Shown here piece after piece: positions 1-64,000 of a stretch of DNA of 64,000 bases. Positions within the stretch are counted from its first letter, which is position 1. Every line of letters begins with the position of its first letter. Below the pieces are notes generated by a model. That model was not told where the DNA came from. It saw only the letters and a program-made list of their open reading frames with translations, and searched no databases. The stretch spans positions 186,001-250,000 of the forward strand of contig NZ_JAESVP010000006.1 of assembly GCF_016765795.1 (NCBI RefSeq), given 5' to 3'. The position numbers and the translations under genes are program-made. The DNA is from Fuscibacter oryzae. GTDB lineage: Bacteria; Pseudomonadota; Alphaproteobacteria; Rhodobacterales; Rhodobacteraceae.

Positions 1-68
1 TCGGCAAAGGCGCCGCTGGTGGACAGGACAAGCGCGGAAGCGGCGCTGATTGCGATCTTGCGAAACAT
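1..68 (-). CDS. petC: Cytochrome c1 precursor, N-terminal fragment (partial at window edge)
   Basis: Only the first 22-23 codons lie in the window. They read as a classic Sec signal peptide: a Met-Phe-Arg-Lys start, a hydrophobic Ala/Ser/Leu core and an end at Gly-Ala-Phe-Ala. The gene follows petB on the same strand after 18 bp. That is the third position of the Rhodobacter pet (fbc) operon, where the membrane-anchored c-type heme subunit of the bc1 complex is encoded. The heme-binding motif lies outside the window, so the identity rests on operon position and the signal peptide. Confidence 0.8.
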   Translation of the reverse strand, partial: MFRKIAISAASALVLSTSGAFA

Positions 69-86
69 CTGATCAGTTCCTTTCCG

Positions 87-1400
87 TCACTCGGCCGCGC
101 CGGGATAATGCGCCTTGAAGTCTTCCTCGATCGTTGCCGGTTGCGGCAGCGGTTTCTCCAGCACGCCAAGCAGCGGCAGGATGACGAGGAAGTAGGCGAA
201 CCAGTAGGTGGCCCCCAACAGCGAGATGTAGGGATAGATCCCGTCGGTCGGCATAGCGCCCACCCACATCAGCACCACGAAGTCAAAGGCCAACAGCCAG
301 AACCAGCCCTTGAACTTGGGGCGGTACTTGCCAGAGCGGACCGACGAGGTGTCCAGCCATGGCACCAGCGCCATGACGGCAATCGCCCCGAACATCGCCA
401 GCACGCCGAAGAACTTGGCGTCGATGATGCCGAAGGATACGAAGTGGACGAGTTGCACCACCCAGACATCGGCGGTGAAAGCGCGCAGGATGGCGTAGAA
501 CGGCAGGAAATACCATTCCGGCACGATATGCGCGGGCGTCGCGAGGGCGTTCGCCTCGATGTAGTTGTCGGGGTGGCCCAAGAAGTTGGGCATGAAGCCG
601 ACGACGGCAAAGAAGATCACCAGAACCACCGCCAGGGCGAACAGGTCCTTGATGACGTAATAGGGCCAGAAGGGCAGGGTGTCTTTCGCCGCTTCTTCCT
701 TGGACCCGCGGCGCACTTCAACACCCGTGGGGTTGTTGTTGCCGGTGGTGTGGAAGGCCCAGATGTGAACGGCCACCAGCGCGGCAATCACGAAGGGCAG
801 CAGGTAGTGCAAGCTGAAAAAGCGGTTCAGCGTGGCATTGTCCACCGCAGGCCCGCCCAAGAGCCATTCCTGAATGCTCGGCCCGATGCCGGGAATGGCC
901 CCGAACAGGCCCGTGATCACCGTGGCACCCCAGAACGACATCTGACCCCAGGGCAGAACATAGCCCATGAAGCCGGTCGCCATCATGGCCAGATAGATCA
1001 GCATGCCGACGATCCAGGTCACTTCGCGCGGGGCCTTGTAGGAGCCGTAGTAAAGGCCGCGGAAGATGTGCAGGTAGACGGCAAAGAAGAACAGCGAAGC
1101 ACCGTTGGCGTGCAGATAGCGCAGCATGTGCCCGCCGTTCACGTCACGCATGATATGTTCGACCGACTTGAACGCCATATCGACATGGGGGGTGTAGTGC
1201 ATCACCAGCACGATGCCGGTAACGATCTGCAAGCCCAGGCAGAAGGCCAGCACGATGCCCCAGATCCACATCCAGTTCAGGTTCTTGGGCGTGGGAATCA
1301 TCAGGGTGTCATAGACAAGGCTTACCACCGGCAGGCGGTTGTGCAGCCAGGTCTGAAAGCCCGGTTTGGGCTCGTAATGGTCGTGGGGAATACCAGCCAT
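87..1400 (-). CDS. petB: Ubiquinol-cytochrome c reductase cytochrome b subunit
   Basis: This 437-residue polytopic inner-membrane subunit carries the two b hemes and both quinone sites of complex III. The heme ligands are His97, His111, His198 and His212, the same numbering as in Rhodobacter cytochrome b. The Qo-site PEWY motif is at residues 294-297, followed by the C-terminal membrane helices of the family. Length is normal for Rhodobacterales. The gene lies 12 bp downstream of petA and 18 bp upstream of petC, so the three genes should be one transcript. Nothing is truncated or unusual. Confidence 0.98.
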
Positions 1401-1412
1401 CGGTTATGCTCC

Positions 1413-1973
1413 TCAGCCCAGCTTGATCGTGGTGTCGTTTTCGAACTTGACCACCGGCACTTGCAGGTTGCGCGGTGCCGGTCCTTTGCGGATGCGGCCA
1501 GCGGTGTCGTAATGCGAGCCGTGGCAGGGGCAGAACCAGCCGCCGAAGTCACCGGCATGATCCAGCGGCACGCAGCCAAGGTGGGTGCAAACCCCCATCG
1601 TCACCAGCCATTCGCCCTTTTCATCCAGCGCGCGGTTCTGGTCGCTCGCGTCCGAGGCGGCGTCAAGGTTGTCGTTCTCGGCCAGCTTGTCCACCAGGTC
1701 ATCCAGCTTGGTGTCGCGGGCGGCCTTGATTTCCTCATCGGTGCGGCGGCGGATGAACACCGGCTTGCCGCGCCATTTCACGGTCAGCTGGGTGCCGACC
1801 GCGACGCCCGAGACATCGACCATGATCGAGGCCAGCGCCCGGGTATCGGCCGAGGGGTTCATCTGGTTGACGAGCGGCCAGACCGCCGCCCCGGTGGCAA
1901 CGACGCCGGCCCCGGCGGTTGCGTAATACAGGAAATCCCTGCGGGTGCCTGCGTTGTCATCAGCGTGGGACAC
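1413..1973 (-). CDS. petA: Ubiquinol-cytochrome c reductase Rieske iron-sulfur subunit (GTG start)
   Basis: This is the Rieske protein of the bc1 complex. It has an N-terminal twin-arginine anchor (Thr-Arg-Arg-Asp-Phe-Leu at residues 10-15) followed by one hydrophobic helix and a periplasmic cluster domain. The 2Fe-2S ligands are Cys129, His131, Cys148 and His151, with Cys134 and Cys150 placed for the disulfide. I chose the GTG at 1973 because it gives 186 residues, the normal Rhodobacter length. It begins with the family's Ser-His-Ala-Asp-Asp-Asn-Ala-Gly sequence and has GGGAG 8-9 bases upstream. An in-frame extension to 2066 shows no homology-like sequence. First gene of petABC. Confidence 0.95.
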
Positions 1974-2169
1974 GAGATCTTCTCCCTTCCGGGGCCGCCG
2001 GGCATGCGACCCATATACCAGTGTGGCCGCAGTTTCCTGCAGCCTTGCCGGGCTGGTATTAGACAAGGAAAAGCGGCCCGTCCAGCGGTCAAAGGCGCAC
2101 AGGGGCGCGGAAAACCGCTTTGTCGCAGGGCGTGACCTTGAAGGCGCAGCCCCGCGTTCCTAAGCGGTG

Positions 2170-2778
2170 TCAGCCAGCGGGTCGGGTAGAGTGCATCGCG
2201 GGGCGGGTGGCAAAGCCCGCCTCCCATGCGGCAAGCTGCGGCCGGGTGCTGCGCCAGCCGCGCAGATCGTGGCGGAAATCCAGATAGGACAGCGCCGCGC
2301 CCACCGCGATATGGGCCGTGGTCATGGGGCCTTGCAGCAGGCCGATCCACTGCGATTCAATCGCATCCAGCGCGCGGGAAACCTTTTGCCACTGGCCTTC
2401 GACCCAGGCACCAAAGCGCAGGTCTTCGGGGCGCAGGCGCACCTCATAGGCCATCAGAACGGCGGCATCGGCAATGCCATGGGCCGTCGCCTCCAGTGTC
2501 AGGGTATCCCACAGGGCATCGCCCCTTGGGTAAAGGCCACTGCCCGACAGGTCATCGAAATAGCGGCAGATCACCCGGCTGTCATAAATCGCGCGACCGT
2601 CGCCCAGCTCCAGCGCGGGAATCTTGCCCAAGGGGTTCTGGGCCAGCGGCATGGTGCCGGGGTCAAGCGGCGTGCCCGAAGCAGCGATGACCTGAACCCG
2701 GTCTTCCAGCCCGCATTCCATCATCATGACGGTGGCGATCCGGCCAAAGGGAGTGGTGGGGGAAGAATACAGGCGCAT
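2170..2778 (-). CDS. Glutathione S-transferase family protein
   Basis: A 202-residue soluble protein with a thioredoxin-fold N-terminal half: it starts MRLYSSPTTPFGR and has the cis-proline segment NPLGKIPALE plus a DSRVICRYFD helix. An all-alpha C-terminal half follows. The Ser/Pro-rich start of strand 1 and the Asp-Ser pair before helix 3 fit glutathione binding. I chose the ATG at 2778 because GGAGG stands 7 bases upstream; the frame stays open further but overlaps the preceding gene. The neighbouring flavoprotein ends 25 bp upstream, so the two are probably co-transcribed. The substrate cannot be told from sequence. Confidence 0.88.
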   Translation of the reverse strand: MRLYSSPTTPFGRIATVMMMECGLEDRVQVIAASGTPLDPGTMPLAQNPLGKIPALELGDGRAIYDSRVICRYFDDLSGSGLYPRGDALWDTLTLEATAHGIADAAVLMAYEVRLRPEDLRFGAWVEGQWQKVSRALDAIESQWIGLLQGPMTTAHIAVGAALSYLDFRHDLRGWRSTRPQLAAWEAGFATRPAMHSTRPAG

Positions 2779-2803
2779 GGGAACCTCCGCTTTTGGCGGC
2801 AGG

Positions 2804-3979
2804 CTAGGGGTGGGGCGTGGCGCTGTCCAGCCGTGCCGCAGCCCGGCCTGCATGGCGGCCCGTGGCAAGGCAGGCGGTCAGCAGGTAGCCGCCGGTGGGG
2901 GCCTGCCAGTCCAGCATCTCGCCCGCGGCAAAGATGCCGGGCAGGGCGTGCAGTTCCAGATCGGGGGTCAGGCTGGCGGCGGCGATGCCGCCTGCGGTCG
3001 AGATCGCCTCATCCAGCGGGCGGGAGCCTGCGTGGTGGAAGGGCAGGGATTTGATGGCTTGGGCGGTGTCAAGGCTGCGGCCAAACTCCATGACCAGAGC
3101 CGCCGCTGCCGGGGCAAGGCCCAGCTTGCGCAGGCAATTGGCAAGGGATTCACCGGGTTTCATGCGGGCAAGGCGGGCAGAAAGGTCTGCCGCCGCGACA
3201 TCGGGCATCAGGTCCAGCGTCAGGGGCGTGCCTTCGCCCATTTCGCGGCTGACGGCATAGATGCCGCCGCCTTCGATGCCCTTGGCGGACAGGACAAACT
3301 CACCACGCTCGCGGCGATTGCCGACAATCAGCGCTGCCCCCTTGACCGGCTGGCCGAAGTGGCGGGCCATGTGGGGCGACCAATCGACAGCGAAGCCCAT
3401 GTTGGCGGGGCGAAAGGGGGCGAGTTGCACGCCCTTTTCGGCCAGCCACTGGGCCCATGCCGCATCGGACCCCAGCCGCGACCAACTGGACCCGCCCAGC
3501 GCCAGAACGGTGACTTTGGGCGCAAGAAGGCGCTCGCCTTCCGGGGTGTGAAACCGCAGGGCGGTGCCGTCAAACCCATGCCAGCGCCAGCGGGTGCGCA
3601 AGGTTACGCCCAACTGATCCAGCCGCGCCAGCCATGCCCGCAGCAGCGGAGAGCCTTTCATCGCCACGGGAAACACCCGACCGGACGAGCCGGTGAAGAC
3701 CGGCTGGCCAAGGCCGCGCGCCCAATCCATCACCTGTGCTGGGCCAAATTCGGCCAGATAGGGACGAATCCAGTCTTCGGGATAGGCAGCCTGAAATATG
3801 GCGTCAGGTTGATCCTTGGTGATGTTCAGCCCGGATTTTCCTGCCATCAAAAACTTGCGCGCCGGGCTGGGTTTCGCCTCGGCCACCAACACCCGCCGCC
3901 CGGCGCGGGCCAGTTCGTCGGCGACCATCAGACCGGCGGGACCGGCGCCGATGACAAGGGCCTCTGGCGCTTCGGTCAT
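2804..3979 (-). CDS. TIGR03862-type FAD flavoprotein (HI0933/YhiN-like)
   Basis: A 391-residue predicted FAD-binding protein. It opens with a Rossmann dinucleotide motif (GAGPAG at residues 11-16). A family-typical KFLMAGKSGLNIT segment follows, then a middle substrate domain, and a second FAD-contact region near the C-terminus (FAAGEMLDWQAPTGGY). This arrangement is that of the HI0933/YhiN-like flavoproteins, more precisely the TIGR03862 branch as I recall it. No reaction is firmly assigned for that branch. Its start overlaps the MscS stop by 4 bp, so translation is probably coupled. The GST gene follows 25 bp downstream. Confidence 0.85.
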   Translation of the reverse strand: MTEAPEALVIGAGPAGLMVADELARAGRRVLVAEAKPSPARKFLMAGKSGLNITKDQPDAIFQAAYPEDWIRPYLAEFGPAQVMDWARGLGQPVFTGSSGRVFPVAMKGSPLLRAWLARLDQLGVTLRTRWRWHGFDGTALRFHTPEGERLLAPKVTVLALGGSSWSRLGSDAAWAQWLAEKGVQLAPFRPANMGFAVDWSPHMARHFGQPVKGAALIVGNRRERGEFVLSAKGIEGGGIYAVSREMGEGTPLTLDLMPDVAAADLSARLARMKPGESLANCLRKLGLAPAAAALVMEFGRSLDTAQAIKSLPFHHAGSRPLDEAISTAGGIAAASLTPDLELHALPGIFAAGEMLDWQAPTGGYLLTACLATGRHAGRAAARLDSATPHP

Positions 3980-5286
3980 TTTGGTCCCTGACGGCGAAGT
4001 TCGACGACGCGGTGGGGATAGGGCATTTCCACCCCCGCCTCTTTCAGCGCATTCCAGATGGCGAACAGCACCTGACTGCCGTATTTGTTTTTGCCGTCAT
4101 CGATGCCGTTCACCCAGTATTCCACGGCAAAATCCACGCTTGATTCGCCAAAGCCGCGCAATTCGCAATCCGGGCCATCGGGCTGTTGCAGCACGAATGG
4201 CAGCAGTGCCACGGCGGTTTCGATGATCTCGGGCACGCGGTTGATGTCGGTGTCATAGCTGACGGAAAAGGCGGCCTCATAGCGGTTGGCGCTGCCTTGG
4301 TCGGAATAGTTCACCACGCGGGTGGTGATGAAATGTTCGTTCGGCACGACGATCCAGCGGCCGTCAAAGGTTTCCAGCACGCAGGCGCGGGCGGTCATCT
4401 TGACGATGGTGCCCTTTTCGCCGCCATCCAGCTCGACGTAATCACCGACGGTGGTCTGGCCTTCGACCAGCAGGATGATGCCGGAAACGAAGTTGGCGGC
4501 AATCTGTTGCAGGCCAAGGCCGATGCCCACACCCAAGGCACCGCCCAGAACGGCAACGGCGGTCAGGTCAATGCCCATGATCGACATGAGCAGCAGGAAG
4601 GCCGCGCCGAAGATCATCACCTCAACCGCCTTGACCGCCAGTTCGCGGGTCGCCGGGCGCAGTTCCTGTTGTTTCTTGATGTAATCGGCGCTTTGCCGGT
4701 TTGACCAAGACCCGGCCCAGAACAGCAGCGACCCCGCGATCAGCCCGCGCAGCAGTGACATTGCCGAAAAGCGGATATTGCCCAGTTCGACCACGGTTTC
4801 TTCCAGCCGGGTCGAGATCTCGTCCAGAATCCCCAGCGCATAAAGCGCCATGACAGGCAGCAGCACATAGCGGCCCAAAAGGCGCAAGAAGCTGTCGGTC
4901 AGCACATCGCGCACAAAGATGCGGGCGGCAAGGAACAGGAAGACGCGCTTGCCAAAGGCGATCACCTCGCCAGAGCCGAACAGCGATCTGGTGACCTCTT
5001 CGCCCATGGCGGTAAAGCCATAGGCCAGAACGGGCAGGATCAGCGGCACGAAGCGCAGGGCAAAGCGGCGCAGGGTGGCAAGCAGGGTATCTTTGTCGCC
5101 GGGGTTCAACAGGCGGCGGATCGCGGGGTCAATCCGCCGGGCCAGCAGACGCGCTGCCAGATAGGCCAGCGCCAGCAGGCCGAACTGTGACCATGCGGCA
5201 GGCGACAGCAGCCAGCTTTTGGCCGTCTGGCCTGCATTGGTCAGCCAGGCCAGCGCATCGCTGGCAATTTCAGGCTGTGTCGCCAT
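3976..5286 (-). CDS. MscS-family mechanosensitive ion channel
   Basis: A 436-residue inner-membrane protein with about five hydrophobic helices in the first 270 residues. The pore helix is glycine/alanine-rich (GGALGVGIGLGLQQIAANF), followed by the beta-domain signature GDYVELDGGEKGTIVKMTAR and PNEHFITTRVVNYS. These are hallmarks of the small-conductance mechanosensitive channel family that opens on hypo-osmotic shock. It is longer than E. coli MscS (286 residues) because of extra N-terminal helices. It overlaps the downstream flavoprotein gene by 4 bp (ATGA). Confidence 0.93.
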   Translation of the reverse strand: MATQPEIASDALAWLTNAGQTAKSWLLSPAAWSQFGLLALAYLAARLLARRIDPAIRRLLNPGDKDTLLATLRRFALRFVPLILPVLAYGFTAMGEEVTRSLFGSGEVIAFGKRVFLFLAARIFVRDVLTDSFLRLLGRYVLLPVMALYALGILDEISTRLEETVVELGNIRFSAMSLLRGLIAGSLLFWAGSWSNRQSADYIKKQQELRPATRELAVKAVEVMIFGAAFLLLMSIMGIDLTAVAVLGGALGVGIGLGLQQIAANFVSGIILLVEGQTTVGDYVELDGGEKGTIVKMTARACVLETFDGRWIVVPNEHFITTRVVNYSDQGSANRYEAAFSVSYDTDINRVPEIIETAVALLPFVLQQPDGPDCELRGFGESSVDFAVEYWVNGIDDGKNKYGSQVLFAIWNALKEAGVEMPYPHRVVELRRQGPK

Positions 5287-5372
5287 GATCCGCTTTCCGT
5301 TCCAGCCTTGTCACGCTCTCCTGTGGCAAGAAAGGCGGCGCAAGACAAGCGGCCCGGCAGGCTGGCGTGGCG

Positions 5373-5987
5373 TCAGGGGATCAGCCGCTTGATGGCTGCG
5401 GCATGGGTGGGGCTGGCGGCCAACGCATCGGCGGCAAAGGTACGGGCGGCCTCGGTCAGCGCCTCTGGTGCGACGATGCGGTCAATCAGGCCCCAGGCCA
5501 GTGCCTCGGGCGCGTCGATTTTTGCACCGCCCATAAGGATCATCTTTGCCCTTGCCGGGCCGATCAGTCGGGCAAGGCGCGCCGGATCGGAAGGTTGCGG
5601 CAGAAAGCCCAGCTTCATTACCGGATAAAAGAATTTGGCCGAGGGCACCGCCAGCCGGATGTCGCAGGCCAGCGCCATGCCCATCGCGCCCCCGGCCAGC
5701 GTGCCATTCAGCGCGGCGATGGACAGGCCCGGAAAGGCGGCGATGGCAGCCGAAAGCTCCTCCCACACCGGGGCCGTGGCCAGACCGGCCCGCGCCTCAT
5801 CCAGATCGGCCCCGGCGGAAAAGACCTTGCCCTCGCCCGTCAGCAGCAGGGCGCGTGCGCCTTCGGCCGTGGCGCGTTGCACGGTGCGGGCCAGCGATTC
5901 CAGCATGGTGCGGGTCAGCGAATTGGCCTTTTCGGGCCGCCGCAGCGTCAGCGTCCACAAAGGGCCGGTGTCAAGAATTCCGATCAT
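5373..5987 (-). CDS. Enoyl-CoA hydratase/isomerase (crotonase) family protein lacking both catalytic Glu
   Basis: A 204-residue crotonase-fold protein, shorter than the usual ~260. The oxyanion-hole sequence FSAGADL and the NGTLAGGAMGMALACD helix mark the fold. At the position of the first catalytic Glu of enoyl-CoA hydratase (GGGCE in rat) there is Gly. At the second (PExxLG) there is Val in YPVMKLG. The C-terminal trimerisation helices are also abbreviated. It is therefore probably not a hydratase; an isomerase or other CoA chemistry is possible. The SDR gene ends 25 bp upstream on the same strand, suggesting a two-gene unit. Confidence 0.85.
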   Translation of the reverse strand: MIGILDTGPLWTLTLRRPEKANSLTRTMLESLARTVQRATAEGARALLLTGEGKVFSAGADLDEARAGLATAPVWEELSAAIAAFPGLSIAALNGTLAGGAMGMALACDIRLAVPSAKFFYPVMKLGFLPQPSDPARLARLIGPARAKMILMGGAKIDAPEALAWGLIDRIVAPEALTEAARTFAADALAASPTHAAAIKRLIP

Positions 5988-6012
5988 GCCATCATTCCCT
6001 TTGCTCGTGCCG

Positions 6013-6759
6013 TCAGATCAGGCCCGCGGCTATTCGGATCGCCTCATCGCGCAGAGAGATGTCCTTGCCAAGCCAGCCATCTGCCGCAGGGCCGCACATC
6101 CACAAAAGCGCGCGCGCGGGCCATTCGGCGGGAATGTGGACTGCGGGGTCAAGCTGCGCCACTGGGCCGACGCCGCTCGCCTTGATCTTGACCTGCATTT
6201 CCGTCGCCACGGTTCCGGGTGACAGGCCCAGCGCGCGGATGCCGTTTGCGCCCTCTTCCAGATGCAGGGCGCGGGTCAGCATCAGCGCACCCGCCTTGCT
6301 GGTGCAATAGGCGCTCCAGCCGTCATAGGGGTTGGTGGCGGCGCCGGAAGAGGTGGTGATGATCGTGCCCGTGCCTTGCGCCTTCATCACCGGCAGGGCG
6401 GCGCGGATGCCGTGATATACCCCTTTCAGGTTGATATCGACGGCATGGTCCCACAGAGCAGGATCGCTGTCGGCCAGACGGGCCATGGGTTCGATCACGC
6501 CTGCGTTATTGATCAGCACGTCCAGTCGGCCGAATCGGGCGACGGTCGCAGCAATTGCCTGCCGCATCTGGTCCCAGTCTGACACGTCGCAGGGTAGGGC
6601 GAGTGCAGTATCCGCGCCGATTTCTGCCGCAAGTTCCGCGACTTTCGGGCGGTTCCGCGCCAAAAGCGCCACCTTGGCCCCCGCCCCTGCAAAGACCCGT
6701 GCCGCAGCAGCGCCGATGCCTTGGCTTGCGCCCGTGATGATGACGACCTTGTTCCGCAT
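6013..6759 (-). CDS. Short-chain dehydrogenase/reductase (SDR)
   Basis: A 248-residue classical SDR. The cofactor motif TGASQGIG lies near residues 9-16, NNAG marks the beta-4 strand, and the catalytic Ser/Tyr/Lys are in TTSSG...SAYCTSKAG. A PGTVATEM loop follows the active site. The ATG at 6759 is preceded by AAGGGAA. An upstream in-frame Met would overlap the divergent promoter region, so it was not chosen. It lies just upstream of the crotonase-family gene, which hints at joint use on a CoA or hydroxyacyl substrate. That is inference only. Confidence 0.92.
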   Translation of the reverse strand: MRNKVVIITGASQGIGAAAARVFAGAGAKVALLARNRPKVAELAAEIGADTALALPCDVSDWDQMRQAIAATVARFGRLDVLINNAGVIEPMARLADSDPALWDHAVDINLKGVYHGIRAALPVMKAQGTGTIITTSSGAATNPYDGWSAYCTSKAGALMLTRALHLEEGANGIRALGLSPGTVATEMQVKIKASGVGPVAQLDPAVHIPAEWPARALLWMCGPAADGWLGKDISLRDEAIRIAAGLI

Positions 6760-6823
6760 CGCAGTTCCCTTCATTATCCCCGGCCAACTTTGCCCAGTCG
6801 CCCGGCTTGTCAACGCAATTCCC

Positions 6824-6852
6824 TTGACCCCGCCGATGGCAAGCCGGATGCT
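6824..6852 (+). promoter_or_regulatory. Possible sigma-70 type promoter for the DUF2125 gene
   Basis: TTGACC at 6824-6829 is separated by 17 bp from GATGCT at 6847-6852, about 30 bp before the ATG at 6885. The -35 box is good but the -10 box matches only half of TATAAT, so this is a weak prediction. It lies in the 125-bp divergent gap between the SDR gene and the DUF2125 gene. Confidence 0.3.
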
Positions 6853-6884
6853 GGATCGCAAATTTTCCACCGGAAAGGCTCATT

Positions 6885-8393
6885 ATGAAACACTGGTCTC
6901 TGGCGGCTTCGACCGCGACACTGGCTTTGTTCGCAGGATATGCTCAGGCCGATGTGACACCCGATCAGGTCTGGCAAAACTGGCAGGATATGTCGGCCTC
7001 GATGGGGCAGACGCTGACCGTCGGCTCCACCAAGACCGAGGGCGGCGCGCTGGTTGTCACCGATCTGAAGGCGGTCACGGGAAAAGACGGCTCCAAGGTG
7101 GAAACCGCGCTGGGCGAGGTGCGGCTGACCGACAAGGGTGACGGCACCGTCGAAATCACCATGTCCGACAGCTATACGGTCGCGATGAACTTTCCGCCCA
7201 GCGGAAGCGATCCGGCCAAAAGCGCGGAAATTCTGATTAGCCAGCCCGGCATGGCCATTGTTGCCAGCGGCACCCCTGAAGCGACCGATTACGCCTTTAG
7301 CGCGCCCAAGATGGAACTGACTCTCAGCAAGCTGGACGGCAAGGATGCCGTGGCCGAGGGCACCAATGTGCAGGCCACGCTGGCCAATGTGGCGGGGCAT
7401 TACCTTGTCGCACCGGAAGGGACGAGCAAAAAGCTGGACAGCCAGCTGACCGCCGACAGCCTGTCGATCGCGGTCAAAGGCAAAGACCCAGAGAACAACA
7501 GCGATGTTGACCTGACGGCCAGCGTTTCCGGCCTGACGGCCAAGGGGACCGGCGTGTTGGCGGGCATGGAGAACAAAGAGCTTTCCGACGCACTGAAGGC
7601 GGGTTTTGCCGTCGAGTCCACACTGACCTATGGGGCGGTGGCCTATACGGTGAATGTGGTTGACGCGCAGGGGCCTTCGAAGATTGTGGGCAGCTCGCAA
7701 GGTGGCAGCTTGCAGGTTGCGATGGATGCAGCACGGCTTTTGCTGGATGCTCAGGGCAAGGGCGTGCAACTGGCAATTTCCGGCCCCACCATTCCGCTGC
7801 CAGAAGTCAGCCTGTCCTATGCGGAAAGCGGGTTCAAATTCTTGATTCCGGTAGAAAAATCAGAAACGCCGCAAGATTATGGCTTTGCAGTCAAACTGGT
7901 CGATCTGTCGCTTTCAAACGATATCTGGGGCATGATAGACCCGACCGCGCAATTGCCGCATGACCCGGCCACGGTCATCCTTGACACCAAGGGCACTGCA
8001 ACGCTGACCCATGACCTGATGAACCAGACCGAGATGGCGGCGCTGGGCGAGGCCCCTCCGGGCCAGTTGAACTCGTTGGATCTGACGCAGATTCTGGCCA
8101 AGGTCGCGGGTGCCGAACTGACCGGCGCGGGGGCTTTCACCTTCGACAACACCGACATGACAACCTATCAGGGCATGCCTGCGCCGACAGGCAAGATTGA
8201 CCTCAAACTGGTCGGCGGCAATGCACTGTTGGACAAGTTGGTGGCGATGGGGCTGATCTCGTCGGATGACGCGATGGGCGCACGGATGATGCTGAGCATG
8301 TTCGCCAAGGCGGGCGCCGGGCAGGATGAGCTGACCTCGACGCTGGAGTTCAAGGACAAGCACTTCTACGCCAATGGCCAGCAATTGCAGTAA
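6885..8393 (+). CDS. DUF2125-type secreted protein
   Basis: A 502-residue exported protein. Residues 1-22 form a Sec signal peptide ending AYAQA before Asp-Val. The rest is beta-rich and repetitive, with alternating Asp/Lys/Gly-turn strands. This matches the DUF2125 family that I associate with Rhodobacterales; its function is unknown. There are no membrane spans after the signal and no obvious catalytic motif. The start is the ATG at 6885, with GGAAAGG upstream. It stands alone, divergent from the SDR gene, and is followed by a strong terminator. Confidence 0.82.
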   Translation: MKHWSLAASTATLALFAGYAQADVTPDQVWQNWQDMSASMGQTLTVGSTKTEGGALVVTDLKAVTGKDGSKVETALGEVRLTDKGDGTVEITMSDSYTVAMNFPPSGSDPAKSAEILISQPGMAIVASGTPEATDYAFSAPKMELTLSKLDGKDAVAEGTNVQATLANVAGHYLVAPEGTSKKLDSQLTADSLSIAVKGKDPENNSDVDLTASVSGLTAKGTGVLAGMENKELSDALKAGFAVESTLTYGAVAYTVNVVDAQGPSKIVGSSQGGSLQVAMDAARLLLDAQGKGVQLAISGPTIPLPEVSLSYAESGFKFLIPVEKSETPQDYGFAVKLVDLSLSNDIWGMIDPTAQLPHDPATVILDTKGTATLTHDLMNQTEMAALGEAPPGQLNSLDLTQILAKVAGAELTGAGAFTFDNTDMTTYQGMPAPTGKIDLKLVGGNALLDKLVAMGLISSDDAMGARMMLSMFAKAGAGQDELTSTLEFKDKHFYANGQQLQ

Positions 8394-8426
8394 GCTGTCG
8401 GACTGGCAACGTACATGACAGATCAG

Positions 8427-8452
8427 GGCCGTCCCACAGGGGCGGCCTTTTT
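8427..8452 (+). terminator. Rho-independent terminator after the DUF2125 gene
   Basis: A 9-bp stem (GGCCGTCCC / GGGGCGGCC, one G-U pair) closes a 3-base loop and is followed directly by TTTTT. It begins 33 bp after the stop codon. Confidence 0.85.
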
Positions 8453-8581
8453 GTCTGACGCGGGTTTGAACAAGATTATCGGGCCGTTTTCGCCTCTGCG
8501 GTCTTGAAAAACGAGTCACGAGCGTATCCATGTGACTGGCACGCCCGAACCAATGGGCAAGCCCAAGCCGGAGCCTGACCC

Positions 8582-9922
8582 ATGCGCGACCTGTCATCCC
8601 TGACCGATGCCCTTTTGGCCGCTGCCCGCCGCGCCGGGGCCGAAGCGGCCGATGCCATGGCGGTCGAGGGGCGGTCGGTTTCTATCGACATCCGGGCAGG
8701 CCGACTGGAACAGGCAGAGCGTGCCGAAGGCATCGATGTGGGTCTGCGAGTGCTGATCGGCGGGCAGCAGGCCTGCGTTTCCGCCTCTGACATCTCCTCC
8801 GCGACGCTGGAGCGTCTGGCAGAGCGCGCGGTTGCTATGGCCCGCGAAGCGCCGTCAGATCCTTATGCCGGACTGGCTGCGCCCGACCAGTTGGCGCGCG
8901 GCTGGGACATGGCAGCGCTGGATCTGTGCGATCCGACCGACGAACCCGCCGCCGCCATGCTGGAGGCTGATGCCCGCGCGGCAGAGTCTGCGGCAATGGC
9001 GCAAAAGGGAATCGTGCAGGTCGAGGCTTCGGCAGGATATTCGGTTCGCCAGTCGCATCTGGCGGCGACCAACGGCTTTCAGGGAGGCTATGCCCGCACC
9101 AGCCGCTCGGTTTCCGCCGTGGCCTTCACCGGCACCGGAACGGGGATGGAACGCGATTACGCCGGCGAGGCGCGGGTGTTTCAGGCCGACATGCCCGAGG
9201 CCGGCGGCATCGGCAGACTGGCGGCAGAGCGGGCGCTGGCGCGCGCCGGGGCAGTGAAGCCAAAGACCGGGCATTTCCCGGTGCTGTTTGATGAACGCAT
9301 CGCGGCGTCATTGGTGGGCCACATCCTGGGCGCGGTAAACGGGGCGGCGATTGCGCGGGGCGCAAGCTGGCTGCGCGATGCCTTGGGTCAGCAAATCCTG
9401 CCTACGGGCCTGTCGATCATCGAAGACCCGCTGCGCGCCCGCGTGTCGGGCAGCCGTCCGTTCGATGCCGAGGGCCTGCCCACCGCGCGCCGCGCCATTG
9501 TGCAGGACGGCATCCTGACCGGCTGGACACTTGATCTGGCGACGGGGCGGCAGTTGGGCATGGCGTCAACCGCGAATGCGGCGCGATCCACCTCCTCTCC
9601 ACCCTCGCCTGCCACCTCGAACATCGACCTGACGCAAGGCACGGCCAGCCGGGCCGAGCTGATCGCCCAGATGGGCACCGGGTTGCTGGTCACCTCGATG
9701 ATCGGATCGACCATCAACCCCACCACGGGCGATTACTCGCGCGGCGCTTCGGGTTTCTGGGTTGAGGGGGGCGAGATTCGCCATCCGGTCAACGAATGCA
9801 CCATCGCGGGCAACCTGCGCGACATGTTGCTGCGGATCATCCCGGCCAATGATGCCCGGATGCACCTTTCCATTCGCGTGCCTTCCATCCTGATCGACGG
9901 GATGACCCTTGCCGGAGCGTGA
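8582..9922 (+). CDS. pmbA: PmbA/TldE-family metalloprotease partner protein
   Basis: A 446-residue TldD/PmbA-family protein. In studied bacteria PmbA (TldE) pairs with TldD to form a peptidase that matures small modified peptides and degrades CcdA. Family segments are visible: the N-terminal Arg/Leu-rich helical domain, the central GASWLRDALGQQILP region, and the C-terminal MIGSTINPTTGDYSRGASG and NECTIAGNLRDML motifs. As expected for TldE, I see no HExxxH motif, which TldD carries. tldD is not in this window. The downstream phosphatase gene overlaps its end by 14 bp. Confidence 0.93.
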   Translation: MRDLSSLTDALLAAARRAGAEAADAMAVEGRSVSIDIRAGRLEQAERAEGIDVGLRVLIGGQQACVSASDISSATLERLAERAVAMAREAPSDPYAGLAAPDQLARGWDMAALDLCDPTDEPAAAMLEADARAAESAAMAQKGIVQVEASAGYSVRQSHLAATNGFQGGYARTSRSVSAVAFTGTGTGMERDYAGEARVFQADMPEAGGIGRLAAERALARAGAVKPKTGHFPVLFDERIAASLVGHILGAVNGAAIARGASWLRDALGQQILPTGLSIIEDPLRARVSGSRPFDAEGLPTARRAIVQDGILTGWTLDLATGRQLGMASTANAARSTSSPPSPATSNIDLTQGTASRAELIAQMGTGLLVTSMIGSTINPTTGDYSRGASGFWVEGGEIRHPVNECTIAGNLRDMLLRIIPANDARMHLSIRVPSILIDGMTLAGA

Positions 9923-10679
9923 CCTTTCCCTTCTGACCGAGGCGGCGCAAGAGGCCGGGCGGATTGCCCTGCGCTATTGGCAGGCCGATCCGCAGGTATG
10001 GGAAAAGCCGGGCCTTGGCCCGGTGACCGAGGCCGATCTGGCGGTGAACGATATGCTGCTGGCCCGCCTGTGCGGTGCCCGCCCCGGCTATGGCTGGTTG
10101 TCCGAGGAAAGCACGGATGATGGCAGCCGGCAGGATGCCGAACACCTGTTCATTATCGATCCGATCGATGGCACCCGTGCCTTTATTGCCGGCGAAAGTA
10201 CCTTTGCCGTATCGCTGGCGGTGGCCCATCGCGGGCAGGTGACGGCGGCGGTGGTGCATCTGCCCGCGCTGGGCCAGACCTATACCGCCCATGTCGGCGG
10301 CCCCGCCCTGAGGAACGGCGCACCTATCCACGCGACAAGCTGTGCCAGCGCCGCCGAGGCGCGGATTCTGGCCAGCAAGCCCGTACTTGCGTCGGAACAC
10401 TGGCATCAGGTTCCTGCCTTTGACCGCCATTTCCGCGCCTCTATCGCCTACCGGCTGGCACTGGTCGCGGATGGCAGCTTTGATGGCATGCTGAGTTTTC
10501 GGCCAAGCTGGGAATGGGATATTGCGGCGGGCCATCTGATTGCCACCTGCGCGGGCGCGGTGGTCAGCGATGCGAAGGGGCGGCCCATTTCCTACAATTC
10601 GCCGGCGGCCCGGTCGAACGGCATCATTGCCGCTGCCCCCGGCCTTCATGCCGATCTGGTCAGCCACCTGCGCGCCTGA
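9909..10679 (+). CDS. CysQ-like 3'(2'),5'-bisphosphate nucleotidase / inositol monophosphatase family
   Basis: A 256-residue member of the lithium-sensitive Mg-dependent phosphatase family. Metal-binding elements are SEES at residues 65-68 and DPIDGT at 84-89, plus the C-terminal WEWDIAAGH. These features suit CysQ, which removes 3'-phosphoadenosine 5'-phosphate, but inositol-monophosphatase activity cannot be excluded. The most likely start is a TTG at 9909, overlapping pmbA by 14 bp. No ATG occurs before the conserved N-terminal helices (next Met at residue 49). It is co-transcribed with pmbA and followed by a bidirectional terminator. Confidence 0.85.
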   Translation: MPERDLSLLTEAAQEAGRIALRYWQADPQVWEKPGLGPVTEADLAVNDMLLARLCGARPGYGWLSEESTDDGSRQDAEHLFIIDPIDGTRAFIAGESTFAVSLAVAHRGQVTAAVVHLPALGQTYTAHVGGPALRNGAPIHATSCASAAEARILASKPVLASEHWHQVPAFDRHFRASIAYRLALVADGSFDGMLSFRPSWEWDIAAGHLIATCAGAVVSDAKGRPISYNSPAARSNGIIAAAPGLHADLVSHLRA

Positions 10680-10701
10680 CCCGTTTGCACCCCGATTTGC
10701 A

Positions 10702-10757
10702 CCTTTGGAAATACTCTGCAGGGGGTGCGGGGGGGGCGCGAAGCCCCCCGCCTTTTT
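10702..10757. repeat. Hairpin repeat element, copy 1, also serving as terminator
   Basis: It reads AAATACTCTGCAGGGGG, TGC, then a G8-loop-C6 hairpin (GCGAAG loop, 10727-10751) followed by TTTTT at 10753-10757. On the reverse strand this is the same element as the copies at 19664, 25341, 49558, 57936 and 62100: a G/C hairpin followed by CCCCC...AGTATTT. It lies between convergent genes (the CysQ-like gene and the helicase) and with its T run should end transcription on the plus strand. Confidence 0.75.
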
Positions 10758-10771
10758 CAGATCAGGCCAGT

Positions 10772-13186
10772 TCAGCCGCGCGGCTTTTTCGGCGGGGTGA
10801 ACCGCTTGGACGTATCGCGTGCATCCTTGGGGGCGGCGGCGGGCTTGGCGCGGGCAAAGGGCTTTTTGCCGTCGGTGTCGCGGCTTTTGAAGCCACCCGG
10901 TTTTGCCGGTGCCCCCTCACGTTTTACAAAGGGGCGCGCGTCGTCGCCCTTCGGGGCATAGGGGCGCTTTTCACCATCTGGCCGGGCCGGCCGGGCGCCA
11001 CCTTCGGCAGAGTGCGACTTGTAGCCACCCGAGCGTGCCGGTTTGTCGGCGCTGCCACCGTGGCTTTTGAAACCGGTGGAGCGGGTCTTCTTGTCATCGG
11101 GCGACCAGCGCGGCTTGCGGTCGGCATCCGCCCGCTCTTCACGCGGCGCATAGGGGCGACGCTCGGTCGCTTCGCGCGGGGCATAGGGCTTGCGGTCACC
11201 ATCGGCGCGGGGTGCGTAGGGTTTCCGCTCTGCGCCTTCGCGCGGGGCATAAGGTTTCCGCTCACCATCCTCACGCGGGGCGCGCGGGGTGTAAGGCTTG
11301 CGGTCACCGTCAGCGCGGGGCGCATAGGGTTTCCGCTCTGCCCCGTCGCGGGGGGCATAGGGCTTGCGATCTTCGCGCGGGGTATAGGGTTTGCGGTCGC
11401 CGTCTTCGCGAGGCGTATAGGGCTTGCGCGGGGTCGGAGCGTCAGCAGTTTCGCCGTCTTCGACAAAGCGCGGCGGCTTGGGCGTATAGGGTGCGCGGTC
11501 GCTGCGTTCTGGGCGCGGGGCGCGTTCGGTCCGCTCCGCACGCTCTGGGCGCGCGCTGCCATAGGGCTTGCGTTCCGGGCGGGCGGGGCGGGCATCCAGA
11601 TCGGGCTCGCCCTCGATCCGGTCCATCACCAGATCGGTGTCAAGCTGGGTCTGGGTGCCAAAACGGCTGGCCATGGCCTCAGCAATCTGGACGAAGCTTT
11701 GGTCTTGCTGCACGCGGATCGCGCCGATCGAATCCTTGGCGATGCCGCCGGCATCACAGATTTTCGGCAACAGCCAGCGCGCCTCGGCGCGGCCCGTGTG
11801 GCCGACCGACAGTCGGAACCAGACCGAGGCGCCGAATTCGCCACGCGGACGTGCCGGGGCAGCAGCAGCGGTGGGCACGGCGGCGTCCGACAGAACCTCG
11901 GGGGCCGAGCGGCCTTCGCGCCACAGGCGGATGAAGGCGGCGGCGACCTGTTCGGCGCCATAGGTGTCCAGCAGGGTGTTCGCCAGATCAGCCTCTTCGC
12001 CCGCAGCAATCGACAGGATGGGGTGGGCGACCAGACGTTCGTCATCCTTGGCCTGCACTTCATCGGCCGACGGCGGCTTGCCCCATTCGGCGGTGACTTG
12101 CGCCGCTTGCAGGATGCGGCTGGCCTTCTTGAATTCGGCGGGCGGCACGATCAGGACCGAGGTGCCCTTCTTGCCCGCGCGACCCGTGCGGCCCGAACGG
12201 TGCAGCAGGGTTTCGGGGTTGGTCGGCAGATCGGCATGGATCACCAGTTCCAGCCCCGGCAGGTCGATGCCGCGCGCGGCGACGTCGGTGGCAATGCACA
12301 CACGGGCACGGCCATCGCGCAGGGCTTGCAGCGCGTGGCTGCGCTCGGCCTGGGAAAGTTCACCCGACAGGGCCACGACCTGAAAGCCCCGGTTGCCCAT
12401 GCGGGCGAACAGGTGGTTCACATTGGCGCGGGTTTTGCAGAACACGATGGCGGTCTGCGATTCATGCAGGCGCAGCACGTTGAAAATCGCGTGTTCCTTG
12501 TCGCGCGGCAGAACCGACAGCGCCTGATACGAAATGTCGATGTGCTGACGCGATTCGCCGGCAACCTGAACCCGCGCGGCATCGCGCTGGAAGGTGCGGG
12601 CCAGCTTTTCAATCTCTTTCGGCACGGTGGCCGAGAACATCAGCGTGCGGCGGGTTTCGGGCGCGGCGCCCAGGATGAATTCCAGATCCTCGGCAAAGCC
12701 CAGGTCCAGCATCTCATCCGCTTCGTCCAGAACCACAGCCTTCAGCTGCGACAGATCAAGGCTGCCACGCTCGATATGGTCGCGCAAACGGCCGGGCGTG
12801 CCGACGACGACATGCGCGCCGCGGTCCAGCGCACGGCGTTCGGTGCGGTAATCCATGCCGCCAACGCAGGTGGCCAGATGGGCACCCGCAGGGCCGTAGA
12901 GCCATTCGAATTCGCGTGCGACCTGAAGGGCCAGTTCGCGGGTGGGGGCTACGACCAGCGCAATCGGCTTGTCGGCGAACAGCAGGGTGTCCTGGCCATT
13001 CAGAATCTCTGGCGAGATCGCAAGCCCGAAGGCCACGGTCTTGCCCGAGCCGGTCTGGGCCGAAACCAGCAGGTCGCGGCCAGCAAGCGCTGGGGCCGAG
13101 ACGGCCTCTTGCACGGGGGTCAGGCTGTCATAGCCCTTGGCGGAAAGTGCCGCGGCCAAAGGCGCGGCAAGCATCATGTCGGTCAT
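10772..13186 (-). CDS. DEAD-box RNA helicase with long Arg/Lys/Pro-rich repeat tail
   Basis: An 804-residue ATP-dependent RNA helicase. The core has AQTGSGKT (Walker A, residues 43-50), LDEADEML (DEAD box), SAT, and HRSGRTGRAG (motif VI). It is followed by a DbpA/CsdA-like RNA-binding domain. From about residue 480 to the end the protein is low-complexity and very basic, with repeats of the type RKPY(A/T)PR. Such tails bind RNA and promote condensates in other helicases. The ATG at 13186 has AGGA upstream; an ATG eight codons earlier is also possible. Roles in cold adaptation or ribosome assembly are inferred from the family. Confidence 0.92.
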   Translation of the reverse strand: MTDMMLAAPLAAALSAKGYDSLTPVQEAVSAPALAGRDLLVSAQTGSGKTVAFGLAISPEILNGQDTLLFADKPIALVVAPTRELALQVAREFEWLYGPAGAHLATCVGGMDYRTERRALDRGAHVVVGTPGRLRDHIERGSLDLSQLKAVVLDEADEMLDLGFAEDLEFILGAAPETRRTLMFSATVPKEIEKLARTFQRDAARVQVAGESRQHIDISYQALSVLPRDKEHAIFNVLRLHESQTAIVFCKTRANVNHLFARMGNRGFQVVALSGELSQAERSHALQALRDGRARVCIATDVAARGIDLPGLELVIHADLPTNPETLLHRSGRTGRAGKKGTSVLIVPPAEFKKASRILQAAQVTAEWGKPPSADEVQAKDDERLVAHPILSIAAGEEADLANTLLDTYGAEQVAAAFIRLWREGRSAPEVLSDAAVPTAAAAPARPRGEFGASVWFRLSVGHTGRAEARWLLPKICDAGGIAKDSIGAIRVQQDQSFVQIAEAMASRFGTQTQLDTDLVMDRIEGEPDLDARPARPERKPYGSARPERAERTERAPRPERSDRAPYTPKPPRFVEDGETADAPTPRKPYTPREDGDRKPYTPREDRKPYAPRDGAERKPYAPRADGDRKPYTPRAPREDGERKPYAPREGAERKPYAPRADGDRKPYAPREATERRPYAPREERADADRKPRWSPDDKKTRSTGFKSHGGSADKPARSGGYKSHSAEGGARPARPDGEKRPYAPKGDDARPFVKREGAPAKPGGFKSRDTDGKKPFARAKPAAAPKDARDTSKRFTPPKKPRG
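11120..11440 (-). repeat. Coding repeat tract (RKPY-A/T-PR units) in the helicase tail
   Basis: About ten imperfect copies of a unit encoding (D/E)RKPY(A/T)PR(E/A)(D/G) occur at roughly 24-36-bp spacing. The repeated DNA phrase on the plus strand is a variant of GGCATAGGGTTTGCGGTC. Unit length varies in multiples of three, so it expands and contracts in frame. It belongs to the helicase gene and is not a CRISPR array. Confidence 0.85.
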
Positions 13187-13340
13187 GTTTTTGTCCTGTG
13201 GGGGCGGCATCGCGCCCGTGAGCCATTTATCGGCACCACATCCCCCGGCAGAGCGGCCTCCCTATGCCGTCTGCGCCCGAACCTTTCGCGCCGAAGCGCC
13301 CCACATAGGGGGGAATCATCGGTCTGTATAGGGGGCTGTG

Positions 13341-14594
13341 CTAGCTTTCGCGGAAGGCAAGGCGGAAATAGTCGGTCAGGGGCCGGGTCAGATAGGCCAA
13401 CGCCGACCGCGCCCCCGTTTCCACCAGCGCCTGTACCGGCATTCCGGGAACCAGCCGGTCGGTCTGGCCGGGGGGAATCGCCACCTCGGCCCGGTAATAG
13501 CCGACGTGACTGTCGGGGTCGGTCAGGATATCGGGCGAGATGGTCAGCAGGCTGCCCATGATTTCTGGCGTGCTGCGACCGGGCAGCGCCGTCAGGATCA
13601 GGCGCACCGGCTGGCCCGGGGCGACCTGATCGATGTCGGTCGGCGCGATGCGCAGGGTGGCAATCAGCGGCCGGTCTTGCGGCACAATCGCCAGAACCGT
13701 CTGGCCCGCGCCAATCACCGCTTGCTGACCCGTGATCTGCAAGCCCAGAACGGTGCCCGACACCGGCGCGCGCAGGGTCAGCCGCGCCAGTTGCGCGGCA
13801 AGGCTGACGCAGCGCTCTGCCAATTCGGCCTCTCGCGGGGTTTGGTCGCGCAGGGCATCGGCGGCCTCGGTGCGCCGTTCATCGGCAAGGCGCAGGATTT
13901 CCAGACGCACCTCGGTGGCGCGGCCTTCGGCTTGGGCCCGGCCTGCGCGGGCCTCTCCCAGATCACCCTGCAACTGCGCGAGCTGGCGGTCCAGCGCAGA
14001 GACACGGGCGCTTTGGGTCAGGCCCTTGTCGCGCAGGTCGCGCTGGGTGGCCAGATCTTGCTCGGTCAGCGTAATCTGGCGTGCAAGCGAGGTTTCCTGT
14101 GCGCGGATGCCGGTGGTTTGCGCCGCGATCTGGTCCAGTCGCTGGCGGAGTTGCGCGATCTGGTGGGTGATCATGTCTTGCCGCGCAGAGAAAAGGGCAA
14201 GCTGTTCATCTGCAAGGGCGCTGCCCTGAAGGTCGGGCGGGAAGGCGGGGGCAGGTGTGCCATCGCGTTCCGCCAACAGGCGGGCGCGGCCTGCCCGCAG
14301 GCTTTGCAACTGCGCCTGTGCCGCGCGCAGGTTCGAGGAAACTTGCGCACCGTCCAGCCGGATCAGGATTTGACCCGACACCACGCTTTCCCCCTCGGCC
14401 ACCATAACCGCAGCGACCAGCCCGCCATCGGGGTGCTGCACGATCTGGCGGTTGCGCTCCACCTCGATCCGGCCAGCGACGACGACGGCACCATCGATGC
14501 GGGCAAGGCTGGCCCAAAGGCCAAGGCCCAGAATCAGAATGGCCAGCGTTGCAAGGCCGACAAGTGCGGGGCGGCGGGCGGAGAGGCTGGTCAT
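13341..14594 (-). CDS. HlyD/PrtE-type type I secretion membrane fusion protein
   Basis: A 417-residue periplasmic adaptor with one N-terminal membrane helix (about residues 12-30). A short lipoyl-like half follows, then a long coiled-coil hairpin rich in Gln, Ala, Arg and Leu (about 90-290), and a C-terminal beta-barrel domain with a PGMPVQALVETG motif near the end. It would connect the ABC exporter to an outer-membrane TolC channel. It overlaps the exporter gene by 4 bp and is translated after it. No TolC gene or RTX substrate gene is adjacent, so the cargo is unknown. Confidence 0.93.
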   Translation of the reverse strand: MTSLSARRPALVGLATLAILILGLGLWASLARIDGAVVVAGRIEVERNRQIVQHPDGGLVAAVMVAEGESVVSGQILIRLDGAQVSSNLRAAQAQLQSLRAGRARLLAERDGTPAPAFPPDLQGSALADEQLALFSARQDMITHQIAQLRQRLDQIAAQTTGIRAQETSLARQITLTEQDLATQRDLRDKGLTQSARVSALDRQLAQLQGDLGEARAGRAQAEGRATEVRLEILRLADERRTEAADALRDQTPREAELAERCVSLAAQLARLTLRAPVSGTVLGLQITGQQAVIGAGQTVLAIVPQDRPLIATLRIAPTDIDQVAPGQPVRLILTALPGRSTPEIMGSLLTISPDILTDPDSHVGYYRAEVAIPPGQTDRLVPGMPVQALVETGARSALAYLTRPLTDYFRLAFRES

Positions 14595-16405
14595 GCACCA
14601 GCCCCCGGCGCGATGGCGCGCAGGCCGGGCAGGGCGGGGCGCAGGGTTTGCTGCAACACTGCCTCACGCGGGCCAAGGGCGTGGACCCGGCCCTGATCCA
14701 GCATCATCAGCAGATCGCAGCCCTGCACCTGCGCGACCTGATGCGCAAAGAGAATGACGATGCCGCCGCCCGCGCGATGTGTCAGCAGCGCCTCCTCCAG
14801 CGCCTGTTGCCCGGCGGCATCCAGATTGGCATGGGGTTCGTCCAGCACCAGCACCACCGGATCGCCGTAAAGGGCGCGGGCAAGGCCGATCAACTGGGTT
14901 TGGCCACCTGACAACGGACCACCCTGTGCCGAGACCGGGGTGTCATAGCCAAGGGGTAGCCGCAGAATCATGTCATGTGCGCCCGCGCGATGCGCGGCAC
15001 TGATGATTGCGCCGGGCGCGGGCACCAGATCAAGTCGGGCGATGTTGTCCGCCACCGTGCCTTCGAACAGGTGCAGGCGCTGCGGCACATAGCCGATAAG
15101 GCGGCCATAGCCGTCCGGGCCAAATTGGTCAGGCGTGGCCCCATCCAGCCGGACAGTGCCCGCTGCCGCAGGCCAGGCCCCGGCTAACGCCCGCGCAAGG
15201 CTGCTTTTGCCCGCACCAGATGGGCCGAGAACCCCAAGGCTTTGCCCCGGTTCCAGCCGGAAGGTTACGCTGCGCAACACGGGCGTATCGCCGCCGGGGG
15301 GAACGATGGTCAGGCCCTGCACCTCCAGCCGGGGGGCGGGGCGGGGCAGGGGGCTGCGATCTTGCGCCGGGGGCGTGCTGGCCAAAAGTGCCGACAGGCG
15401 GCGGTACGCCTCTTGCCCGCGGATGATCAGGTGCCAGTGGGCGATGACCTGCTCGACCGGCTGCAAACTGCGCCCCAACAGGACCGAACCTGCCACCATG
15501 GCCCCGGCGCTGAGCGCGCCTTCAAGGACGAGCAGGGCCCCTAGCCCCAGCATGGCCGATTGCAGCACCATCCGCAGGATGCGCGACAGGGCGGCAATGG
15601 CCGCCGCCCGGTCCGCCGCCCGCATCAATGCGGTCAGCGCGGCACGGCGGCGATCCTTCCAGCGCAGGCTCGCGGGGCCGGTCATGCCAAGGCCGCGCAG
15701 CCCTTCGGCCTGACGCAGCATTTCGGCCACCTGCGCCTCTGCCCGCAGGTGGTTGAGGTTCGCGCTGTTGCTGGCCGCCGATGTCGCGCTGCGGGTCAGC
15801 ACGGCAAGTCCCCACAGCACCATCGCCCCGGCCAGCGCCAGCCAACCCAGTGGCGCGCCAAAAGCGAACAGGATAGCCAGAAACAACGGACACCACGGCA
15901 GATCGAAGACATGCGCCATGACCGGCGAAGTCCACAGCCGCTGCACTGCGTCCAGATCCTGCAAGGCTATCCGGGCTGCCGCATCCTCGGGCTGCCGAGC
16001 CAGCCGCGTTTGCGCCGCAGACAGCACCCGCGCCTCGATCCGGCTCTGCAAAGCGGCTCCAAGACGCGCCAGAATCCGCCCCCGCGCATGCTCGACCAGG
16101 CCCATGGCGGCGAACAGCCCCGCCGCCAGCACCGACAGGGCCACCAGCGTCGGCTGCGATCGGCTGGTCAGAACCCGGTCATAGACCTGCAACATATAGA
16201 CCGGCCCGGTCAGCAACAGCAGGTTGACCGCAACCGAAAACAGCCCGACCAGCACCAAAAGCCCGGTCGGCTCCACCCGCAATTCTGTCCGGCCCCATTG
16301 CACCTTGCCCAAGATAACAACCTGTCTCCGCCCTTGGGCGGCAAAAAAACACCACCCCAGGCCGGATACTGCCGTCGCCGGTTGCCACGGGTCGGCGGGC
16401 AGCAT
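14591..16405 (-). CDS. Type I secretion ABC exporter (PrtD family permease/ATPase)
   Basis: A 604-residue fused permease-ATPase of type I secretion. The N-terminal half has about six membrane helices (first near residues 48-68, GLLVLVGLFSVAVNLLLLTG). The ATPase half has Walker A GPSGAGKSS, signature LSGGQTQLIGLARAL and Walker B VVLVLDEPHANLD. The PrtD family exports RTX proteases, lipases or S-layer-like proteins without cleaving a leader. The ATG at 16405 is preceded by AGGGGAAG; a GTG at 16303 would give a more typical N-terminus and remains possible. It is divergent from mlaA. Confidence 0.93.
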   Translation of the reverse strand: MLPADPWQPATAVSGLGWCFFAAQGRRQVVILGKVQWGRTELRVEPTGLLVLVGLFSVAVNLLLLTGPVYMLQVYDRVLTSRSQPTLVALSVLAAGLFAAMGLVEHARGRILARLGAALQSRIEARVLSAAQTRLARQPEDAAARIALQDLDAVQRLWTSPVMAHVFDLPWCPLFLAILFAFGAPLGWLALAGAMVLWGLAVLTRSATSAASNSANLNHLRAEAQVAEMLRQAEGLRGLGMTGPASLRWKDRRRAALTALMRAADRAAAIAALSRILRMVLQSAMLGLGALLVLEGALSAGAMVAGSVLLGRSLQPVEQVIAHWHLIIRGQEAYRRLSALLASTPPAQDRSPLPRPAPRLEVQGLTIVPPGGDTPVLRSVTFRLEPGQSLGVLGPSGAGKSSLARALAGAWPAAAGTVRLDGATPDQFGPDGYGRLIGYVPQRLHLFEGTVADNIARLDLVPAPGAIISAAHRAGAHDMILRLPLGYDTPVSAQGGPLSGGQTQLIGLARALYGDPVVLVLDEPHANLDAAGQQALEEALLTHRAGGGIVILFAHQVAQVQGCDLLMMLDQGRVHALGPREAVLQQTLRPALPGLRAIAPGAGA

Positions 16406-16475
16406 ATCCGTTGACTTCCCCTGACCAAAACCGGGGGCTGTCGTGCGGAAGGGTCGGGCTGACCATAGGATCGTG

Positions 16476-17240
16476 ATGCTTGAGAATGTGTTTCAATGCG
16501 CCTTCCGCGCCCGAAATTTTATGTGGCTGCTGGCGGTCACCGCGCTGACAGCCTGTGGCCCGGCCCCGGTGGCGCAGGGGATCAATGACCCATATGAGCA
16601 GACCAACCGCAACATCCATCAGATAAACTTGGCGGTTGACCGCAATGTGGTGCGGCCGGTGTCGCGCCTTTTTGGCGATGGTGACGGCTTTGTGCTGCGC
16701 CGGGCCAAGAATTTCGCGGGCAACTTGTCGGTGCCGGGCACGGTGGTGAACAATCTGCTGCAACTTCGCATTGCCGATGCCGGGCAGAACACCCTGCGAT
16801 TCGCGGTGAATTCGACATTTGGTCTCGCCGGGCTGTTCGACCCGGCAGGCACTTTGGGTGTCGCGCCGAAGCCGACCGATTTCGGTGAAACGCTGCATGT
16901 CTGGGGGGTCGGCGAAGGGCCTTACATGGAGGTGCCGCTGGTTGGCCCCTCAACTGCGCGGGATACGCTGGGCACGGCGGTTGATCTGGTGATCAATCCG
17001 ACGAACCTTTTGCCAGAGCCAGAAGTCTATGTCGGTGTGGCAGCCAAACTCGCCTCACGGCTGGGTGATCGGGCACGCTATTCCGGCACGGTCGATTCCA
17101 TTCTATATGACAGTGCGGACAGCTATGCGCAGACCCGGCTTTTGTACCTGCAAAACCGCAGGTTCGAACTGGGCAAGGGCAAACCTGCCGATGCTGCAAC
17201 CGGTTTTGTCGATCCTTACGAGGACCCCTATGGACAATGA
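16476..17240 (+). CDS. mlaA: MlaA/VacJ family outer-membrane lipoprotein
   Basis: A 254-residue lipoprotein. Residues 1-27 form a signal with lipobox LTAC, so Cys27 is the lipidated residue. The mature protein starts with the family's NDPYEQTNRNIHQINLAVDR segment and contains the hydrophobic FAVNSTFGLAGLFDPA helix. MlaA sits with porins in the outer membrane and removes misplaced phospholipids from the outer leaflet. The ATG at 16476 has AGGA 5 bases upstream; in-frame starts at 16443 or 16521 are less likely. It overlaps mlaC by 11 bp. The MlaFED permease genes are not in this window. Confidence 0.93.
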   Translation: MLENVFQCAFRARNFMWLLAVTALTACGPAPVAQGINDPYEQTNRNIHQINLAVDRNVVRPVSRLFGDGDGFVLRRAKNFAGNLSVPGTVVNNLLQLRIADAGQNTLRFAVNSTFGLAGLFDPAGTLGVAPKPTDFGETLHVWGVGEGPYMEVPLVGPSTARDTLGTAVDLVINPTNLLPEPEVYVGVAAKLASRLGDRARYSGTVDSILYDSADSYAQTRLLYLQNRRFELGKGKPADAATGFVDPYEDPYGQ

Positions 17241-17844
17241 TTTCTCACAGCTGTCGCGCCGCCGTTTTGCGGCCGGGCTTGCTCTTGGGTCGGTGGCGCT
17301 GGCTTTGCCGCTGCCGCTCAGGGCGCTGACCGTCGATGAGGCGCGCGGTCTGGTGGACCGGGTGGTCGGCGACATCAATAAGGTGATCAACTCTGGCCGC
17401 TCCGAGACCGCGATGTATGGCGATTTCGAACGGATATTCTCGAAATACGCCGATGTGCCGGTGATTGCGCGCTCTGCCCTGGGTGTGGCCGCGCGGTCGG
17501 CCAGCAAGGCGCAGATGGCGGCGTTCACCAAGGCCTATCAGGGCTATCTGTCGCGCAAATATGGCAAAAGGTTCCGCGAATTCATCGGCGGCAAGATCGA
17601 AGTCACCGGCGCCCAGCCGATCAAAAGCTATTACGAGGTCATCTCGATGGCTTACCTTCAGGGCGAACAGCCGTTCGAGGTACGTTGGCAGGTGTCGGAC
17701 AAATCGGGCAAGAACCTGTTTTTCAACATCATCATCGAAGGGGTGAACATGCTGGCCAGCGAGCGGGCAGAAGTTGGCGCCCTGCTCGACAAGCGCAAGG
17801 GCGACCTTGACGCGATGATCGCAGACTTGCAGACCGCTATCTGA
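17230..17844 (+). CDS. mlaC: MlaC/Ttg2D phospholipid-binding periplasmic protein
   Basis: A 204-residue periplasmic shuttle of the Mla pathway. It carries phospholipid between outer-membrane MlaA and the inner-membrane MlaFEDB transporter. The N-terminus has a twin-arginine type signal (Ser-Arg-Arg-Arg-Phe near residues 9-13, then a hydrophobic stretch ending LRA). Tat export is unusual for MlaC in enterobacteria. Conserved features include the KYGKRFREF and SYYEVISMAYLQG segments. The ATG at 17230 overlaps the end of mlaA by 11 bp and has GAGG upstream, so the two genes are translationally linked. Confidence 0.92.
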   Translation: MDNDFSQLSRRRFAAGLALGSVALALPLPLRALTVDEARGLVDRVVGDINKVINSGRSETAMYGDFERIFSKYADVPVIARSALGVAARSASKAQMAAFTKAYQGYLSRKYGKRFREFIGGKIEVTGAQPIKSYYEVISMAYLQGEQPFEVRWQVSDKSGKNLFFNIIIEGVNMLASERAEVGALLDKRKGDLDAMIADLQTAI

Positions 17845-17962
17845 CCAAGGGTTGAAGCCAGAGCATTGACGGCGCTGCATGGCGGCCCTGCTTTGTGGGC
17901 ATTTGTCAGCAGCCCCCTGCGCCTGTTATCGCAAACAGGAAACCCTGATCCGAGATATAGCT

Positions 17963-19162
17963 ATGACCCGCCAGCCAAGCCTGCGGCTTGCCATCCTTTC
18001 CCTTGCGCTGGGGGCCTTTGCCATCGGCACCTCTGAATTCGCCGCGATGGGCTTGCTGCCCTGGTATGCCGCCGATCTGGGCGTGACCGATCCGCAGGCG
18101 GGACATGTGATCAGCGCCTATGCGCTGGGCGTGGTGGTGGGGGCGCCGATCACCTCAGTTCTGGGGGCGCGGTTGCCGCGGCGGCGCTATCTAGCGGCGC
18201 TGATCGGGCTTTATGGCGTGATCAACCTGCTGTCGGCTGTTCTGCCGGGATATGGCACGCTGGTGGCCATGCGGTTTCTGGCGGGTCTGCCGCATGGCGG
18301 CTTTCTGGGTGTGGCGATGCTGTTCGCCGCCGATGCCCTACCCCGAGAGCAGCGCGCCAAGGGCGTGACCCATGTCATATTGGGGCTGACCGTGGCCAAT
18401 ATCATCGGTGTGCCGGTGGCAGGATGGCTGGGTCAGACCCTGGGCTGGCGCTGGGGCTTTGCGGTGCCCGGTGTGCTGGCGATTCTGGCGGGAGCGATGA
18501 TTCTGAAATGCGCGCCGCGTGTCGGGGTTGACCCCAATGCCCGCCCGCTGGACGAACTGAAGGCGCTGCGCAATCCGTCGGTCATTCTGACGCTGTTGAT
18601 CGGGGCGATCGGCTTTGGCGGGCTGTTCGCGGTCTATTCCTACCTGTCGGCGGCGATGCTTGCGACCAGCCAGCCGCCCGTCTGGGCGGTGCCTGCCACG
18701 CTGTCGGCCTTTGGCATTGGGGCAACGCTCGGCAGCATTGGTGCTGCACGGCTGACGATCCGGCTGGGTATTTTCCGGGCCGGTCTGGTGCTGATTCTGT
18801 TCATGGCGGCGACGCAAGGCTTTGCCGCGCTGGCGGTGGGAAGCTGGCCGCTGATGCTGGCCTCGGCCCTGGTGCTGGGTTTGGGGTCGGGTATGGTGGT
18901 GCCGTTGCAGACGCGCCTGATGGATGTGGCGGGCAAGGCGCAATCGATGGCCTCGGCAATGAACCACGCCGCCTTTAACGCCGCCAATGCGCTGGGGCCA
19001 TGGCTGGCCGGGCTGGCGCTGGCGGCGGGCTGGGGATGGCGCGCGCCGGGGCTGGTGGGGATCGGGCTGTCGGTTGCGGGCCTTGTCGCGCTGGGTGTGG
19101 CTTGGGCGCATCAGCGGCAGGCCGATCTGGCTGGCCGGGCCAAGGCTTTCCCCGCGGAATAA
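17963..19162 (+). CDS. MFS transporter (AraJ/PbuE-like drug or sugar efflux branch)
   Basis: A 399-residue major facilitator with 12 predicted membrane helices. Helix 1 has the DHA1-branch motif SLALGAFAIGTSEFAAMGLLP. The loop 2-3 Arg-rich sequence GARLPRRRYLA and helix 5 Gly/Pro motif ANIIGVPVAGWLGQ are typical of drug/proton antiporters. Likely role: efflux of small molecules; the substrate cannot be read from sequence. I chose the ATG at 17963 because an upstream in-frame start would add a Cys-rich, non-conserved leader. It converges with ybaK, the two stops being 4 bp apart. Confidence 0.92.
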   Translation: MTRQPSLRLAILSLALGAFAIGTSEFAAMGLLPWYAADLGVTDPQAGHVISAYALGVVVGAPITSVLGARLPRRRYLAALIGLYGVINLLSAVLPGYGTLVAMRFLAGLPHGGFLGVAMLFAADALPREQRAKGVTHVILGLTVANIIGVPVAGWLGQTLGWRWGFAVPGVLAILAGAMILKCAPRVGVDPNARPLDELKALRNPSVILTLLIGAIGFGGLFAVYSYLSAAMLATSQPPVWAVPATLSAFGIGATLGSIGAARLTIRLGIFRAGLVLILFMAATQGFAALAVGSWPLMLASALVLGLGSGMVVPLQTRLMDVAGKAQSMASAMNHAAFNAANALGPWLAGLALAAGWGWRAPGLVGIGLSVAGLVALGVAWAHQRQADLAGRAKAFPAE

Positions 19163-19166
19163 CCCC

Positions 19167-19637
19167 CTAGGCCAGCAGCGCCGCCGCTTTGCCTGAGGTG
19201 GCGCGCAAGGCATCGGCGGGCATAATGCCCAACAGAAGGCCCCGCGCCCCGGCGTTGATCCAGACCTTCGGGGCGGCGCAGGCCCCGGCCTCAAATGCGG
19301 TCGGAACCTGCCGCTTTTGCCCGAAGGGAGAGATGCCGCCCACATGATAGCCGGTCAGCTTTTCGGCCTTGGCCGGGGGCATCATGGCTGCCGCCTTGCC
19401 ACCAAAAGCCGCCGCGACCCGCTTCATCGAAAGCTGCCCGTCTGACGGGATCACGCAGCAGGCCGGCTTCCCGTCCACCTCGACCATCAGGCATTTCAGC
19501 GTCAGCTTGGGGTCCAGCCCCAGCGCCTCGGCTGCCGCCATGCCGATCCGGTCGGCATTCGCATCATAGGAATAGGGGTGGAGTGTGACCGCTATACCCA
19601 AGACGTCCAGCGCCCGCAGTCCCGGAGTCGATGCCAT
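19167..19637 (-). CDS. ybaK: Cys-tRNA(Pro) deacylase, YbaK/EbsC type
   Basis: A 156-residue editing-domain protein. YbaK hydrolyses cysteine mis-charged onto tRNA-Pro. Family features: STPGLRALDVLG start, CLMVEVDGKPACCVIPSD with the core beta strands, and the KRVAAAFGGKAAAM...GYHVGGISPFG region that contains the conserved Lys and the Gly-rich substrate loop. The ATG at 19637 gives the family-like N-terminus. A GTG at 19658 in the same frame would add seven residues and cannot be ruled out. The formaldehyde dehydrogenase gene lies upstream on the same strand across a hairpin repeat. Confidence 0.93.
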   Translation of the reverse strand: MASTPGLRALDVLGIAVTLHPYSYDANADRIGMAAAEALGLDPKLTLKCLMVEVDGKPACCVIPSDGQLSMKRVAAAFGGKAAAMMPPAKAEKLTGYHVGGISPFGQKRQVPTAFEAGACAAPKVWINAGARGLLLGIMPADALRATSGKAAALLA

Positions 19638-19663
19638 CGCTGCTCTGGCCCCTTTCACATTGG

Positions 19664-19706
19664 CCTAAATATCCTTGGGGGATGCGGGGGGCAGACGGCC
19701 CCCCGC
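19664..19706. repeat. Hairpin repeat element, copy 2
   Basis: On the minus strand it reads GCGGGGGGC-loop-GCCCCCCGC (19684-19706), then ATCCCCCAAGGATATTTAGG. It sits 10 bp after the frmA stop and just upstream of ybaK, in the same orientation relative to its upstream gene as copies 4-6. It could attenuate read-through into ybaK. Confidence 0.7.
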
Positions 19707-19715
19707 GCTGCGGTC

Positions 19716-20846
19716 TCAATACACAACCACCGCCCGGATCGATTTGCCGGCGTGCATCAGGTCGAACCCTTCGTTGATCCGCTCCAGCGGCAGGACATGG
19801 GTGATCATGCTGTCGATCTCGATCTTGCCGTCCATGTACCAATCAACGATCTGCGGCACGTCGGTGCGGCCACGCGCGCCGCCGAATGCGGTGCCTTTCC
19901 AGACGCGACCGGTGACCAATTGGAAGGGCCGGGTTTCAATCACCGCCCCCGCAGGGGCTACGCCGATGATGATCGACTGGCCCCAGCCGCGATGAGTACA
20001 TTCCAGCGCGTCGCGCATCACCTTCACATTGCCGGTGCAATCGAACGAGTAATCCGCCCCGCCGATCTTGTCGAAGGGCGTCTTGGTCAGATCGACGATG
20101 TGCTGAACGACCGAACCTTCGATCTTTTTCGGGTTCACGAAATGGGTCATACCGAACTTGCGGCCCCATTCTTCCTTGTCGTCGTTCAGGTCAACGCCGA
20201 TGATCATATCGGCCCCGGCCATTTTCAGGCCCTGAATCACGTTCAACCCGATGCCGCCCAGACCGAAGACCACGGCCTTGGCCCCGATCTCGACCTTGGC
20301 GGTGTTCAGAACGGCGCCGATGCCAGTTGTGACACCGCAGCCGATGTAGCAGATCTTGTCAAAGGGCGCGTCTTCCCGCACCTTGGCCAGCGCGATTTCC
20401 GGTACGACTGTGTGGTTCGCAAAGGTCGAACAACCCATGTAATGATGGATCGGCGTGCCATCCAGCATGGAAAACCGGGTGGTACCATCGGGCATCAGGC
20501 CCTGGCCTTGGGTCGCCCGGATCGCGGTGCAAAGGTTGGTCTTGCGCGACAGGCAGGACGGGCATTCGCGGCATTCCGGCGTGTAAAGCGGGATGACATG
20601 ATCGCCAACCTTCAGCGATTTCACGCCCGGCCCAACGGCGATCACCACGCCCGCACCCTCATGGCCCAGAATCGCCGGAAACAACCCTTCGGGATCGGCA
20701 CCGGACAGGGTGAATTCGTCGGTGTGGCAGATGCCGGTGGCCTTGATTTCCACCAGAACCTCGCCCTCTTTCGGATCGGCCAGGTTCACTTCCATGATTT
20801 CCAAAGGCTTGCCCGGGGCAAGGGCAACGGCGGCACGGGTACGCAT
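19716..20846 (-). CDS. frmA: S-(hydroxymethyl)glutathione dehydrogenase / class III alcohol dehydrogenase
   Basis: A 376-residue zinc-dependent dehydrogenase that oxidises the glutathione-formaldehyde adduct with NAD. It also acts as S-nitrosoglutathione reductase in the family. Catalytic zinc ligands sit in [14 protein letters not shown] and the GCGVTTG cysteine. The structural zinc site is Cys-x2-Cys-x2-Cys-x7-Cys in [17 protein letters not shown]. The Rossmann motif is [10 protein letters not shown]. Length matches the family. It would detoxify formaldehyde, for example from demethylases such as the one at 49.7-51.7 kb, although the genes are far apart here. Confidence 0.96.
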
Positions 20847-20922
20847 ATGGAATTCCTCCCTGTATTTCGCGCGCGAGGCTGTGCGAAACTGGGCAAAAGA
20901 TCAACGCGGGAAACGACCTGAA

Positions 20923-21189
20923 ATGCGCAGATTTACCGTTTTGCTGTTGCTGCCGGTTCTGGCGGCTTGTGTCACCGAACCGCCACCCCTGCCGCCGCAA
21001 GACAGTTGCGGGGCTGCTGCGTTGCAGGGGCTGGTGGGCCAGCCTGCAACGGCGCTACAGGTGATGCGGTTTGCGCATACCGTGCGGGTGATCGAGCCGG
21101 GGATGATGGTGACGCAAGATTATGTTGCTGACCGGCTGAACATTCATATTGATAAGCAAGGCCTGATCAGCCGCGTGGTGTGCGGCTGA
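20923..21189 (+). CDS. I78-family peptidase-inhibitor lipoprotein
   Basis: An 88-residue lipoprotein precursor. The signal MRRFTVLLLLPVLAAC has lipobox LAAC with the lipidated Cys at residue 16. The mature part has two cysteines (one early in QDSCGAA, one at the C-terminal VVCG) and the I78-type sequence RVIEPGMMVTQDYVADRLN. These small envelope proteins resemble potato-inhibitor-type serine protease inhibitors; inhibition here is inferred. Divergent from frmA, with only 76 bp between them. A hairpin follows the stop. Confidence 0.8.
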   Translation: MRRFTVLLLLPVLAACVTEPPPLPPQDSCGAAALQGLVGQPATALQVMRFAHTVRVIEPGMMVTQDYVADRLNIHIDKQGLISRVVCG

Positions 21190-21199
21190 TCTTGTTGTG

Positions 21200-21226
21200 A
21201 TGCGGGGCGACAAAGGTGCCCCGCAT
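21200..21226. terminator. Bidirectional terminator between convergent genes
   Basis: A perfect 9-bp inverted repeat (ATGCGGGGC / GCCCCGCAT) with a 9-base loop fills the 43-bp gap between the I78 lipoprotein gene (plus) and the cytochrome c' gene (minus). There is no long T run on either side. Confidence 0.65.
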
Positions 21227-21232
21227 ACAGCA

Positions 21233-21667
21233 TCACATCCGGTAAGTGGTGTGGCATGCCTTGCAGGCGCCACCAACCGCACCCATGCCAGCGCCCAGCG
21301 TCTCGGCAGAGGTGGTATCCAGCGCGGTTGCTGCGGATTCCAGACCCTTGGCATCCTTCAGGAAGTCATCCCAGCTCGACCAGATTTCCGGCTTTGCTTC
21401 TGAACCGGGGTCGGCGGGGTTCTTTTCGAACTTGGCGGCAATCTGGCCCGCGTGATCGACAAGGGCGGCCTTGGCGGTTGCCGCGGCAGCGGTATCGAAA
21501 GCGGTCTTGCCGCTGGCCATGTCGCCCATGGCTTTGGCCGCACTGCCCATCTCTTTCATCAGGCCTTGGCGGGCGATGACATCTGGGTCGGTTGCCTCCA
21601 CTTCGGCATAGGCAATGCTGCCGGCAAGGGCAAAACCGGCGATCAGAAGAGTACGGAGTTTGGTCAA
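21233..21667 (-). CDS. cycP: Cytochrome c' (class II c-type cytochrome)
   Basis: A 144-residue periplasmic four-helix-bundle cytochrome. The signal peptide is residues 1-21 (ending AYA before Glu). The single heme motif is at the extreme C-terminus, Cys135-Lys-Ala-Cys138-His139, the class II layout with a five-coordinate heme. The proposed role in purple bacteria is NO binding and protection. Arg142, three residues after the heme His, is the conserved basic residue near the distal side in this family. An imperfect FnrL-like site lies about 95 bp upstream. Confidence 0.93.
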   Translation of the reverse strand: MTKLRTLLIAGFALAGSIAYAEVEATDPDVIARQGLMKEMGSAAKAMGDMASGKTAFDTAAAATAKAALVDHAGQIAAKFEKNPADPGSEAKPEIWSSWDDFLKDAKGLESAATALDTTSAETLGAGMGAVGGACKACHTTYRM

Positions 21668-21760
21668 ATCGACCTCCTGTATGGAATCTGTTTCAAAACG
21701 CTAGGCCAGATTGACGCAGGTCTTGTAAAGTTTATCCCCCCCAAATTGACCGTTCACGAG

Positions 21761-21774
21761 GATTTCAATCAATG
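21761..21774 (-). promoter_or_regulatory. Imperfect FnrL-like site upstream of cycP
   Basis: On the minus strand the sequence is TTGATTGAAATCCT, matching TTGAT-N4-ATCAA at 8 of 10 fixed positions. It is about 95 bp before the cytochrome c' start. One half-site is degraded, so this is tentative. Confidence 0.25.
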
Positions 21775-21801
21775 GGTGCGCGAACGCACAGGTCGGGCGC
21801 A

Positions 21802-23031
21802 TTAGCGCGCGGCGCTGGCCTGACGCAGCGACTCCAGCACCAGCAGGCTGGGGTAGCCGTCGGGCAGGTCATGGCGCGCAGTCTGAAAGGCACGGATTGC
21901 GGCAAGGGTGCGCGGCCCCATCTTGGCATCCACGCCGCCGGTATCATGGCCAAGGTCGGTCAGAAGCTGCTGGATCTCGCGCCGCTCAAAATAGGTCAGG
22001 GCGCGCAGATCGCGCGGCCAGCCGCCAAGGAACGGTTTGCCGCCGTGCAGCCGGTCGGCCAGATGGCCCACGGCGAAGACATAGGCATCGGCCATGTTAT
22101 AGGTCTCGATCGCGGAAAAGTTGTCGAAGACCAGAAAAGCTGGTCCGCGCGCGCCTGCGGGCGCGATCAGGGCAGCCCAGCCATCGGGCAGGGCCTGGCC
22201 GTTGGCCGTGGCTACGCCCAGCGCGGCCCATTGTGCCATCGGGCGCTGGGTGCGGCTGCCAACCTGCAACCAGTCGAATCCTTGCGGCAGCGTCACCTCG
22301 ACTGCCCAGGGCGCGCCCTTTTTCCAGCCAGACGCCGCCAGATAGGCGGCGGTCGAGGCCAGCGCATCGGCCGGGCTTTTGCCCCAGATGTTGCGATGAC
22401 CGTCGCCATCAAAATCCACCGCCAGCCGCTGAAAGCTGGAGGGCATGAATTGCGTATGGCCCATGGCCCCCGCCCAACTGCCCTTCATCTCGGCAGCCGA
22501 GATGTCGCCGGTCTGGATGATCTTCAGCGCCTCGATCAGCTCGCCTTCAAAAAAGGCCGCGCGCCGCCCGTCATAGGCCAGCGTGGCAAGGGCCGACAGG
22601 GTGGGAATATCGCCCTTCACGGCACCATAGCTGCTTTCCAGCCCCCAGATCGCCACCACGACCTGCCGGTCCACGCCATAGGTCGCTTCGATCCTGTCCA
22701 GTGCGGCGGCCTGTTCCTTCAGCGCCTTTTGCCCCAGCGCGATGCGGTCATCGGACACCGCCTTGTCCAGATACTCCCAGATCGTCTTGGTGAATTCGTC
22801 CTGCCGCTGGTCCTTGGAAACCACATCGGGCAGGAAATGAGCGGTGGCCATCGCCACATCAAAGGTCTCGGTCGAGATGCCTGCTGCCATGGCGCGGGGG
22901 CGAAATTCGGCAATCCAGCCTTGCAGGCCGCTTTCGGTTCCGTCGATCACGACCTCGATCCTTTGCACAGGTTCTTCCGCAAGGGCAAAGCCCGGCAGCG
23001 CCAGCAGACAGGCTAGAAACAGGCCCCGCAT
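21802..23031 (-). CDS. Lytic murein transglycosylase (MltB family) with peptidoglycan-binding domain
   Basis: A 409-residue exported protein with a signal peptide at residues 1-18 (ending ALA). The catalytic domain has the family sequence WGLESSYGAVKGDIPTLSAL, containing the general acid Glu, and GAMGHTQFMPSSF further on. The last ~60 residues form a PG_binding_1 repeat (QLLTDLGHDTGGVDAKMGPRT). It cleaves glycan strands to 1,6-anhydromuropeptides during cell-wall remodelling. It lies 2 bp downstream of the rnr stop codon, so the two are likely co-transcribed. Confidence 0.94.
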   Translation of the reverse strand: MRGLFLACLLALPGFALAEEPVQRIEVVIDGTESGLQGWIAEFRPRAMAAGISTETFDVAMATAHFLPDVVSKDQRQDEFTKTIWEYLDKAVSDDRIALGQKALKEQAAALDRIEATYGVDRQVVVAIWGLESSYGAVKGDIPTLSALATLAYDGRRAAFFEGELIEALKIIQTGDISAAEMKGSWAGAMGHTQFMPSSFQRLAVDFDGDGHRNIWGKSPADALASTAAYLAASGWKKGAPWAVEVTLPQGFDWLQVGSRTQRPMAQWAALGVATANGQALPDGWAALIAPAGARGPAFLVFDNFSAIETYNMADAYVFAVGHLADRLHGGKPFLGGWPRDLRALTYFERREIQQLLTDLGHDTGGVDAKMGPRTLAAIRAFQTARHDLPDGYPSLLVLESLRQASAAR

Positions 23032-23033
23032 CC

Positions 23034-25289
23034 CTAGCGCCTTTTGCGGATGACTTTCTGGCGCAGCTTGGCGGCCTTGGCTGCCGCCAGGCCGGGCTTG
23101 CGTGGCTGATAGCGCCCGCCCCGCCCCGGTTTGCCCACCGGCAACGCCCGGTCCTCGACCGTCAGCAGTTGCAGGATCAGCCCGCCGGTGACGGGCGTCG
23201 CCTCGGTCAGTCGCACGGTCACGCGCATGCCGTTGGTAAAGGTGGTGCCGGTATCTGCGCCGGTCAGGGTCTGGCTGGTGTCGTCATAATGGAAGAACTC
23301 TCGCCCGATCTCGCGGATGGGAATCAGGCCATCGGCCCCGGTTTCATCCAGTTTGACGAACAGGCCAAAGCGCTGCACGCCAGAAATGCGGCCCGAAAAC
23401 TCGGCCCCCACGCGGTCCGACAGATAGGCGGCCAGATAGCGGTCGGTCGTGTCACGCTCTGCCGCCATGCTGCGGCGTTCGGCATCGGAGATCAGCTTGG
23501 CGGTTTCATCAAGGTTTTCGATGTCCCAGGCCGACAGGCCATCATCGGCCCATTTGTGGCCCCGGATCAGGGCGCGATGCACGATCAGGTCGGAATAGCG
23601 GCGGATCGGGCTGGTGAAATGGGCGTAGTTCTTCAGCGCCAGTCCGAAATGGCCGAAATTCTCGGGGTTGTAATAGGCCTGCGTCATGGACCGCAGGGTG
23701 GTGATGTTGATCAGCTCATCAAACTCGCTGCCCTCGGCCTGCGCCAGCAGACGGTTGAGGTGGGCGGTTTTCAGCACCTGTCCCTTGGCAAGGGTAAAGC
23801 CCGAAGCCTCGGCCACTTCGCGCAGCGCGTCGAGTTTCATCTGCGACGGTTCTTCATGCACGCGGAACAGCAGGGGCTGTTTCAGCCGCTGCAACTCCTC
23901 GGCGGCGCTAACATTGGCGAGGATCATGAATTCTTCAATCAGCTTGTGCGCGTCAAAGCGTTCATAGAACGCGACCGAGGTGACCTTGCCATCGTCATCC
24001 AGAATGATCTTGCGTTCGGGCAGGTCCAGATCCAGCGGCTGGCGGCTGGCGCGGGCCTGTTTGGCGGCCTCATAGGCGGCGTAAAGCGGTTTTATGATCC
24101 GGTCGAGCAGGGGGGCCGTCTTGTCATCAGGACGGCCATCGGCGGCGTCCTGCACCTGCGCGTAATGCAACGAGGCGGCAGAGCGCATCAGCCCCCGAAC
24201 GAAGCGGTGCGAAATCTTGTGGCCACTGGCATCCAGCCGCATCCGCACCGCAAGGCAAGCGCGGTCAACGTGTTCGTGCAACGAACACAGATCGCCCGAC
24301 AGGATGTCGGGCAGCATCGGCACCACACGGTCGGGGAAATAGGTCGAGTTGCCGCGTTTTCGCGCCTCTCGGTCCAGCGCCGAATTGGGGCGGACGTAAT
24401 GGGCAACATCGGCGATGGCGACCCAGACGATATGGCCGCCGGGGTTGTCGGGTTCATGGTCCGGCTCGGCATAGATCGCGTCGTCACGGTCGCGGGCATC
24501 CACCGGGTCGATGGTGACAAGCGGCATGTCGCGCAAGTCGGTACGACCGGCAAGGCCCACCGCAGTATCGGCTCGGTCGGCCTCGGCAATCACGGCATCG
24601 GGGAACTGGTCGGGGATGCCGTGCTGATGAATGGCGATCAGGCTGACGGCGCGGGGGCCGGCCGGGTCGCCCAGACGGGCGGTGATGCGGGCCTGCGGCA
24701 GGCCCATCTGGCGGCGGTTGCCCACGGCCTCGGCCTCGACCAGTTCGCCATCGCGGGCCTCCATCGACAGGTCGGCGGCGACGCGCCATTCCTTGTCGGA
24801 CCCCTTGTCGATCGGCACGATCCGCCCGCCTTCGGAGCCTTTGCGGAATATGCCCAACACCTTGAGCGGGTTCGACCCGATCTGCCGGATCAGCCGCGCC
24901 TCATAGCCATAATCATCCAGATCGACCTTGGACAGGCGGGCCAGAATGCGGTCGCCGCCGCCCAGCGCCGGATCGCCCTTTTTCGGGATGATCAGGATAC
25001 GAGGGGCATCCTCGACCCCTTCCTCCAACGGGCGGGCGTATAGGTCGCCCTGTGCATCGGGGGGCAGGACCAGCAGCACGGCCACGGGGGGCAATTCGCC
25101 CCTTACGCGAAAGCGGCGGGCGGATGTGTCCAGCGTGCCTTCGCTCTCCAGCTCTTTCAGCAGGCGCTTGAGGTCGATCTTGGCATCGCCCTTGATGCCG
25201 AAAGCCTTGGCGATGTCACGCTTGGCGGTCAGGCCGGGGTTTTCGGCGATCCATTGGCGGATCTGGTCCTTGGAGGGAAGCGGGTTCAT
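23034..25289 (-). CDS. rnr: Ribonuclease R
   Basis: A 751-residue 3'-5' exoribonuclease that degrades structured RNA. The domain order is the family's: an N-terminal winged-helix segment (about 1-70), two cold-shock OB folds, the RNB catalytic domain, and a C-terminal S1 domain, then a basic Lys/Arg tail. The RNB active-site aspartates are in TIDPVDARDRDDAIYAE. The HFTSPIRRYSDLIVHR segment is the RNB signature. The ATG at 25289 begins a Pro-Leu-Pro-Ser-Lys N-terminus with the helical region expected. A hairpin repeat separates it from the upstream GNAT gene. Confidence 0.96.
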   Translation of the reverse strand: MNPLPSKDQIRQWIAENPGLTAKRDIAKAFGIKGDAKIDLKRLLKELESEGTLDTSARRFRVRGELPPVAVLLVLPPDAQGDLYARPLEEGVEDAPRILIIPKKGDPALGGGDRILARLSKVDLDDYGYEARLIRQIGSNPLKVLGIFRKGSEGGRIVPIDKGSDKEWRVAADLSMEARDGELVEAEAVGNRRQMGLPQARITARLGDPAGPRAVSLIAIHQHGIPDQFPDAVIAEADRADTAVGLAGRTDLRDMPLVTIDPVDARDRDDAIYAEPDHEPDNPGGHIVWVAIADVAHYVRPNSALDREARKRGNSTYFPDRVVPMLPDILSGDLCSLHEHVDRACLAVRMRLDASGHKISHRFVRGLMRSAASLHYAQVQDAADGRPDDKTAPLLDRIIKPLYAAYEAAKQARASRQPLDLDLPERKIILDDDGKVTSVAFYERFDAHKLIEEFMILANVSAAEELQRLKQPLLFRVHEEPSQMKLDALREVAEASGFTLAKGQVLKTAHLNRLLAQAEGSEFDELINITTLRSMTQAYYNPENFGHFGLALKNYAHFTSPIRRYSDLIVHRALIRGHKWADDGLSAWDIENLDETAKLISDAERRSMAAERDTTDRYLAAYLSDRVGAEFSGRISGVQRFGLFVKLDETGADGLIPIREIGREFFHYDDTSQTLTGADTGTTFTNGMRVTVRLTEATPVTGGLILQLLTVEDRALPVGKPGRGGRYQPRKPGLAAAKAAKLRQKVIRKRR

Positions 25290-25340
25290 GAGCTTGGCCT
25301 AGCACGGAATGCCGGGCAGGGGAACATTGGATGCCAAGAG

Positions 25341-25390
25341 CGGGCGCGCTTCGCCCCCCGCACCCCCCGAAGATATTTGCAGAAGGGGAA
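25341..25390. repeat. Hairpin repeat element, copy 3
   Basis: A short stem GGGCG/CGCCC around a CGCTT loop (25342-25356) is followed by CCCGCACCCCCCGAAG, ATATTT, and GCAGAAGGGG. It occupies the gap between the GNAT gene stop (25395) and the rnr start (25289). The stem has decayed but the CCCCCC-GAAG-ATATTT box is intact. Confidence 0.7.
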
Positions 25391-25394
25391 GAGG

Positions 25395-25811
25395 CTAAAG
25401 GGTCAGCACCATCTCGCGGTGGGGGATGCCCGCGTCATCGAACACCTCGCCATGTGCGACAAAGCCCAAGCGCTCGTAAAAGCCCAAGGCATGCAGTTGG
25501 GCGCCGAGTTTGACCATGGGATAGCCTTGGCGGCGGCATTCGGCGATGCCTGCCTGCATCAGGGCTGCGCCAAGCCCCGTGCCGCGCGCCGAGGCGAGTA
25601 CGCAGACCCGGCCGATCTTGGCATAGCCGGTGCCCGGCACAATGCGGGCGCAGCCGGTGGGGGTGCCATCGATGCGGGCAAGGATGTGGGTTGCGATTGG
25701 GTCAAGGTCATCGACCTCATCCGCCTCGCTGACGCCCTGTTCTTCGATGAACACCACCCGGCGCAGGGCGCGGCAGGTCGCAAGGTCGGTGGTAACAACC
25801 GTCTCTATCAT
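25395..25811 (-). CDS. GNAT family N-acetyltransferase
   Basis: A 138-residue acetyl-CoA-dependent acyltransferase. The acetyl-CoA pyrophosphate-binding motif is visible as [18 protein letters not shown] (Q/R-x-x-G-x-G/A type). The C-terminal beta-bulge [24 protein letters not shown] is that of the ElaA/PhnO-like branch. The substrate is unknown. Its start overlaps the dapE stop by 4 bp, so it is translated with dapE. Confidence 0.9.
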
Positions 25812-26956
25812 GCGAAATAGTCCCGCAAGATGCGGGTGTAGATCGCCTTCAACTGGCCGATCTGCGCCACCTCGACCCGCTCGTCAACCTGATGCATCGT
25901 CTTGCCCACCAGACCGAATTCCACCACCGGGCAGTGGTTTTTCACAAACCGCGCATCCGAGGTGCCGCCCGAGGTGGACAGTTCCGGCTTGCGGCCGGTT
26001 TCGGCCTGTACTGCCGCTGCCACCATGTCCGAGAAGTCGCCGGGCGGGGTCAGGAAACTTTCGCCGGAAATCTGGAAGCGACAGGTGATCTCTACTCCGG
26101 TATCGGCCCAGACCGCAGCGGCCTGCGACGACAGCCAGTCAGCCAGGCTGGCACCGGTGTGCAGATCGTTGAAGCGGATGTTGACGGTGGCATGGCCCTT
26201 GGCCGGGATGACATTGGTGGCCGTGTTGCCGCAGTCGATGGTGGTGATGGCAAGGGTCGAGGCGTCGAAATGGTCGGTGCCTTCGTCCAGCGGTTTTTCT
26301 TCCAGCCTTGCCAGCAGCTTTACCAAGGCAGTCATCGGGTTTTTTGCCCGGTGGGGATAGGCCGAATGGCCCTGCACGCCGGTGGCGGTGAACCAGCAGG
26401 TCATGCTGCCCCGGCGACCGATCTTCATCATCTCGCCCATCACATTCGGGCTGGTCGGTTCGCCCACAAGGCAATGGGTCATCCGTTCGCCATGGGCGGC
26501 CATCCAGTCGAGCAGGGCCACGGTGCCATCGACGGCGTCGGCCTCTTCATCGCCGGTAATCGCAAGGATCAGCGCGCCATCGGGTGGGGTTTCGCGCACA
26601 AAGTCGATGGCGGCGGCGACAAAGGCGGCGACGCCCGATTTCATATCGGTGGCGCCCCGGCCATACATGAAGCCGTCAACCACAGCCGCGCCAAAGGGAT
26701 CTTGGGTCCAAGCTGCGGCATCGCCTATTGGAACCACATCGGTATGGCCGTTGAAACCAAAGCTGCGGTTCGCCCCCCGCGCGCCCCAGCGGGCGAAAAG
26801 GTTGGCGATGCCGCCCCGGTCTACCCGTGTGCAAGCGAACCCTGCCGTGGAGAGCTCACGTTCCAGCAACTCCAGCGCGCCGCCTTCGGCGGGGGTGACC
26901 GAGGGGCAGCGGATCAACTCGGCGGTCAGGCGGACGGGATCAAAGGGTTCGGTCAT
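25808..26956 (-). CDS. dapE: Succinyl-diaminopimelate desuccinylase
   Basis: A 382-residue M20-family metallohydrolase that removes succinate from N-succinyl-LL-2,6-diaminoaminopimelate in lysine and peptidoglycan synthesis. Zinc-binding and catalytic segments are [37 protein letters not shown] with the catalytic Glu pair, and the C-terminal [11 protein letters not shown] and HQVDERVEV. Length is normal. The dapD gene for the preceding succinylase lies 3 kb away in the same orientation. Confidence 0.96.
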
Positions 26957-27014
26957 GACGGGTTTCCAAAGAGGGCTGACCCTGACCTAGCGCGCGGGGC
27001 GGTGGGCTGCAATC

Positions 27015-27060
27015 TTTGTGGCGCACGGGCTTTGTGGCACCGGCGTTGTGGCACGGGGGC
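27015..27060. repeat. Three imperfect 15-16-bp tandem repeats
   Basis: Three head-to-tail copies of (T)TTGTGGC(G/A)C-(A/C)CGGG-type sequence occupy 27015-27030, 27031-27045 and 27046-27060, in the divergent gap between dapE and the Hint gene. They do not look coding. Confidence 0.5.
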
Positions 27061-27167
27061 AACCGGGCGTTGGGGTGTGGCTGGGTGATTCGCTTTCGCG
27101 GTGACATTGCCGGGCGGTCCGCCTAGTTTGCCAGATGAGCGAGAGGAACAGCGGGGGGCGGCAGCCA

Positions 27168-28199
27168 ATGGCGACGGGAGGGCAGATTGCGATGGCGCCC
27201 TCAGGCGACGGGTGGCTGATCATCTCTGACCGGCCGGTGGCGGTGGCAATGCCCGACACGCTGGCGGTTGGGGTATTTGTGGCAGAGTTCACCTTGCCGC
27301 TGCCCGATACGGCCACGTTGTTATGCGACATGGCCACGCAAGAAGGTGGCGAACGCGGCTTTTCGCTGTTTTATCAGCCCGAGGTTGGCTTGATGTTGCG
27401 CAATCGGCAGGGCGCCCGACTGGTGCGCCATCTGGTGCCAGGCCGCCTGCCCGACAGCCCCGGCACCGCGCGGCTGACGCTTGGGTTCGATACCCTTGCC
27501 GACACCTGGCAGATGCGGCTGGAGGTGGTGGAAGGCCCCGCCATGCCGGCCCGCACCGCGCGCGGGGCCGACCCTTTGCCGTTGTGCCCCGGCGATATTG
27601 GTCTGTTGTCTGCCGAACCGCATCGCCAGCGCAGGCATCCGGCGGTGTTGTGGTTCGGGTTGGCGCAGGGAACCGTGCCGCCCGTGCGCGTTGCCTGGAT
27701 CGGCCTGCGCAGCCCGGTGCAAACCCCGCGCGGGCCGGTGGCGGCGGGGCGGTTGCAGCCCGGCGATCTGGTCATGACCGAAGATGATGGCCCGCAGCCC
27801 TTGCTGTCGCTGCGGCGCATGGCGCTGCCTGCCTGTGGATCATTCGCGCCGGTTCTGTTGCGCGCGCCGTTCCTGCCCTCTCAGCATGATCTGCTGGTTT
27901 CTTCTGACCAAAGGGTTCTGATGCGCGGGCCAGAGGTCGAGTATCTGTTCGGCGAGGATGAGGTGCTGATCTGTGCCGCAGCCCTGATTGATGGCAGAAC
28001 GGCGCTTGACGAACAGCGGCGAATGATTGCGCCTTCGGTCGCGCTGTTGTTCGAACGACCCCAGATCCTGAATGTCGATAGCTGCGGCCTGTTGGCGGCG
28101 CTGCCCGAAGATCAGCCGCCGCGCCGCTGCCTCTTGGATTACGAGGCACAGATGCTGATGACGCAATTGGGCCGGGGTGCTGCGCGCCGTCGCGCGTGA
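27168..28199 (+). CDS. Hint-domain protein without the canonical splice cysteine
   Basis: About 343 residues; exact start uncertain (ATG at 27135, 27168 or 27192; the last two have G-rich ribosome-binding sequences). The N-terminal ~190 residues are a beta-rich domain with no recognised motif. The C-terminal part from about QTPRGPVAAGRLQPGDLVMTEDDG resembles the Hedgehog/intein Hint_2 domain found in Rhodobacterales. It also has the matching later block HDLLVSSDQRVLMRGPEVEYLFGEDEVLI. In other members a Cys stands just before Thr-Pro-Gly-Thr; here that place reads LRSPVQTPRG, so autoproteolysis looks impaired. Confidence 0.75.
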   Translation: MATGGQIAMAPSGDGWLIISDRPVAVAMPDTLAVGVFVAEFTLPLPDTATLLCDMATQEGGERGFSLFYQPEVGLMLRNRQGARLVRHLVPGRLPDSPGTARLTLGFDTLADTWQMRLEVVEGPAMPARTARGADPLPLCPGDIGLLSAEPHRQRRHPAVLWFGLAQGTVPPVRVAWIGLRSPVQTPRGPVAAGRLQPGDLVMTEDDGPQPLLSLRRMALPACGSFAPVLLRAPFLPSQHDLLVSSDQRVLMRGPEVEYLFGEDEVLICAAALIDGRTALDEQRRMIAPSVALLFERPQILNVDSCGLLAALPEDQPPRRCLLDYEAQMLMTQLGRGAARRRA

Positions 28200-28208
28200 T
28201 TTGCGCGA

Positions 28209-28550
28209 TCAGTCGTAAAAAGGGTTCATCTGCGCCACGATGACCGAATTTTCGTCCAGCGCACGGGCCATCAGCGCGGCCTCCTGGCTGTCGATATCTT
28301 CTCCGGCCTTGCGGCGTTCATCCAATGTGCCAAGGCCCTGAACCTCCAGTACGGCGAGATCGGCCTCTTTCAGGATCGCGACGGTTTCGCGCACCGCTTC
28401 GGCCTCGTCCACGCCCGAGGCATAGCACATCAGGGCCGCACCCGTTGCCTTGTCAGGCAGGCCGTCGCCGGGTTTGCGGCCAACCTCGACCAGCAGGGTG
28501 AAAACCAACTGCGGGCGTTTCGGCTTTGGCTCTGGGGTGTCGTCGGTCAT
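28209..28550 (-). CDS. Conserved hypothetical protein, 113 aa
   Basis: An acidic soluble protein with a proline/lysine-rich start (TDDTPEPKPKRPQ), then mixed alpha/beta sequence (LVFTLLVEVGRKPGDGLPDKATGAALMCYASG...). It has no signal, membrane helix or motif I recognise. It lies 50 bp downstream of the DUF535 gene on the same strand and converges with the Hint gene. The codon usage looks like that of its neighbours, so I think it is a real gene of unknown function. Confidence 0.75.
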   Translation of the reverse strand: MTDDTPEPKPKRPQLVFTLLVEVGRKPGDGLPDKATGAALMCYASGVDEAEAVRETVAILKEADLAVLEVQGLGTLDERRKAGEDIDSQEAALMARALDENSVIVAQMNPFYD

Positions 28551-28600
28551 GGTGCCCTCTGGTCATGCGGGGAAATCCCTGCGGCGGGCGGGCGGCTGCG

Positions 28601-29602
28601 TCAAGCGGTTTCCTTGGGCAGAAGCAGCGCCGAGATCTGCGCGCGCGCACTTTGGCGCACGGCCTCCAGATGCGCGCGCCGTTGCAGGGCGCGCTTCCGC
28701 TTGGCCGCGTCAAGGTCATCCAGCGGGCTGAGGCGCATGGGCAACTCTATCACATACCCCGCGTCGCCCAGCGGACGACCGCCCAGCGACGTCCAGAATT
28801 CGGAGTATCCGGCGCGGAACCAGGGGTTCAGATCGGCACGGTCGGATGGGTGGCGTTCGGGCGCGATGCCCAGCGCATGGATGCGGCCTTGCGCCAGAAT
28901 CAGCCCCTCCAGCGCGGCAAAGACCATATGCGCCGGGGTAGAGCGGTTGAAGGCGCGATTGTAATCGGCCTGATAGCCGCGATCCTTGGTCAGATGGCGG
29001 CGGCTGACAAAGTGAACCACCTCTGGAAGCCCTGCGGGGCTGCCAAGCAGTCGCGATGGCACCAGTGAAAAGGAAAGGACGCACAGGCAACCGCCGTCAA
29101 CCCGGAGGGCAACGCTCAGGCCGCCCTCATAAGCTACGTCGCGGCCAGGTTGCAGCACGATGTCATAGCGGTGGTCGGGGGTGTCGGCGCCCCACAGCAC
29201 AAGGCCACCATTCTGGTAGACCTGCTCGAAATAGGCGGGGAGATAGGCTTGGTCTTCGTGCTGGTAGTGGCAATGGGCGGCGGCAACTCGGGCTTGGGTA
29301 TCCAGTCCCTTGGCCAGATAGTAGCGGTGCGACAGGCAAAACAGCAGATCGTCTTCGCCCTCTGCCGCCGTATGGGCCAACAGACTGGGCGAGGTGGTCA
29401 TTGCGCCAAGCTTCTGGCTTGCACCAAGAATGCGCGCGCGGCGCAGGGCGCGGACCGCCATTGTCCACAGCGGATAGCGACCCCTGTCGGCCCGCAGACC
29501 GGATGCAAATACCGACATCGCCCCGATGTCCTTGCTGGTCGTCACCTTGCGTTCCGGCGTCCGCGCCTTCGCGGCGTTCATACTGATCGGCTTTTGTCCC
29601 AC
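28601..29602 (-). CDS. DUF535 (VirK/YbjX-like) family protein
   Basis: A 333-residue cytosolic protein. Matches to DUF535 as I know it: a central YEGGLSVALRV...LCVLSFSLVP strand pair, HLTKDRGYQADYNRAF, and a C-terminal AGYSEFWTSLGG...YVIELPMRL block with an Arg-rich helical end. VirK/YbjX relatives in enterobacteria affect surface and virulence traits; the biochemical function is unknown. Start: a GTG at 29602 with AGGA 5 bases upstream, or the ATG at 29581; I kept the GTG. Confidence 0.75.
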   Translation of the reverse strand: MGQKPISMNAAKARTPERKVTTSKDIGAMSVFASGLRADRGRYPLWTMAVRALRRARILGASQKLGAMTTSPSLLAHTAAEGEDDLLFCLSHRYYLAKGLDTQARVAAAHCHYQHEDQAYLPAYFEQVYQNGGLVLWGADTPDHRYDIVLQPGRDVAYEGGLSVALRVDGGCLCVLSFSLVPSRLLGSPAGLPEVVHFVSRRHLTKDRGYQADYNRAFNRSTPAHMVFAALEGLILAQGRIHALGIAPERHPSDRADLNPWFRAGYSEFWTSLGGRPLGDAGYVIELPMRLSPLDDLDAAKRKRALQRRAHLEAVRQSARAQISALLLPKETA

Positions 29603-29946
29603 ACCCGTCCTGCGCGATCACACTTTTTACGACTTTGGAGTTCACCGCATAGGTCAAGGCCCGAACGGAAACTACCAGCGTTACAGCCAAGTGGGCGGAC
29701 ACAACCGGCAGCGTTAATCTTTCTAGACTTTGGGCGGCCAGAGCCGGGGCGTCAACCGCAAGAGTTGCATCAAACCGGGACAGTACGTTTCCATAGCGTC
29801 ACTTATCCGACCACATTTGCAGCCATTGGTTGTATCTGTTCGCCAATTCCCCGGCTTCGTGCCTTTTGCCACCGCTTGTGCGTTGTGCCTGAACCACAGC
29901 GGAAAGCGGGGCTGGCCAGGGCCAGCCCCGTGAAAAATGGCCGCGA
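29603..29946. other. 344-bp gap between the DUF535 gene and dapD
   Basis: No convincing reading frame or RNA gene. The right end holds the dapD terminator hairpin. The remainder should contain the promoter and leader of the DUF535 gene, but I see no box pair I would defend. Base composition is slightly less G+C-rich than the flanking genes. Confidence 0.5.
29908..29929 (-). terminator. Hairpin terminator downstream of dapD
   Basis: A perfect 10-bp inverted repeat GGGGCTGGCC / GGCCAGCCCC with a 2-base centre starts 18 bp after the dapD stop codon. On the minus strand it is followed by GCTTTCC, a poor T run, so termination may be partial or factor-dependent. Confidence 0.6.
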
Positions 29947-30771
29947 TCAGTCGCGCAGCAGTTCGTTGATAGAGGTTTTCGAGCGGGTCTGCGCATCGAC
30001 CTTTTTCACGATCACGGCGCAATATAGGTTCACGCCGCCTTTCGATGGCAGCGAGCCTGCGACCACGACAGAGCCGGAGGGAACCTCGCCGTACATCACT
30101 TCGCCGGTTTCGCGGTCAACGATCTTGGTTGATTTGCCGATGAAGACGCCCATGCCCAGAACGCTGCCTTCGCGCACGATGCAGCCTTCAACCACCTCTG
30201 ACCGGGCACCGATAAAGCAGTTGTCCTCGATGATGGTGGGGCCAGCCTGCATCGGCTCCAGCACGCCGCCGATGCCTACGCCGCCAGACAGGTGCACATT
30301 CTTGCCGATCTGGGCGCAGGAACCGACGGTGGCCCAGGTGTCCACCATGGTGCCCTCATCGACATAGGCGCCGATGTTGACGAAGCTGGGCATCAGCACA
30401 ACACCCTTGGCGATATAGGCGCTGCGGCGCACGACGCAGTTCGGCACGGCGCGAAAGCCCGCAGCTTTCCACTGATCCGGGCCCCAGCCCTTGAACTTGC
30501 TGTCAACCTTGTCCCACCAGCCACCTGCCTGCGGGCCGCCGTCATGGACCTCCATATCCTTGATGCGGAAGCCCAGAAGCACGGCCTTCTTGGCCCATTG
30601 GTTCACATGCCAGTCGGCCCCGCGCTTTTCAGCGACGCGCAGGGTGCCTTTGTCCAGCGCCTCCAGCGTGGCCTCGATGGCATCGCGCTGTTCGCCACGC
30701 GTGGCGGGGGAAATGCCGTCACGGGCCTCCCAGGCGGCTTCGATGGCGGCTTCCAGCGCGGCATAGGACAT
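29947..30771 (-). CDS. dapD: 2,3,4,5-tetrahydropyridine-2,6-dicarboxylate N-succinyltransferase
   Basis: A 274-residue left-handed beta-helix acyltransferase for the succinyl branch of lysine/diaminopimelate synthesis. The hexapeptide-repeat region runs through about residues 110-240 (for example [25 protein letters not shown] and [16 protein letters not shown]). An N-terminal helical domain and a C-terminal strand ending SINELLRD complete it. Length is typical. The gene is divergent from the LOG-family gene with 86 bp between. dapE is 3 kb downstream with three unrelated genes between. Confidence 0.97.
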
Positions 30772-30857
30772 CGGGCATTCCCTTTTTCGGTTGGTTCCTG
30801 TTGGCGAAGCCTATAAGCCTTGGTCCCCATGCGCGCAATGCGGCCAAGGACGCCACG

Positions 30858-31673
30858 ATGACCAAAGACGACAGCCGAAACCACCCGTTCCGCGACAGCC
30901 AGCAGGACATCGCTGCGACCAACCGCATTCCCGACACGCCGCAAACCCGCGCGCCTGCCTATCGTCTGGCCTTTGCCGATCCCGACTTCATGACGCGGGA
31001 AGAGTTGCGGCCGGTGCGACTGCAACTGGAGTTGCTGAAACCGCAGATGGTGATGGATGAGCGGGGCATCACCTCGACAGTGGTACTTTTCGGGGGCGCG
31101 CGGATTCCGTCACCTGAATATGCCGATACGGCGCGGACGCCCGTGCTGGCCGCTCTTTCGCGCTATTACGAGGAAGCCCGCCGCTTTGCCCATGTGATCA
31201 CCCAGCGCAGCATGGAAACCTATGGCCGCGACTGGGTGATCTGCACCGGGGGCGGGCCGGGGGTGATGGAGGCGGGCAATCGCGGGGCCAGCGAGGCGGG
31301 CGGCCAGTCGATCGGGCTGAACATCGTGCTGCCGCACGAGCAGGCGCCCAATGCCTATGTCACGCCGGACCTGTCGTTCAACTTCCACTATTTTGCCATC
31401 CGCAAGATGCATTTCCTGATGCGGGCGCGGGCGGTTTGCATCTTTCCTGGCGGTTTCGGCACACTGGATGAGATGTTCGAAAGCCTGACGCTGATCCAGA
31501 CCGGGCGGATGAAGCGGGTGCCCTTCCTGCTGTTCGGCCGTGACTGGTGGGACAGTGTGATCAACTGGAAGCAACTGGCCGAGGCAGGCGTGATCAGCCC
31601 CGAAGACCTGAACCTGTTCCAGATTGTCGAGACGGCGGAAGAGGCGCTGGCGGCCATCGACAATTTTAGATGA
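30858..31673 (+). CDS. LOG-family protein (TIGR00730-like nucleotide hydrolase)
   Basis: A 271-residue Rossmann-fold protein of the lysine-decarboxylase-like/LOG family. The conserved active-site motifs are GGGPGVMEAGNRGA and PGGFGTLDEMFE. Studied members are nucleoside 5'-monophosphate phosphoribohydrolases that can release cytokinin bases; PpnN-like alarmone-regulated nucleosidases are also relatives. The older 'lysine decarboxylase' label is misleading. The ATG at 30858 is preceded by AAGGA at 8-base spacing. A longer N-terminus, relative to short LOG proteins, adds about 60 residues. Confidence 0.9.
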   Translation: MTKDDSRNHPFRDSQQDIAATNRIPDTPQTRAPAYRLAFADPDFMTREELRPVRLQLELLKPQMVMDERGITSTVVLFGGARIPSPEYADTARTPVLAALSRYYEEARRFAHVITQRSMETYGRDWVICTGGGPGVMEAGNRGASEAGGQSIGLNIVLPHEQAPNAYVTPDLSFNFHYFAIRKMHFLMRARAVCIFPGGFGTLDEMFESLTLIQTGRMKRVPFLLFGRDWWDSVINWKQLAEAGVISPEDLNLFQIVETAEEALAAIDNFR

Positions 31674-31878
31674 ACAGCCTTCGGTTGAAGCTGAGATTTT
31701 TCTGAAAACAATTCGTTTCTAGTTAGGAAATGAGCTGAAGCGCCTTGGGTTGTGATTACGCCAACAGGCCGCTGAGCATTCGCGCATAGATTGTAACTTT
31801 TTGAAATTTAAAGAATAATATTGAATCGCAGTTAAAAGCGGCAAAGTGTGAACGCGTATGTGTTTGTGGAGTGTTTAC
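31674..31878. other. AT-rich intergenic region upstream of the VPLPA-CTERM gene
   Basis: About 200 bp of clearly lower G+C than the rest of the window, especially 31785-31850 (ATTGTAACTTTTTGAAATTT followed by AAAGAATAATATTG). It could hold the promoter; TTGTAA at 31791 and TAATAT at 31816 are candidate boxes but their 19-bp spacing is poor. Just after the LOG gene, 31676-31701 forms a weak hairpin (AGCCTTC / GAAGCT) followed by TTTTT that may be its terminator. Confidence 0.45.
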
Positions 31879-32598
31879 ATGTTTAACAATTTTGCCCGCT
31901 TGCTTGCCTTCACGATTTCGACGCTGGCTGCCACTGCAACATCTGCCGCGACTGTCGAGTTGGATAAACAATCAGGGTCAGTTTTCGGAACCAATGGCTG
32001 GACGGCAGTTCTGATAAGCTTGGGCGCTGACCCCGTTGTCAGCCCGACATGGGTCGCCGCAGGGGCCTTTGCTCTCAAGGGTGACATTGACAGCAAGCCC
32101 GGAGTGGAACTGTTCGATGCATTTTGCCTTGATATCGCGACTTGGCTTCGTTTGCCGTCGCTGTATAGCGTGACCGGCTCGCCTTTCGCTTCCGATCCGC
32201 TGACCTCGCTGCAAATGTCAAGCATCGCCAAGCTGTTCAACACGGCTTACAAAGGGTTGGATCTGAGCAATGCAACCCAGTCTGCCGGCTTTCAATTGGC
32301 ACTGTGGGAAATTGTGAATGAAGCGGCTGGCAATGGCTATGCCTTGGGCAGTGGCAATTTCAGTGCTGCGGGCAGTGCTGCGGCAACCAACTATGCTGAC
32401 AGCCTTCTTGCCGGTTTGGCGGGCAGGGAAACCCAGAAGTATCGCCTGACCTTCCTGCAATCGACTGATCCGCGCGCTAAGGATGGCCATTACAGCCAGA
32501 ACCTTGTCACCGTTTCGCCCGTTCCTCTGCCTGCTGCCGGTCTGATGCTGATGGCTGGTCTGGGTGGTCTGGGTCTGATGCGCCGTCGCCGGGCCTGA
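31879..32598 (+). CDS. VPLPA-CTERM sorting domain secreted protein
   Basis: A 239-residue exported protein. The signal peptide is residues 1-24 (ending ATATSAA). The body is Ala/Ser/Gly-rich. The C-terminus has the tripartite exosortase-type sorting signal: VPLPAAG, a hydrophobic helix, and a terminal RRRRA. In Rhodobacterales such proteins are exported and processed at the cell surface, often with exopolysaccharide systems. No exosortase gene is in this window. The ATG at 31879 has GGAG 9-10 bases upstream, unlike the in-frame ATG at 31858. It converges on ureG. Confidence 0.85.
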   Translation: MFNNFARLLAFTISTLAATATSAATVELDKQSGSVFGTNGWTAVLISLGADPVVSPTWVAAGAFALKGDIDSKPGVELFDAFCLDIATWLRLPSLYSVTGSPFASDPLTSLQMSSIAKLFNTAYKGLDLSNATQSAGFQLALWEIVNEAAGNGYALGSGNFSAAGSAAATNYADSLLAGLAGRETQKYRLTFLQSTDPRAKDGHYSQNLVTVSPVPLPAAGLMLMAGLGGLGLMRRRRA

Positions 32599-32600
32599 GA

Positions 32601-33239
32601 TCAGGTGGGCGCTGCGGGATTACGCAGCGCCAAACCGCCTTCACGTTCAAGAAACGCCACGACTTCGGCCACGCCAATGCCGTGGCGTAGACGTGACAGA
32701 ACATAGGGCCGCACCCCGCGCGCGGCCTTTGTGTCCGATTCCAGCAACGCCAGATCGACGCCGACATAGGGCGCAAGATCGGTCTTGTTGACCACCAGCA
32801 GGTCCGATTTCGTCAGCCCCGGCCCGCGCTTTCGCGGGATGTCCTGCCCCGCTGCCGTGTCGATCACATAGATCGTCAGGTCAGCCAATTCAGGAGAATA
32901 AGTGGCGGCCAGATTGTCGCCGCCGGATTCGATCAGGATCAGATCCAGCGCCGGAAAGTGGCTGCGCAGGTCGGCGACGGCGGCAAGGTTGATGCTCGCA
33001 TCCTCTCGAATAGCCGTATGGGGGCAGCCGCCGGTTTCGACACCCCGGATACGTTCTGCCGGCAGCACCTGCGCCCGCATCAGATAGTCGGCATCTTCGC
33101 GGGTGTAGATGTCATTGGTGATCACCGCCATGTCGCAGCGCTGGGCCAGCGCACGGCAAAGCTGTTCAGTCAGAGTGGTTTTGCCCGCCCCCACAGGGCC
33201 GCCGATGCCGACACGAAGGGGGCCATTGGTGCTGCTCAT
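32601..33239 (-). CDS. ureG: Urease accessory GTPase UreG
   Basis: A 212-residue SIMIBI GTPase that drives nickel delivery to urease. Visible motifs: P-loop [13 protein letters not shown], the metal-binding [11 protein letters not shown] (Cys-Pro-His), [12 protein letters not shown], and NKTDL. There is no His-rich N-terminal extension. The ATG at 33239 overlaps the ureF stop by 4 bp. Last gene of the urease operon; converges with the VPLPA-CTERM gene, leaving 2 bp between stops. Confidence 0.97.
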
Positions 33240-33865
33240 GACCGGAATATCCTGATGTCCATGGTTTCCTGCGCCATCCCCGCCATGTCCGCGCCCCAGG
33301 TGCAAGAGCCGAGGTCGTCAAGCGTCAGGGTGGAATATGTGTCGGCGGCGTCGGCTATCAGCGGTGCAAGGTTGTGGATGGCCCGCTGCCCCGCGCTTTG
33401 ACCCAGCGGCATGAACCGCACCGCGACGGAAACAAGCTGGCTGGCCAGACCTTGGAGCCACAGCGCCAGAACCTGTGCATCGGTAACCGCCAGCCCGCGG
33501 GTCGCGGCGCCGACGGCCACCGGATAGGGCATCGCAGGCAGGTCTTGCCCGGTGATGGCCGAAACCTGCGCGGCAAAGGCGCGGCCCAGCTCTGCCGCCT
33601 CCAGCGCGCGGCCTTGGCTGGGCATATAGGCGTGGGCCAGATCGGACAGGTTTGTCAGGTCACCGCTATGACGCGCGGCCATGATGAAGATTGCGTCGTT
33701 GCGGGCTGATCCGAACAGAAGCACCCCTTCGATCCAGTCTTGCAGGGTGGCCGCATCGGCGACCTGCCCAGCAGAAATCGCCGCCTCCAGCCCCTGCGAA
33801 TGGGCAAAGGCCCCGATGGGGAAGGCGGGCGAGAGCCATTGGGTCAGGGTCAGCAGCGCGTTCAT
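33236..33865 (-). CDS. ureF: Urease accessory protein UreF
   Basis: A 209-residue all-alpha accessory protein that forms the UreD-UreF-UreG complex on apo-urease and gates GTP hydrolysis. The family start [27 protein letters not shown] and the later [18 protein letters not shown] segment are clear. It overlaps ureE by 4 bp and ureG by 4 bp, so the three are translationally coupled. Confidence 0.95.
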
Positions 33866-34428
33866 TTCGCGTCGCGGTGGCCAAAAGGCAGGGGTTTGGC
33901 GGGGGCGTGATGGTGCATCTGGCCATCGCCATGGTGGTGCCAGCCGAAGGTCTCGCCTTCGTGGCTATGGGCGCCGGGCCCATGGTCATGCCCCATGGTG
34001 CGGCCATGGCCATAGGCCCCGCCTTCGGGGGTGAAGGGTTCGCTTATGTGGCACAAATCGGCCCCCAGACCCGCAAGCATCGCCTCCAGCACATGATCGC
34101 GGCGGATCAGCAGGCGGTCGGCCTCTATCTGGCAGGGGGTGTGGCGGTTGCCGATGTGCCAGGCAAGCCGCAACAGGTTTGGCCCGGTGATCTGAACCAA
34201 GTCTTCTTCGGCGGCGACAACCTGGATGGTGCGGCCATCTTCCAGCTCAAACCCCCACCAGTCATCAAGGCTGGTGACGGCGGGCAGATCGACCAGAAAG
34301 CCTTCGTCATGCACCGTCACCAGACGTTTCCGGCGCATCAGGCGCTGATCATAATCCAGCACCACAAGGTCATAGCAGGTGGTGGGGGCCTCTTTCAGCA
34401 GGCGCTGGGCGGCGGGCAGGTCGGGCAT
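33862..34428 (-). CDS. ureE: Urease accessory nickel metallochaperone UreE
   Basis: A 188-residue UreE with an N-terminal peptide-binding domain, a central metal-binding domain, and a His-rich tail after about residue 140 (GHDHGPGAHSHEGE and WHHHGDGQMHHH). Such tails store nickel. I took the ATG at 34428, one base after the ureC stop. A TTG further upstream would lie inside ureC and has no ribosome-binding site. The tail is long for an alphaproteobacterial UreE. Confidence 0.94.
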   Translation of the reverse strand: MPDLPAAQRLLKEAPTTCYDLVVLDYDQRLMRRKRLVTVHDEGFLVDLPAVTSLDDWWGFELEDGRTIQVVAAEEDLVQITGPNLLRLAWHIGNRHTPCQIEADRLLIRRDHVLEAMLAGLGADLCHISEPFTPEGGAYGHGRTMGHDHGPGAHSHEGETFGWHHHGDGQMHHHAPAKPLPFGHRDAK

Positions 34429-34429
34429 G

Positions 34430-36178
34430 TCAGAACAGGAAATAACGCTGGGCAAGGGGCAGCTCGCGGGCGGGTTCGCAGGTCAGCAGCACACCATCGG
34501 CCCGCACCTCATAGGTTTCGGGGTTCACCTCGATATGGGGGGTGGCGTTGTTCAGCCGCATGTCCGCCTTGCCGATGGTGCGGGTATCTTCCACCGGCAG
34601 CAGGGTTTTGCCCAGCCCCAACTGGCCCCGAACATCGGCCTGCATCGCCGCTTGCGACACGAAGGTGACGGCAGAGGCGTGCTTGGCCTTGCCCAAAGCC
34701 CCGAACATCGGCCGCGAATACATCGGCTGCACCGGGATAGAGCCATTGGGGTCGCCCATCTGCGCCACTACGATCATGCCGCCCATCAGCACCATTTCCG
34801 GCTTGGCCCCGAAAAACGCAGGCGACCACAGCACCAGATCGGCGCGCTTGCCTTCCTCGATGCTGCCGATGTGGCGCGACAGGCCATGCGCCACCGCCGG
34901 GTTGATGGTGTATTTGGCAATGTAGCGGCGCGCGCGCAGGTTGTCGTTTTCGCCCTGTTCGCCCTCCAGCCGCCCGCGCTGCACCTTCATCTTGTGGGCG
35001 GTTTGCCAGCAGCGGGTGATCACCTCGCCAATCCGGCCCATGGCCTGACTGTCCGACGAGATCACGCTGAACGCACCCAGATCGTGCAGGATGTCCTCCG
35101 CCGCGATGGTCTCCTTGCGGATGCGGGATTCGGCAAAGGCCACGTCCTCGGGGATCGAGCGGTCAAGGTGGTGACAGACCATCAGCATATCCAGATGCTC
35201 TTCGATCGTGTTCACCGTATAGGGCCGCGTCGGGTTGGTGGAGGAGGGCAGAACATTGGCCGACCCCACCACCTTGATGATGTCGGGCGCATGGCCGCCG
35301 CCCGCGCCTTCGGTATGATAGGCGTGGATGGTGCGGCCCCGGATCGCGGCCAAAGTATTCTCGACAAAGCCGGATTCGTTCAGCGTGTCGGTGTGGATCA
35401 TCACCTGCACATCCATCGCATCAGCCACGTTCAGGCAGTTGTCGATGGCCGCGGGGGTGGTGCCCCAATCTTCATGCAGTTTCAGCGCGCAGGCCCCGGC
35501 ATTGATCTGTTCGATCAGGCCGTCGGCCAGGCTGGCATTGCCCTTGCCCGCAAAGCCAAGGTTCATTGGCAGGCTGTCGGCAGCCATCAGCATCCGGCTG
35601 ATATGCCAAGGCCCCGGTGTGCAGGTGGTGGCCAAGGTGCCATGAGCGGGACCGGTGCCGCCGCCCAGCATCAGGGTGATGCCGGAATGAAGGGCATCCT
35701 CCACCTGCTGCGGGCAGATGAAGTGAATATGGGTATCAAGGCCGCCTGCGGTCAGAATCCGTCCTTCGCCCGCAATAATCTCGGTTCCCGGCCCGATGAT
35801 GATGTTCACACCGGGCTGGGTATCGGGGTTGCCCGCCTTGCCGATCTTGTGGATCAGCCCGCCGCGCAACCCCACGTCGGCCTTGTAGATGCCGGTATGG
35901 TCCAGGATCAGCGCGTTGGTGATCACGGTATCCACCGCCCCGCCCGCCCGCGTGATCTGGCTTTGGCCCATGCCGTCACGAATGACCTTGCCACCGCCGA
36001 ACTTGACCTCTTCGCCATAGCTCGGACCATTGGCGCCGGTGATGGCGGCCCCGGTGCGTTCGGCGATCAGGTCACGCTCAACCTCGATAATCAGTTCGGT
36101 ATCGCCAAGGCGCACCTTGTCGCCCGTGGTCGGGCCATACATCGCGGCATAGTCGAGGCGGGAAATCGTGGCGGGCAA
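34430..36178 (-). CDS. ureC: Urease alpha (catalytic) subunit with a 15-residue insertion
   Basis: A 582-residue catalytic subunit. Nickel ligands are all present: His150 and His152 (DTHIHF), carbamylated Lys233 (LKLHED), His262, His288 and Asp376. These equal Klebsiella His134/136, Lys217, His246/272 and Asp360 plus 16. The offset arises from one extra N-terminal residue and a 15-residue insertion at about 38-53, between EVERDL and [11 protein letters not shown]. The mobile-flap region with MVCHHLD is intact. Expected heteromer with UreA and UreB. It follows the 172-residue unknown gene by 12 bp. Confidence 0.97.
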
Positions 36179-36190
36179 GGGGAACTCCTG

Positions 36191-36709
36191 TCACTCCGCA
36201 AGCGGCGGTTTGGGCGTTGCGCGGCGGGGAATGGGTTTCAGGGCAAGAGCAGCCGGGGTGGTGGTTTCGACCGAAAGCACGGGTGCAGGTGCCGCCTCGG
36301 TGGCAGGTACTTCGACTGGAGTTTCCGCGAAAGGAGTTGGTGCTGGCGCAACCTCGACCGTCGGCTCTGGCAGCGGCGTCAAAATGATCGCGGACCCGTT
36401 GTCGGCAGCATCAAGCTGCTGCGATTCGGTCGCCGGGGCAAAGGTGGGCGCAGGGTCTGCCGGGGCATCCACGGCGGCGGGTGGCGTCTCTGCCAGCGCT
36501 TCGATATTCAATTCCGTCACGAGGGGCAAAGGTTCGACCGCCTTTGAGGTGACACTTTTGGGCAGATCAGAGACTGTTCCCGGAAAGCCCATCCAGAAAC
36601 CCTGCATCTCTATCAGGCGGGTTGCCCAGATGGTCTGTGCCTGGCCAAAGACCATGCCCGCCTTGAGGCCATAGCTGATTGCGTCGATTGGGGTCATCAT
36701 GCCGAACAT
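36191..36709 (-). CDS. Unknown Pro/Ala/Glu-rich protein inside the urease operon
   Basis: A 172-residue protein between ureB and ureC, 12 bp before ureC and 18 bp after ureB. The first ~45 residues form a helix (MMTPIDAISYGLKAGMVFGQAQTIWATRLIEMQGFW). This weakly resembles the short helical heads of phasin-like or misnamed 'antifreeze' proteins of Rhodobacterales. The rest is disordered, rich in Pro, Ala, Glu, Thr and Val, with a basic end (PIPRRATPKPP). There is no signal peptide, Cys or His cluster. Its place in a tight operon suggests expression with urease; the function is unknown. Confidence 0.75.
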   Translation of the reverse strand: MFGMMTPIDAISYGLKAGMVFGQAQTIWATRLIEMQGFWMGFPGTVSDLPKSVTSKAVEPLPLVTELNIEALAETPPAAVDAPADPAPTFAPATESQQLDAADNGSAIILTPLPEPTVEVAPAPTPFAETPVEVPATEAAPAPVLSVETTTPAALALKPIPRRATPKPPLAE

Positions 36710-36727
36710 GGGGGATCTCCCTAAGGG

Positions 36728-37033
36728 TTAAAGTTGTCCCATCACCTTGCTATTGAATCCAAAAACTTTTCTGTCACCGCCAAAGGGCACCAACTTAATC
36801 TCTCGCGATTGGCCGGGTTCGAACCGCACTGCCGTGCCTGCCGCAATATCCAGCCGCATCCCGCGCGCGGCCTCGCGGTCGAACGACAGGCCGGGGTTTG
36901 TCTCGGCAAAGTGGTAGTGGCTGCCAACCTGCACCGGCCGGTCGCCGGTATTGGCCACCATCAGGGTGATGGATTTGCCGGTCGGGTTCAGCAAAATATC
37001 GCCGGGGGCGGGAAAAATTTCGCCGGGAATCAT
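36728..37033 (-). CDS. ureB: Urease beta subunit
   Basis: A 101-residue structural subunit with the family core [20 protein letters not shown] and the segment [11 protein letters not shown]. The sequence [19 protein letters not shown], characteristic of UreB, follows. The ATG at 37033 has GGAGGG upstream; a longer in-frame start would overlap ureJ and lacks support. It follows ureJ by 4 bp. Confidence 0.96.
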
Positions 37034-37037
37034 GGTG

Positions 37038-37607
37038 TTACCCTCCGAACACAAAAGCGAGGCCCGCTGCGGCGGTGACAGCGCCCAACATGCGGGTCAG
37101 ACGCATGCTCGCCAGTTTTTGCAGCGCCAGACCAAGGCCAAGCCCCGCACCATGCAGCACGGCTGTCATCATCGCAAAGCCTGCCGCATAGGTCAGCAGC
37201 CCGCCAGACGACCCTTCGGCCCCATGCGCCCAGCCATGTGCGGCCCCGAACAGCGCCAGCATTGCCAGCGCGAATTTCAGGGGCAACCGCGCCGCCAGCG
37301 CCACCACCGCACCCAAAAGGAGGATGGAGGCGAGAATCATCGACTCTACGGCTGGAAAGGGAAGTCTTGCTGCGCCAATTGCTCCGCCCAGCACCATTGC
37401 GCCAACAAAGGTTGCAGGCATCGCCCAGATCGCCCGCCCCCCCATTTGTGCGGCCCAAAGGCCGACGGCGACCATGGCCAGAATGTGGTCCGCACCACTG
37501 ATCGGGTGACCAAGACCCGCCAGAAAACTGCCAGCCTGATGCCCCGGATGGGCCAGTGCAGCCGAGGGCGCGAAAAGGGCGGCGGCAAGGGTCAGTTTGC
37601 GCAGCAT
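37038..37607 (-). CDS. ureJ: HupE/UreJ family nickel transporter
   Basis: A 189-residue membrane protein with a signal-like first helix (ending ALAHPGHQ) and about six further helices. The HPGH motif directly after the first segment and the [12 protein letters not shown] motif in the next helix are the signature of HupE/UreJ proteins, thought to import nickel. It sits between ureA and ureB and is presumably co-expressed so that nickel reaches the accessory proteins. Confidence 0.94.
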
Positions 37608-37616
37608 GAAAACCTC

Positions 37617-37919
37617 TTATCGGATCGGGTGGTGAACGGTGACCAGCTTGGTGCCGTCGGGAAAGGTGGCTTCGACCTGAACGGAATGGATCATCTCTGG
37701 GATGCCCTCCATGCACTGATCGCGGGTGATGACATGCCCGCCCGCCTGCATCAGATCAGAGACGGAACGGCCATCGCGCGCGCCCTCGACCACGAAATCG
37801 GTGATCAGGGCAATCGCCTCGGGGTGGTTCAGCTTGACGCCACGGGCAAGGCGGCCCCGCGCCACCATGGCGGCGACGCTGATCAGCAGTTTTTCGCGTT
37901 CGCGCGGGGTCAGGTTCAT
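37617..37919 (-). CDS. ureA: Urease gamma subunit
   Basis: A 100-residue structural subunit that begins [23 protein letters not shown] and contains [21 protein letters not shown], both invariant-like in UreA. The ATG at 37919 overlaps the ureD stop by 4 bp. Separate gamma and beta genes are the usual bacterial arrangement. Confidence 0.97.
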
Positions 37920-38755
37920 GCAAGCACTCCGTGCATCTGCCAGACACGGGGCAAGGGGCGCCCCGAAAGAAGGTGAAGAACGCGCGCCAACTGGCGGCGC
38001 AGGGGCCAACCGTCGCGCGCCAACAGGCGCACCAGCAGCCGCCCGTCCCAGCCAGAGGCGGCGGCGGTCACTTCTGGTTCGGTCAGTAGCTGGCGGACCG
38101 GGGGTAGCGCATCTTCGGCCCCTTGGGTGACAAACGCGATGACTGCCATTGCCCGCGCCCCGCCCAGCAAAGCCGGGCTGGCTTGACGGCCAAGTGCGGC
38201 AGGGTTCAGCCGCAGGGCATCGGCCCAGACCGGGCGATGATCGCGCCGGATCAGGCGGCGGTCATCCAGCCGGGCGAACTGCGGCTCTTCTCCCATCGCG
38301 AGACGGCCAAGGACAAGGGATTCGCACAGAAGGCAGGTGGCGTCGCCCGCAAGATCAATGGTGGTGCGGCGCGTCAGGTTGGACCCTTCGTAAAGCAGGG
38401 TCTCTTGCGGCAGCCAATCCAGCCGCCCGCCCGCGCCGACCCGTGCCGTCATATCAACCTTTGCTGCGTCACTATCCGCCGAATAGGCACGTTCTGCGGT
38501 TTGGGTTGTGGCGCAAACCCGCGCGCGGGGACCGACCGTCAGGTCAAAGCCCAGCCGGTCGCCAGAGGTCAGCCCGCCCGACGTGTTCAGGAACACCACC
38601 TCGGGCACATCGCCCGCCAGGCGGGGCAGCATCGCCTTGCCAGAGCCTGCCTGTTGCAGTTCGGTCAGCCGCACCGCGCCATCGCGCAAGGCAAAGCCCG
38701 CGCGGGCGAGACCCCGGCTGCGCTGCATCACCGCTGTTGGCGCGTTGTCGAACAT
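37916..38755 (-). CDS. ureD: Urease accessory protein UreD
   Basis: A 279-residue beta-helical accessory protein that docks on apo-urease and forms the nickel tunnel together with UreF. Family segments are [31 protein letters not shown] and a [10 protein letters not shown] region. First gene of the urease operon (ureD-A-J-B-unknown-C-E-F-G, all overlapping or within 20 bp). About 145 bp upstream separate it from yqjG. Confidence 0.95.
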
Positions 38756-38813
38756 AATTCCCCCTGTCAGGCAGAGGATGTTCCGTGATCAACGCTTTGC
38801 CCATGGAATCAGC

Positions 38814-38859
38814 AACCGCGCCGGTCGGGTGCCGGACGCGGTTGGGTATTGAGATCAAT
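38814..38859. repeat. Inverted repeats in the yqjG-ureD gap
   Basis: An 11-bp inverted repeat with one bulge (AACCGCGCCGG / CCGGACGCGGTT, loop 7) spans 38814-38843. Right next to it is a short palindrome ATTGAGATCAAT at 38848-38859. Both lie between the yqjG stop and the ureD start. The large hairpin may end yqjG transcription (no T run follows), and the small palindrome could be an operator for ureD. Confidence 0.5.
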
Positions 38860-38900
38860 GTATGAGCGAGACGCCTATAAATTATGCAGTCCGCAAAGCC

Positions 38901-39833
38901 TCAGCCCAGATCGCGCGCCCAAGGCAAATCTGGCCCAAGCGGCACGATGCCATTGGGGTTCAGCGTCTTGATCGAATAGTAACCGGCCTTGATATGGCTG
39001 ATCTTGACCGTCTCGGCCACGCCGGGCAGGGCCAGCACCCGTTCCAGATAGGCCTGCAACGCCGGATAGTCCGACAGCCGACGACGGTTGCATTTGAAGA
39101 TGCCGTGATAGGCCGCATCAAAGCGGACAAGCGTCACGAAAGTGCGGATATCAGCTTCGGTAAAGGCATTGCCCAGCAGCCATTTGCGGCCATCGGCCAT
39201 CATGCTTTCCAGCCAGTCCAGCGTTTCGAACACAAGCGCGAAAGCCTCGTCATAGGCGACCTGCGTGGTGGCAAAGCCCGCCCGGTAGACACCGTTGTTC
39301 AAGCCCGGATAAATGCGGTCATTCAACGCGTCGATCTGGGGGGCCAGCTCGGCAGGGTAAAGATCGGGGCCAGAGGCCAGATTGCCAAAGCCCGAATTCA
39401 TCATCCGCACAATGTCGGCCGATTCGTTCGAAACGAGGGTGCCGGTCGCCTTGTCCCACAGCACCGGCACCGTCGCGCGCCCGTTCACATGGGCATCGGC
39501 GCGGCTGTAAAGCTGGTGCAGATAGGTCGCGCCATGCAGCGGATCGGCGTTTTCGCCAAATGTCCAGCCTTGCGCGGTCAACACCGGGTCCACCGCAGTC
39601 ATGCCGATCACCCCCTCCAGTCCCTTCAGCTTGCGCGCCATCAGGGTGCGGCTGGCCCAAGGGCAGATATAGGCGACATAAAGGTGATAGCGCCCGGCCT
39701 CGGCCTTGAAACCGCTGCTGCCATCGGGCGTGATCCAGTTGCGAAAGGACGAAACCTGGCGCACAAAGCCGCCCTTGGCGTCCTTGGCCTGAACCGGCTG
39801 CCAGTCTTCGGTCCATTTGCCATCGACCAGCAT
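38901..39833 (-). CDS. yqjG: Glutathionyl-hydroquinone reductase (YqjG/Xi-class GST)
   Basis: A 310-residue Xi-class glutathione transferase. The active-site cysteine is in YICPWASR (near residue 55). Other landmarks are the conserved SNESADIVRMMNS and an NDRIYPGLNNGVYRAGFATTQ stretch. These enzymes reduce glutathionyl-hydroquinones back to hydroquinones. It follows the VOC gene by one base. Together with DoxX and the LysR gene it forms a likely electrophile/quinone response unit. The ATG at 39833 excludes a non-conserved upstream extension. Confidence 0.92.
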   Translation of the reverse strand: MLVDGKWTEDWQPVQAKDAKGGFVRQVSSFRNWITPDGSSGFKAEAGRYHLYVAYICPWASRTLMARKLKGLEGVIGMTAVDPVLTAQGWTFGENADPLHGATYLHQLYSRADAHVNGRATVPVLWDKATGTLVSNESADIVRMMNSGFGNLASGPDLYPAELAPQIDALNDRIYPGLNNGVYRAGFATTQVAYDEAFALVFETLDWLESMMADGRKWLLGNAFTEADIRTFVTLVRFDAAYHGIFKCNRRRLSDYPALQAYLERVLALPGVAETVKISHIKAGYYSIKTLNPNGIVPLGPDLPWARDLG

Positions 39834-39834
39834 C

Positions 39835-40647
39835 TTATGCCCCCTTCGCCAGCAGGGTGACCGGGGTGCCCCATGGATCGGCGATCGTGGTGCCGCCAGC
39901 CCGAGCGGCAATTGCCGCCAGTGTGGGCGCATCGGCCCGCAGGACCAGTTCGGTCAGACCTGTCACGGGGAAGTTGCGTTGCCCGGCCTCACGGCTGTTC
40001 CAGATATTCGCGCCGATGTGGTGGTGATAGCCGCCCGAGCCCAAAAAGCTGGCACCGGGGTAATGCGTCGCCACGGCAAAGCCGAGCACGTCGCGATAGA
40101 ATTCCTCGGCGCGGGTCACGTTGCCCACTTGCAAGTGGACATGGCCCACCACTTCGCCTTCGGGCGCGCCGGTCCAGGGGCCGTCGGCGGCAGAGGCAAG
40201 GTCGTTCAGGTCAAGACCCAGCGTGTCCATCTTGATGGAACCGTTGGCATCATACCAGGCCATGCGCGGGCGATCGACATAGACCTCGATTCCATTGCCC
40301 TCGGGATCGGCCAGGTAAATCGCCTCGCTGACCAGATGGTCAGAGGCTCCTTGCAGGGGCAGGCGCGATTCGGCGGCATGGATCAGCCAGCGTGCCAGAG
40401 ACTTGCGGTCCGGCATCAGGAAAGCGGTGTGAAACAGCCCGGCCTCACGACGCCCGGCGCGGCGGGCGGCAGGATCGGCGCGCAGTTCGACCAGGGTCTT
40501 GTCGCCCGCGCCCAACCGTGCGGTTACGGCGTCCGAGGACAGCGTGTCCAGACCAAGGGCCGATTGGTAGAATTTCGTCATACCGGGCAAGTCGTTCACG
40601 GTCAGTGCGACATGGCCGATTTCAACGGGGGCAGAAGCGGTGGACAT
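39835..40647 (-). CDS. Two-domain VOC family protein (catechol-2,3-dioxygenase-like)
   Basis: A 270-residue protein with two vicinal-oxygen-chelate modules. Module 1 (residues 8-130) starts IGHVALTVNDLPGMTKFYQ and ends YLADPEGNGIEVYVDRP. Module 2 (about 160-265) starts VGHVHLQVGNVTRAEEFYRD and contains GGYHHHIGANIW. The spaced His/Glu residues that bind a metal are present. It resembles CatE/YfiE ring-cleavage dioxygenases. The ATG at 40647 has AAGGA upstream. Its position before yqjG and after doxX supports a role against catechols or quinones. Confidence 0.88.
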   Translation of the reverse strand: MSTASAPVEIGHVALTVNDLPGMTKFYQSALGLDTLSSDAVTARLGAGDKTLVELRADPAARRAGRREAGLFHTAFLMPDRKSLARWLIHAAESRLPLQGASDHLVSEAIYLADPEGNGIEVYVDRPRMAWYDANGSIKMDTLGLDLNDLASAADGPWTGAPEGEVVGHVHLQVGNVTRAEEFYRDVLGFAVATHYPGASFLGSGGYHHHIGANIWNSREAGQRNFPVTGLTELVLRADAPTLAAIAARAGGTTIADPWGTPVTLLAKGA

Positions 40648-40716
40648 TTTCTTGGTCCTTTCAGGAAAAGGGCCCGGCCAGCGGCCAGGCCCCGATGGGT
40701 GCAAAGGGTCGGGCGA

Positions 40717-41130
40717 TCAGCCCTTTTTGTCCACGGCGAAGGCGCCCGGCCCGATCAGGGCAAGTGCAGCCGACGCGATGGCCCAGAACAGCGGGTATTC
40801 CCAGCCGCCGCCTGCGTTCGAGAAGGTGAAGCCAGCCGAACGGTGGCCGAACCACAGCGCGCCCAAGAGAACGAAGGTCAGCACGGCAGAAACGATGCGG
40901 GTCTTGTAGCCAAGGATCAGCGCGATGCCGCCCGCCACTTCCAGCAGGATGGTGACATAGCCGAGGAAGCCCGGCAGGCCGATCGATTCAAAGAAACCAG
41001 CGGTGCCTGCGGGGGTAAAGATGAAAACCTTGATCAGGCCGTGGATCAGGAAATAGACGCCCGAGGTGACGCGCAGCAGCGCCGCGCCAAGATCAGCCTG
41101 CGAGGCCGAAGAGAGAGGAGAGGTTGTCAT
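40717..41130 (-). CDS. DoxX family membrane protein
   Basis: A 137-residue protein with four membrane helices. Family features include LRVTSGVYFLIHGLIKVF in the first helix and a Gly-rich FLGYVTILLEVAGGIALILGYKTR in the second and third. DoxX-type proteins are often found with thiol- or quinone-stress genes; the mechanism is unclear. First gene of the doxX-VOC-yqjG unit, transcribed from the 103-bp gap after lysR. Confidence 0.88.
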   Translation of the reverse strand: MTTSPLSSASQADLGAALLRVTSGVYFLIHGLIKVFIFTPAGTAGFFESIGLPGFLGYVTILLEVAGGIALILGYKTRIVSAVLTFVLLGALWFGHRSAGFTFSNAGGGWEYPLFWAIASAALALIGPGAFAVDKKG

Positions 41131-41211
41131 GGCTTGCTCCGAGTAAGCGGTTGCGATGGGGAAGAAGTGCCCCCTTCTGAAGCGGAAAACAATTCAGCAA
41201 AATCGCAGATC

Positions 41212-41234
41212 ATCCCTTCCATTTCGGAAGGGAT
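41212..41234. promoter_or_regulatory. Perfect 9-bp inverted repeat after lysR
   Basis: ATCCCTTCC-ATTTC-GGAAGGGAT ends exactly at the lysR stop codon. It could be a weak terminator for lysR, since a T-rich but not continuous stretch follows on the minus strand. Alternatively it could be an operator for the doxX operon 82 bp downstream. The sequence cannot decide. Confidence 0.5.
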
Positions 41235-42106
41235 CAGCGCATTTCGGCAGCCATAAAATCGACCAGCACCCGCAGTTTGCGCGGCAGATGGCGCCGATCG
41301 GGCCACAGCGCATGGATGCCAAGCTGGATATCCGAGCAATCGGCCAGCACTTCGACGGCACGGCCCGCAGCCAGCGCCTCGGTCGCGACGAAATCGGGCA
41401 TCTGCGCTATTCCCAGCCCCTCTTCCACCGCCGCCAGACAGGCGGAGGCGTTGGAAAAGATCAGCCGCCCCGAAACGGTCACCCGGGTGTCGTCGCGATA
41501 GCTCCACTGCCAGCCATCGCGGTTGTTCAGGTCCAGAATGCAGTCATGCTGTGCCAGATCGGCCGGAATGACCGGCCTGCCGCGCAGGGTCAGATAGCGC
41601 GGCCCCGCGACCGTGATCATGCGCGCGCTGCCCAGACGGCGGCCCACCAACGCCCCGTCCATCGCGCGGCCTACTCGGACGGCGGCATCAAAGCCTTCTT
41701 CGACAAGGTTCACGATCCGGTCGTTAAAGTGCACTTCCAGCGAGATTTCTGGGTATTCTGCCGCAAACCGGGCCAGAACCGGGGCCAGCCGCACCGTGCC
41801 GAACGACAGGGGGGCGGTCAGCCTTATGCGACCGCGTGGGGCGATGGCGGCGTTCTGCACCTCGGTGGTAAGGTCATCGAAGCTTTCCAGAATGGCGCGC
41901 ATCCGGTCGGCATAGGCCTGCCCTTCCTCGGTCAGTGACAGCGCGCGCGTCGTGCGGTTCAGCAGTTTGACGCCAAGATCGGCTTCCAGTTTCGAAACGA
42001 GTTTAGAGGCTTGCCCCGAACTGGTGCCAAGCCTGCGGGCGGCGGCGGCAAAACTGCCGGTCTCCACCACCTTGACGAACATCCGCTCTGCCTGAAGCCG
42101 TTCCAT
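41234..42106 (-). CDS. LysR family transcriptional regulator
   Basis: A 290-residue LysR protein. Residues 1-60 form the winged helix-turn-helix (FVKVVETGSFAAAARRLGTSSGQASKLVSKLEADLGVKLLNR). The remainder is the two-lobed effector domain. It is transcribed in the same direction as the doxX-VOC-yqjG genes and probably controls them; LysR genes are more often divergent, so read-through and autoregulation may be combined. The effector is likely a quinone, catechol or aldehyde, by context only. Confidence 0.93.
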   Translation of the reverse strand: MERLQAERMFVKVVETGSFAAAARRLGTSSGQASKLVSKLEADLGVKLLNRTTRALSLTEEGQAYADRMRAILESFDDLTTEVQNAAIAPRGRIRLTAPLSFGTVRLAPVLARFAAEYPEISLEVHFNDRIVNLVEEGFDAAVRVGRAMDGALVGRRLGSARMITVAGPRYLTLRGRPVIPADLAQHDCILDLNNRDGWQWSYRDDTRVTVSGRLIFSNASACLAAVEEGLGIAQMPDFVATEALAAGRAVEVLADCSDIQLGIHALWPDRRHLPRKLRVLVDFMAAEMR

Positions 42107-42144
42107 CGGGGCATTGTGGGGGGATTGGCGGGAAAGGGAAGGGG

Positions 42145-42867
42145 TTAGCCATAGGGCAGGCGCTGCCGCAACAGCCCACCCGCCGAAGCCGCGATACGCA
42201 ACAGGCGGCGGCGGTCGCCCGCCAGCGCGGCATCCAGCAGACCGCCCAGTGCGCCGCGCGCCTTCAGGTGGGGCACCAGATCGGAATGACCCAAATCGGG
42301 GAAAAGGATGTGGTCGGTGCCGGGCTGTTGCGGAAAGGGCAGGGCTTGCGGCAGATCATCCTGTGCGCCGTGGAACAGATAGGCATGGCCTAGCGAGGGC
42401 AGGGGCGCGGTGGGCCAGCGAAGCGGCGAAAGCGCTGCGGTCCAGCGCGACCAGCGTGTTTCGCCCGGCACCATGCCCGATGCAACGGACCATTGCGGGC
42501 CGAATGCCAGCACGACATCAACCGGCAGAACCTGTGCGGCAACCAACGCCGAAAATGCGCCCATCGATAGACCGATGGTGGTAATCCGTGTAATGGGATG
42601 ACGAGCAGAAATCGTCTCTAAACTGCGGATTAGAGCCTTTTCAAAGCCCGGGTCATTGGCCCAGCTTCTGCTATCATCCATCACGAACAACGTCCGTCTT
42701 GTGCCATTGGCTGTGGCCGTGCCGACAAACTCGGGCGAGGGCGTGTGGCAGGGATCGTGGCCGATGGAAGAAAAGGCGATGACCAGATCATCCTTCGGCC
42801 CGTCGAGGAAATCGACGGTCCAGGGCGGGTTGTTCCATAGCCGTTCAAAGGAAAGCTGTTGCGCCAT
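42145..42867 (-). CDS. Alpha/beta hydrolase-like protein
   Basis: A 240-residue protein with an alpha/beta-hydrolase core. The nucleophile elbow is GLSMGAFSAL with Ser near residue 99. The candidate acid is in LFHGAQDDLP, and the candidate His is in FPDLGHSDLVPH. The N-terminus (LSFERLWNNPPWTVDFLDGPKDDLVIAFSS) is beta-rich and fits the strands before the elbow. The substrate is unknown. It lies 63 bp downstream of clpB behind a good terminator. Confidence 0.8.
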   Translation of the reverse strand: MAQQLSFERLWNNPPWTVDFLDGPKDDLVIAFSSIGHDPCHTPSPEFVGTATANGTRRTLFVMDDSRSWANDPGFEKALIRSLETISARHPITRITTIGLSMGAFSALVAAQVLPVDVVLAFGPQWSVASGMVPGETRWSRWTAALSPLRWPTAPLPSLGHAYLFHGAQDDLPQALPFPQQPGTDHILFPDLGHSDLVPHLKARGALGGLLDAALAGDRRRLLRIAASAGGLLRQRLPYG

Positions 42868-42897
42868 GCGGCCATTCTGCCGATGGGCGCGAAAAGG

Positions 42898-42927
42898 AAA
42901 ACCCCCGGAGTTTCCTCCGGGGGTTTT
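42898..42927 (-). terminator. Rho-independent terminator of clpB
   Basis: AAAACCCCCGGAGG and its complement CCTCCGGGGGTTTT form a 10-bp G/C stem flanked by A and T runs, only 3 bp after the clpB stop codon. It looks strong on both strands. Confidence 0.88.
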
Positions 42928-42930
42928 GGC

Positions 42931-45549
42931 TTAGTGGATCACAGCCTTTACCGGCTTGTCGCGGCGGCTGGTGGCCGCCACTCGGTCGTCAATGATCAGG
43001 CCATCGGGACCGGCGGTGACCTTGACCACCGAGCCATCCAGCACCTGCCCACCCAGCAGCATCTCGGCCAGCGGGTCTTGCAGGGCGCGCTGGATCACAC
43101 GCTTCAGGGGCCGGGCGCCGAACACCGGGTCATAGCCTTCGTCGGCCAGCCATTGCCGCGCCGCCTGATCCAGCTCCAGCGAAATCTTGCGCTGGGCCAG
43201 CCGCTTTTCAAGGCGACGAAGCTGGATGGTGACGATGCCGTCCATGTCGCCACGGGTCAGGCGGTCAAAGATGATCTGCTCATCCAGACGGTTCAGGAAT
43301 TCGGGCCGGAAGTGCATCCGAACCGCCTCTTCCACCTCATGCCGGGCCTCGGTCGGGTCGGCCCCTTCGGGCAGTTCCGACAGCGCCCGCGCGCCAAGGT
43401 TCGAGGTCAGCACGATCAGCGTCTGCTTGAAGTCCACCGTCCGGCCTTGGCCATCGGTCAGGATGCCATCATCCAGCACCTGCAACAGCACGTTGAACAC
43501 ATCGGGATGGGCCTTTTCCACCTCGTCGAACAGCACGACCTGATAGGGACGCCGCCGCACGGCTTCGGTCAGAACGCCACCCTCGTCATAGCCGACGTAG
43601 CCGGGGGGCGCGCCGATCAGCCGCGCGACCGAGTGTTTCTCCATAAACTCCGACATGTCGATGCGGACCATCGCGTTTTCATCGTCAAACAGATATTCGG
43701 CGACGGCTTTGGTCAGTTCGGTCTTGCCCACGCCGGTCGGCCCAAGGAACAGAAAGCTGCCCAAAGGCCGACCTTCATCGTTCAGGCCCGCCCGCGCCCG
43801 GCGCACGGCATTGGCCACGGCCACCACCGCGTCATGCTGGCCGATCACCCGCTTGCCCAGTTCCTCTTCCATGCGCAGCAGCTTTTCGCGCTCACCCTCC
43901 AGCATCTTGGTGGTGGGAATGCCGGTCCAACGCTCGACCACTTCGGCGATCTGCTCGGGCCGCACGGCTTCGGATACCAAAGCCTCACCCTCGCGCGCCT
44001 CGGCCTCGGCCAGCGATTTTTCCAGCGCTGGGATGCGACCGTATTGCAGTTCACCCGCCTTGGCAAAGTCACCCTCGCGCTTGGCCTGTTCCAGTTCGGC
44101 GCGGGCCTTGTCGAGTTGCTCTTTCAGGTCGCGGGCCTTTTCCAGGCTGTCGCGTTCGGCCTGCCATTTGGCGGTCATTTCGGCCGAGCGGTCTTTCAGA
44201 TCGGCCAGTTCTTTTTCCAGCTTTTCCAGCCGATCCTTGCTGGCCGCGTCATCCTCTTTCTTCAGCGCCTCGGATTCGATCTGCATTTGCAGGATCTGCC
44301 GGTCCAGCGCGTCCAGCTCTTCGGGCTTGGAATCCACCTCCATCCGCAACCGGCTGGCGGCTTCGTCCATCAGGTCAATCGCCTTGTCGGGCAGGAAACG
44401 GTCGGTGATGTAGCGGTGGGAAAGCGTTGCCGCCGCCACCAGCGCCGAGTCGGCGATGCGCACCCCGTGGTGAAGCTCATACTTTTCCTTGATGCCGCGC
44501 AGGATGCTGATGGTGTCTTCGACCGTCGGTTCATTCACCATCACGGGCTGAAACCGGCGGGCCAAGGCCGCGTCTTTCTCCACATATTTGCGGTATTCAT
44601 CCAACGTGGTGGCGCCAACGCAATGCAGCTCACCCCGCGCCAGCGCGGGTTTGATCAGGTTGGCGGCATCCATCGCGCCATCGGATTTCCCGGCCCCGAC
44701 CAGAGTGTGCATTTCGTCGATGAACAGGATGATCTCGCCATTGGCCGAGGTCACCTCGTTCAATACGGCTTTCAGGCGTTCCTCAAACTCACCACGATAC
44801 TTCGCGCCGGCAATCAGCGCGCCCATGTCCAGCGCCATCAGCTTTTTGTTGCGCAAGGATTCCGGCACATCGCCATCAACGATGCGCAGGGCAAGGCCCT
44901 CGGCAATCGCCGTCTTGCCAACACCCGGTTCACCAATCAGCACCGGGTTGTTCTTGGTGCGACGCGACAGAACCTGCATGGCGCGGCGAATTTCTTCGTC
45001 GCGACCAATGATCGGGTCGATCTTGCCGCTGGCGGCGGCTTCGGTCAGGTCGCGGGCATATTTCTTCAAGGCCTCCATCGTCTCTTCGGACGAGGCAGTG
45101 TCGGCGGTCCGGCCCTTGCGCACCTCATTGATGGCCGCGTTCAGGCCTTGGGCGTTCACCGCCCCGGCAGACAGCGCATCGCGCGCACGGGTGTTTACCA
45201 AGGCCAAAGCGGTCAGCAGGCGTTCCACCGGAACAAAGCTGTCCCCGGCCTTTTTCGCCACGGTTTCCGCTTCGTCCAGCACGCGGACAAGGCTGGGGTC
45301 GATATAGGTGTTGCCCTCTCCGCCCGAAACCTTGGGCAGCTTGGCAAGGGCGGCATCATTCGCCTCGGCTACGCGGTCGGGCGCGCCGCCTGCCTTGCGG
45401 ATCAGGTTCGAGGCAAGGCCCTGATCGTCATCCATCAAGGCTTTCAGCAGATGGTCGGGCAGCACGCGCTGGTGATTTTCGCGCATCGCAATCGTCTGGG
45501 CCGCTTGCAGGAAGCCGCGCGACCGCTCCGTGAATTTCTCCAAATTCAT
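42931..45549 (-). CDS. clpB: ATP-dependent disaggregase ClpB
   Basis: An 872-residue Hsp100 chaperone. In order: an N-terminal Clp-N domain (1-145); AAA+ module 1 with Walker [17 protein letters not shown]; a coiled-coil middle domain (about 410-525); AAA+ module 2 with [13 protein letters not shown]; and a C-terminal D2 small domain. It resolubilises aggregated proteins with DnaK. The ATG at 45549 has AAGGAGAT upstream; the reading frame continues upstream but that part is not conserved-looking. A heat-shock promoter is found about 70 bp upstream and a terminator directly after the gene. Confidence 0.98.
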
Positions 45550-45620
45550 CGGTATCTCCTTTTCTGAAGCACCGTCTTTGGACGCCCTGAAAAGGCACGC
45601 CCGTTCCGGCCTTGCCCGAG

Positions 45621-45649
45621 ACATGGGCACCGGATCGGGGCGTTGCAAG
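45621..45649 (-). promoter_or_regulatory. Sigma-32 (RpoH) heat-shock promoter of clpB
   Basis: On the minus strand CTTGCAA (45643-45649), a 14-bp spacer and GCCCATGT (45621-45628) match the RpoH consensus CTTGAAA-N13-15-CCCCATNT at six of seven and six of seven fixed positions. Transcription would start near 45614, about 65 bp before the clpB ATG. Confidence 0.75.
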
Positions 45650-45824
45650 ACTGTGCAACACCTGCGGCGAAAATATCGCAAAACGCTGAATTGCAGATGA
45701 ATCTTGGCCTGCGGAAACCCGCCGAAACAGGGCGCGAACGTGGGCGCCGCGCCGCGTAGGCGGAAACCCGCGCTTGTGCTGCCGCACTAAAACTCTCCCA
45801 ATGCGGGAAAAGGGCGGGACAGCC

Positions 45825-46187
45825 ATGCATGAGACGTTACGACCGCTGATCCACAAGGCTCAGGTTCTGGGTCTGCAGATTCACGTTGCGCGAGCGGGCC
45901 TATGCCTGGGCGACGCGGCAGAGGCGGTGTCGCTGGATGACGGCACGATTGGCGTGATGGCGCGGATACGCCGGCCATTCCTTGGGGTGATTCCGCGCCA
46001 GAAGAACATGGTTCTGGGGCGGCTCGGGCCGGCGGCCTCTCGCATATTGATGCCAGAGCTGACTCAGGGGCGCCCCCTGCGGCTGCGGATCGTCGGGCTG
46101 ACGCCGGAACATCTGGCGGGGCCGGACGGGGCAGAGGTGCATATCTCGGCCTGGGGTGCGCCGCCGCCTGCGGGCTATATCGCGTAA
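45825..46187 (+). CDS. Conserved hypothetical protein, 120 aa
   Basis: A small mixed protein with no signal or membrane helix. It begins MHETLRPLIHKAQVLGLQIHVARAG and has a basic middle (RIRRPFLGVIPRQKN) and a hydrophilic end. I recognise no motif. The ATG at 45825 has GGGAC upstream; an earlier in-frame ATG at 45801 lacks a binding site. It is divergent from clpB, and its end overlaps the tail of the TolB-like gene by 13 bp, convergent. The coding pattern looks real but the function is unknown. Confidence 0.65.
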   Translation: MHETLRPLIHKAQVLGLQIHVARAGLCLGDAAEAVSLDDGTIGVMARIRRPFLGVIPRQKNMVLGRLGPAASRILMPELTQGRPLRLRIVGLTPEHLAGPDGAEVHISAWGAPPPAGYIA

Positions 46188-47095
46188 CGGATATAGGCAA
46201 AGGCTGATCCGTCGGGCGACCAGTTCGGCACATTCATCGTGCCCTGACCGCCGATGAATGCGCGGATACGGCGACGGTCGGTGCCATCGGGGTTGCACAG
46301 CACCAAGGCCACCGGCAGGTCGGCCGGGTGGCTTTGGGTGCCGGGCGGATAGGCCAGATAGACCAGATGTCGCCCACAAGGCGACGGGTGCGGGAACCAG
46401 TTCACATGGTCATCGCGGAAGAGGGGGCGCTGGTCGCTGCCATCCGCGTTCATCACCCAGATTTGGGCATGGCCCGTGGCATCACAGTTCCAGTAGATGC
46501 GGCGGCCATCGGCGCTGAAATCGGGGCCGTCGGAGTGGCCGATGCCTTGGGTCAGGCGGGTTTCTTGTGGCGCCCCCTCACCCCGGCCCTCTCCCCCGAG
46601 GGGAGAGGGAGGCGCATCGGATTGGGTGGTGCGCCCTCTCCCTTCGGGGGAGAGGGTAGGGTGAGGGGGCGCTAGCATCGTGTAGATATCCAGCGCCTCG
46701 GATGTTTCACGAACGGCCGGATAGAGCAGCATTTTGTCATCAGATGAAACCCCATGCCACCAGCTTGGCGGCTGCGGGCTGATCTTTTCCAAAGGCCCGC
46801 CAGCGGCAGGCATCCGGTAGATTTGCGCGCCCCGGCCTTCGTGATGCGAGGACAAGTAGATCACCTGTCCATCCGGGCTGAACCCATGGTCATTGTTGCA
46901 GCGGGTGGCGGGGCCGGTGTCGATCCGCTCCATCCGGGGGTTATCAAGCGGGATGCGATAAAGCAGCCCGGCAGAGTTGACCATCAGCCAGCCGCCACAG
47001 CGCGACCAGTTCGGCGCTTCGACCCGGCCATCGACCTCCAGCACCAGCCGCACCGTGCCGCTGGCAACATGGTAGGTCTCGATCAGGCTTTTCAA
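46175..47095 (-). CDS. TolB-like beta-propeller protein with in-frame palindromic insertion
   Basis: A 306-residue protein of WD40-like/TolB-type beta-propeller repeats (FSPDGQVIYLSSHHEGRGAQIYRM, FSADGRRIYWNCDATGHAQIW, NWSPDGSAFAYIRY). No signal peptide is visible, so it is probably cytosolic. Residues about 142-176 are out of character (APPHPTLSPEGRGR... and PSPLGGEGRGEGAPQ). They correspond exactly to a palindromic DNA element at 46570-46672 that interrupts a propeller blade without breaking the frame. It overlaps the upstream 257-residue gene by 4 bp. Possible role: sugar-linked hydrolase or lyase partner, by the ROK neighbour; not certain. Confidence 0.8.
   Translation of the reverse strand: MKSLIETYHVASGTVRLVLEVDGRVEAPNWSRCGGWLMVNSAGLLYRIPLDNPRMERIDTGPATRCNNDHGFSPDGQVIYLSSHHEGRGAQIYRMPAAGGPLEKISPQPPSWWHGVSSDDKMLLYPAVRETSEALDIYTMLAPPHPTLSPEGRGRTTQSDAPPSPLGGEGRGEGAPQETRLTQGIGHSDGPDFSADGRRIYWNCDATGHAQIWVMNADGSDQRPLFRDDHVNWFPHPSPCGRHLVYLAYPPGTQSHPADLPVALVLCNPDGTDRRRIRAFIGGQGTMNVPNWSPDGSAFAYIRYAI
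46570..46672. repeat. Palindromic repeat element inserted in frame
   Basis: The outer arms GCGCCCCCTCACCC (46570-46583) and GGGTGAGGGGGCGC (46659-46672) are a perfect 14-bp inverted repeat. Inside are two strong hairpins, CCCTCTCCCCCGAGGGGAGAGGG-type at 46588-46609 and 46634-46656, and a further pair GGCGCA/TGCGCC at 46611-46616 and 46630-46635. This layout belongs to a widely dispersed class of CCCTCTCC/GGAGAGGG palindromes that normally lie between genes. Confidence 0.9.
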
Positions 47096-47865
47096 TCGCG
47101 AACCTTGGGGGTCAGCAAGCGTTTGGGGCGCAGCGATTCGGCAGCCTTGAACAGCCCGAAGGTCTGGTTGACGTAGTTCACCACGCCACCGATCTGCTCC
47201 ATGTATGTCTGCAATTCGAGCGTGCGCTCGGCCTCGACCAATTGCACGGCGCGGTCGGGGCCGTTTGCTTCGAACTGCACATAGAACAGCGGCTCACCCC
47301 GGCGCAGGATCAGGTCTTTCTGCGGTTCGTGCCATTCAAAGGCCCACATCAGCGGACGCGGCCAGATGTTCAGCGGAAAGCGCCCGCCAAAGATGGTGCC
47401 GGGCAGGGTTTCGGAGCGATAATGCAGAAAGGGCGAAAGCTGCGTCACATACACCGGTTCATCGGCGATGAAGCAGTAGGGCAGCGAAAGCTGCACGGTC
47501 GGGCGGTCGGGATAGCGCCACTCAGCCTCGGCCATCAGGGACAGCACCTCGCCCAGCTTGTTGCCACGAATCGTGCTGGCGCCGCCTGCACGGTTGACCA
47601 GATGCGCCTTGCCCTTGTCATCGCGGCCAAAGCCGATGTGCAGGTCGAACGGGCATTTCACCATGAAATACCGGCTTTCCAACTGAATCACGCCGGGGCA
47701 GCGGGCAGCGGATTTGGCATGGGTGCGGTTGGTCTGGCGAAAGCTGACGCGCTCGGGCGGATCATACAGCACCGCGCCCTTGTCACTGGTCAGAAACCAA
47801 CCCACCTGCACCGGGCCAGAGTTCGGCCCCTCCTCGGGGCGGTCGAAGGTCAGGGTAATATCCAT
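47092..47865 (-). CDS. Conserved hypothetical protein, 257 aa
   Basis: A soluble protein with no signal peptide. It starts MDITLTFDRPEEG and includes a beta-rich body and a SLPYCFIADEPVYVTQLSPFLHY segment. It ends with a basic helical tail (AESLRPKRLLTPKVRD). I do not recognise the family. The ATG at 47865 has AAGG upstream, and the start overlaps nothing. It ends 4 bp into the TolB-like gene and lies 48 bp after the ROK gene, so the three form an operon. Function unknown. Confidence 0.72.
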   Translation of the reverse strand: MDITLTFDRPEEGPNSGPVQVGWFLTSDKGAVLYDPPERVSFRQTNRTHAKSAARCPGVIQLESRYFMVKCPFDLHIGFGRDDKGKAHLVNRAGGASTIRGNKLGEVLSLMAEAEWRYPDRPTVQLSLPYCFIADEPVYVTQLSPFLHYRSETLPGTIFGGRFPLNIWPRPLMWAFEWHEPQKDLILRRGEPLFYVQFEANGPDRAVQLVEAERTLELQTYMEQIGGVVNYVNQTFGLFKAAESLRPKRLLTPKVRD

Positions 47866-47913
47866 GCCAGGCCTTTCTGCTTGGGGCGAGGTGACTACCA
47901 AGCGCTGCGGCTG

Positions 47914-48774
47914 TCAACCTGCCCCCGCCTCTGCCGCGCCGATCAGACCGGCATCCGCGCCCAGTTGCGCGGGCACCAGCAGGGGGGCATCGGTCGCGCG
48001 CAGGATGCCCGCGCGGACAGTTTCGTCCAGCGCCGCGATCAGATCTGGGGCGTTCGACAAGCCACCCCCCACCGGCAGACAGGTGACGCCCAGCGTGTTC
48101 ACCAACATGGCCAGCGGGCCACCCAGAATCGCGCGCCATTCGGTGATGCTGGCCAGGGCTGATGCGTCACCATTCCGCCAGTTAGTCACGATTTCTGGCG
48201 CGGATAGGTCATGCCCATGGATCAGTCGATGCAGCCGTTCCAACCCACGCGCGCCGCCCAACTGGTCAAGGCAGCCCACCTGTCCGCAGCCGCAGGGCAG
48301 GGCATAGGCGCCACGCACCACCGGCCCATGGCCCCATTCGCCGGCAATCCCACCCGGCCCGCTGACCAACCGCCCGTTCATCACCAGCCCGCCGCCGACG
48401 CCGGTGCCAAGGATCAACGCGAACACGCTGGCATGCCCTCGCCCCGCGCCATGCCGTGCCTCGGCCAGGGCAAAGCAATCGGCATCGTTCAGCACTGTGA
48501 CGGGGCGGCCAAGGGCTGCGGTCAGGTCAGCCGCCACGGCACGCCCGTTCAGGCAGGGGATGTTGGCAACGATGATCCTGCCGCTGATCGGGTCCACCAC
48601 CCCGGCAATCGACAGGGAAACGACGGTTTCATCGGTCAGAAAGCCGCGCAGGGCGGCGACAAAGGCAGACAGGTCATCGGCGGGCGTCGGGCATTCGCCC
48701 AAGGGTTCCAGCACCGCGCCCTGCACCCGTGCGGCGCGGATCCGGCTGCCGCCGATCTCGAATGCCAGAATCAT
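47914..48774 (-). CDS. ROK family sugar kinase
   Basis: A 286-residue ROK-fold protein. The phosphate motif is near the start (EIGGSRIRA; the usual first Asp is Glu here). A GTGVGGGLVMNGRLVSGPGG loop follows, with the catalytic Asp region in LNDADCFALAEA. The zinc motif is HGPVVRG...CGCGQVGCLDQLGG. Sequence points to a fructokinase, glucokinase or N-acetyl-sugar kinase, not to a ROK repressor, since there is no helix-turn-helix. The ATG at 48774 has GGGAGA upstream. First gene of a three-gene operon with two unknowns. Confidence 0.88.
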   Translation of the reverse strand: MILAFEIGGSRIRAARVQGAVLEPLGECPTPADDLSAFVAALRGFLTDETVVSLSIAGVVDPISGRIIVANIPCLNGRAVAADLTAALGRPVTVLNDADCFALAEARHGAGRGHASVFALILGTGVGGGLVMNGRLVSGPGGIAGEWGHGPVVRGAYALPCGCGQVGCLDQLGGARGLERLHRLIHGHDLSAPEIVTNWRNGDASALASITEWRAILGGPLAMLVNTLGVTCLPVGGGLSNAPDLIAALDETVRAGILRATDAPLLVPAQLGADAGLIGAAEAGAG

Positions 48775-48846
48775 TGTCTTCTCCCTGCTTGACAGCCGCG
48801 CCCTTGCGGCCCATCACCCAGCCGCCCCCAACAGCAGGAGACCGCG

Positions 48847-49548
48847 ATGCCAATGCCCGCCGATGACCGCCTGATCGTGGCGCTGGATGTGCCGAACGTG
48901 GTGCAGGGGCTGGAATTGGTCAACCGCATCGGCGATGCGGTCAGCTTTTACAAGATCGGGCTGGGCATGCTGACCGGCGGCGGTTTTGCGCTGGCCAATG
49001 AGCTGAAGCAGGAACTGGGCAAGCGGGTGTTTCTGGACATGAAGCTGTTCGACATCGGCGCCACGGTTGAGGCGGCGGTGCGGGGCATCGCGCAATATGA
49101 CTTGGACTTTCTGACCGTGCATGGCGACCCGCAAGTGGTGCGCGCGGCGGCCGAGGGGCGCAAGGGGCGGCCGACGCAGATTCTGGCGGTGACGGTGCTG
49201 ACCTCGCTGGACCGGGCCGATCTGGATGCGAACCTGATCAAGGCCGGGGACATTCACGAGATCACGCTGGAACGCGCCGCCCGCGCGCTGGAGGCCGGGG
49301 CCGATGGCGTGATTGCCAGCCCGCAAGAGGCGGCGATGATCCGCGCCTTGCCGCAGGCGGCGGGCAAGCTGATCGTCACGCCGGGCGTGCGGCCCGCAGG
49401 GGCTGCTGTGGGCGACCAGAAGCGCATCGCCACGCCCGCGCAGGCAATTGGCGATGGGGCCGATCATATCGTGGTGGGGCGCCCGGTCTGGCAGGCGGCT
49501 GATCCGCGTGTTGCGGCTCAAGTGATTGTGGCCGAACTGCGCCGATAG
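48847..49548 (+). CDS. pyrF: Orotidine 5'-phosphate decarboxylase
   Basis: A 233-residue TIM-barrel enzyme that makes UMP in the last step of pyrimidine synthesis. Active-site residues are in LIVALDVPN (Asp), YKIGLGML (Lys) and the MKLFDIGAT motif (Asp-x-Lys-x-x-Asp type). The phosphate loop is in IVVGRPVW. The ATG at 48847 has AGGAGA upstream. Divergent from the ROK gene with 72 bp between. Confidence 0.96.
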   Translation: MPMPADDRLIVALDVPNVVQGLELVNRIGDAVSFYKIGLGMLTGGGFALANELKQELGKRVFLDMKLFDIGATVEAAVRGIAQYDLDFLTVHGDPQVVRAAAEGRKGRPTQILAVTVLTSLDRADLDANLIKAGDIHEITLERAARALEAGADGVIASPQEAAMIRALPQAAGKLIVTPGVRPAGAAVGDQKRIATPAQAIGDGADHIVVGRPVWQAADPRVAAQVIVAELRR

Positions 49549-49557
49549 CCGGAAAGG

Positions 49558-49607
49558 CCGGGGGTTTCACACCCCCGGACCCCCGTGGAGTATTTCGGGA
49601 AGGGCAA
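49558..49607. repeat. Hairpin repeat element, copy 4
   Basis: The hairpin CCGGGGGT-TTCAC-ACCCCCGG (49558-49578) is followed by ACCCCCGTGGAGTATTT and CGGGAAGGGCAAG. It lies 9 bp after the pyrF stop, between pyrF and the convergent demethylase gene. Confidence 0.75.
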
Positions 49608-49662
49608 GCGAAAGGTGGGAGCCTATAAGTTCCGGCCTTTCCCGATTTGCTCCGGTTCAATC

Positions 49663-51702
49663 TCAGACAGTCACCATCAGGCGCATCGCCTCATAAATCG
49701 CGGCATGGGTGTTGCGTGCCTCGACCGCATCGCCGATGCGGTAAAGCTGAAAGCCTTTCGGCCCCTTGCCCGCGGGTTGCGGTTGGCGGGCGATCAGAGC
49801 TTCGTAGTTCACCTCGCCCAGATTTTCGGACTGGGGTTTCAGGTCGAAATAGATGTCGGCCAAGGGCTGGGTGCCGTGGTTGACAACGACCTGATCAAAG
49901 TGACGTTCCTGCGCCAGCTTCATATAGTCAGACCCGATCACGGCCTTGATCTGGTTGCCGTCTTTTTCCACCCCGGTCAGGCGATAGGTGACGGTGAAGG
50001 TCACCTTCTTGTCCTGCATGGCGCGCATATAGGGAACAAGGTTCATCGCCATCACTTCGGGGGCAAAGGTGCGGTCGGGGGTCATCACCTCTACCGTGGC
50101 GCCGCTTTCGGCCAGGAACTGCGCGGCTTGCAGGGCGGTATGGTCGCCCGCATCGTCAAACAGCAGCACGTTCTGGCCCGGTTTCACATCGCCTGACAGG
50201 ATGTCCCAGGCTGTCACGGTCAGATCATTGCCGAAATCGAGGATGTCCTTTTCCGGCATGCCGCCGGTGGCGATGATGACCACATCGGGGTTCAGCGCCA
50301 GCACATCGCCCGCCTCGGCCCAGGTGTTGAAGCGGAAATCCACGTCGCGCGCCGTGCATTGGGCCATGCGCCAGTCGATGATGCCGATCATTTCCGAACG
50401 GCGTTTGGTCAACGAAGTCAGGCGAATCTGCCCGCCGGGCTGGTCGGCCACCTCGAACACGGTCACTTCATGTCCGCGTTCGGCGGCGACGCGGGCGGCT
50501 TCCAGTCCGGCAGGGCCGGTGCCGACGATGACGACACGCTTTTTCACATCGGCGGGGGGCACGGCATGGGGCAGGGTTTCCTCGCGCCCGGTCGAAGGGT
50601 TGTGGATGCAAAGCGCCATGCCGCCCTGATAGATGCGGTCAAGGCAATAGGTGGCGCCGACGCAGGGGCGAATGTCTTCCTCGCGCCCTTCGACGATTTT
50701 CTGCACCACATGCGGGTCGGCCATATGGGCGCGGGTCATGCCGACCATGTCGAGCATACCGGCAGCCACAGCATGGCGCGCGGTGGCCACATCGGGGATG
50801 CGGGCGGCATGGAAGGTGGGCAGGCCAACCTCGGCCTTGATGCGGCCCGCTAGGTCAAGGTGCGGGGCAGATCGCATGCCTTGAATCGGGATCACATCGG
50901 TCATAGCCGGGTCGGTGAAGATGCGGCCGCGGATGATGTTGACGAAATCGACCAGACCCGAATCGCGGAAACGGCGGGCCATTTCGACGCCTTCCTCGGG
51001 GGGGATGCCGCCGGGCGAATCCTCATCGGCCGTATAGCGCATGCCCAAGAGCATCTTTGGCCCGACCCGTTCGCGCACCGCCGACAGCACATCGAAGGCA
51101 AAGCGCAGGCGGTTGTCCAGCGTGGTGGCGTCATAGGGGCCGGGGGGCATGCCATTGGTCAGCGGGCTGATGAACTGATCCATCAGGTGGCCGTAGCATT
51201 CAAACTCCAGCCCATCGACGCCGGATGCGGCCATACGCTCGGCGGCATCGGCATAATCCTGCACGACGCGGGTAATGTCCCAGTCTTCCATCACCTTGGG
51301 AAAGGCGCGGTGCGACGGTTCGCGTGCGGGGCCAGCGGCCAGAACAGGCAACCAGTCGCCCTTGTCCCAGCGGGTGCGGCGGCCAAGGTGGGAAAGCTGG
51401 ATCATCACCGCAGCACCCGCCTCATGGCAGTCATCGGTCAGCTTTTTCATCCATGGAACGATTTCGTCCTTCCAGACCAGAAGGTTCGAAAACACCGGCG
51501 GGCTGTCGCGGCTGACGCTGGCGGAACCGGCGGTCATCACCATGGAAACGCCCGCCTTGGCGCGTTCGAGGTGGTACAGGCGATAACGGTCCTTGGGCAG
51601 GCCGTCATCGGAATAGGCCGGTTCATGCGCGGTTGTCATGATGCGGTTGCGCAAGGTCAGGTGTTTCAGCTGATAGGGCTGAAGAAGGGGATCGTTCGAC
51701 AT
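49663..51702 (-). CDS. TMADH/OYE-type flavin N-demethylase (N-methylproline demethylase-like)
   Basis: A 679-residue two-part flavoprotein. Residues 1-380 form an Old Yellow Enzyme TIM barrel (QPYQLKHLTLRNRIMTTAHEPAYSDDG start, catalytic-side HLMDQF...). A 4Fe-4S loop follows (RPCVGATYCLDRIYQGGMALCIHNP), then an FAD/NAD domain with VVIVGTGPAGLEAAR and LLFDDAGDHTALQAA. This is the architecture of trimethylamine, dimethylglycine and N-methylproline demethylases. Only three of the usual four cluster cysteines are in line. The ATG at 51702 has AGAGG upstream. Likely substrate: an N-methylated amine or betaine product; formaldehyde would result. Divergent from tetR. Confidence 0.87.
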   Translation of the reverse strand: MSNDPLLQPYQLKHLTLRNRIMTTAHEPAYSDDGLPKDRYRLYHLERAKAGVSMVMTAGSASVSRDSPPVFSNLLVWKDEIVPWMKKLTDDCHEAGAAVMIQLSHLGRRTRWDKGDWLPVLAAGPAREPSHRAFPKVMEDWDITRVVQDYADAAERMAASGVDGLEFECYGHLMDQFISPLTNGMPPGPYDATTLDNRLRFAFDVLSAVRERVGPKMLLGMRYTADEDSPGGIPPEEGVEMARRFRDSGLVDFVNIIRGRIFTDPAMTDVIPIQGMRSAPHLDLAGRIKAEVGLPTFHAARIPDVATARHAVAAGMLDMVGMTRAHMADPHVVQKIVEGREEDIRPCVGATYCLDRIYQGGMALCIHNPSTGREETLPHAVPPADVKKRVVIVGTGPAGLEAARVAAERGHEVTVFEVADQPGGQIRLTSLTKRRSEMIGIIDWRMAQCTARDVDFRFNTWAEAGDVLALNPDVVIIATGGMPEKDILDFGNDLTVTAWDILSGDVKPGQNVLLFDDAGDHTALQAAQFLAESGATVEVMTPDRTFAPEVMAMNLVPYMRAMQDKKVTFTVTYRLTGVEKDGNQIKAVIGSDYMKLAQERHFDQVVVNHGTQPLADIYFDLKPQSENLGEVNYEALIARQPQPAGKGPKGFQLYRIGDAVEARNTHAAIYEAMRLMVTV

Positions 51703-51764
51703 GGCGGCCTCTCGGTGGCTTTTGTGCAAGATTACGCAGTCTTTTCCATCCGTCAAATAAAAAC

Positions 51765-51780
51765 TCGACAGTAGTGTCGA
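51765..51780. promoter_or_regulatory. Palindromic operator candidate between demethylase and tetR
   Basis: TCGACA-GTAG-TGTCGA is a perfect 6+6 palindrome flanked by A4 and T4. It lies 62 bp from the demethylase start and 46 bp from the tetR start, an ordinary TetR operator position for divergent control. Confidence 0.6.
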
Positions 51781-51825
51781 TTTTGTCCGGTTGTGAGGGG
51801 TTGTGACCTCGCCTATGGTCCGGCC

Positions 51826-52446
51826 ATGGATCAGCCGACAGAAAACAGGGGGTGGCGCGGGTCGGCGGAGCTGTGGCTCGATGCCGCCTATGAGGTGCTG
51901 GTGACCGGTGGGGTCGAGGCGGTCAAGGTTGCGCCCTTGGCAGAGCGGCTGGGCATGTCGCGCACCTCTTTCTACTGGCATTTTCCTGACAGAGAGGCGC
52001 TGCTGGCAGGTTTGATCGCGCGCTGGCAGGGGCATAACACCGGCAATCTGATTGCACGATGCGAGGCACCCGCAACCACCATCACCGAGGCTGTGCTGAA
52101 TCTGTTCGATTGCTGGATTGACCCTGCCCTGTTTGATTCGCGGCTGGAGTTTGCCATCCGCACCTGGGCCCTGACCGACCAGGGTCTGGCCGCCACGCTG
52201 GCCGAGGCGGATCAAAGCCGGATCGAGGCAATAGCGGCACTGTTCCGCCGGTTTGACTATGATGCGGCCGAGGCCGACATTCGCGCCCATACCATTTATC
52301 TGACGCAGGTTGGCTATATCGCGATGCGGATGGTTGAAACGGTCGCGCGGCGGATCGAACGCATCCCGTCTTATGCGTTGGCGTTTTGCGGCAGATCACC
52401 GACCGCGCCGGAAATTGCCGCCTTTCGGGCCCGACATCAGCCCTGA
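51826..52446 (+). CDS. TetR family transcriptional regulator
   Basis: A 206-residue repressor-type protein. The helix-turn-helix is near residues 33-60 (VKVAPLAERLGMSRTSFYWHFPDREALLAGLIARW), and the rest is the all-alpha ligand domain. It probably controls the divergent demethylase gene through the palindrome between them. The ATG at 51826 gives a conventional N-terminal tail; the ribosome-binding sequence is weak. It ends one base before the marR stop, convergent. Confidence 0.93.
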   Translation: MDQPTENRGWRGSAELWLDAAYEVLVTGGVEAVKVAPLAERLGMSRTSFYWHFPDREALLAGLIARWQGHNTGNLIARCEAPATTITEAVLNLFDCWIDPALFDSRLEFAIRTWALTDQGLAATLAEADQSRIEAIAALFRRFDYDAAEADIRAHTIYLTQVGYIAMRMVETVARRIERIPSYALAFCGRSPTAPEIAAFRARHQP

Positions 52447-52866
52447 TCAGACCAGCCGGGCCAACAGCGCCAAAAAGCTTGCCTGCTCTTCCGTATTCAG
52501 TGGTGCAAGCGTGCTGGCCGAGACCCGCAGCCCGGTTTCGGCCCGCTCGTAAAACAGGCGCGCCCCGGCATCGGTCAGGCTGACGGTCAGGCGGCGGCGG
52601 TCTTCGGGGTCTGGCTTGGTGGTGGTCAGGCCCAGTTTGGTCAACCGGTCCACCACGCCCTTGATCGTCGCGGCATCCATCGAGGTTTCCCGGCCCAGAT
52701 GGTTCTGTGACAGCGGCCCCCTCTGCGACAGGCGGGCCAGAACGGCGAACTGGGTGGTGGTAACCTCTGGGATCGCCTCGGCAAAGATGGTCAGATGGCG
52801 CTGCGTGACGCGGCGCAGGATATAGCCGACCTGATCGTCCAATGCATAGTCTGTGGGCTTGATCAT
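52447..52866 (-). CDS. MarR family transcriptional regulator
   Basis: A 139-residue winged-helix regulator. The recognition helix is about residues 62-77 (TSMDAATIKGVVDRLTKLG) and the wing is DPEDRRRLTV, as in the MarR family. Dimerisation helices are at each end. It is divergent from the molybdenum hydroxylase operon. The 97-bp gap contains the pseudo-palindrome at 52936-52951, and the same motif appears before the ABC transporter operon. MarR proteins of this kind commonly respond to phenolic or heteroaromatic ligands. Confidence 0.93.
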   Translation of the reverse strand: MIKPTDYALDDQVGYILRRVTQRHLTIFAEAIPEVTTTQFAVLARLSQRGPLSQNHLGRETSMDAATIKGVVDRLTKLGLTTTKPDPEDRRRLTVSLTDAGARLFYERAETGLRVSASTLAPLNTEEQASFLALLARLV

Positions 52867-52935
52867 GGTTTGGCATAGGCTGTGGCGTGCGACAGTGCAA
52901 GAAAGTTGACAGGCGGGCCAGCCGTGCCCAATCTG

Positions 52936-52951
52936 TTCGTATGCAAATGAA
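52936..52951. promoter_or_regulatory. Candidate MarR operator, site 1
   Basis: TTCGTATGCAAATGAA equals its own reverse complement at 12 of 16 positions around a TGCA centre. It is 12 bp before the FAD-subunit start and 69 bp from marR. A 13-of-16 match occurs at 60742 upstream of the transporter genes. Confidence 0.6.
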
Positions 52952-52963
52952 TTGGGGGCCAGC

Positions 52964-53791
52964 TTGACTGACTATTCCCGCCCTTCGCGTCTGCGGGACG
53001 CGCTGGCCTTGATGGCGGGCGGCGGATGGGATGTGCTGGCGGGGGGGACCGATGTCTATCCGGGCGCGGGCGCGCAATTGCGCCGGTCGGTCGTGGATGT
53101 GACGGGCATCGTTGAGATGCAGGGAATCACCCAACAAGACGGCCTGCGCATCGGCGGTGCGGTGACCTGGGCCGAGATCGCGGCGACCCCCTTGCCTGCC
53201 GCACTTGCCGGATTGCAGCGGGCGGCAGTGCAGGTGGGTGGGCGGCAGGTGCAGAACGTCGGCACCATTGCGGGCAATCTGTGCAACGCCTCGCCTGCGG
53301 CTGATGGGGTGCCGCCGCTGCTGACGTTGGATGCTGTGGTCGAACTGGACTCGGCCAATGGGCGGCGAGACGTGCCACTGGCCGAATTTATTCTGGCACC
53401 ACGGCGCACGGATCGCAGGCCGGATGAACTGGTCGTGGCCGTGCGCATCCCGCAACGGGCGCTGGGCGGCAAGGGGGTGTTTCTAAAGCTGGGCGCGCGG
53501 GCGCATCTGGTGATCTCGATCGCGTCTGTGGCCGTTCGATGTGTGACTAACGAAGGAATAGTAACTGAAATTATGATTGCGGCGGGCGCCTGTTCGCCGG
53601 TGCCCTGCCGCCTGCCAATTATTGAAGCGGCTTTGCTGGGTGCGCCGGTTGCCGGTTTGGCTGGACGGATCAGGGCCGAGGGTATTACCGCCAGCCTGTC
53701 GCCGATTGACGATGTCCGCGCCCCGGCAGGGTACAGGCTGGAGGCGGTGGCAGAGTTGCTGCGGCGTGCGTTGGAAGGGGCAGCAGGATGA
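52964..53791 (+). CDS. FAD-binding subunit of a molybdenum hydroxylase (xanthine dehydrogenase family)
   Basis: About 275 residues, CoxM/XdhA-type FAD domain. The FAD pyrophosphate motifs are LAGGTDVYPG near residue 30 and GGRQVQNVGTIAGNLCNASPAADG near 90-115. The start is a TTG at 52964, with GGGGG 5 bases upstream; a TTG four codons earlier is also possible. No ATG fits. It overlaps the next gene by 4 bp. In this family the FAD subunit passes electrons from the molybdenum site to NAD or another acceptor. Confidence 0.92.
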   Translation: MTDYSRPSRLRDALALMAGGGWDVLAGGTDVYPGAGAQLRRSVVDVTGIVEMQGITQQDGLRIGGAVTWAEIAATPLPAALAGLQRAAVQVGGRQVQNVGTIAGNLCNASPAADGVPPLLTLDAVVELDSANGRRDVPLAEFILAPRRTDRRPDELVVAVRIPQRALGGKGVFLKLGARAHLVISIASVAVRCVTNEGIVTEIMIAAGACSPVPCRLPIIEAALLGAPVAGLAGRIRAEGITASLSPIDDVRAPAGYRLEAVAELLRRALEGAAG

Positions 53792-56478
53792 TCCGGTTTA
53801 CCCTGAACGGCCAAAGCATTGCCTGTGATGCCCCGGCAACCGAACGCTTATCAGAGGTTCTGCGCGAGCGGTTGGGCGCGCGGGGCACCAAGGTGGGCTG
53901 CGACGCGGGCGATTGCGGCGCTTGCACCGTGCTGGTGAATGGCAAGGCGGTCTGCGCCTGCCTGATGCCCGCCGCCCGCGCCGAGGGTGCCCGGATCGAA
54001 ACAGTCGAAGGCGCAGGCGACACACTGACCCGGCTGCGCGCCAGCTTTTTGCGTCATGGCGCTGCGCAATGTGGCATCTGCACGCCGGGGATGCTGATGG
54101 CCGCGTCAGAGCTGCTGTCCCACACGCCCCGCCCCAGCGAGGAACAGGCAGAACAGGCTCTGGGCGGCGTTTTGTGCCGCTGTACGGGCTATCGCAAGAT
54201 TCTGGCGGCGGTGTGCGATGCCTGGCGTGATGAACCGGCTGAGATTGCGCCGGATGGCCCGGCAGTGGGCGCGCGGATCGCGCGGCTGGATGGGGACGCC
54301 AAGGTGCAGGGCGATGTGTTCGGGGCGGACTTTGCGCCCGAAGGGGCGCTGATGGTCAAGGCCCTGCGCTCTCCTCATCCTCATGCGGCCTTTGCCTTTG
54401 GCGATCTTGCGGCTTTCGCCCGTCGCCCCGGCATTGCCGCCGTCTTTACGGCTGCGGACATTCCAGGCCGCAATGCCTTTTCGGTGATCCCCGCCTTTGC
54501 GGACCAACCCGCGATTGCTGCGGATACGGCGCGATTCCGGGGGGAATGCGTGGCCGTCGTCGCTTTTGAGCCGGGCGCGCTGCCCGATCTGGCAGATTTC
54601 CCGATTGTCTGGACGCCGCTGCCCGCCGTTCTGACCGCAGCAGAGGCCGAAGCGCCGGGATCTGCCCTTGTGCTGCCCGGGCGGGCCGGAAATCTGTTGA
54701 TCGAAGGGGTGGTTCGACGGGGTGATGCGGCTTCGGTCTTGGCCGGTTCGGCCCATGTGGTCGAAGGGGGGGTGACGACCGCCTATGTCGAACATGCCTA
54801 TATCGAGCCAGAGGCAGGCGCGGCCTGGATGGAGGGCGAAACGCTGTGCATCCGCGCCTGTACGCAGGCCCCGGTGATGGACCGCGATGATACGGCGGCG
54901 ATTCTGGGGTTGCCGGTTGATCGTGTGCGCATTCTGCCCTCGGCTGTGGGGGGTGGCTTCGGGTCCAAGCTGGATGTCAGCCTGCAACCTCTGATCGGGC
55001 TGGTGGCGCTGAAAACGGGGCGTCCGGCGCGGATGATCTATGGGCGCGGGGAAAGCATGGCCTCGACCACCAAACGCCATCCGGCGCAGATATGGGGCCG
55101 GATCGGCTGTGACGCAAAGGGGCGGATTACCGGGCTGGAGGTAGAGGGCCGGTTCAACACAGGCGCCTATTCCAGTTGGGGGCCAACGGTCGCCAACCGG
55201 GTGCCGGTTCACGCCAGCGGCCCTTATTTCACGCCTGCCATCAGTGCCAAGGCGCGGGCCATTCACACGAACGGCCCGGTGTCGGGGGCGTTTCGCGGCT
55301 TTGGTGTGCCGCAGGCGGCGGTCTGGCAGGAAACGCTGTATGATCGGCTGGCAGAAAAGGCGGGGCTGGACCGGCTGGAGTTTCGCATCCTGAATGCCCT
55401 GCGCGATGGTCAGACCAGCGCGACGGGGCAGGTGATGGAAGCGACGGGCATTCATGCCTGCCTGACCGCGCTGCGCCCGCATTGGGCGCGTGCCATGGGC
55501 GATGCGCGGCCAGAGGGGCATTGGTTGCGCGGGGTGGGGGTGGCCTCGTGCTGGTATGGCTGTGGCAATACCGGCTTGCCCAACCCCTCGACCATGCGGA
55601 TCGGGCTGACCGGGGCAGGCAAGTTGGTGCTGCATCAGGGGGCGACCGACATTGGCCAAGGGTCAAATACGGTCATCCCTCAGATTGCGGCAGATGCCCT
55701 TGGGCTACGGTTGGCAGCCTTTACCTTTGTCGGGCCGGATACCGCGCTGACACCCGATGCGGGCAAAACCTCGGCCAGCCGCCAGACCTTTGTGTCTGGC
55801 CGCGCCGCGCAGGCGGCGGGGCAAGCCCTGCGGGCGACGATCTTGCGCATGGCGAATGCGGGGGATGGGGCAAAACTGTCTCTGACTGGCCAGTTTGTGA
55901 CTGTTCAGGACGGGGCCACTTTGCATCGGATCGACCTTGCTGCCTTGCCGCTCGATCCGCGCGGCTATGCGATCTCGGCGGAAGAAACCTATGATCCACC
56001 GACCCAGCCTCTGGATGCCAACGGGCAGGGGCGGCCCTATGCGGTTTACGGCTATGGTGCGCAGATGGTGGAACTGGCGGTTGATGCGCGGTTGGGCAGG
56101 GTGAAGCTGCTGAAGATCGCGGCAGCCCATGATCTGGGCCGGGTGATCAACCCGCAACTTGCCGAGGGGCAGATTGAGGGCGGCATCGCCCAAGGCATCG
56201 GTATGGCGCTGATGGAGGAATATATCACTGGGCGGACCGACAATCTGCACGACTATCTGATTCCCACCACCGGCGACGTGCCCCCCATTGAAAGCCTGAT
56301 CCTTGAAATTCCCGATCCTGACGGCCCGTTCGGGGCCAAGGGTCTGGGCGAACATGTTTTGATTCCCACAGCCCCCGCGATTCTGAATGCGATTCGCCAC
56401 GCCACGGGTGCAGTGATCACACAGCTTCCGGCCCTGCCCCACCGCATTCTGGCTGCGATGAAAGAGGTTCGCCGATGA
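53788..56478 (+). CDS. Fused 2Fe-2S and molybdopterin subunit of a xanthine dehydrogenase-family hydroxylase
   Basis: An 896-residue fusion. The first cluster has Cys38, Cys43, Cys46 and Cys58; the second has Cys95, Cys98, Cys130 and Cys132. From about residue 160 the molybdenum domain follows, with the substrate-channel GGGFGSKLDVS and FRGFGVPQ, and the catalytic Glu in GAKGLGEHVLIP near the C-terminus. Such enzymes hydroxylate carbon next to ring nitrogen or oxidise aldehydes. The fused arrangement resembles aldehyde oxidoreductase. It overlaps both flanking genes by 4 bp. Substrate unknown; context points to an N-heterocycle. Confidence 0.93.
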   Translation: MIRFTLNGQSIACDAPATERLSEVLRERLGARGTKVGCDAGDCGACTVLVNGKAVCACLMPAARAEGARIETVEGAGDTLTRLRASFLRHGAAQCGICTPGMLMAASELLSHTPRPSEEQAEQALGGVLCRCTGYRKILAAVCDAWRDEPAEIAPDGPAVGARIARLDGDAKVQGDVFGADFAPEGALMVKALRSPHPHAAFAFGDLAAFARRPGIAAVFTAADIPGRNAFSVIPAFADQPAIAADTARFRGECVAVVAFEPGALPDLADFPIVWTPLPAVLTAAEAEAPGSALVLPGRAGNLLIEGVVRRGDAASVLAGSAHVVEGGVTTAYVEHAYIEPEAGAAWMEGETLCIRACTQAPVMDRDDTAAILGLPVDRVRILPSAVGGGFGSKLDVSLQPLIGLVALKTGRPARMIYGRGESMASTTKRHPAQIWGRIGCDAKGRITGLEVEGRFNTGAYSSWGPTVANRVPVHASGPYFTPAISAKARAIHTNGPVSGAFRGFGVPQAAVWQETLYDRLAEKAGLDRLEFRILNALRDGQTSATGQVMEATGIHACLTALRPHWARAMGDARPEGHWLRGVGVASCWYGCGNTGLPNPSTMRIGLTGAGKLVLHQGATDIGQGSNTVIPQIAADALGLRLAAFTFVGPDTALTPDAGKTSASRQTFVSGRAAQAAGQALRATILRMANAGDGAKLSLTGQFVTVQDGATLHRIDLAALPLDPRGYAISAEETYDPPTQPLDANGQGRPYAVYGYGAQMVELAVDARLGRVKLLKIAAAHDLGRVINPQLAEGQIEGGIAQGIGMALMEEYITGRTDNLHDYLIPTTGDVPPIESLILEIPDPDGPFGAKGLGEHVLIPTAPAILNAIRHATGAVITQLPALPHRILAAMKEVRR

Positions 56479-57992
56479 CGGCTTCCGATTCCTCTGTGCC
56501 GGGCCTGTCCGGTCAGGAAAAGATCCGCTGCGATGCCTGCCCGGTGATGTGCTATATCGCGCCGGGCCAGACCGGGGCTTGCGACCGTTATGCGAATGAC
56601 GCGGGCCGCATCATTCGCACCGACCCTGTGGTGATGCTTTCGCATACGGTTGCGCAGGGTGGGCATGTGGTGCCGTTTGCACGGCGCGACTGGACGGGCG
56701 ATCCCTTGCCCGCCGACACTTTTGTGACCGGAATCGGATCGGGCACCACCTATCCCGACTACAAGCCTGCGCCCTTCATCATCGCCTCGCAGATTGCGGG
56801 GGCGGATGTGGTGACGGTGGTGACCGAGGCGATCTTTTCCTATTGCGGTGTCAAGGTGAAGATCGACACCGACCGCTTTCTTGGACCAGAGGGGGCGGTG
56901 GTTCGGGCGGATGGCGAACCCATCGGCCATGTCACCACCGCCGAATATGGCAGCCAGATGTTGTCTTTGGGCGGGGTGCATCACCTGACCGGCGGGTCGA
57001 AGGCCGAGGGGCGACTGACCTGCGCGGCGCTGCTGGCCCTGTGCAATGGCGAGGCGGTGGAGCTGGTGATCGAGGGCGGCTCCACGGTTGTGGTGCAGGC
57101 GGGCAGGCCGCCGATTGTCGATGGCACGCCAGAGCGGCGGATGCGGGTGGGCTGCGGATCAGCCACCATCGGTATGTTCGCCAGCCAGTGGCGCGGTCTG
57201 GTGGATGAGGTGGTGGTGGTCGATGACCACATCACCGGCGTGGTCAGCGAGCATCAGGCGGGCAAGGTTTTGGGCTGGGAGCCGACGGGCATCCGCATCA
57301 AGGGGCACCGGTCGACGCCGGGCCGCTATTTCCGGGTCAGTGAGCCGGGCCTGGGCTGGGGGGGCACGAGGCTGACCGATCCGCTGGAGATTCTGGGGCC
57401 GTGGGAGGCGAAAAAGGGTGCGCGTGCCGGGCTTCGCCTGTTGATGGTTTCGACCACGGGGGAAGAGTTTGGCTATTATGTGCTGGATGAGGCGCTGGTT
57501 CCGCAGATCGCGCCCTTGCCAGAGGCATTGCGCGATACTGTCGGGCTGATTGACGAGAATTGCGAGCCGTCGCTTTGCACCGTGCTGTTCATGGGCGGGG
57601 CGGGGGGCAGCCTGCGGGCGGGGGTGACGCGCAATCCGGTGCGGCTGACGCGGTCGGTTCAGGCCGGGGCGACGCGGCTGACCAGTGGCGGGGCAGAGTG
57701 CTATGTCTGGCCGGGCGGCGGCATCACCTTCATGGTGGATGTGACGCGGTTGCCCAAAGGTGCCTTCGGCTATGTGCCGACGCCCGCGCTGGTGGCCCCG
57801 CTGGAGTTTACCCTGCCGCGCGCGGACTATCTGGCGATGGGCGGGCATGAGGGCAGCATCCGCGATCTGGCCTCGGTCATTGCGACGGGCGGCGAGTATC
57901 CGGTTTCGGGCCGGGTGGAACCCTGGCCCGACCGGGCGGGGGGCCAGCCCCCCGCACCCCCCGGAGTATTTGAGGAAGGACAAAAGCCATGA
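56475..57992 (+). CDS. 6-hydroxynicotinate reductase-like iron-sulfur protein
   Basis: A 505-residue protein that I match to the family annotated as 6-hydroxynicotinate reductase (Hnr). In Eubacterium barkeri Hnr reduces 6-hydroxynicotinate to a tetrahydro-oxo product. The N-terminal cluster motif is Cys19-x2-Cys22-x3-Cys26-x9-Cys36 (IRCDACPVMCYIAPGQTGAC), followed by RYANDAG. Glycine-rich blocks (TGIGSGTTYPDYKP, GGSKAEGRLTC, VWPGGGITFMVDVTRLPKGAFGY) continue. The last ~20 residues come from a hairpin repeat (GGQPPAPPGVFEEGQKP). Activity is inferred; the ring substrate is unknown. Confidence 0.8.
   Translation: MTASDSSVPGLSGQEKIRCDACPVMCYIAPGQTGACDRYANDAGRIIRTDPVVMLSHTVAQGGHVVPFARRDWTGDPLPADTFVTGIGSGTTYPDYKPAPFIIASQIAGADVVTVVTEAIFSYCGVKVKIDTDRFLGPEGAVVRADGEPIGHVTTAEYGSQMLSLGGVHHLTGGSKAEGRLTCAALLALCNGEAVELVIEGGSTVVVQAGRPPIVDGTPERRMRVGCGSATIGMFASQWRGLVDEVVVVDDHITGVVSEHQAGKVLGWEPTGIRIKGHRSTPGRYFRVSEPGLGWGGTRLTDPLEILGPWEAKKGARAGLRLLMVSTTGEEFGYYVLDEALVPQIAPLPEALRDTVGLIDENCEPSLCTVLFMGGAGGSLRAGVTRNPVRLTRSVQAGATRLTSGGAECYVWPGGGITFMVDVTRLPKGAFGYVPTPALVAPLEFTLPRADYLAMGGHEGSIRDLASVIATGGEYPVSGRVEPWPDRAGGQPPAPPGVFEEGQKP
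57936..57980. repeat. Hairpin repeat element, copy 5, translated
   Basis: The hairpin GCGGGGGGC-CA-GCCCCCCGC (57936-57955) then ACCCCCCGGAGTATTT and GAGGAAGG. It lies wholly within the last codons of the reductase-like gene. Its GAGGAAGG end is the ribosome-binding site for the next gene, whose ATG is at 57989. Confidence 0.8.
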
Positions 57993-58804
57993 TGCAGGTG
58001 GGCGTTCTGGCTGATGGGCGGCTGCATCTGAACCATGGGCCGATGGACCTGATCTGTCAGGTCTGGGGGCCGGGGCGGGCAGGGGCCTATGACCGGGCGG
58101 TAGCACGGTTTGATGGGTTGCTGGAGGAGTTGGTCTCTGAATTGCCTTCTCTGCGCGCCGAACAGAGCCTTGTTCACGGGGCTGTTGCGCAGGTGATGGC
58201 GGCGGCGGTGGCGCCGTTTCGTCCTGCCTTCATCACGCCCATGGCGGCCGTCGCTGGGGCTGTGGCCGAGGCGGTTCTGGTGGCGATAGTGGCAGGGCCG
58301 GGGGTGGAGCGAGCCTATGTGAACAATGGCGGCGATATTGCAGTGCATCTGGCGAGCGGCCAGCGTTTGCACTGCGCTATGGCGTCGGGTGGTATGGTCG
58401 AGCTGCGCGCCGAAGAGGTGGCGCGGGGCATTGCGACTTCTGGTTGGCGGGGGCGCAGTTGGTCTTTGGGCATTGCCGATGCGGTGACGGTTGTGGCGCG
58501 GACGGCGGCGATGGCCGATGCGGCGGCGACCATGATCGCCAATGCGGTCGATCTTCCGGGGCATCCTGCGGTGACACGGCGGCCTGCGGTCGAGATGCAG
58601 GCCGACAGTGATCTGGGCCCTCGGCTGGTGACGGTGGGAGTTGCCGCGCTGACCCGGGCCGAAGTGGCGCGGGCGCTGGACCGTGGCCTTGCCGCAGCGC
58701 GTGGATACCGGGCGCGGGGCTTGATTGAAGGGGCAGCGCTTTTCCTACAGGGTGAGGTGGTCACCGAAGGCGATTTGCGGCTGAAGGAACTTGATCATGT
58801 CTGA
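57989..58804 (+). CDS. UPF0280 family protein (ApbE-like fold)
   Basis: A 271-residue protein. A conserved NNGGDIAVHL motif (near residue 110) resembles the magnesium-binding NxGGD sequence of ApbE FMN transferases, and the HGAVAQVMAAA helix fits that fold. UPF0280 is related to ApbE but no activity is established. It overlaps the reductase-like gene by 4 bp and the next by 8 bp. In a cluster with flavin-like and Fe-S enzymes it might attach or mature a cofactor; this is inference. Confidence 0.82.
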   Translation: MMQVGVLADGRLHLNHGPMDLICQVWGPGRAGAYDRAVARFDGLLEELVSELPSLRAEQSLVHGAVAQVMAAAVAPFRPAFITPMAAVAGAVAEAVLVAIVAGPGVERAYVNNGGDIAVHLASGQRLHCAMASGGMVELRAEEVARGIATSGWRGRSWSLGIADAVTVVARTAAMADAAATMIANAVDLPGHPAVTRRPAVEMQADSDLGPRLVTVGVAALTRAEVARALDRGLAAARGYRARGLIEGAALFLQGEVVTEGDLRLKELDHV

Positions 58805-59378
58805 CTTCGCGATCCGCAAGATCGTTACCCAGGTTGAAGAAATCCTGCACGAAGGCGGGCCGCTGGCCGATCCGCCGCCGGTCAAGGGCGCGATCTATGC
58901 GATTTGCGCCAACCCTTTCGCCGGGCGCCATGAGGTGGACTTGCAGCCCTCGATGGAGGCGTTGAAGCCCCTGGCCCTGATGCTGACCGACCGGCTGGTG
59001 GCGGCGCTGGGCGGGCGGGCGGGCATTGATGCCTATGGCAAGGGCGCCATCGTTGGCGAGAACGGCGAGCATGAACATGGCGCGATTTGGCATGTCTCGG
59101 GCGGTTACGGCATGCGCGACCGGCTGGGTGAATGCCGCGCCATTGTGCCAAGCGCGATGAAAGTGGGCGGCATGGGCACGACGCTGGATATTCCACTTGG
59201 CCACCTGAATGCCGCTTATGTGCGCTCGCGGTTCGATGTCATCACGGTGGCTTGCGAGGATGGGCCGCGCGCGAATGAGGTGCTGTTTGCGCTGGCCATG
59301 GCGCGGGGCGGGCGGGTGCATAGCCGGATGGGCGGACTGGAAATCAGTCAGGTCAAAGGGGAGGACGGCTTGCGGTGA
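58797..59378 (+). CDS. PF06684 'amino acid synthesis' family protein
   Basis: A 193-residue soluble protein. The sequence IYAICANPFAGRHEVDLQPSMEALKPL, the block GAIVGENGEHEHGAIWHVSGGYGMRDRLGE, and the end SQVKGEDGLR match the PF06684 family. The family name is historical; the catalytic role is unproven. The conserved Glu/His pair in ENGEHEHG looks like an active site. The ATG at 58797 overlaps the UPF0280 stop by 8 bp and has AAGGAAC upstream. Its place with a ring hydroxylase and ring reductase suggests ring opening or a related step, but only by context. Confidence 0.82.
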   Translation: MSDFAIRKIVTQVEEILHEGGPLADPPPVKGAIYAICANPFAGRHEVDLQPSMEALKPLALMLTDRLVAALGGRAGIDAYGKGAIVGENGEHEHGAIWHVSGGYGMRDRLGECRAIVPSAMKVGGMGTTLDIPLGHLNAAYVRSRFDVITVACEDGPRANEVLFALAMARGGRVHSRMGGLEISQVKGEDGLR

Positions 59379-60724
59379 AGCGGCTTGCGGCGGCCCTGAC
59401 CCTGACGCCCGGTGCAGCACTTGCCTGCGCGCTGCCGCCATCGGTGATTCTGACGCTGCCGACCGGGCATTACATTCTTGCGGCGGCGCTGACCGTTGCG
59501 CTAACCGCTTTGCTGGGGGTTTTGACCGACCGGTTGCCGCCGTTGCAGGGCCATCTGCTGCATGAGGGGGCGGATCTTTGGCCGCGCATGGTGGGTTGGA
59601 CGGCGGGCTTTATCGCGATGGCCGTGCTGCTGGCCATCGGGTTTCAGGGGGCGGATGATCCGCTGCACAACCTGCTGACTCTGGTGTTCTGGACCGGGGT
59701 ATGGATCGCGCTGCCCTTTGCCTCGATGGTGTTTGGTGATCTGTGGCGACCCTTTAACCCTTGGGTTGCGCCGGTTCGGGCGCTGCGGATTGCGCTTGGC
59801 TGGCGCGGCAGCGTGGGGCTGTCAGGCCTGGGCCATTGGCCTGCCGTGGTGGGGATGGCCGGGTTTTCGTGGTTCCAGATCGTATCGCTGGCGCCTGACG
59901 ATCCGGCCGGGCTGGCCGGGCTGATGCTGGGCTATTGGCTGGTCATTCTGCTGCTGGCTGTTGCCGAGGGCGAGGGCTGGCTGGAACAGGGCGAGTTTCT
60001 GACGGTGTTCTTTGCCCTGATCGGCCGGGTCGCGCCCGTGTGGCGGGTGCGTGAGGCTGGTCGGGTGCAGTGGATGGTCGGCTGGCCCGGCGCGCAGGTG
60101 GTGAGGATGGCACCCCTGAGCCTGTCGCAGATGGCGTTCATTATCGTGACGCTGGGCAGCCTGTCGTTCGAAGGGTTGAGCGAGACCTTTTGGTGGATGG
60201 GCCTGATCGGAGAGAACCCGCTGGAGTTCACCGGGCGCTCGGCGGTGATTGGGGTCAACACGCTGGGCTTGCTGGCAAGCTGGGGGCTGACGGGGGCCGC
60301 AATCTGGGCCGGGCTGCGGTTGTCGCGGGCTTTGGCGGGGGGCGGGTTTGCGGCGGGGCCGGTGATGCTGTCATTTCTGGCCATCGCGGCGGGCTATCAT
60401 GTGGCGCATTTCTTCGTCACGCTGATCACCACGGGGCAATACACGCTTTGGGCGCTGAATGACCCGTTGTTTCGGGGTGACAGCCTGCTTGGCCTGCCGC
60501 CGTTCTATATCTCTTTCGGGTTTCTGTCAGACCCGGTGTTCATGCAGGCGGTCTATGCGGTGCAGTTCGCAGCGATTCTGGGCGCGCATCTGCTCGCGGT
60601 GATCCTGACGCTGAAACTGGCCGGGCGGGGCCTGCGAAATATGGGCCATCTGCCGATGACGGCGCTGATGGTGCTTTACACGATCTTTGGTCTCTGGTTG
60701 ATGTCCACCGCGCGAGGCGCTTGA
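59375..60724 (+). CDS. Polytopic inner-membrane protein of unknown function, 449 aa
   Basis: About 11 predicted membrane helices. A signal-like first helix (MKRLAAALTLTPGAALACALP) is followed by paired hydrophobic segments. Conserved-looking polar spots inside helices include GYHVAHFFVTLITTGQYTLWALND and a LGSLSFEGLSETFWW stretch. I recognise no transporter family. The GTG start overlaps the PF06684 stop by 4 bp (GTGA). As the last gene of the overlapping operon it could import the substrate, export a product, or carry electrons from the hydroxylase. Function unknown. Confidence 0.82.
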   Translation: MKRLAAALTLTPGAALACALPPSVILTLPTGHYILAAALTVALTALLGVLTDRLPPLQGHLLHEGADLWPRMVGWTAGFIAMAVLLAIGFQGADDPLHNLLTLVFWTGVWIALPFASMVFGDLWRPFNPWVAPVRALRIALGWRGSVGLSGLGHWPAVVGMAGFSWFQIVSLAPDDPAGLAGLMLGYWLVILLLAVAEGEGWLEQGEFLTVFFALIGRVAPVWRVREAGRVQWMVGWPGAQVVRMAPLSLSQMAFIIVTLGSLSFEGLSETFWWMGLIGENPLEFTGRSAVIGVNTLGLLASWGLTGAAIWAGLRLSRALAGGGFAAGPVMLSFLAIAAGYHVAHFFVTLITTGQYTLWALNDPLFRGDSLLGLPPFYISFGFLSDPVFMQAVYAVQFAAILGAHLLAVILTLKLAGRGLRNMGHLPMTALMVLYTIFGLWLMSTARGA

Positions 60725-60741
60725 AAACATTACACTTTTTG

Positions 60742-60757
60742 TTTGCCTGCAAATGAA
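60742..60757. promoter_or_regulatory. Candidate MarR operator, site 2
   Basis: TTTGCCTGCAAATGAA shares 13 of 16 bases with the candidate site at 52936, with TGCAAATGAA identical. It lies 44 bp before the substrate-binding protein ATG, in a 76-bp gap. Confidence 0.55.
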
Positions 60758-60800
60758 ATCGGTCCCGGCGCAGATCGGGCCATGACAGAGGAGACGGACC

Positions 60801-62087
60801 ATGAAAACGACTTTGACGGGCATTGCGCCATCGCGGCGGGCGGTTCTGACCGGGATGGGCGCGGGGTTGATCGCCGGCTCTGCGGGGCTGGTGCGACCGG
60901 TCTGGGCGCAGGCGGCCCCGCTGAAGCTGGGCTTCCAGTTGCACGCCACCGGCATCGGCGCCAGCTATGGCCGCTGGTATCAGCGCACCGCCGATGCGGC
61001 GTTGAAGAAAATCAACGAGGCGGGTGGCATTGGCGGGCGCCCCGTTGAGATCGTTTATGAGGATGACGGCACTGACCCGGCGCGGGGCGCCGAAGTGGTG
61101 GACAAGCTGAACAGCCAGCATGGCTGTGACCTGATCTTTGGCACCTTGTTCAGCCATGTGGTGATGGGGTCTGCGCCGCGCGCGGGCGAATTGAAGGTGC
61201 CCTATTTGGTCTGCTCCGAAGGCTATCACGTTGCGAGCGGCGCGCTGAACCGCTGGACCTTGCAGCCCGGCATTACGGACGTGCGCAGCCAGATTTCGTC
61301 GATGGCGCCCTGGGTGGCGGGCAATCTGGGTAAGAAGGTCACGATGTTTTTCCCGGATTATGCCTTTGGCTACGACCACCGCGATTTCTTTACCAAGGCG
61401 ATCGAGGCGCAGGGCGGGCAGGTTGTGGCGCAAATCGCCATTCCGCCGACCGAAACCAGCTATACCCGTTACTTCGCGCAGATACCGGCAGAGACCGAGG
61501 TGCTGTATCACGTCATGGTTGGCCCTGGCGTGCTGACCTTTGTGAAAGAGCTGGGCGAGTTCTATGGTTCGGGTGCAAAGCCGCAGCTTTTCGGCTTTAT
61601 CGACAGCCTGGAGGCGGTGGATACCGCGACGCCGGGGCTGGAATTCCTGGAAGGCAGCCATTTCTGGGAGGCGCATCCCCGCGTGAAACCAGCCGATGCC
61701 GGTGCCGCCGAGGGTGACTATCGCGCCGCCGTGGGTGTCGATGACAACGGGGCATCGGTGGCCGATGCCAAGGATGTCGCCACCTATTCCCATATGTTTT
61801 CTGCCTGGGAGACACTGCACTTTATCAAACAGACCGTCGAGGCCAGTGGCTATGCCGGGGTGGCTGACCGGCAAAAGCTGGTCGAGGCGATGGAGGCCGT
61901 GACCGACCTGCCTTATGGCATCGAGCGTCCGCAGGGGGCCAAGGTCTTCAACGGCAAGACGCATCAGGCCTTTGGCAGCCAGAACATCTCGAAAGTCGAG
62001 GGCGGCAAGCTGGTGAAGGTGCATACCACCACCATTGACGAGGGGAAGTATGACGACGGGGTGGATTACACCACGATGTCGTTCTGA
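60801..62087 (+). CDS. ABC transporter substrate-binding protein (LivK/type I)
   Basis: A 428-residue periplasmic binding protein. Residues 1-37 form a Tat signal (PSRRAVLTG, ending VWAQA), fewer binding proteins of this class being Tat-dependent. The mature protein has the type I two-lobed fold: KLGFQLHATGIGASYGRW start, VYEDDGTDPARGAEVVDKL, and lobe-2 GYDHRDFFTKAIEAQGGQV. This class binds branched-chain amino acids, amides and small aromatic acids. The gene probably delivers the substrate for the adjacent heterocycle cluster. Confidence 0.92.
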   Translation: MKTTLTGIAPSRRAVLTGMGAGLIAGSAGLVRPVWAQAAPLKLGFQLHATGIGASYGRWYQRTADAALKKINEAGGIGGRPVEIVYEDDGTDPARGAEVVDKLNSQHGCDLIFGTLFSHVVMGSAPRAGELKVPYLVCSEGYHVASGALNRWTLQPGITDVRSQISSMAPWVAGNLGKKVTMFFPDYAFGYDHRDFFTKAIEAQGGQVVAQIAIPPTETSYTRYFAQIPAETEVLYHVMVGPGVLTFVKELGEFYGSGAKPQLFGFIDSLEAVDTATPGLEFLEGSHFWEAHPRVKPADAGAAEGDYRAAVGVDDNGASVADAKDVATYSHMFSAWETLHFIKQTVEASGYAGVADRQKLVEAMEAVTDLPYGIERPQGAKVFNGKTHQAFGSQNISKVEGGKLVKVHTTTIDEGKYDDGVDYTTMSF

Positions 62088-62099
62088 TTTGCAGCCGGT

Positions 62100-62140
62100 C
62101 CGGGGGGCTTCGCGCCCCCCGGCCCCCCGCGGGATATTTA
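62100..62140. repeat. Hairpin repeat element, copy 6
   Basis: The hairpin CCGGGGGGC-TTCGC-GCCCCCCGG (62100-62122) is followed by CCCCCCGCGGGATATTT. It lies between the binding-protein stop (13 bp upstream) and the LivH start, so it may lower expression of the permease relative to the abundant binding protein. Confidence 0.75.
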
Positions 62141-62161
62141 TGAACAGATGATGAGGTTTTG

Positions 62162-63040
62162 GTGAGTTTCGGGCCGTTTCTGCTGCTTGCACTTATGGAG
62201 GGGCTGGTATCGGCGGCGGTGCTGGCGCTGATGGCCTCGGGTCTGTCGCTGGTGTTTGGCGTGATGCGCGTGGTGAACGTGGCGCACGGGGCGTTTTTCA
62301 TGACGGGGGCGGTGCTGGCATGGTTTGTGGCGGGCCATGTGCCGGGGCCGCCGGTTGTGGGGTGGCTGGTCGCGCTGATCATTGTGCCGCCGCTGGTGGG
62401 GCTGTTGGCGGCGGCGGTGGATGTGCTGGTGCTGAAGCGGCTGGAATATGAGCCGGAGGCGGTGATCGTGGCGACGATCGGGCTGCTTTATATTCTGGAG
62501 CAGGTGGCGCTGTTGAGTTTTGGCCCCGATGCCCGGCCGGTTGCGGCGCCGTTCAGCCTGCGGCTGCAACTGCCGTGGTTTGGCTATTCGGGGTACAAGC
62601 TGTTTGTGGTGGCGGCGGCCGGGGCGGTGTTGCTTGCGGTGTGGCTGGTGATGACACGCACCCGGTTTGGCCTTGTGATGCGGGCGACGCAGGTGGACCG
62701 GGTAACGGCGCGGGCCTTTGGTATCAACGTAGACCGGGTTTATGCGGGCACCTTTGGATTGGGTGCGGCGCTGGCGGCGGTTGCAGCGGTGCTGGTCGTG
62801 CCGACAACGCAGGTGCATTACCTGATGGGGGGTGACCCGCTGCTGCTGTCGTTCATCACCGTGATCATCGGGGGGTTGGGCAGTTTGCGCGGAACTCTGG
62901 TGGCGGCGCTGATCATCGGGCTGTCGGATGGGGTGATTTCGATGTTCTGGGCGCCAACGCTGTCGAAGATCATCGCGACACTGCTGGTGGCGCTGGTGCT
63001 GGTGTTCCGGCCGCAGGGCCTGTTCGGGGCCAAGGCATGA
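62162..63040 (+). CDS. Branched-chain amino acid-type ABC permease (LivH family)
   Basis: A 292-residue inner-membrane permease with about eight helices. The LivH motif GLSLVFGVMRVVNVAHGAFFMTGA is at residues 24-46, and the family's cytoplasmic loop near the C-terminus holds VVIIGGLGSLRGTLVAALIIGLSD-like sequence. Start: GTG at 62162, with GAGG 6 bases upstream; a TTG one codon earlier is possible. It overlaps the LivM-type gene by 4 bp. Confidence 0.93.
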   Translation: MSFGPFLLLALMEGLVSAAVLALMASGLSLVFGVMRVVNVAHGAFFMTGAVLAWFVAGHVPGPPVVGWLVALIIVPPLVGLLAAAVDVLVLKRLEYEPEAVIVATIGLLYILEQVALLSFGPDARPVAAPFSLRLQLPWFGYSGYKLFVVAAAGAVLLAVWLVMTRTRFGLVMRATQVDRVTARAFGINVDRVYAGTFGLGAALAAVAAVLVVPTTQVHYLMGGDPLLLSFITVIIGGLGSLRGTLVAALIIGLSDGVISMFWAPTLSKIIATLLVALVLVFRPQGLFGAKA

Positions 63041-63969
63041 AGGGGTGGCTGTTTCATCTGGCGGTGTTGGGTGTGCTGGCTGTGCTGGCGGTCATCTTGC
63101 CCGCCTATCACGCCAACAATCTGGCGCGGGTGCTGGTGCTGGCGGTCTTTGCCACCGGCTATAATCTGGCCTTCGGCTATACCGGGATGCTGAGTTTGGG
63201 GCATGCGCTGTTCTTTGGTGCGGGCATGTTCGGCGCGGCTTTGCCGGTGACCCTGTGGGGGTGGGGCGGGTTGCCCGTTCTGGGAACCGGAATGCTGGCC
63301 GGCGGCGTGGTTGCGGCGGCGGTAGGGGTTTTGGCGCTGCGCACCAAGGGTGTCAGCTTCATGATCGTGACGCTGATGTTTGCGCAGGCCGGGTATTTGA
63401 CGCTGATTTACTGCAACGCAGTGACCGGGGGCGATCAGGGGCTGGTGCTGCCGGGGGCCGCGCGACAGGTGCTGGGGCTGGATCTGACGCAGGATGGGTC
63501 GCGGTTGTGGCTGGCTTTGGGGATTTATGCGGCGGCGCTTGCAGGGGCGCTGGGGTTGGTCGGCTCTCGGTTCGGGCGGGTGATGCTGGCCATGCGCGAG
63601 AATGAGGAGCGCAGCCGGATGCTGGGCTATGATCCCTATACGGTGAAGCTGAAGGTTCTGGTGATCTCTGGCCTTTATGCCGGGCTGGCGGGGGCGGCTT
63701 ATGGGGTGTTTTTTGGCTATGCCGGGGCGGGGTTTGCCACGGTGCAATATTCGATCCTGCCGATGCTGTATTCGCTGTTGGGCGGGGCGGGAACAGCCTT
63801 GGGGCCGTTGATCGGGGCGGCGGTGATGTTCTGGTTGATCGACTTCGCTTCGGGTCTGACCAATGCCTATCTGATGCTGGTGGGGGTGGTGCTGATCGTG
63901 GTGGTGCTGTTCGCGCCGCGCGGCATCCTGGGGTATGTGCGCGAAAGGTGGCTGCCATGGCTGCCGTGA
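63037..63969 (+). CDS. Branched-chain amino acid-type ABC permease (LivM family)
   Basis: A 310-residue permease with about ten helices. It has the LivM-type segments YNLAFGYTGMLSLGHALFFGAGM and MRENEERSRMLGYDPYTVKLKVLVISG, the latter being the ATPase-coupling loop. It overlaps the LivH-type gene by 4 bp and the ATPase gene by 13 bp. Confidence 0.94.
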   Translation: MKGWLFHLAVLGVLAVLAVILPAYHANNLARVLVLAVFATGYNLAFGYTGMLSLGHALFFGAGMFGAALPVTLWGWGGLPVLGTGMLAGGVVAAAVGVLALRTKGVSFMIVTLMFAQAGYLTLIYCNAVTGGDQGLVLPGAARQVLGLDLTQDGSRLWLALGIYAAALAGALGLVGSRFGRVMLAMRENEERSRMLGYDPYTVKLKVLVISGLYAGLAGAAYGVFFGYAGAGFATVQYSILPMLYSLLGGAGTALGPLIGAAVMFWLIDFASGLTNAYLMLVGVVLIVVVLFAPRGILGYVRERWLPWLP

Positions 63970-64000
63970 TCTTGCAGGCAAAGGGATTGGCCAAGGCCTA
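63957..64000 (+). CDS. ABC transporter ATP-binding protein (LivG-like), partial at window edge
   Basis: The first 14 codons are present (MAAVILQAKGLAKAY), the usual start of a LivG-type ATPase before its Walker A loop. Gene order binding protein-LivH-LivM-LivG is standard. The Walker motifs are outside the window. Confidence 0.75.
   Translation, partial: MAAVILQAKGLAKA

Follow-up and report, generated by a model that had tools for sequence, protein, structure and literature searches.

How does a palindromic repeat that normally lies between genes come to stand inside a protein-coding gene, and what becomes of the gene? The question is raised by a 64,000-nucleotide stretch of the genome of Fuscibacter oryzae, which we call the window. 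A first-pass annotation, made from the letters alone, had described there a 103-bp element with a perfect 14-bp outer inverted repeat and two inner hairpins, placed in frame within a TolB-like gene. Direct reading bore out both the architecture and the position, the element being part of a 306-aa ORF on the minus strand (Table 1).

Table 1. Coordinates of the palindromic element, its parts and the surrounding genes in the window
Feature	Position	Strand	Basis and remarks
Complete palindromic element (two inverted TM units), encoding residues 142-176 of the propeller protein	46570..46672	-	103 bp; read directly and found by repeat search
Left outer arm of the perfect 14-bp inverted repeat, GCGCCCCCTCACCC	46570..46583		Read directly
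Right outer arm of the perfect 14-bp inverted repeat, GGGTGAGGGGGCGC	46659..46672		Read directly
TM unit, second loop CCG (Holder type B), hairpin 46587-46609, tail outward	46575..46609	-	Read directly; types from the available part of PMC4666352
TM unit, second loop TA, hairpin 46634-46656, tail outward	46634..46667	+	Read directly; types from the available part of PMC4666352
Spacer between the hairpins, 24 nt	46610..46633
Host gene, encodes a TolB-like beta-propeller protein of 306 aa from a TTG start; 2OJH is the closest solved structure	46175..47095	-
Preceding gene, 269 aa, no Pfam or NCBIfam match, overlaps the host gene by 4 nt	47092..47901	-

The element is composed of two inverted copies of a known motif. 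The G/C-rich intrastrand triplex motif, TM or TM_ECO, was defined as CCCTCTCCC-loop-GGGAGAGGG-loop-GGGTGAGGG by Holder et al. in 2015, in the available part of whose paper the units are typed by the second loop, TTA for type A and CCG for type B (PMC4666352). Direct reading and pattern matching found the hairpin CCCTCTCCC / GGGAGAGGG followed by the G-rich third strand GGGTGAGGG in both window units. The second loop of the right unit, TA, differs from type A (TTA) in being one base short. The same core occurs in E. coli in close inverted pairs, always of a type A with a type B unit, and all 23 copies in E. coli MG1655 are reported to be intergenic (PMC4666352). That position is an observation on MG1655 and not part of the definition, whereas the ORF that contains the window pair is under purifying selection.

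From CCCTCACCC to GGGTGAGGG the window element measures 93 nt, the shortest among the 14 pairs of this genome, and 99 nt with the GCC...GGC ends included. The RNA fold of the full copy reaches -91.2 kcal/mol, compared with -50.1 (sd 3.9) in 200 shuffles (z -10.6). No Rfam family was found at gathering score within 46000-47200. A search with the element gave 52 matches in its own genome (3.81 Mb in 21 contigs, 97.6% complete), and the exact hairpin pattern was found 26 times, compared with 0 hits of a reversed-pattern control. Since the matches, the pattern count and the fold all point the same way, the element is not a product of chance.

Manual grouping of these 52 matches and the hairpin-pattern matches gave 20 places. 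At 14 of them the units form an inverted pair whose tails point outward (up to three mismatches allowed); the others hold a single unit, in some cases beside the remains of a second. Together with the perfect 14-bp outer arms, the pairs give the element the terminal inverted repeats expected of a MITE. All 14 pairs begin with CCCTCACCC; 12 end with GGGTGAGGG, one (L087) with GGGTGAGCG and one (L095) with GGGTAAGGG.

Only the window copy, among the 20 places, is shown to be interior to a protein, and several others overlap the ends of open frames. The search for further intragenic copies that the first-pass annotation suggested found the copies and showed no second interior case, in a Pfam scan of 20 chosen ORFs that span or overlap copies and in which ORFs without a Pfam match stay undecided. 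Domains scored over the cut-off in L087 (GNAT), L098 (FAD-binding) and L101 (DUF559), with the copy upstream of the domain in each, and these copies probably precede the true gene start. In L102 weak hexapeptide matches below the cut-off lie downstream of the copy. The view that such palindromes normally sit between genes agrees with the lack of a shown interior position at the other 19 places, with E. coli, where 30 of 30 rows among the matches listed (4153 records matching) have no feature under the match, and with the available part of PMC4666352. We also considered an element built for translation and found no support for it: the 14 pairs have 39 open frames out of 84 (0.46), compared with 0.54 in random stretches of the same loci and 0.48 in shuffled elements.

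Sixteen of 198 family genomes contain the hairpin pattern, some perhaps without being TM units, and the richest are G139 (66 copies), G000 (26), G086 (17) and G023 (8). Spanning frames were checked in 19 regions of G139, which hold some of its 66 pattern copies, in five loci of G023 and in four of G001. A Pfam scan of ten chosen ORFs (nine from G139, one from G023) showed no interior case; two had domains, both downstream of the copy. In G139 the hairpins of L210, L215, L217, L220 and L221 form tandem arrays with periods of about 66, 79, 119 or 150 bp, and some of these arrays (L217, L220) lie within long open frames without a Pfam match.

Short palindromes within proteins are also known from the GTAG/CGTC REPs, which encode 20-30 residues and, when intragenic, are dimers or grouped in more than half of the cases (Di Nocera et al. 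2013, available part of PMC3733652). The window pair resembles them in being a short palindromic dimer that encodes residues within a protein. The element might accordingly belong to a REP/RAYT system and have been placed by a Y1 transposase, an idea to which the occurrence of REP dimers inside ORFs (PMC3733652) and one family genome with both the hairpin pattern and PF01797 (G057) lend something. That genome is the only one in both sets, 16 of the 198 family genomes having the pattern and 18 having PF01797, and the four pattern-richest genomes are not among the 18. PF01797, the RAYT-type Y1 family and the sole transposase family searched, gave 0 matches in the window genome, whereas 5 of 14 control genomes were positive. 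The TM pairs, of which 14 were read with their flanks, end in CCCTCACCC/GGGTGAGGG and not in GTAG or CGTC. We therefore regard placement by a REP/RAYT system as very improbable, though a transposase that is distant or has since been lost may have had a part.

The host protein contains a PD40 propeller repeat. It was rejected as a Tol-Pal TolB equivalog, scoring 82 bits for NCBIfam TIGR02800 against a cut-off of 343.15. A Foldseek comparison with the solved structure 2OJH, a putative TolB of Agrobacterium, gave 40% identity and a template-modelling score of 0.95 over the target. The stretches that match 2OJH cover residues 1-140 and 177-304 of the host protein, and the five 2OJH residues in between correspond to the native turn. 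An AlphaFold2 model built from a 29-sequence alignment has a mean pLDDT of 90.9, and only residues 152-174 fall below 50. In this model strand 136-141 ends just before the insert, which would be placed at the beta-hairpin turn preceding ETRLT. The turn has GG in many of the relatives listed in the homologue alignment, and it is plausible that it is a permissive place for insertion. The product is predicted with confidence to be a propeller, and its disordered loop, rich in Pro and Gly, would be some 30-35 residues long, in agreement with the surface loop proposed by the first-pass annotation. That annotation had called the inserted peptide Pro/Gly/Arg-rich; this is right for Pro (8 of the 35 residues) and Gly (7) and wrong for Arg (3), which is not outstanding.

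Comparison with homologues bears on the history of the site. The searches gave 4 of 4 genus genomes and 44 of 198 family genomes at E values up to 1e-30. Eighty loci from named genomes, mostly Rhodobacteraceae, were kept and aligned with the window protein, G002 and G003, which makes 83 proteins, some of which may come from close assemblies. The segment is absent in 81 of the 83, so it is not true that every orthologue contains it, the outcome that the first-pass annotation had named as speaking against an insertion. It is present in the window genome and in the closest relative found, the metagenome-assembled genome UBA1943 (L104; L010 of G001). The UBA1943 copy is at the same codon and in the same orientation; it is diverged, 33 nt shorter in frame and without one hairpin, while part of one TM unit is still recognisable. 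The two copies presumably share a common ancestry. One record, L121 (CP059262.1), is titled Exiguobacterium profundum and has a gene 58% identical to this Rhodobacteraceae-type protein; the record is probably mislabelled.

Assemblies tend to break at such repeats, and the window genome is in 21 contigs, so we asked how far an assembly artefact could account for the insert. A diverged copy stands at the same codon in another genome, and the alignment of the two loci extends over 3.9 kb, with 85% identity. An artefact is hardly credible against these observations.

Compared with insert-free relatives, the window protein has gained 31 residues net over G003 and 32 over G002, not the roughly 35 of the first-pass annotation; over G003, the nearest insert-free relative found (64% identity over the BLAST alignment, gap included), the net gain is 93 nt. 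This nearest empty site is diverged and the turn itself varies among relatives, so that neither the exact ends of the insert nor any target duplication can be pinned down. Counted with its GCC...GGC ends, the element has 99 nt against a net gain of 93-96 nt, which implies some further change at the site.

The palindrome in the window is probably unstable, the relative's copy being shorter and having one hairpin fewer. The unusual fold is absent from the UBA1943 copy (-36.7 kcal/mol, z -0.7, compared with z -10.6 in the full window copy). Inverted TM pairs of E. coli are also reported to undergo partial deletions (available part of PMC4666352). The 33-nt difference is best taken as a probable loss in the relative. 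Other orthologous TM places in the window genome and G001 (L085/L073, L088/L072, L089/L067, L090/L063, L091/L074, L092/L070 and L099/L071) have a pair in one genome and a single unit in the other at some of them. At L090 and L092 a single unit in G001 corresponds to a pair in the window genome; at L091 the window genome shows a degraded remnant beside one good unit, and G001 a single unit; and at L089 a hairpin is missing in the window genome rather than in the relative. These pair and single-unit changes are unpolarised by an outgroup, so they are read as differences and not as directions.

Purifying selection has acted on the gene to either side of the insert. When the two carriers are compared, the body (269 codons) has dN 0.093 and dS 0.626 by Nei-Gojobori (dN/dS 0.15), and dN 0.086 and dS 1.065 by YN00. 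The 24 codons of the insert, of which the left part is doubtfully aligned, have dN 0.396 and dS 0.471 (dN/dS 0.84), and its better-aligned 16 codons have dN/dS 0.64. The flanking parts of the protein have therefore been maintained, whereas the peptide between them drifts. The claim that the insertion is without stop or frameshift and leaves one protein is supported, as far as sequence comparison can tell, by a frame that is open in both carriers and by this selection on either flank. With the body divided at the insert, dN/dS comes to 0.256 for the upstream and 0.068 for the downstream part, and the ratio is similarly lopsided in insert-free relatives (0.300 and 0.133 between G003 and G193; 0.289 and 0.219 between G003 and G002). 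Because these ratios integrate over the whole divergence of the two genomes, they would not reveal a function lost very recently.

A pseudogene, or translation in two pieces, would mean that the element is effectively non-coding. Ribosomes can be impeded by strong hairpins, which suits this alternative, and so does the lack of a shown interior position at the other 19 places in the genome. The dN to outgroup G003 is also slightly higher in the window gene than in that of the relative, with 0.270 upstream and 0.157 downstream as compared with 0.242 and 0.149, and the full-length carrier is slightly above the relative in all four comparisons with the outgroups G003 and G193. Judged from these sequences, the excess is no marked decay, yet it counts against the reading that we prefer and very slightly lowers our confidence in it. 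On the opposite side, the frame has neither stop nor frameshift, purifying selection acts on both sides of the insert and most strongly downstream, and the 33-nt length change in the relative is a multiple of three. A pseudogene or a split translation is thus very improbable.

Selection might instead act on the insert itself, the Pro/Gly-rich peptide or the mRNA hairpin serving as a linker, a binding loop, a translation pause or an mRNA stabiliser. The insert is in frame in two genomes of the genus, the full copy has an extreme fold of -91.2 kcal/mol, and part of one unit is recognisable in the relative. The insert dN/dS of 0.84, or 0.64 in the better-aligned codons, does not suggest strong constraint, and the relative lacks one hairpin as well as the unusual fold. 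The loop is predicted to be disordered, and 81 of the 83 homologues do without it. A serving loop is therefore highly unlikely.

What accounts best for the data, and what we hold very probable, is a tolerated, probably neutral in-frame insertion of a TM pair that is older than the split of the two species. Under this reading a TM pair, which normally lies between genes, would have come into the propeller coding sequence in the common ancestor with UBA1943, presumably by insertion of a mobile copy. It would have been placed at the beta-hairpin turn with the reading frame preserved. The gene would then have gone on as a protein-coding gene, and the insert-bearing protein, which is probably expressed, would carry a disordered Pro/Gly-rich loop. 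The loop peptide would drift close to neutrality and is presumably without function. The unstable palindrome may then have lost 33 nt in frame, including one hairpin, in the relative.

TM pairs also lie in frame in proteins encoded on plasmids. Of the best places listed for 60 of 99 plasmid records, 6 were unannotated, 50 had no feature under the match and 4 had a CDS; the plasmid gene table is incomplete, so some of the 50 feature-free rows may be annotated originally. In H31 and H35, plasmid rows with a CDS, the match touches only the gene end. The TM pair at L187:1791-1935 (NC_013858.1, Azospirillum sp. B510) lies in frame in the C-terminal tail of an HlyD-family protein. This protein has 389 aa compared with 339 aa in A. 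lipoferum 4B (50 more residues), and the overlap with the next gene, rbbA, is kept; we find this case convincing. A second in-frame pair, at L184:1801-1915 (NZ_CP155755.1, Sphingomonas parapaucimobilis), lies in the interdomain linker of a dihydrolipoamide acyltransferase (E2), between the lipoyl domain (5-77) and the E3-binding domain (149-182). The carrier E2 has 436 aa compared with 421, 426 and 432 in three relatives (4 to 15 longer). Since this gain is less than the coding length of the TM pair, part of the linker must have been replaced or lost, and it is not a clean addition. The tails of both plasmid pairs point inward, unlike those of the pairs in the window genome. One unit is read in the same frame in the propeller, HlyD and E2 proteins and encodes PSPLxGEGRGEG or a close peptide.

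It is possible, though on balance rather doubtful, that TM elements form a further family of protein-invading palindromes that is independent of RAYTs. In several alphaproteobacterial lineages such a family would repeatedly have come into proteins in frame at permissive places, namely a propeller turn, an HlyD tail and an E2 linker, with the same disordered Pro/Gly peptide, and would be a free-living parallel to the Rickettsia palindromic elements (RPEs). The E2 case, which is not a clean addition, lowers the odds of this reading. In phages the repeat occurs in only two records, both of Campylobacter phages (MG065686.1:13631-13763 and MG065691.1:160360-160492), which match it over the same span, and at the same identity, as E. 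coli K-12 does, and these copies are possibly contaminating bacterial DNA.

RPEs were the parallel drawn by the first-pass annotation, and it is apt as a mode of action. These palindromic repeats, about 150 bp long, have entered the genes of unrelated and apparently functional proteins without breaking the frame (Ogata et al. 2000, 2002; available parts of PMC10969869 and PMC3733652), and the window element is likewise in frame in a protein and absent from orthologues. RPEs differ in that dozens are described from one genome, nearly half of them in ORFs, against one interior case shown in 20 places here, a comparison made by description and not by sequence. The CCCTCTCCCXX(X)GGGAGAGGG repeats of Enterobacter sp. 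638 have the same hairpin as the window element, number one hundred copies and are often duplicate or triplicate; they differ in lying often at gene 3' ends, with a presumed role in termination (available part of PMC2869309). Small mobile repeats in intergenic and intragenic regions are mentioned in the available part of PMC2229807, and the available main text of PMC12306157 lacks the TM hairpin sequence.

In-frame palindromes are thus a known kind of event, as RPEs and GTAG/CGTC REPs show, and we found no report of an in-frame TM insertion among open-licence PMC papers, which is no proof of absence. The locus is a clean example of a normally non-coding repeat that is now part of a kept protein, and a repeat family called always intergenic in E. 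coli MG1655 can be in coding sequence elsewhere. Because insert-free orthologues, a full copy, the relative's shorter copy and a solved insert-free structure are at hand, the tolerance of the loop is directly measurable. Peptides such as PSPLxGEGRGEG or LSPEGRG may help annotation by flagging TM insertions, and the case bears on the question of how TM repeats spread.

Elsewhere in the window, a 902-aa open frame on the plus strand (42859-45567) runs antisense to the long ORF at 42931-45681, which is putatively ClpB-like. This antisense frame is probably a shadow frame of GC-rich DNA.
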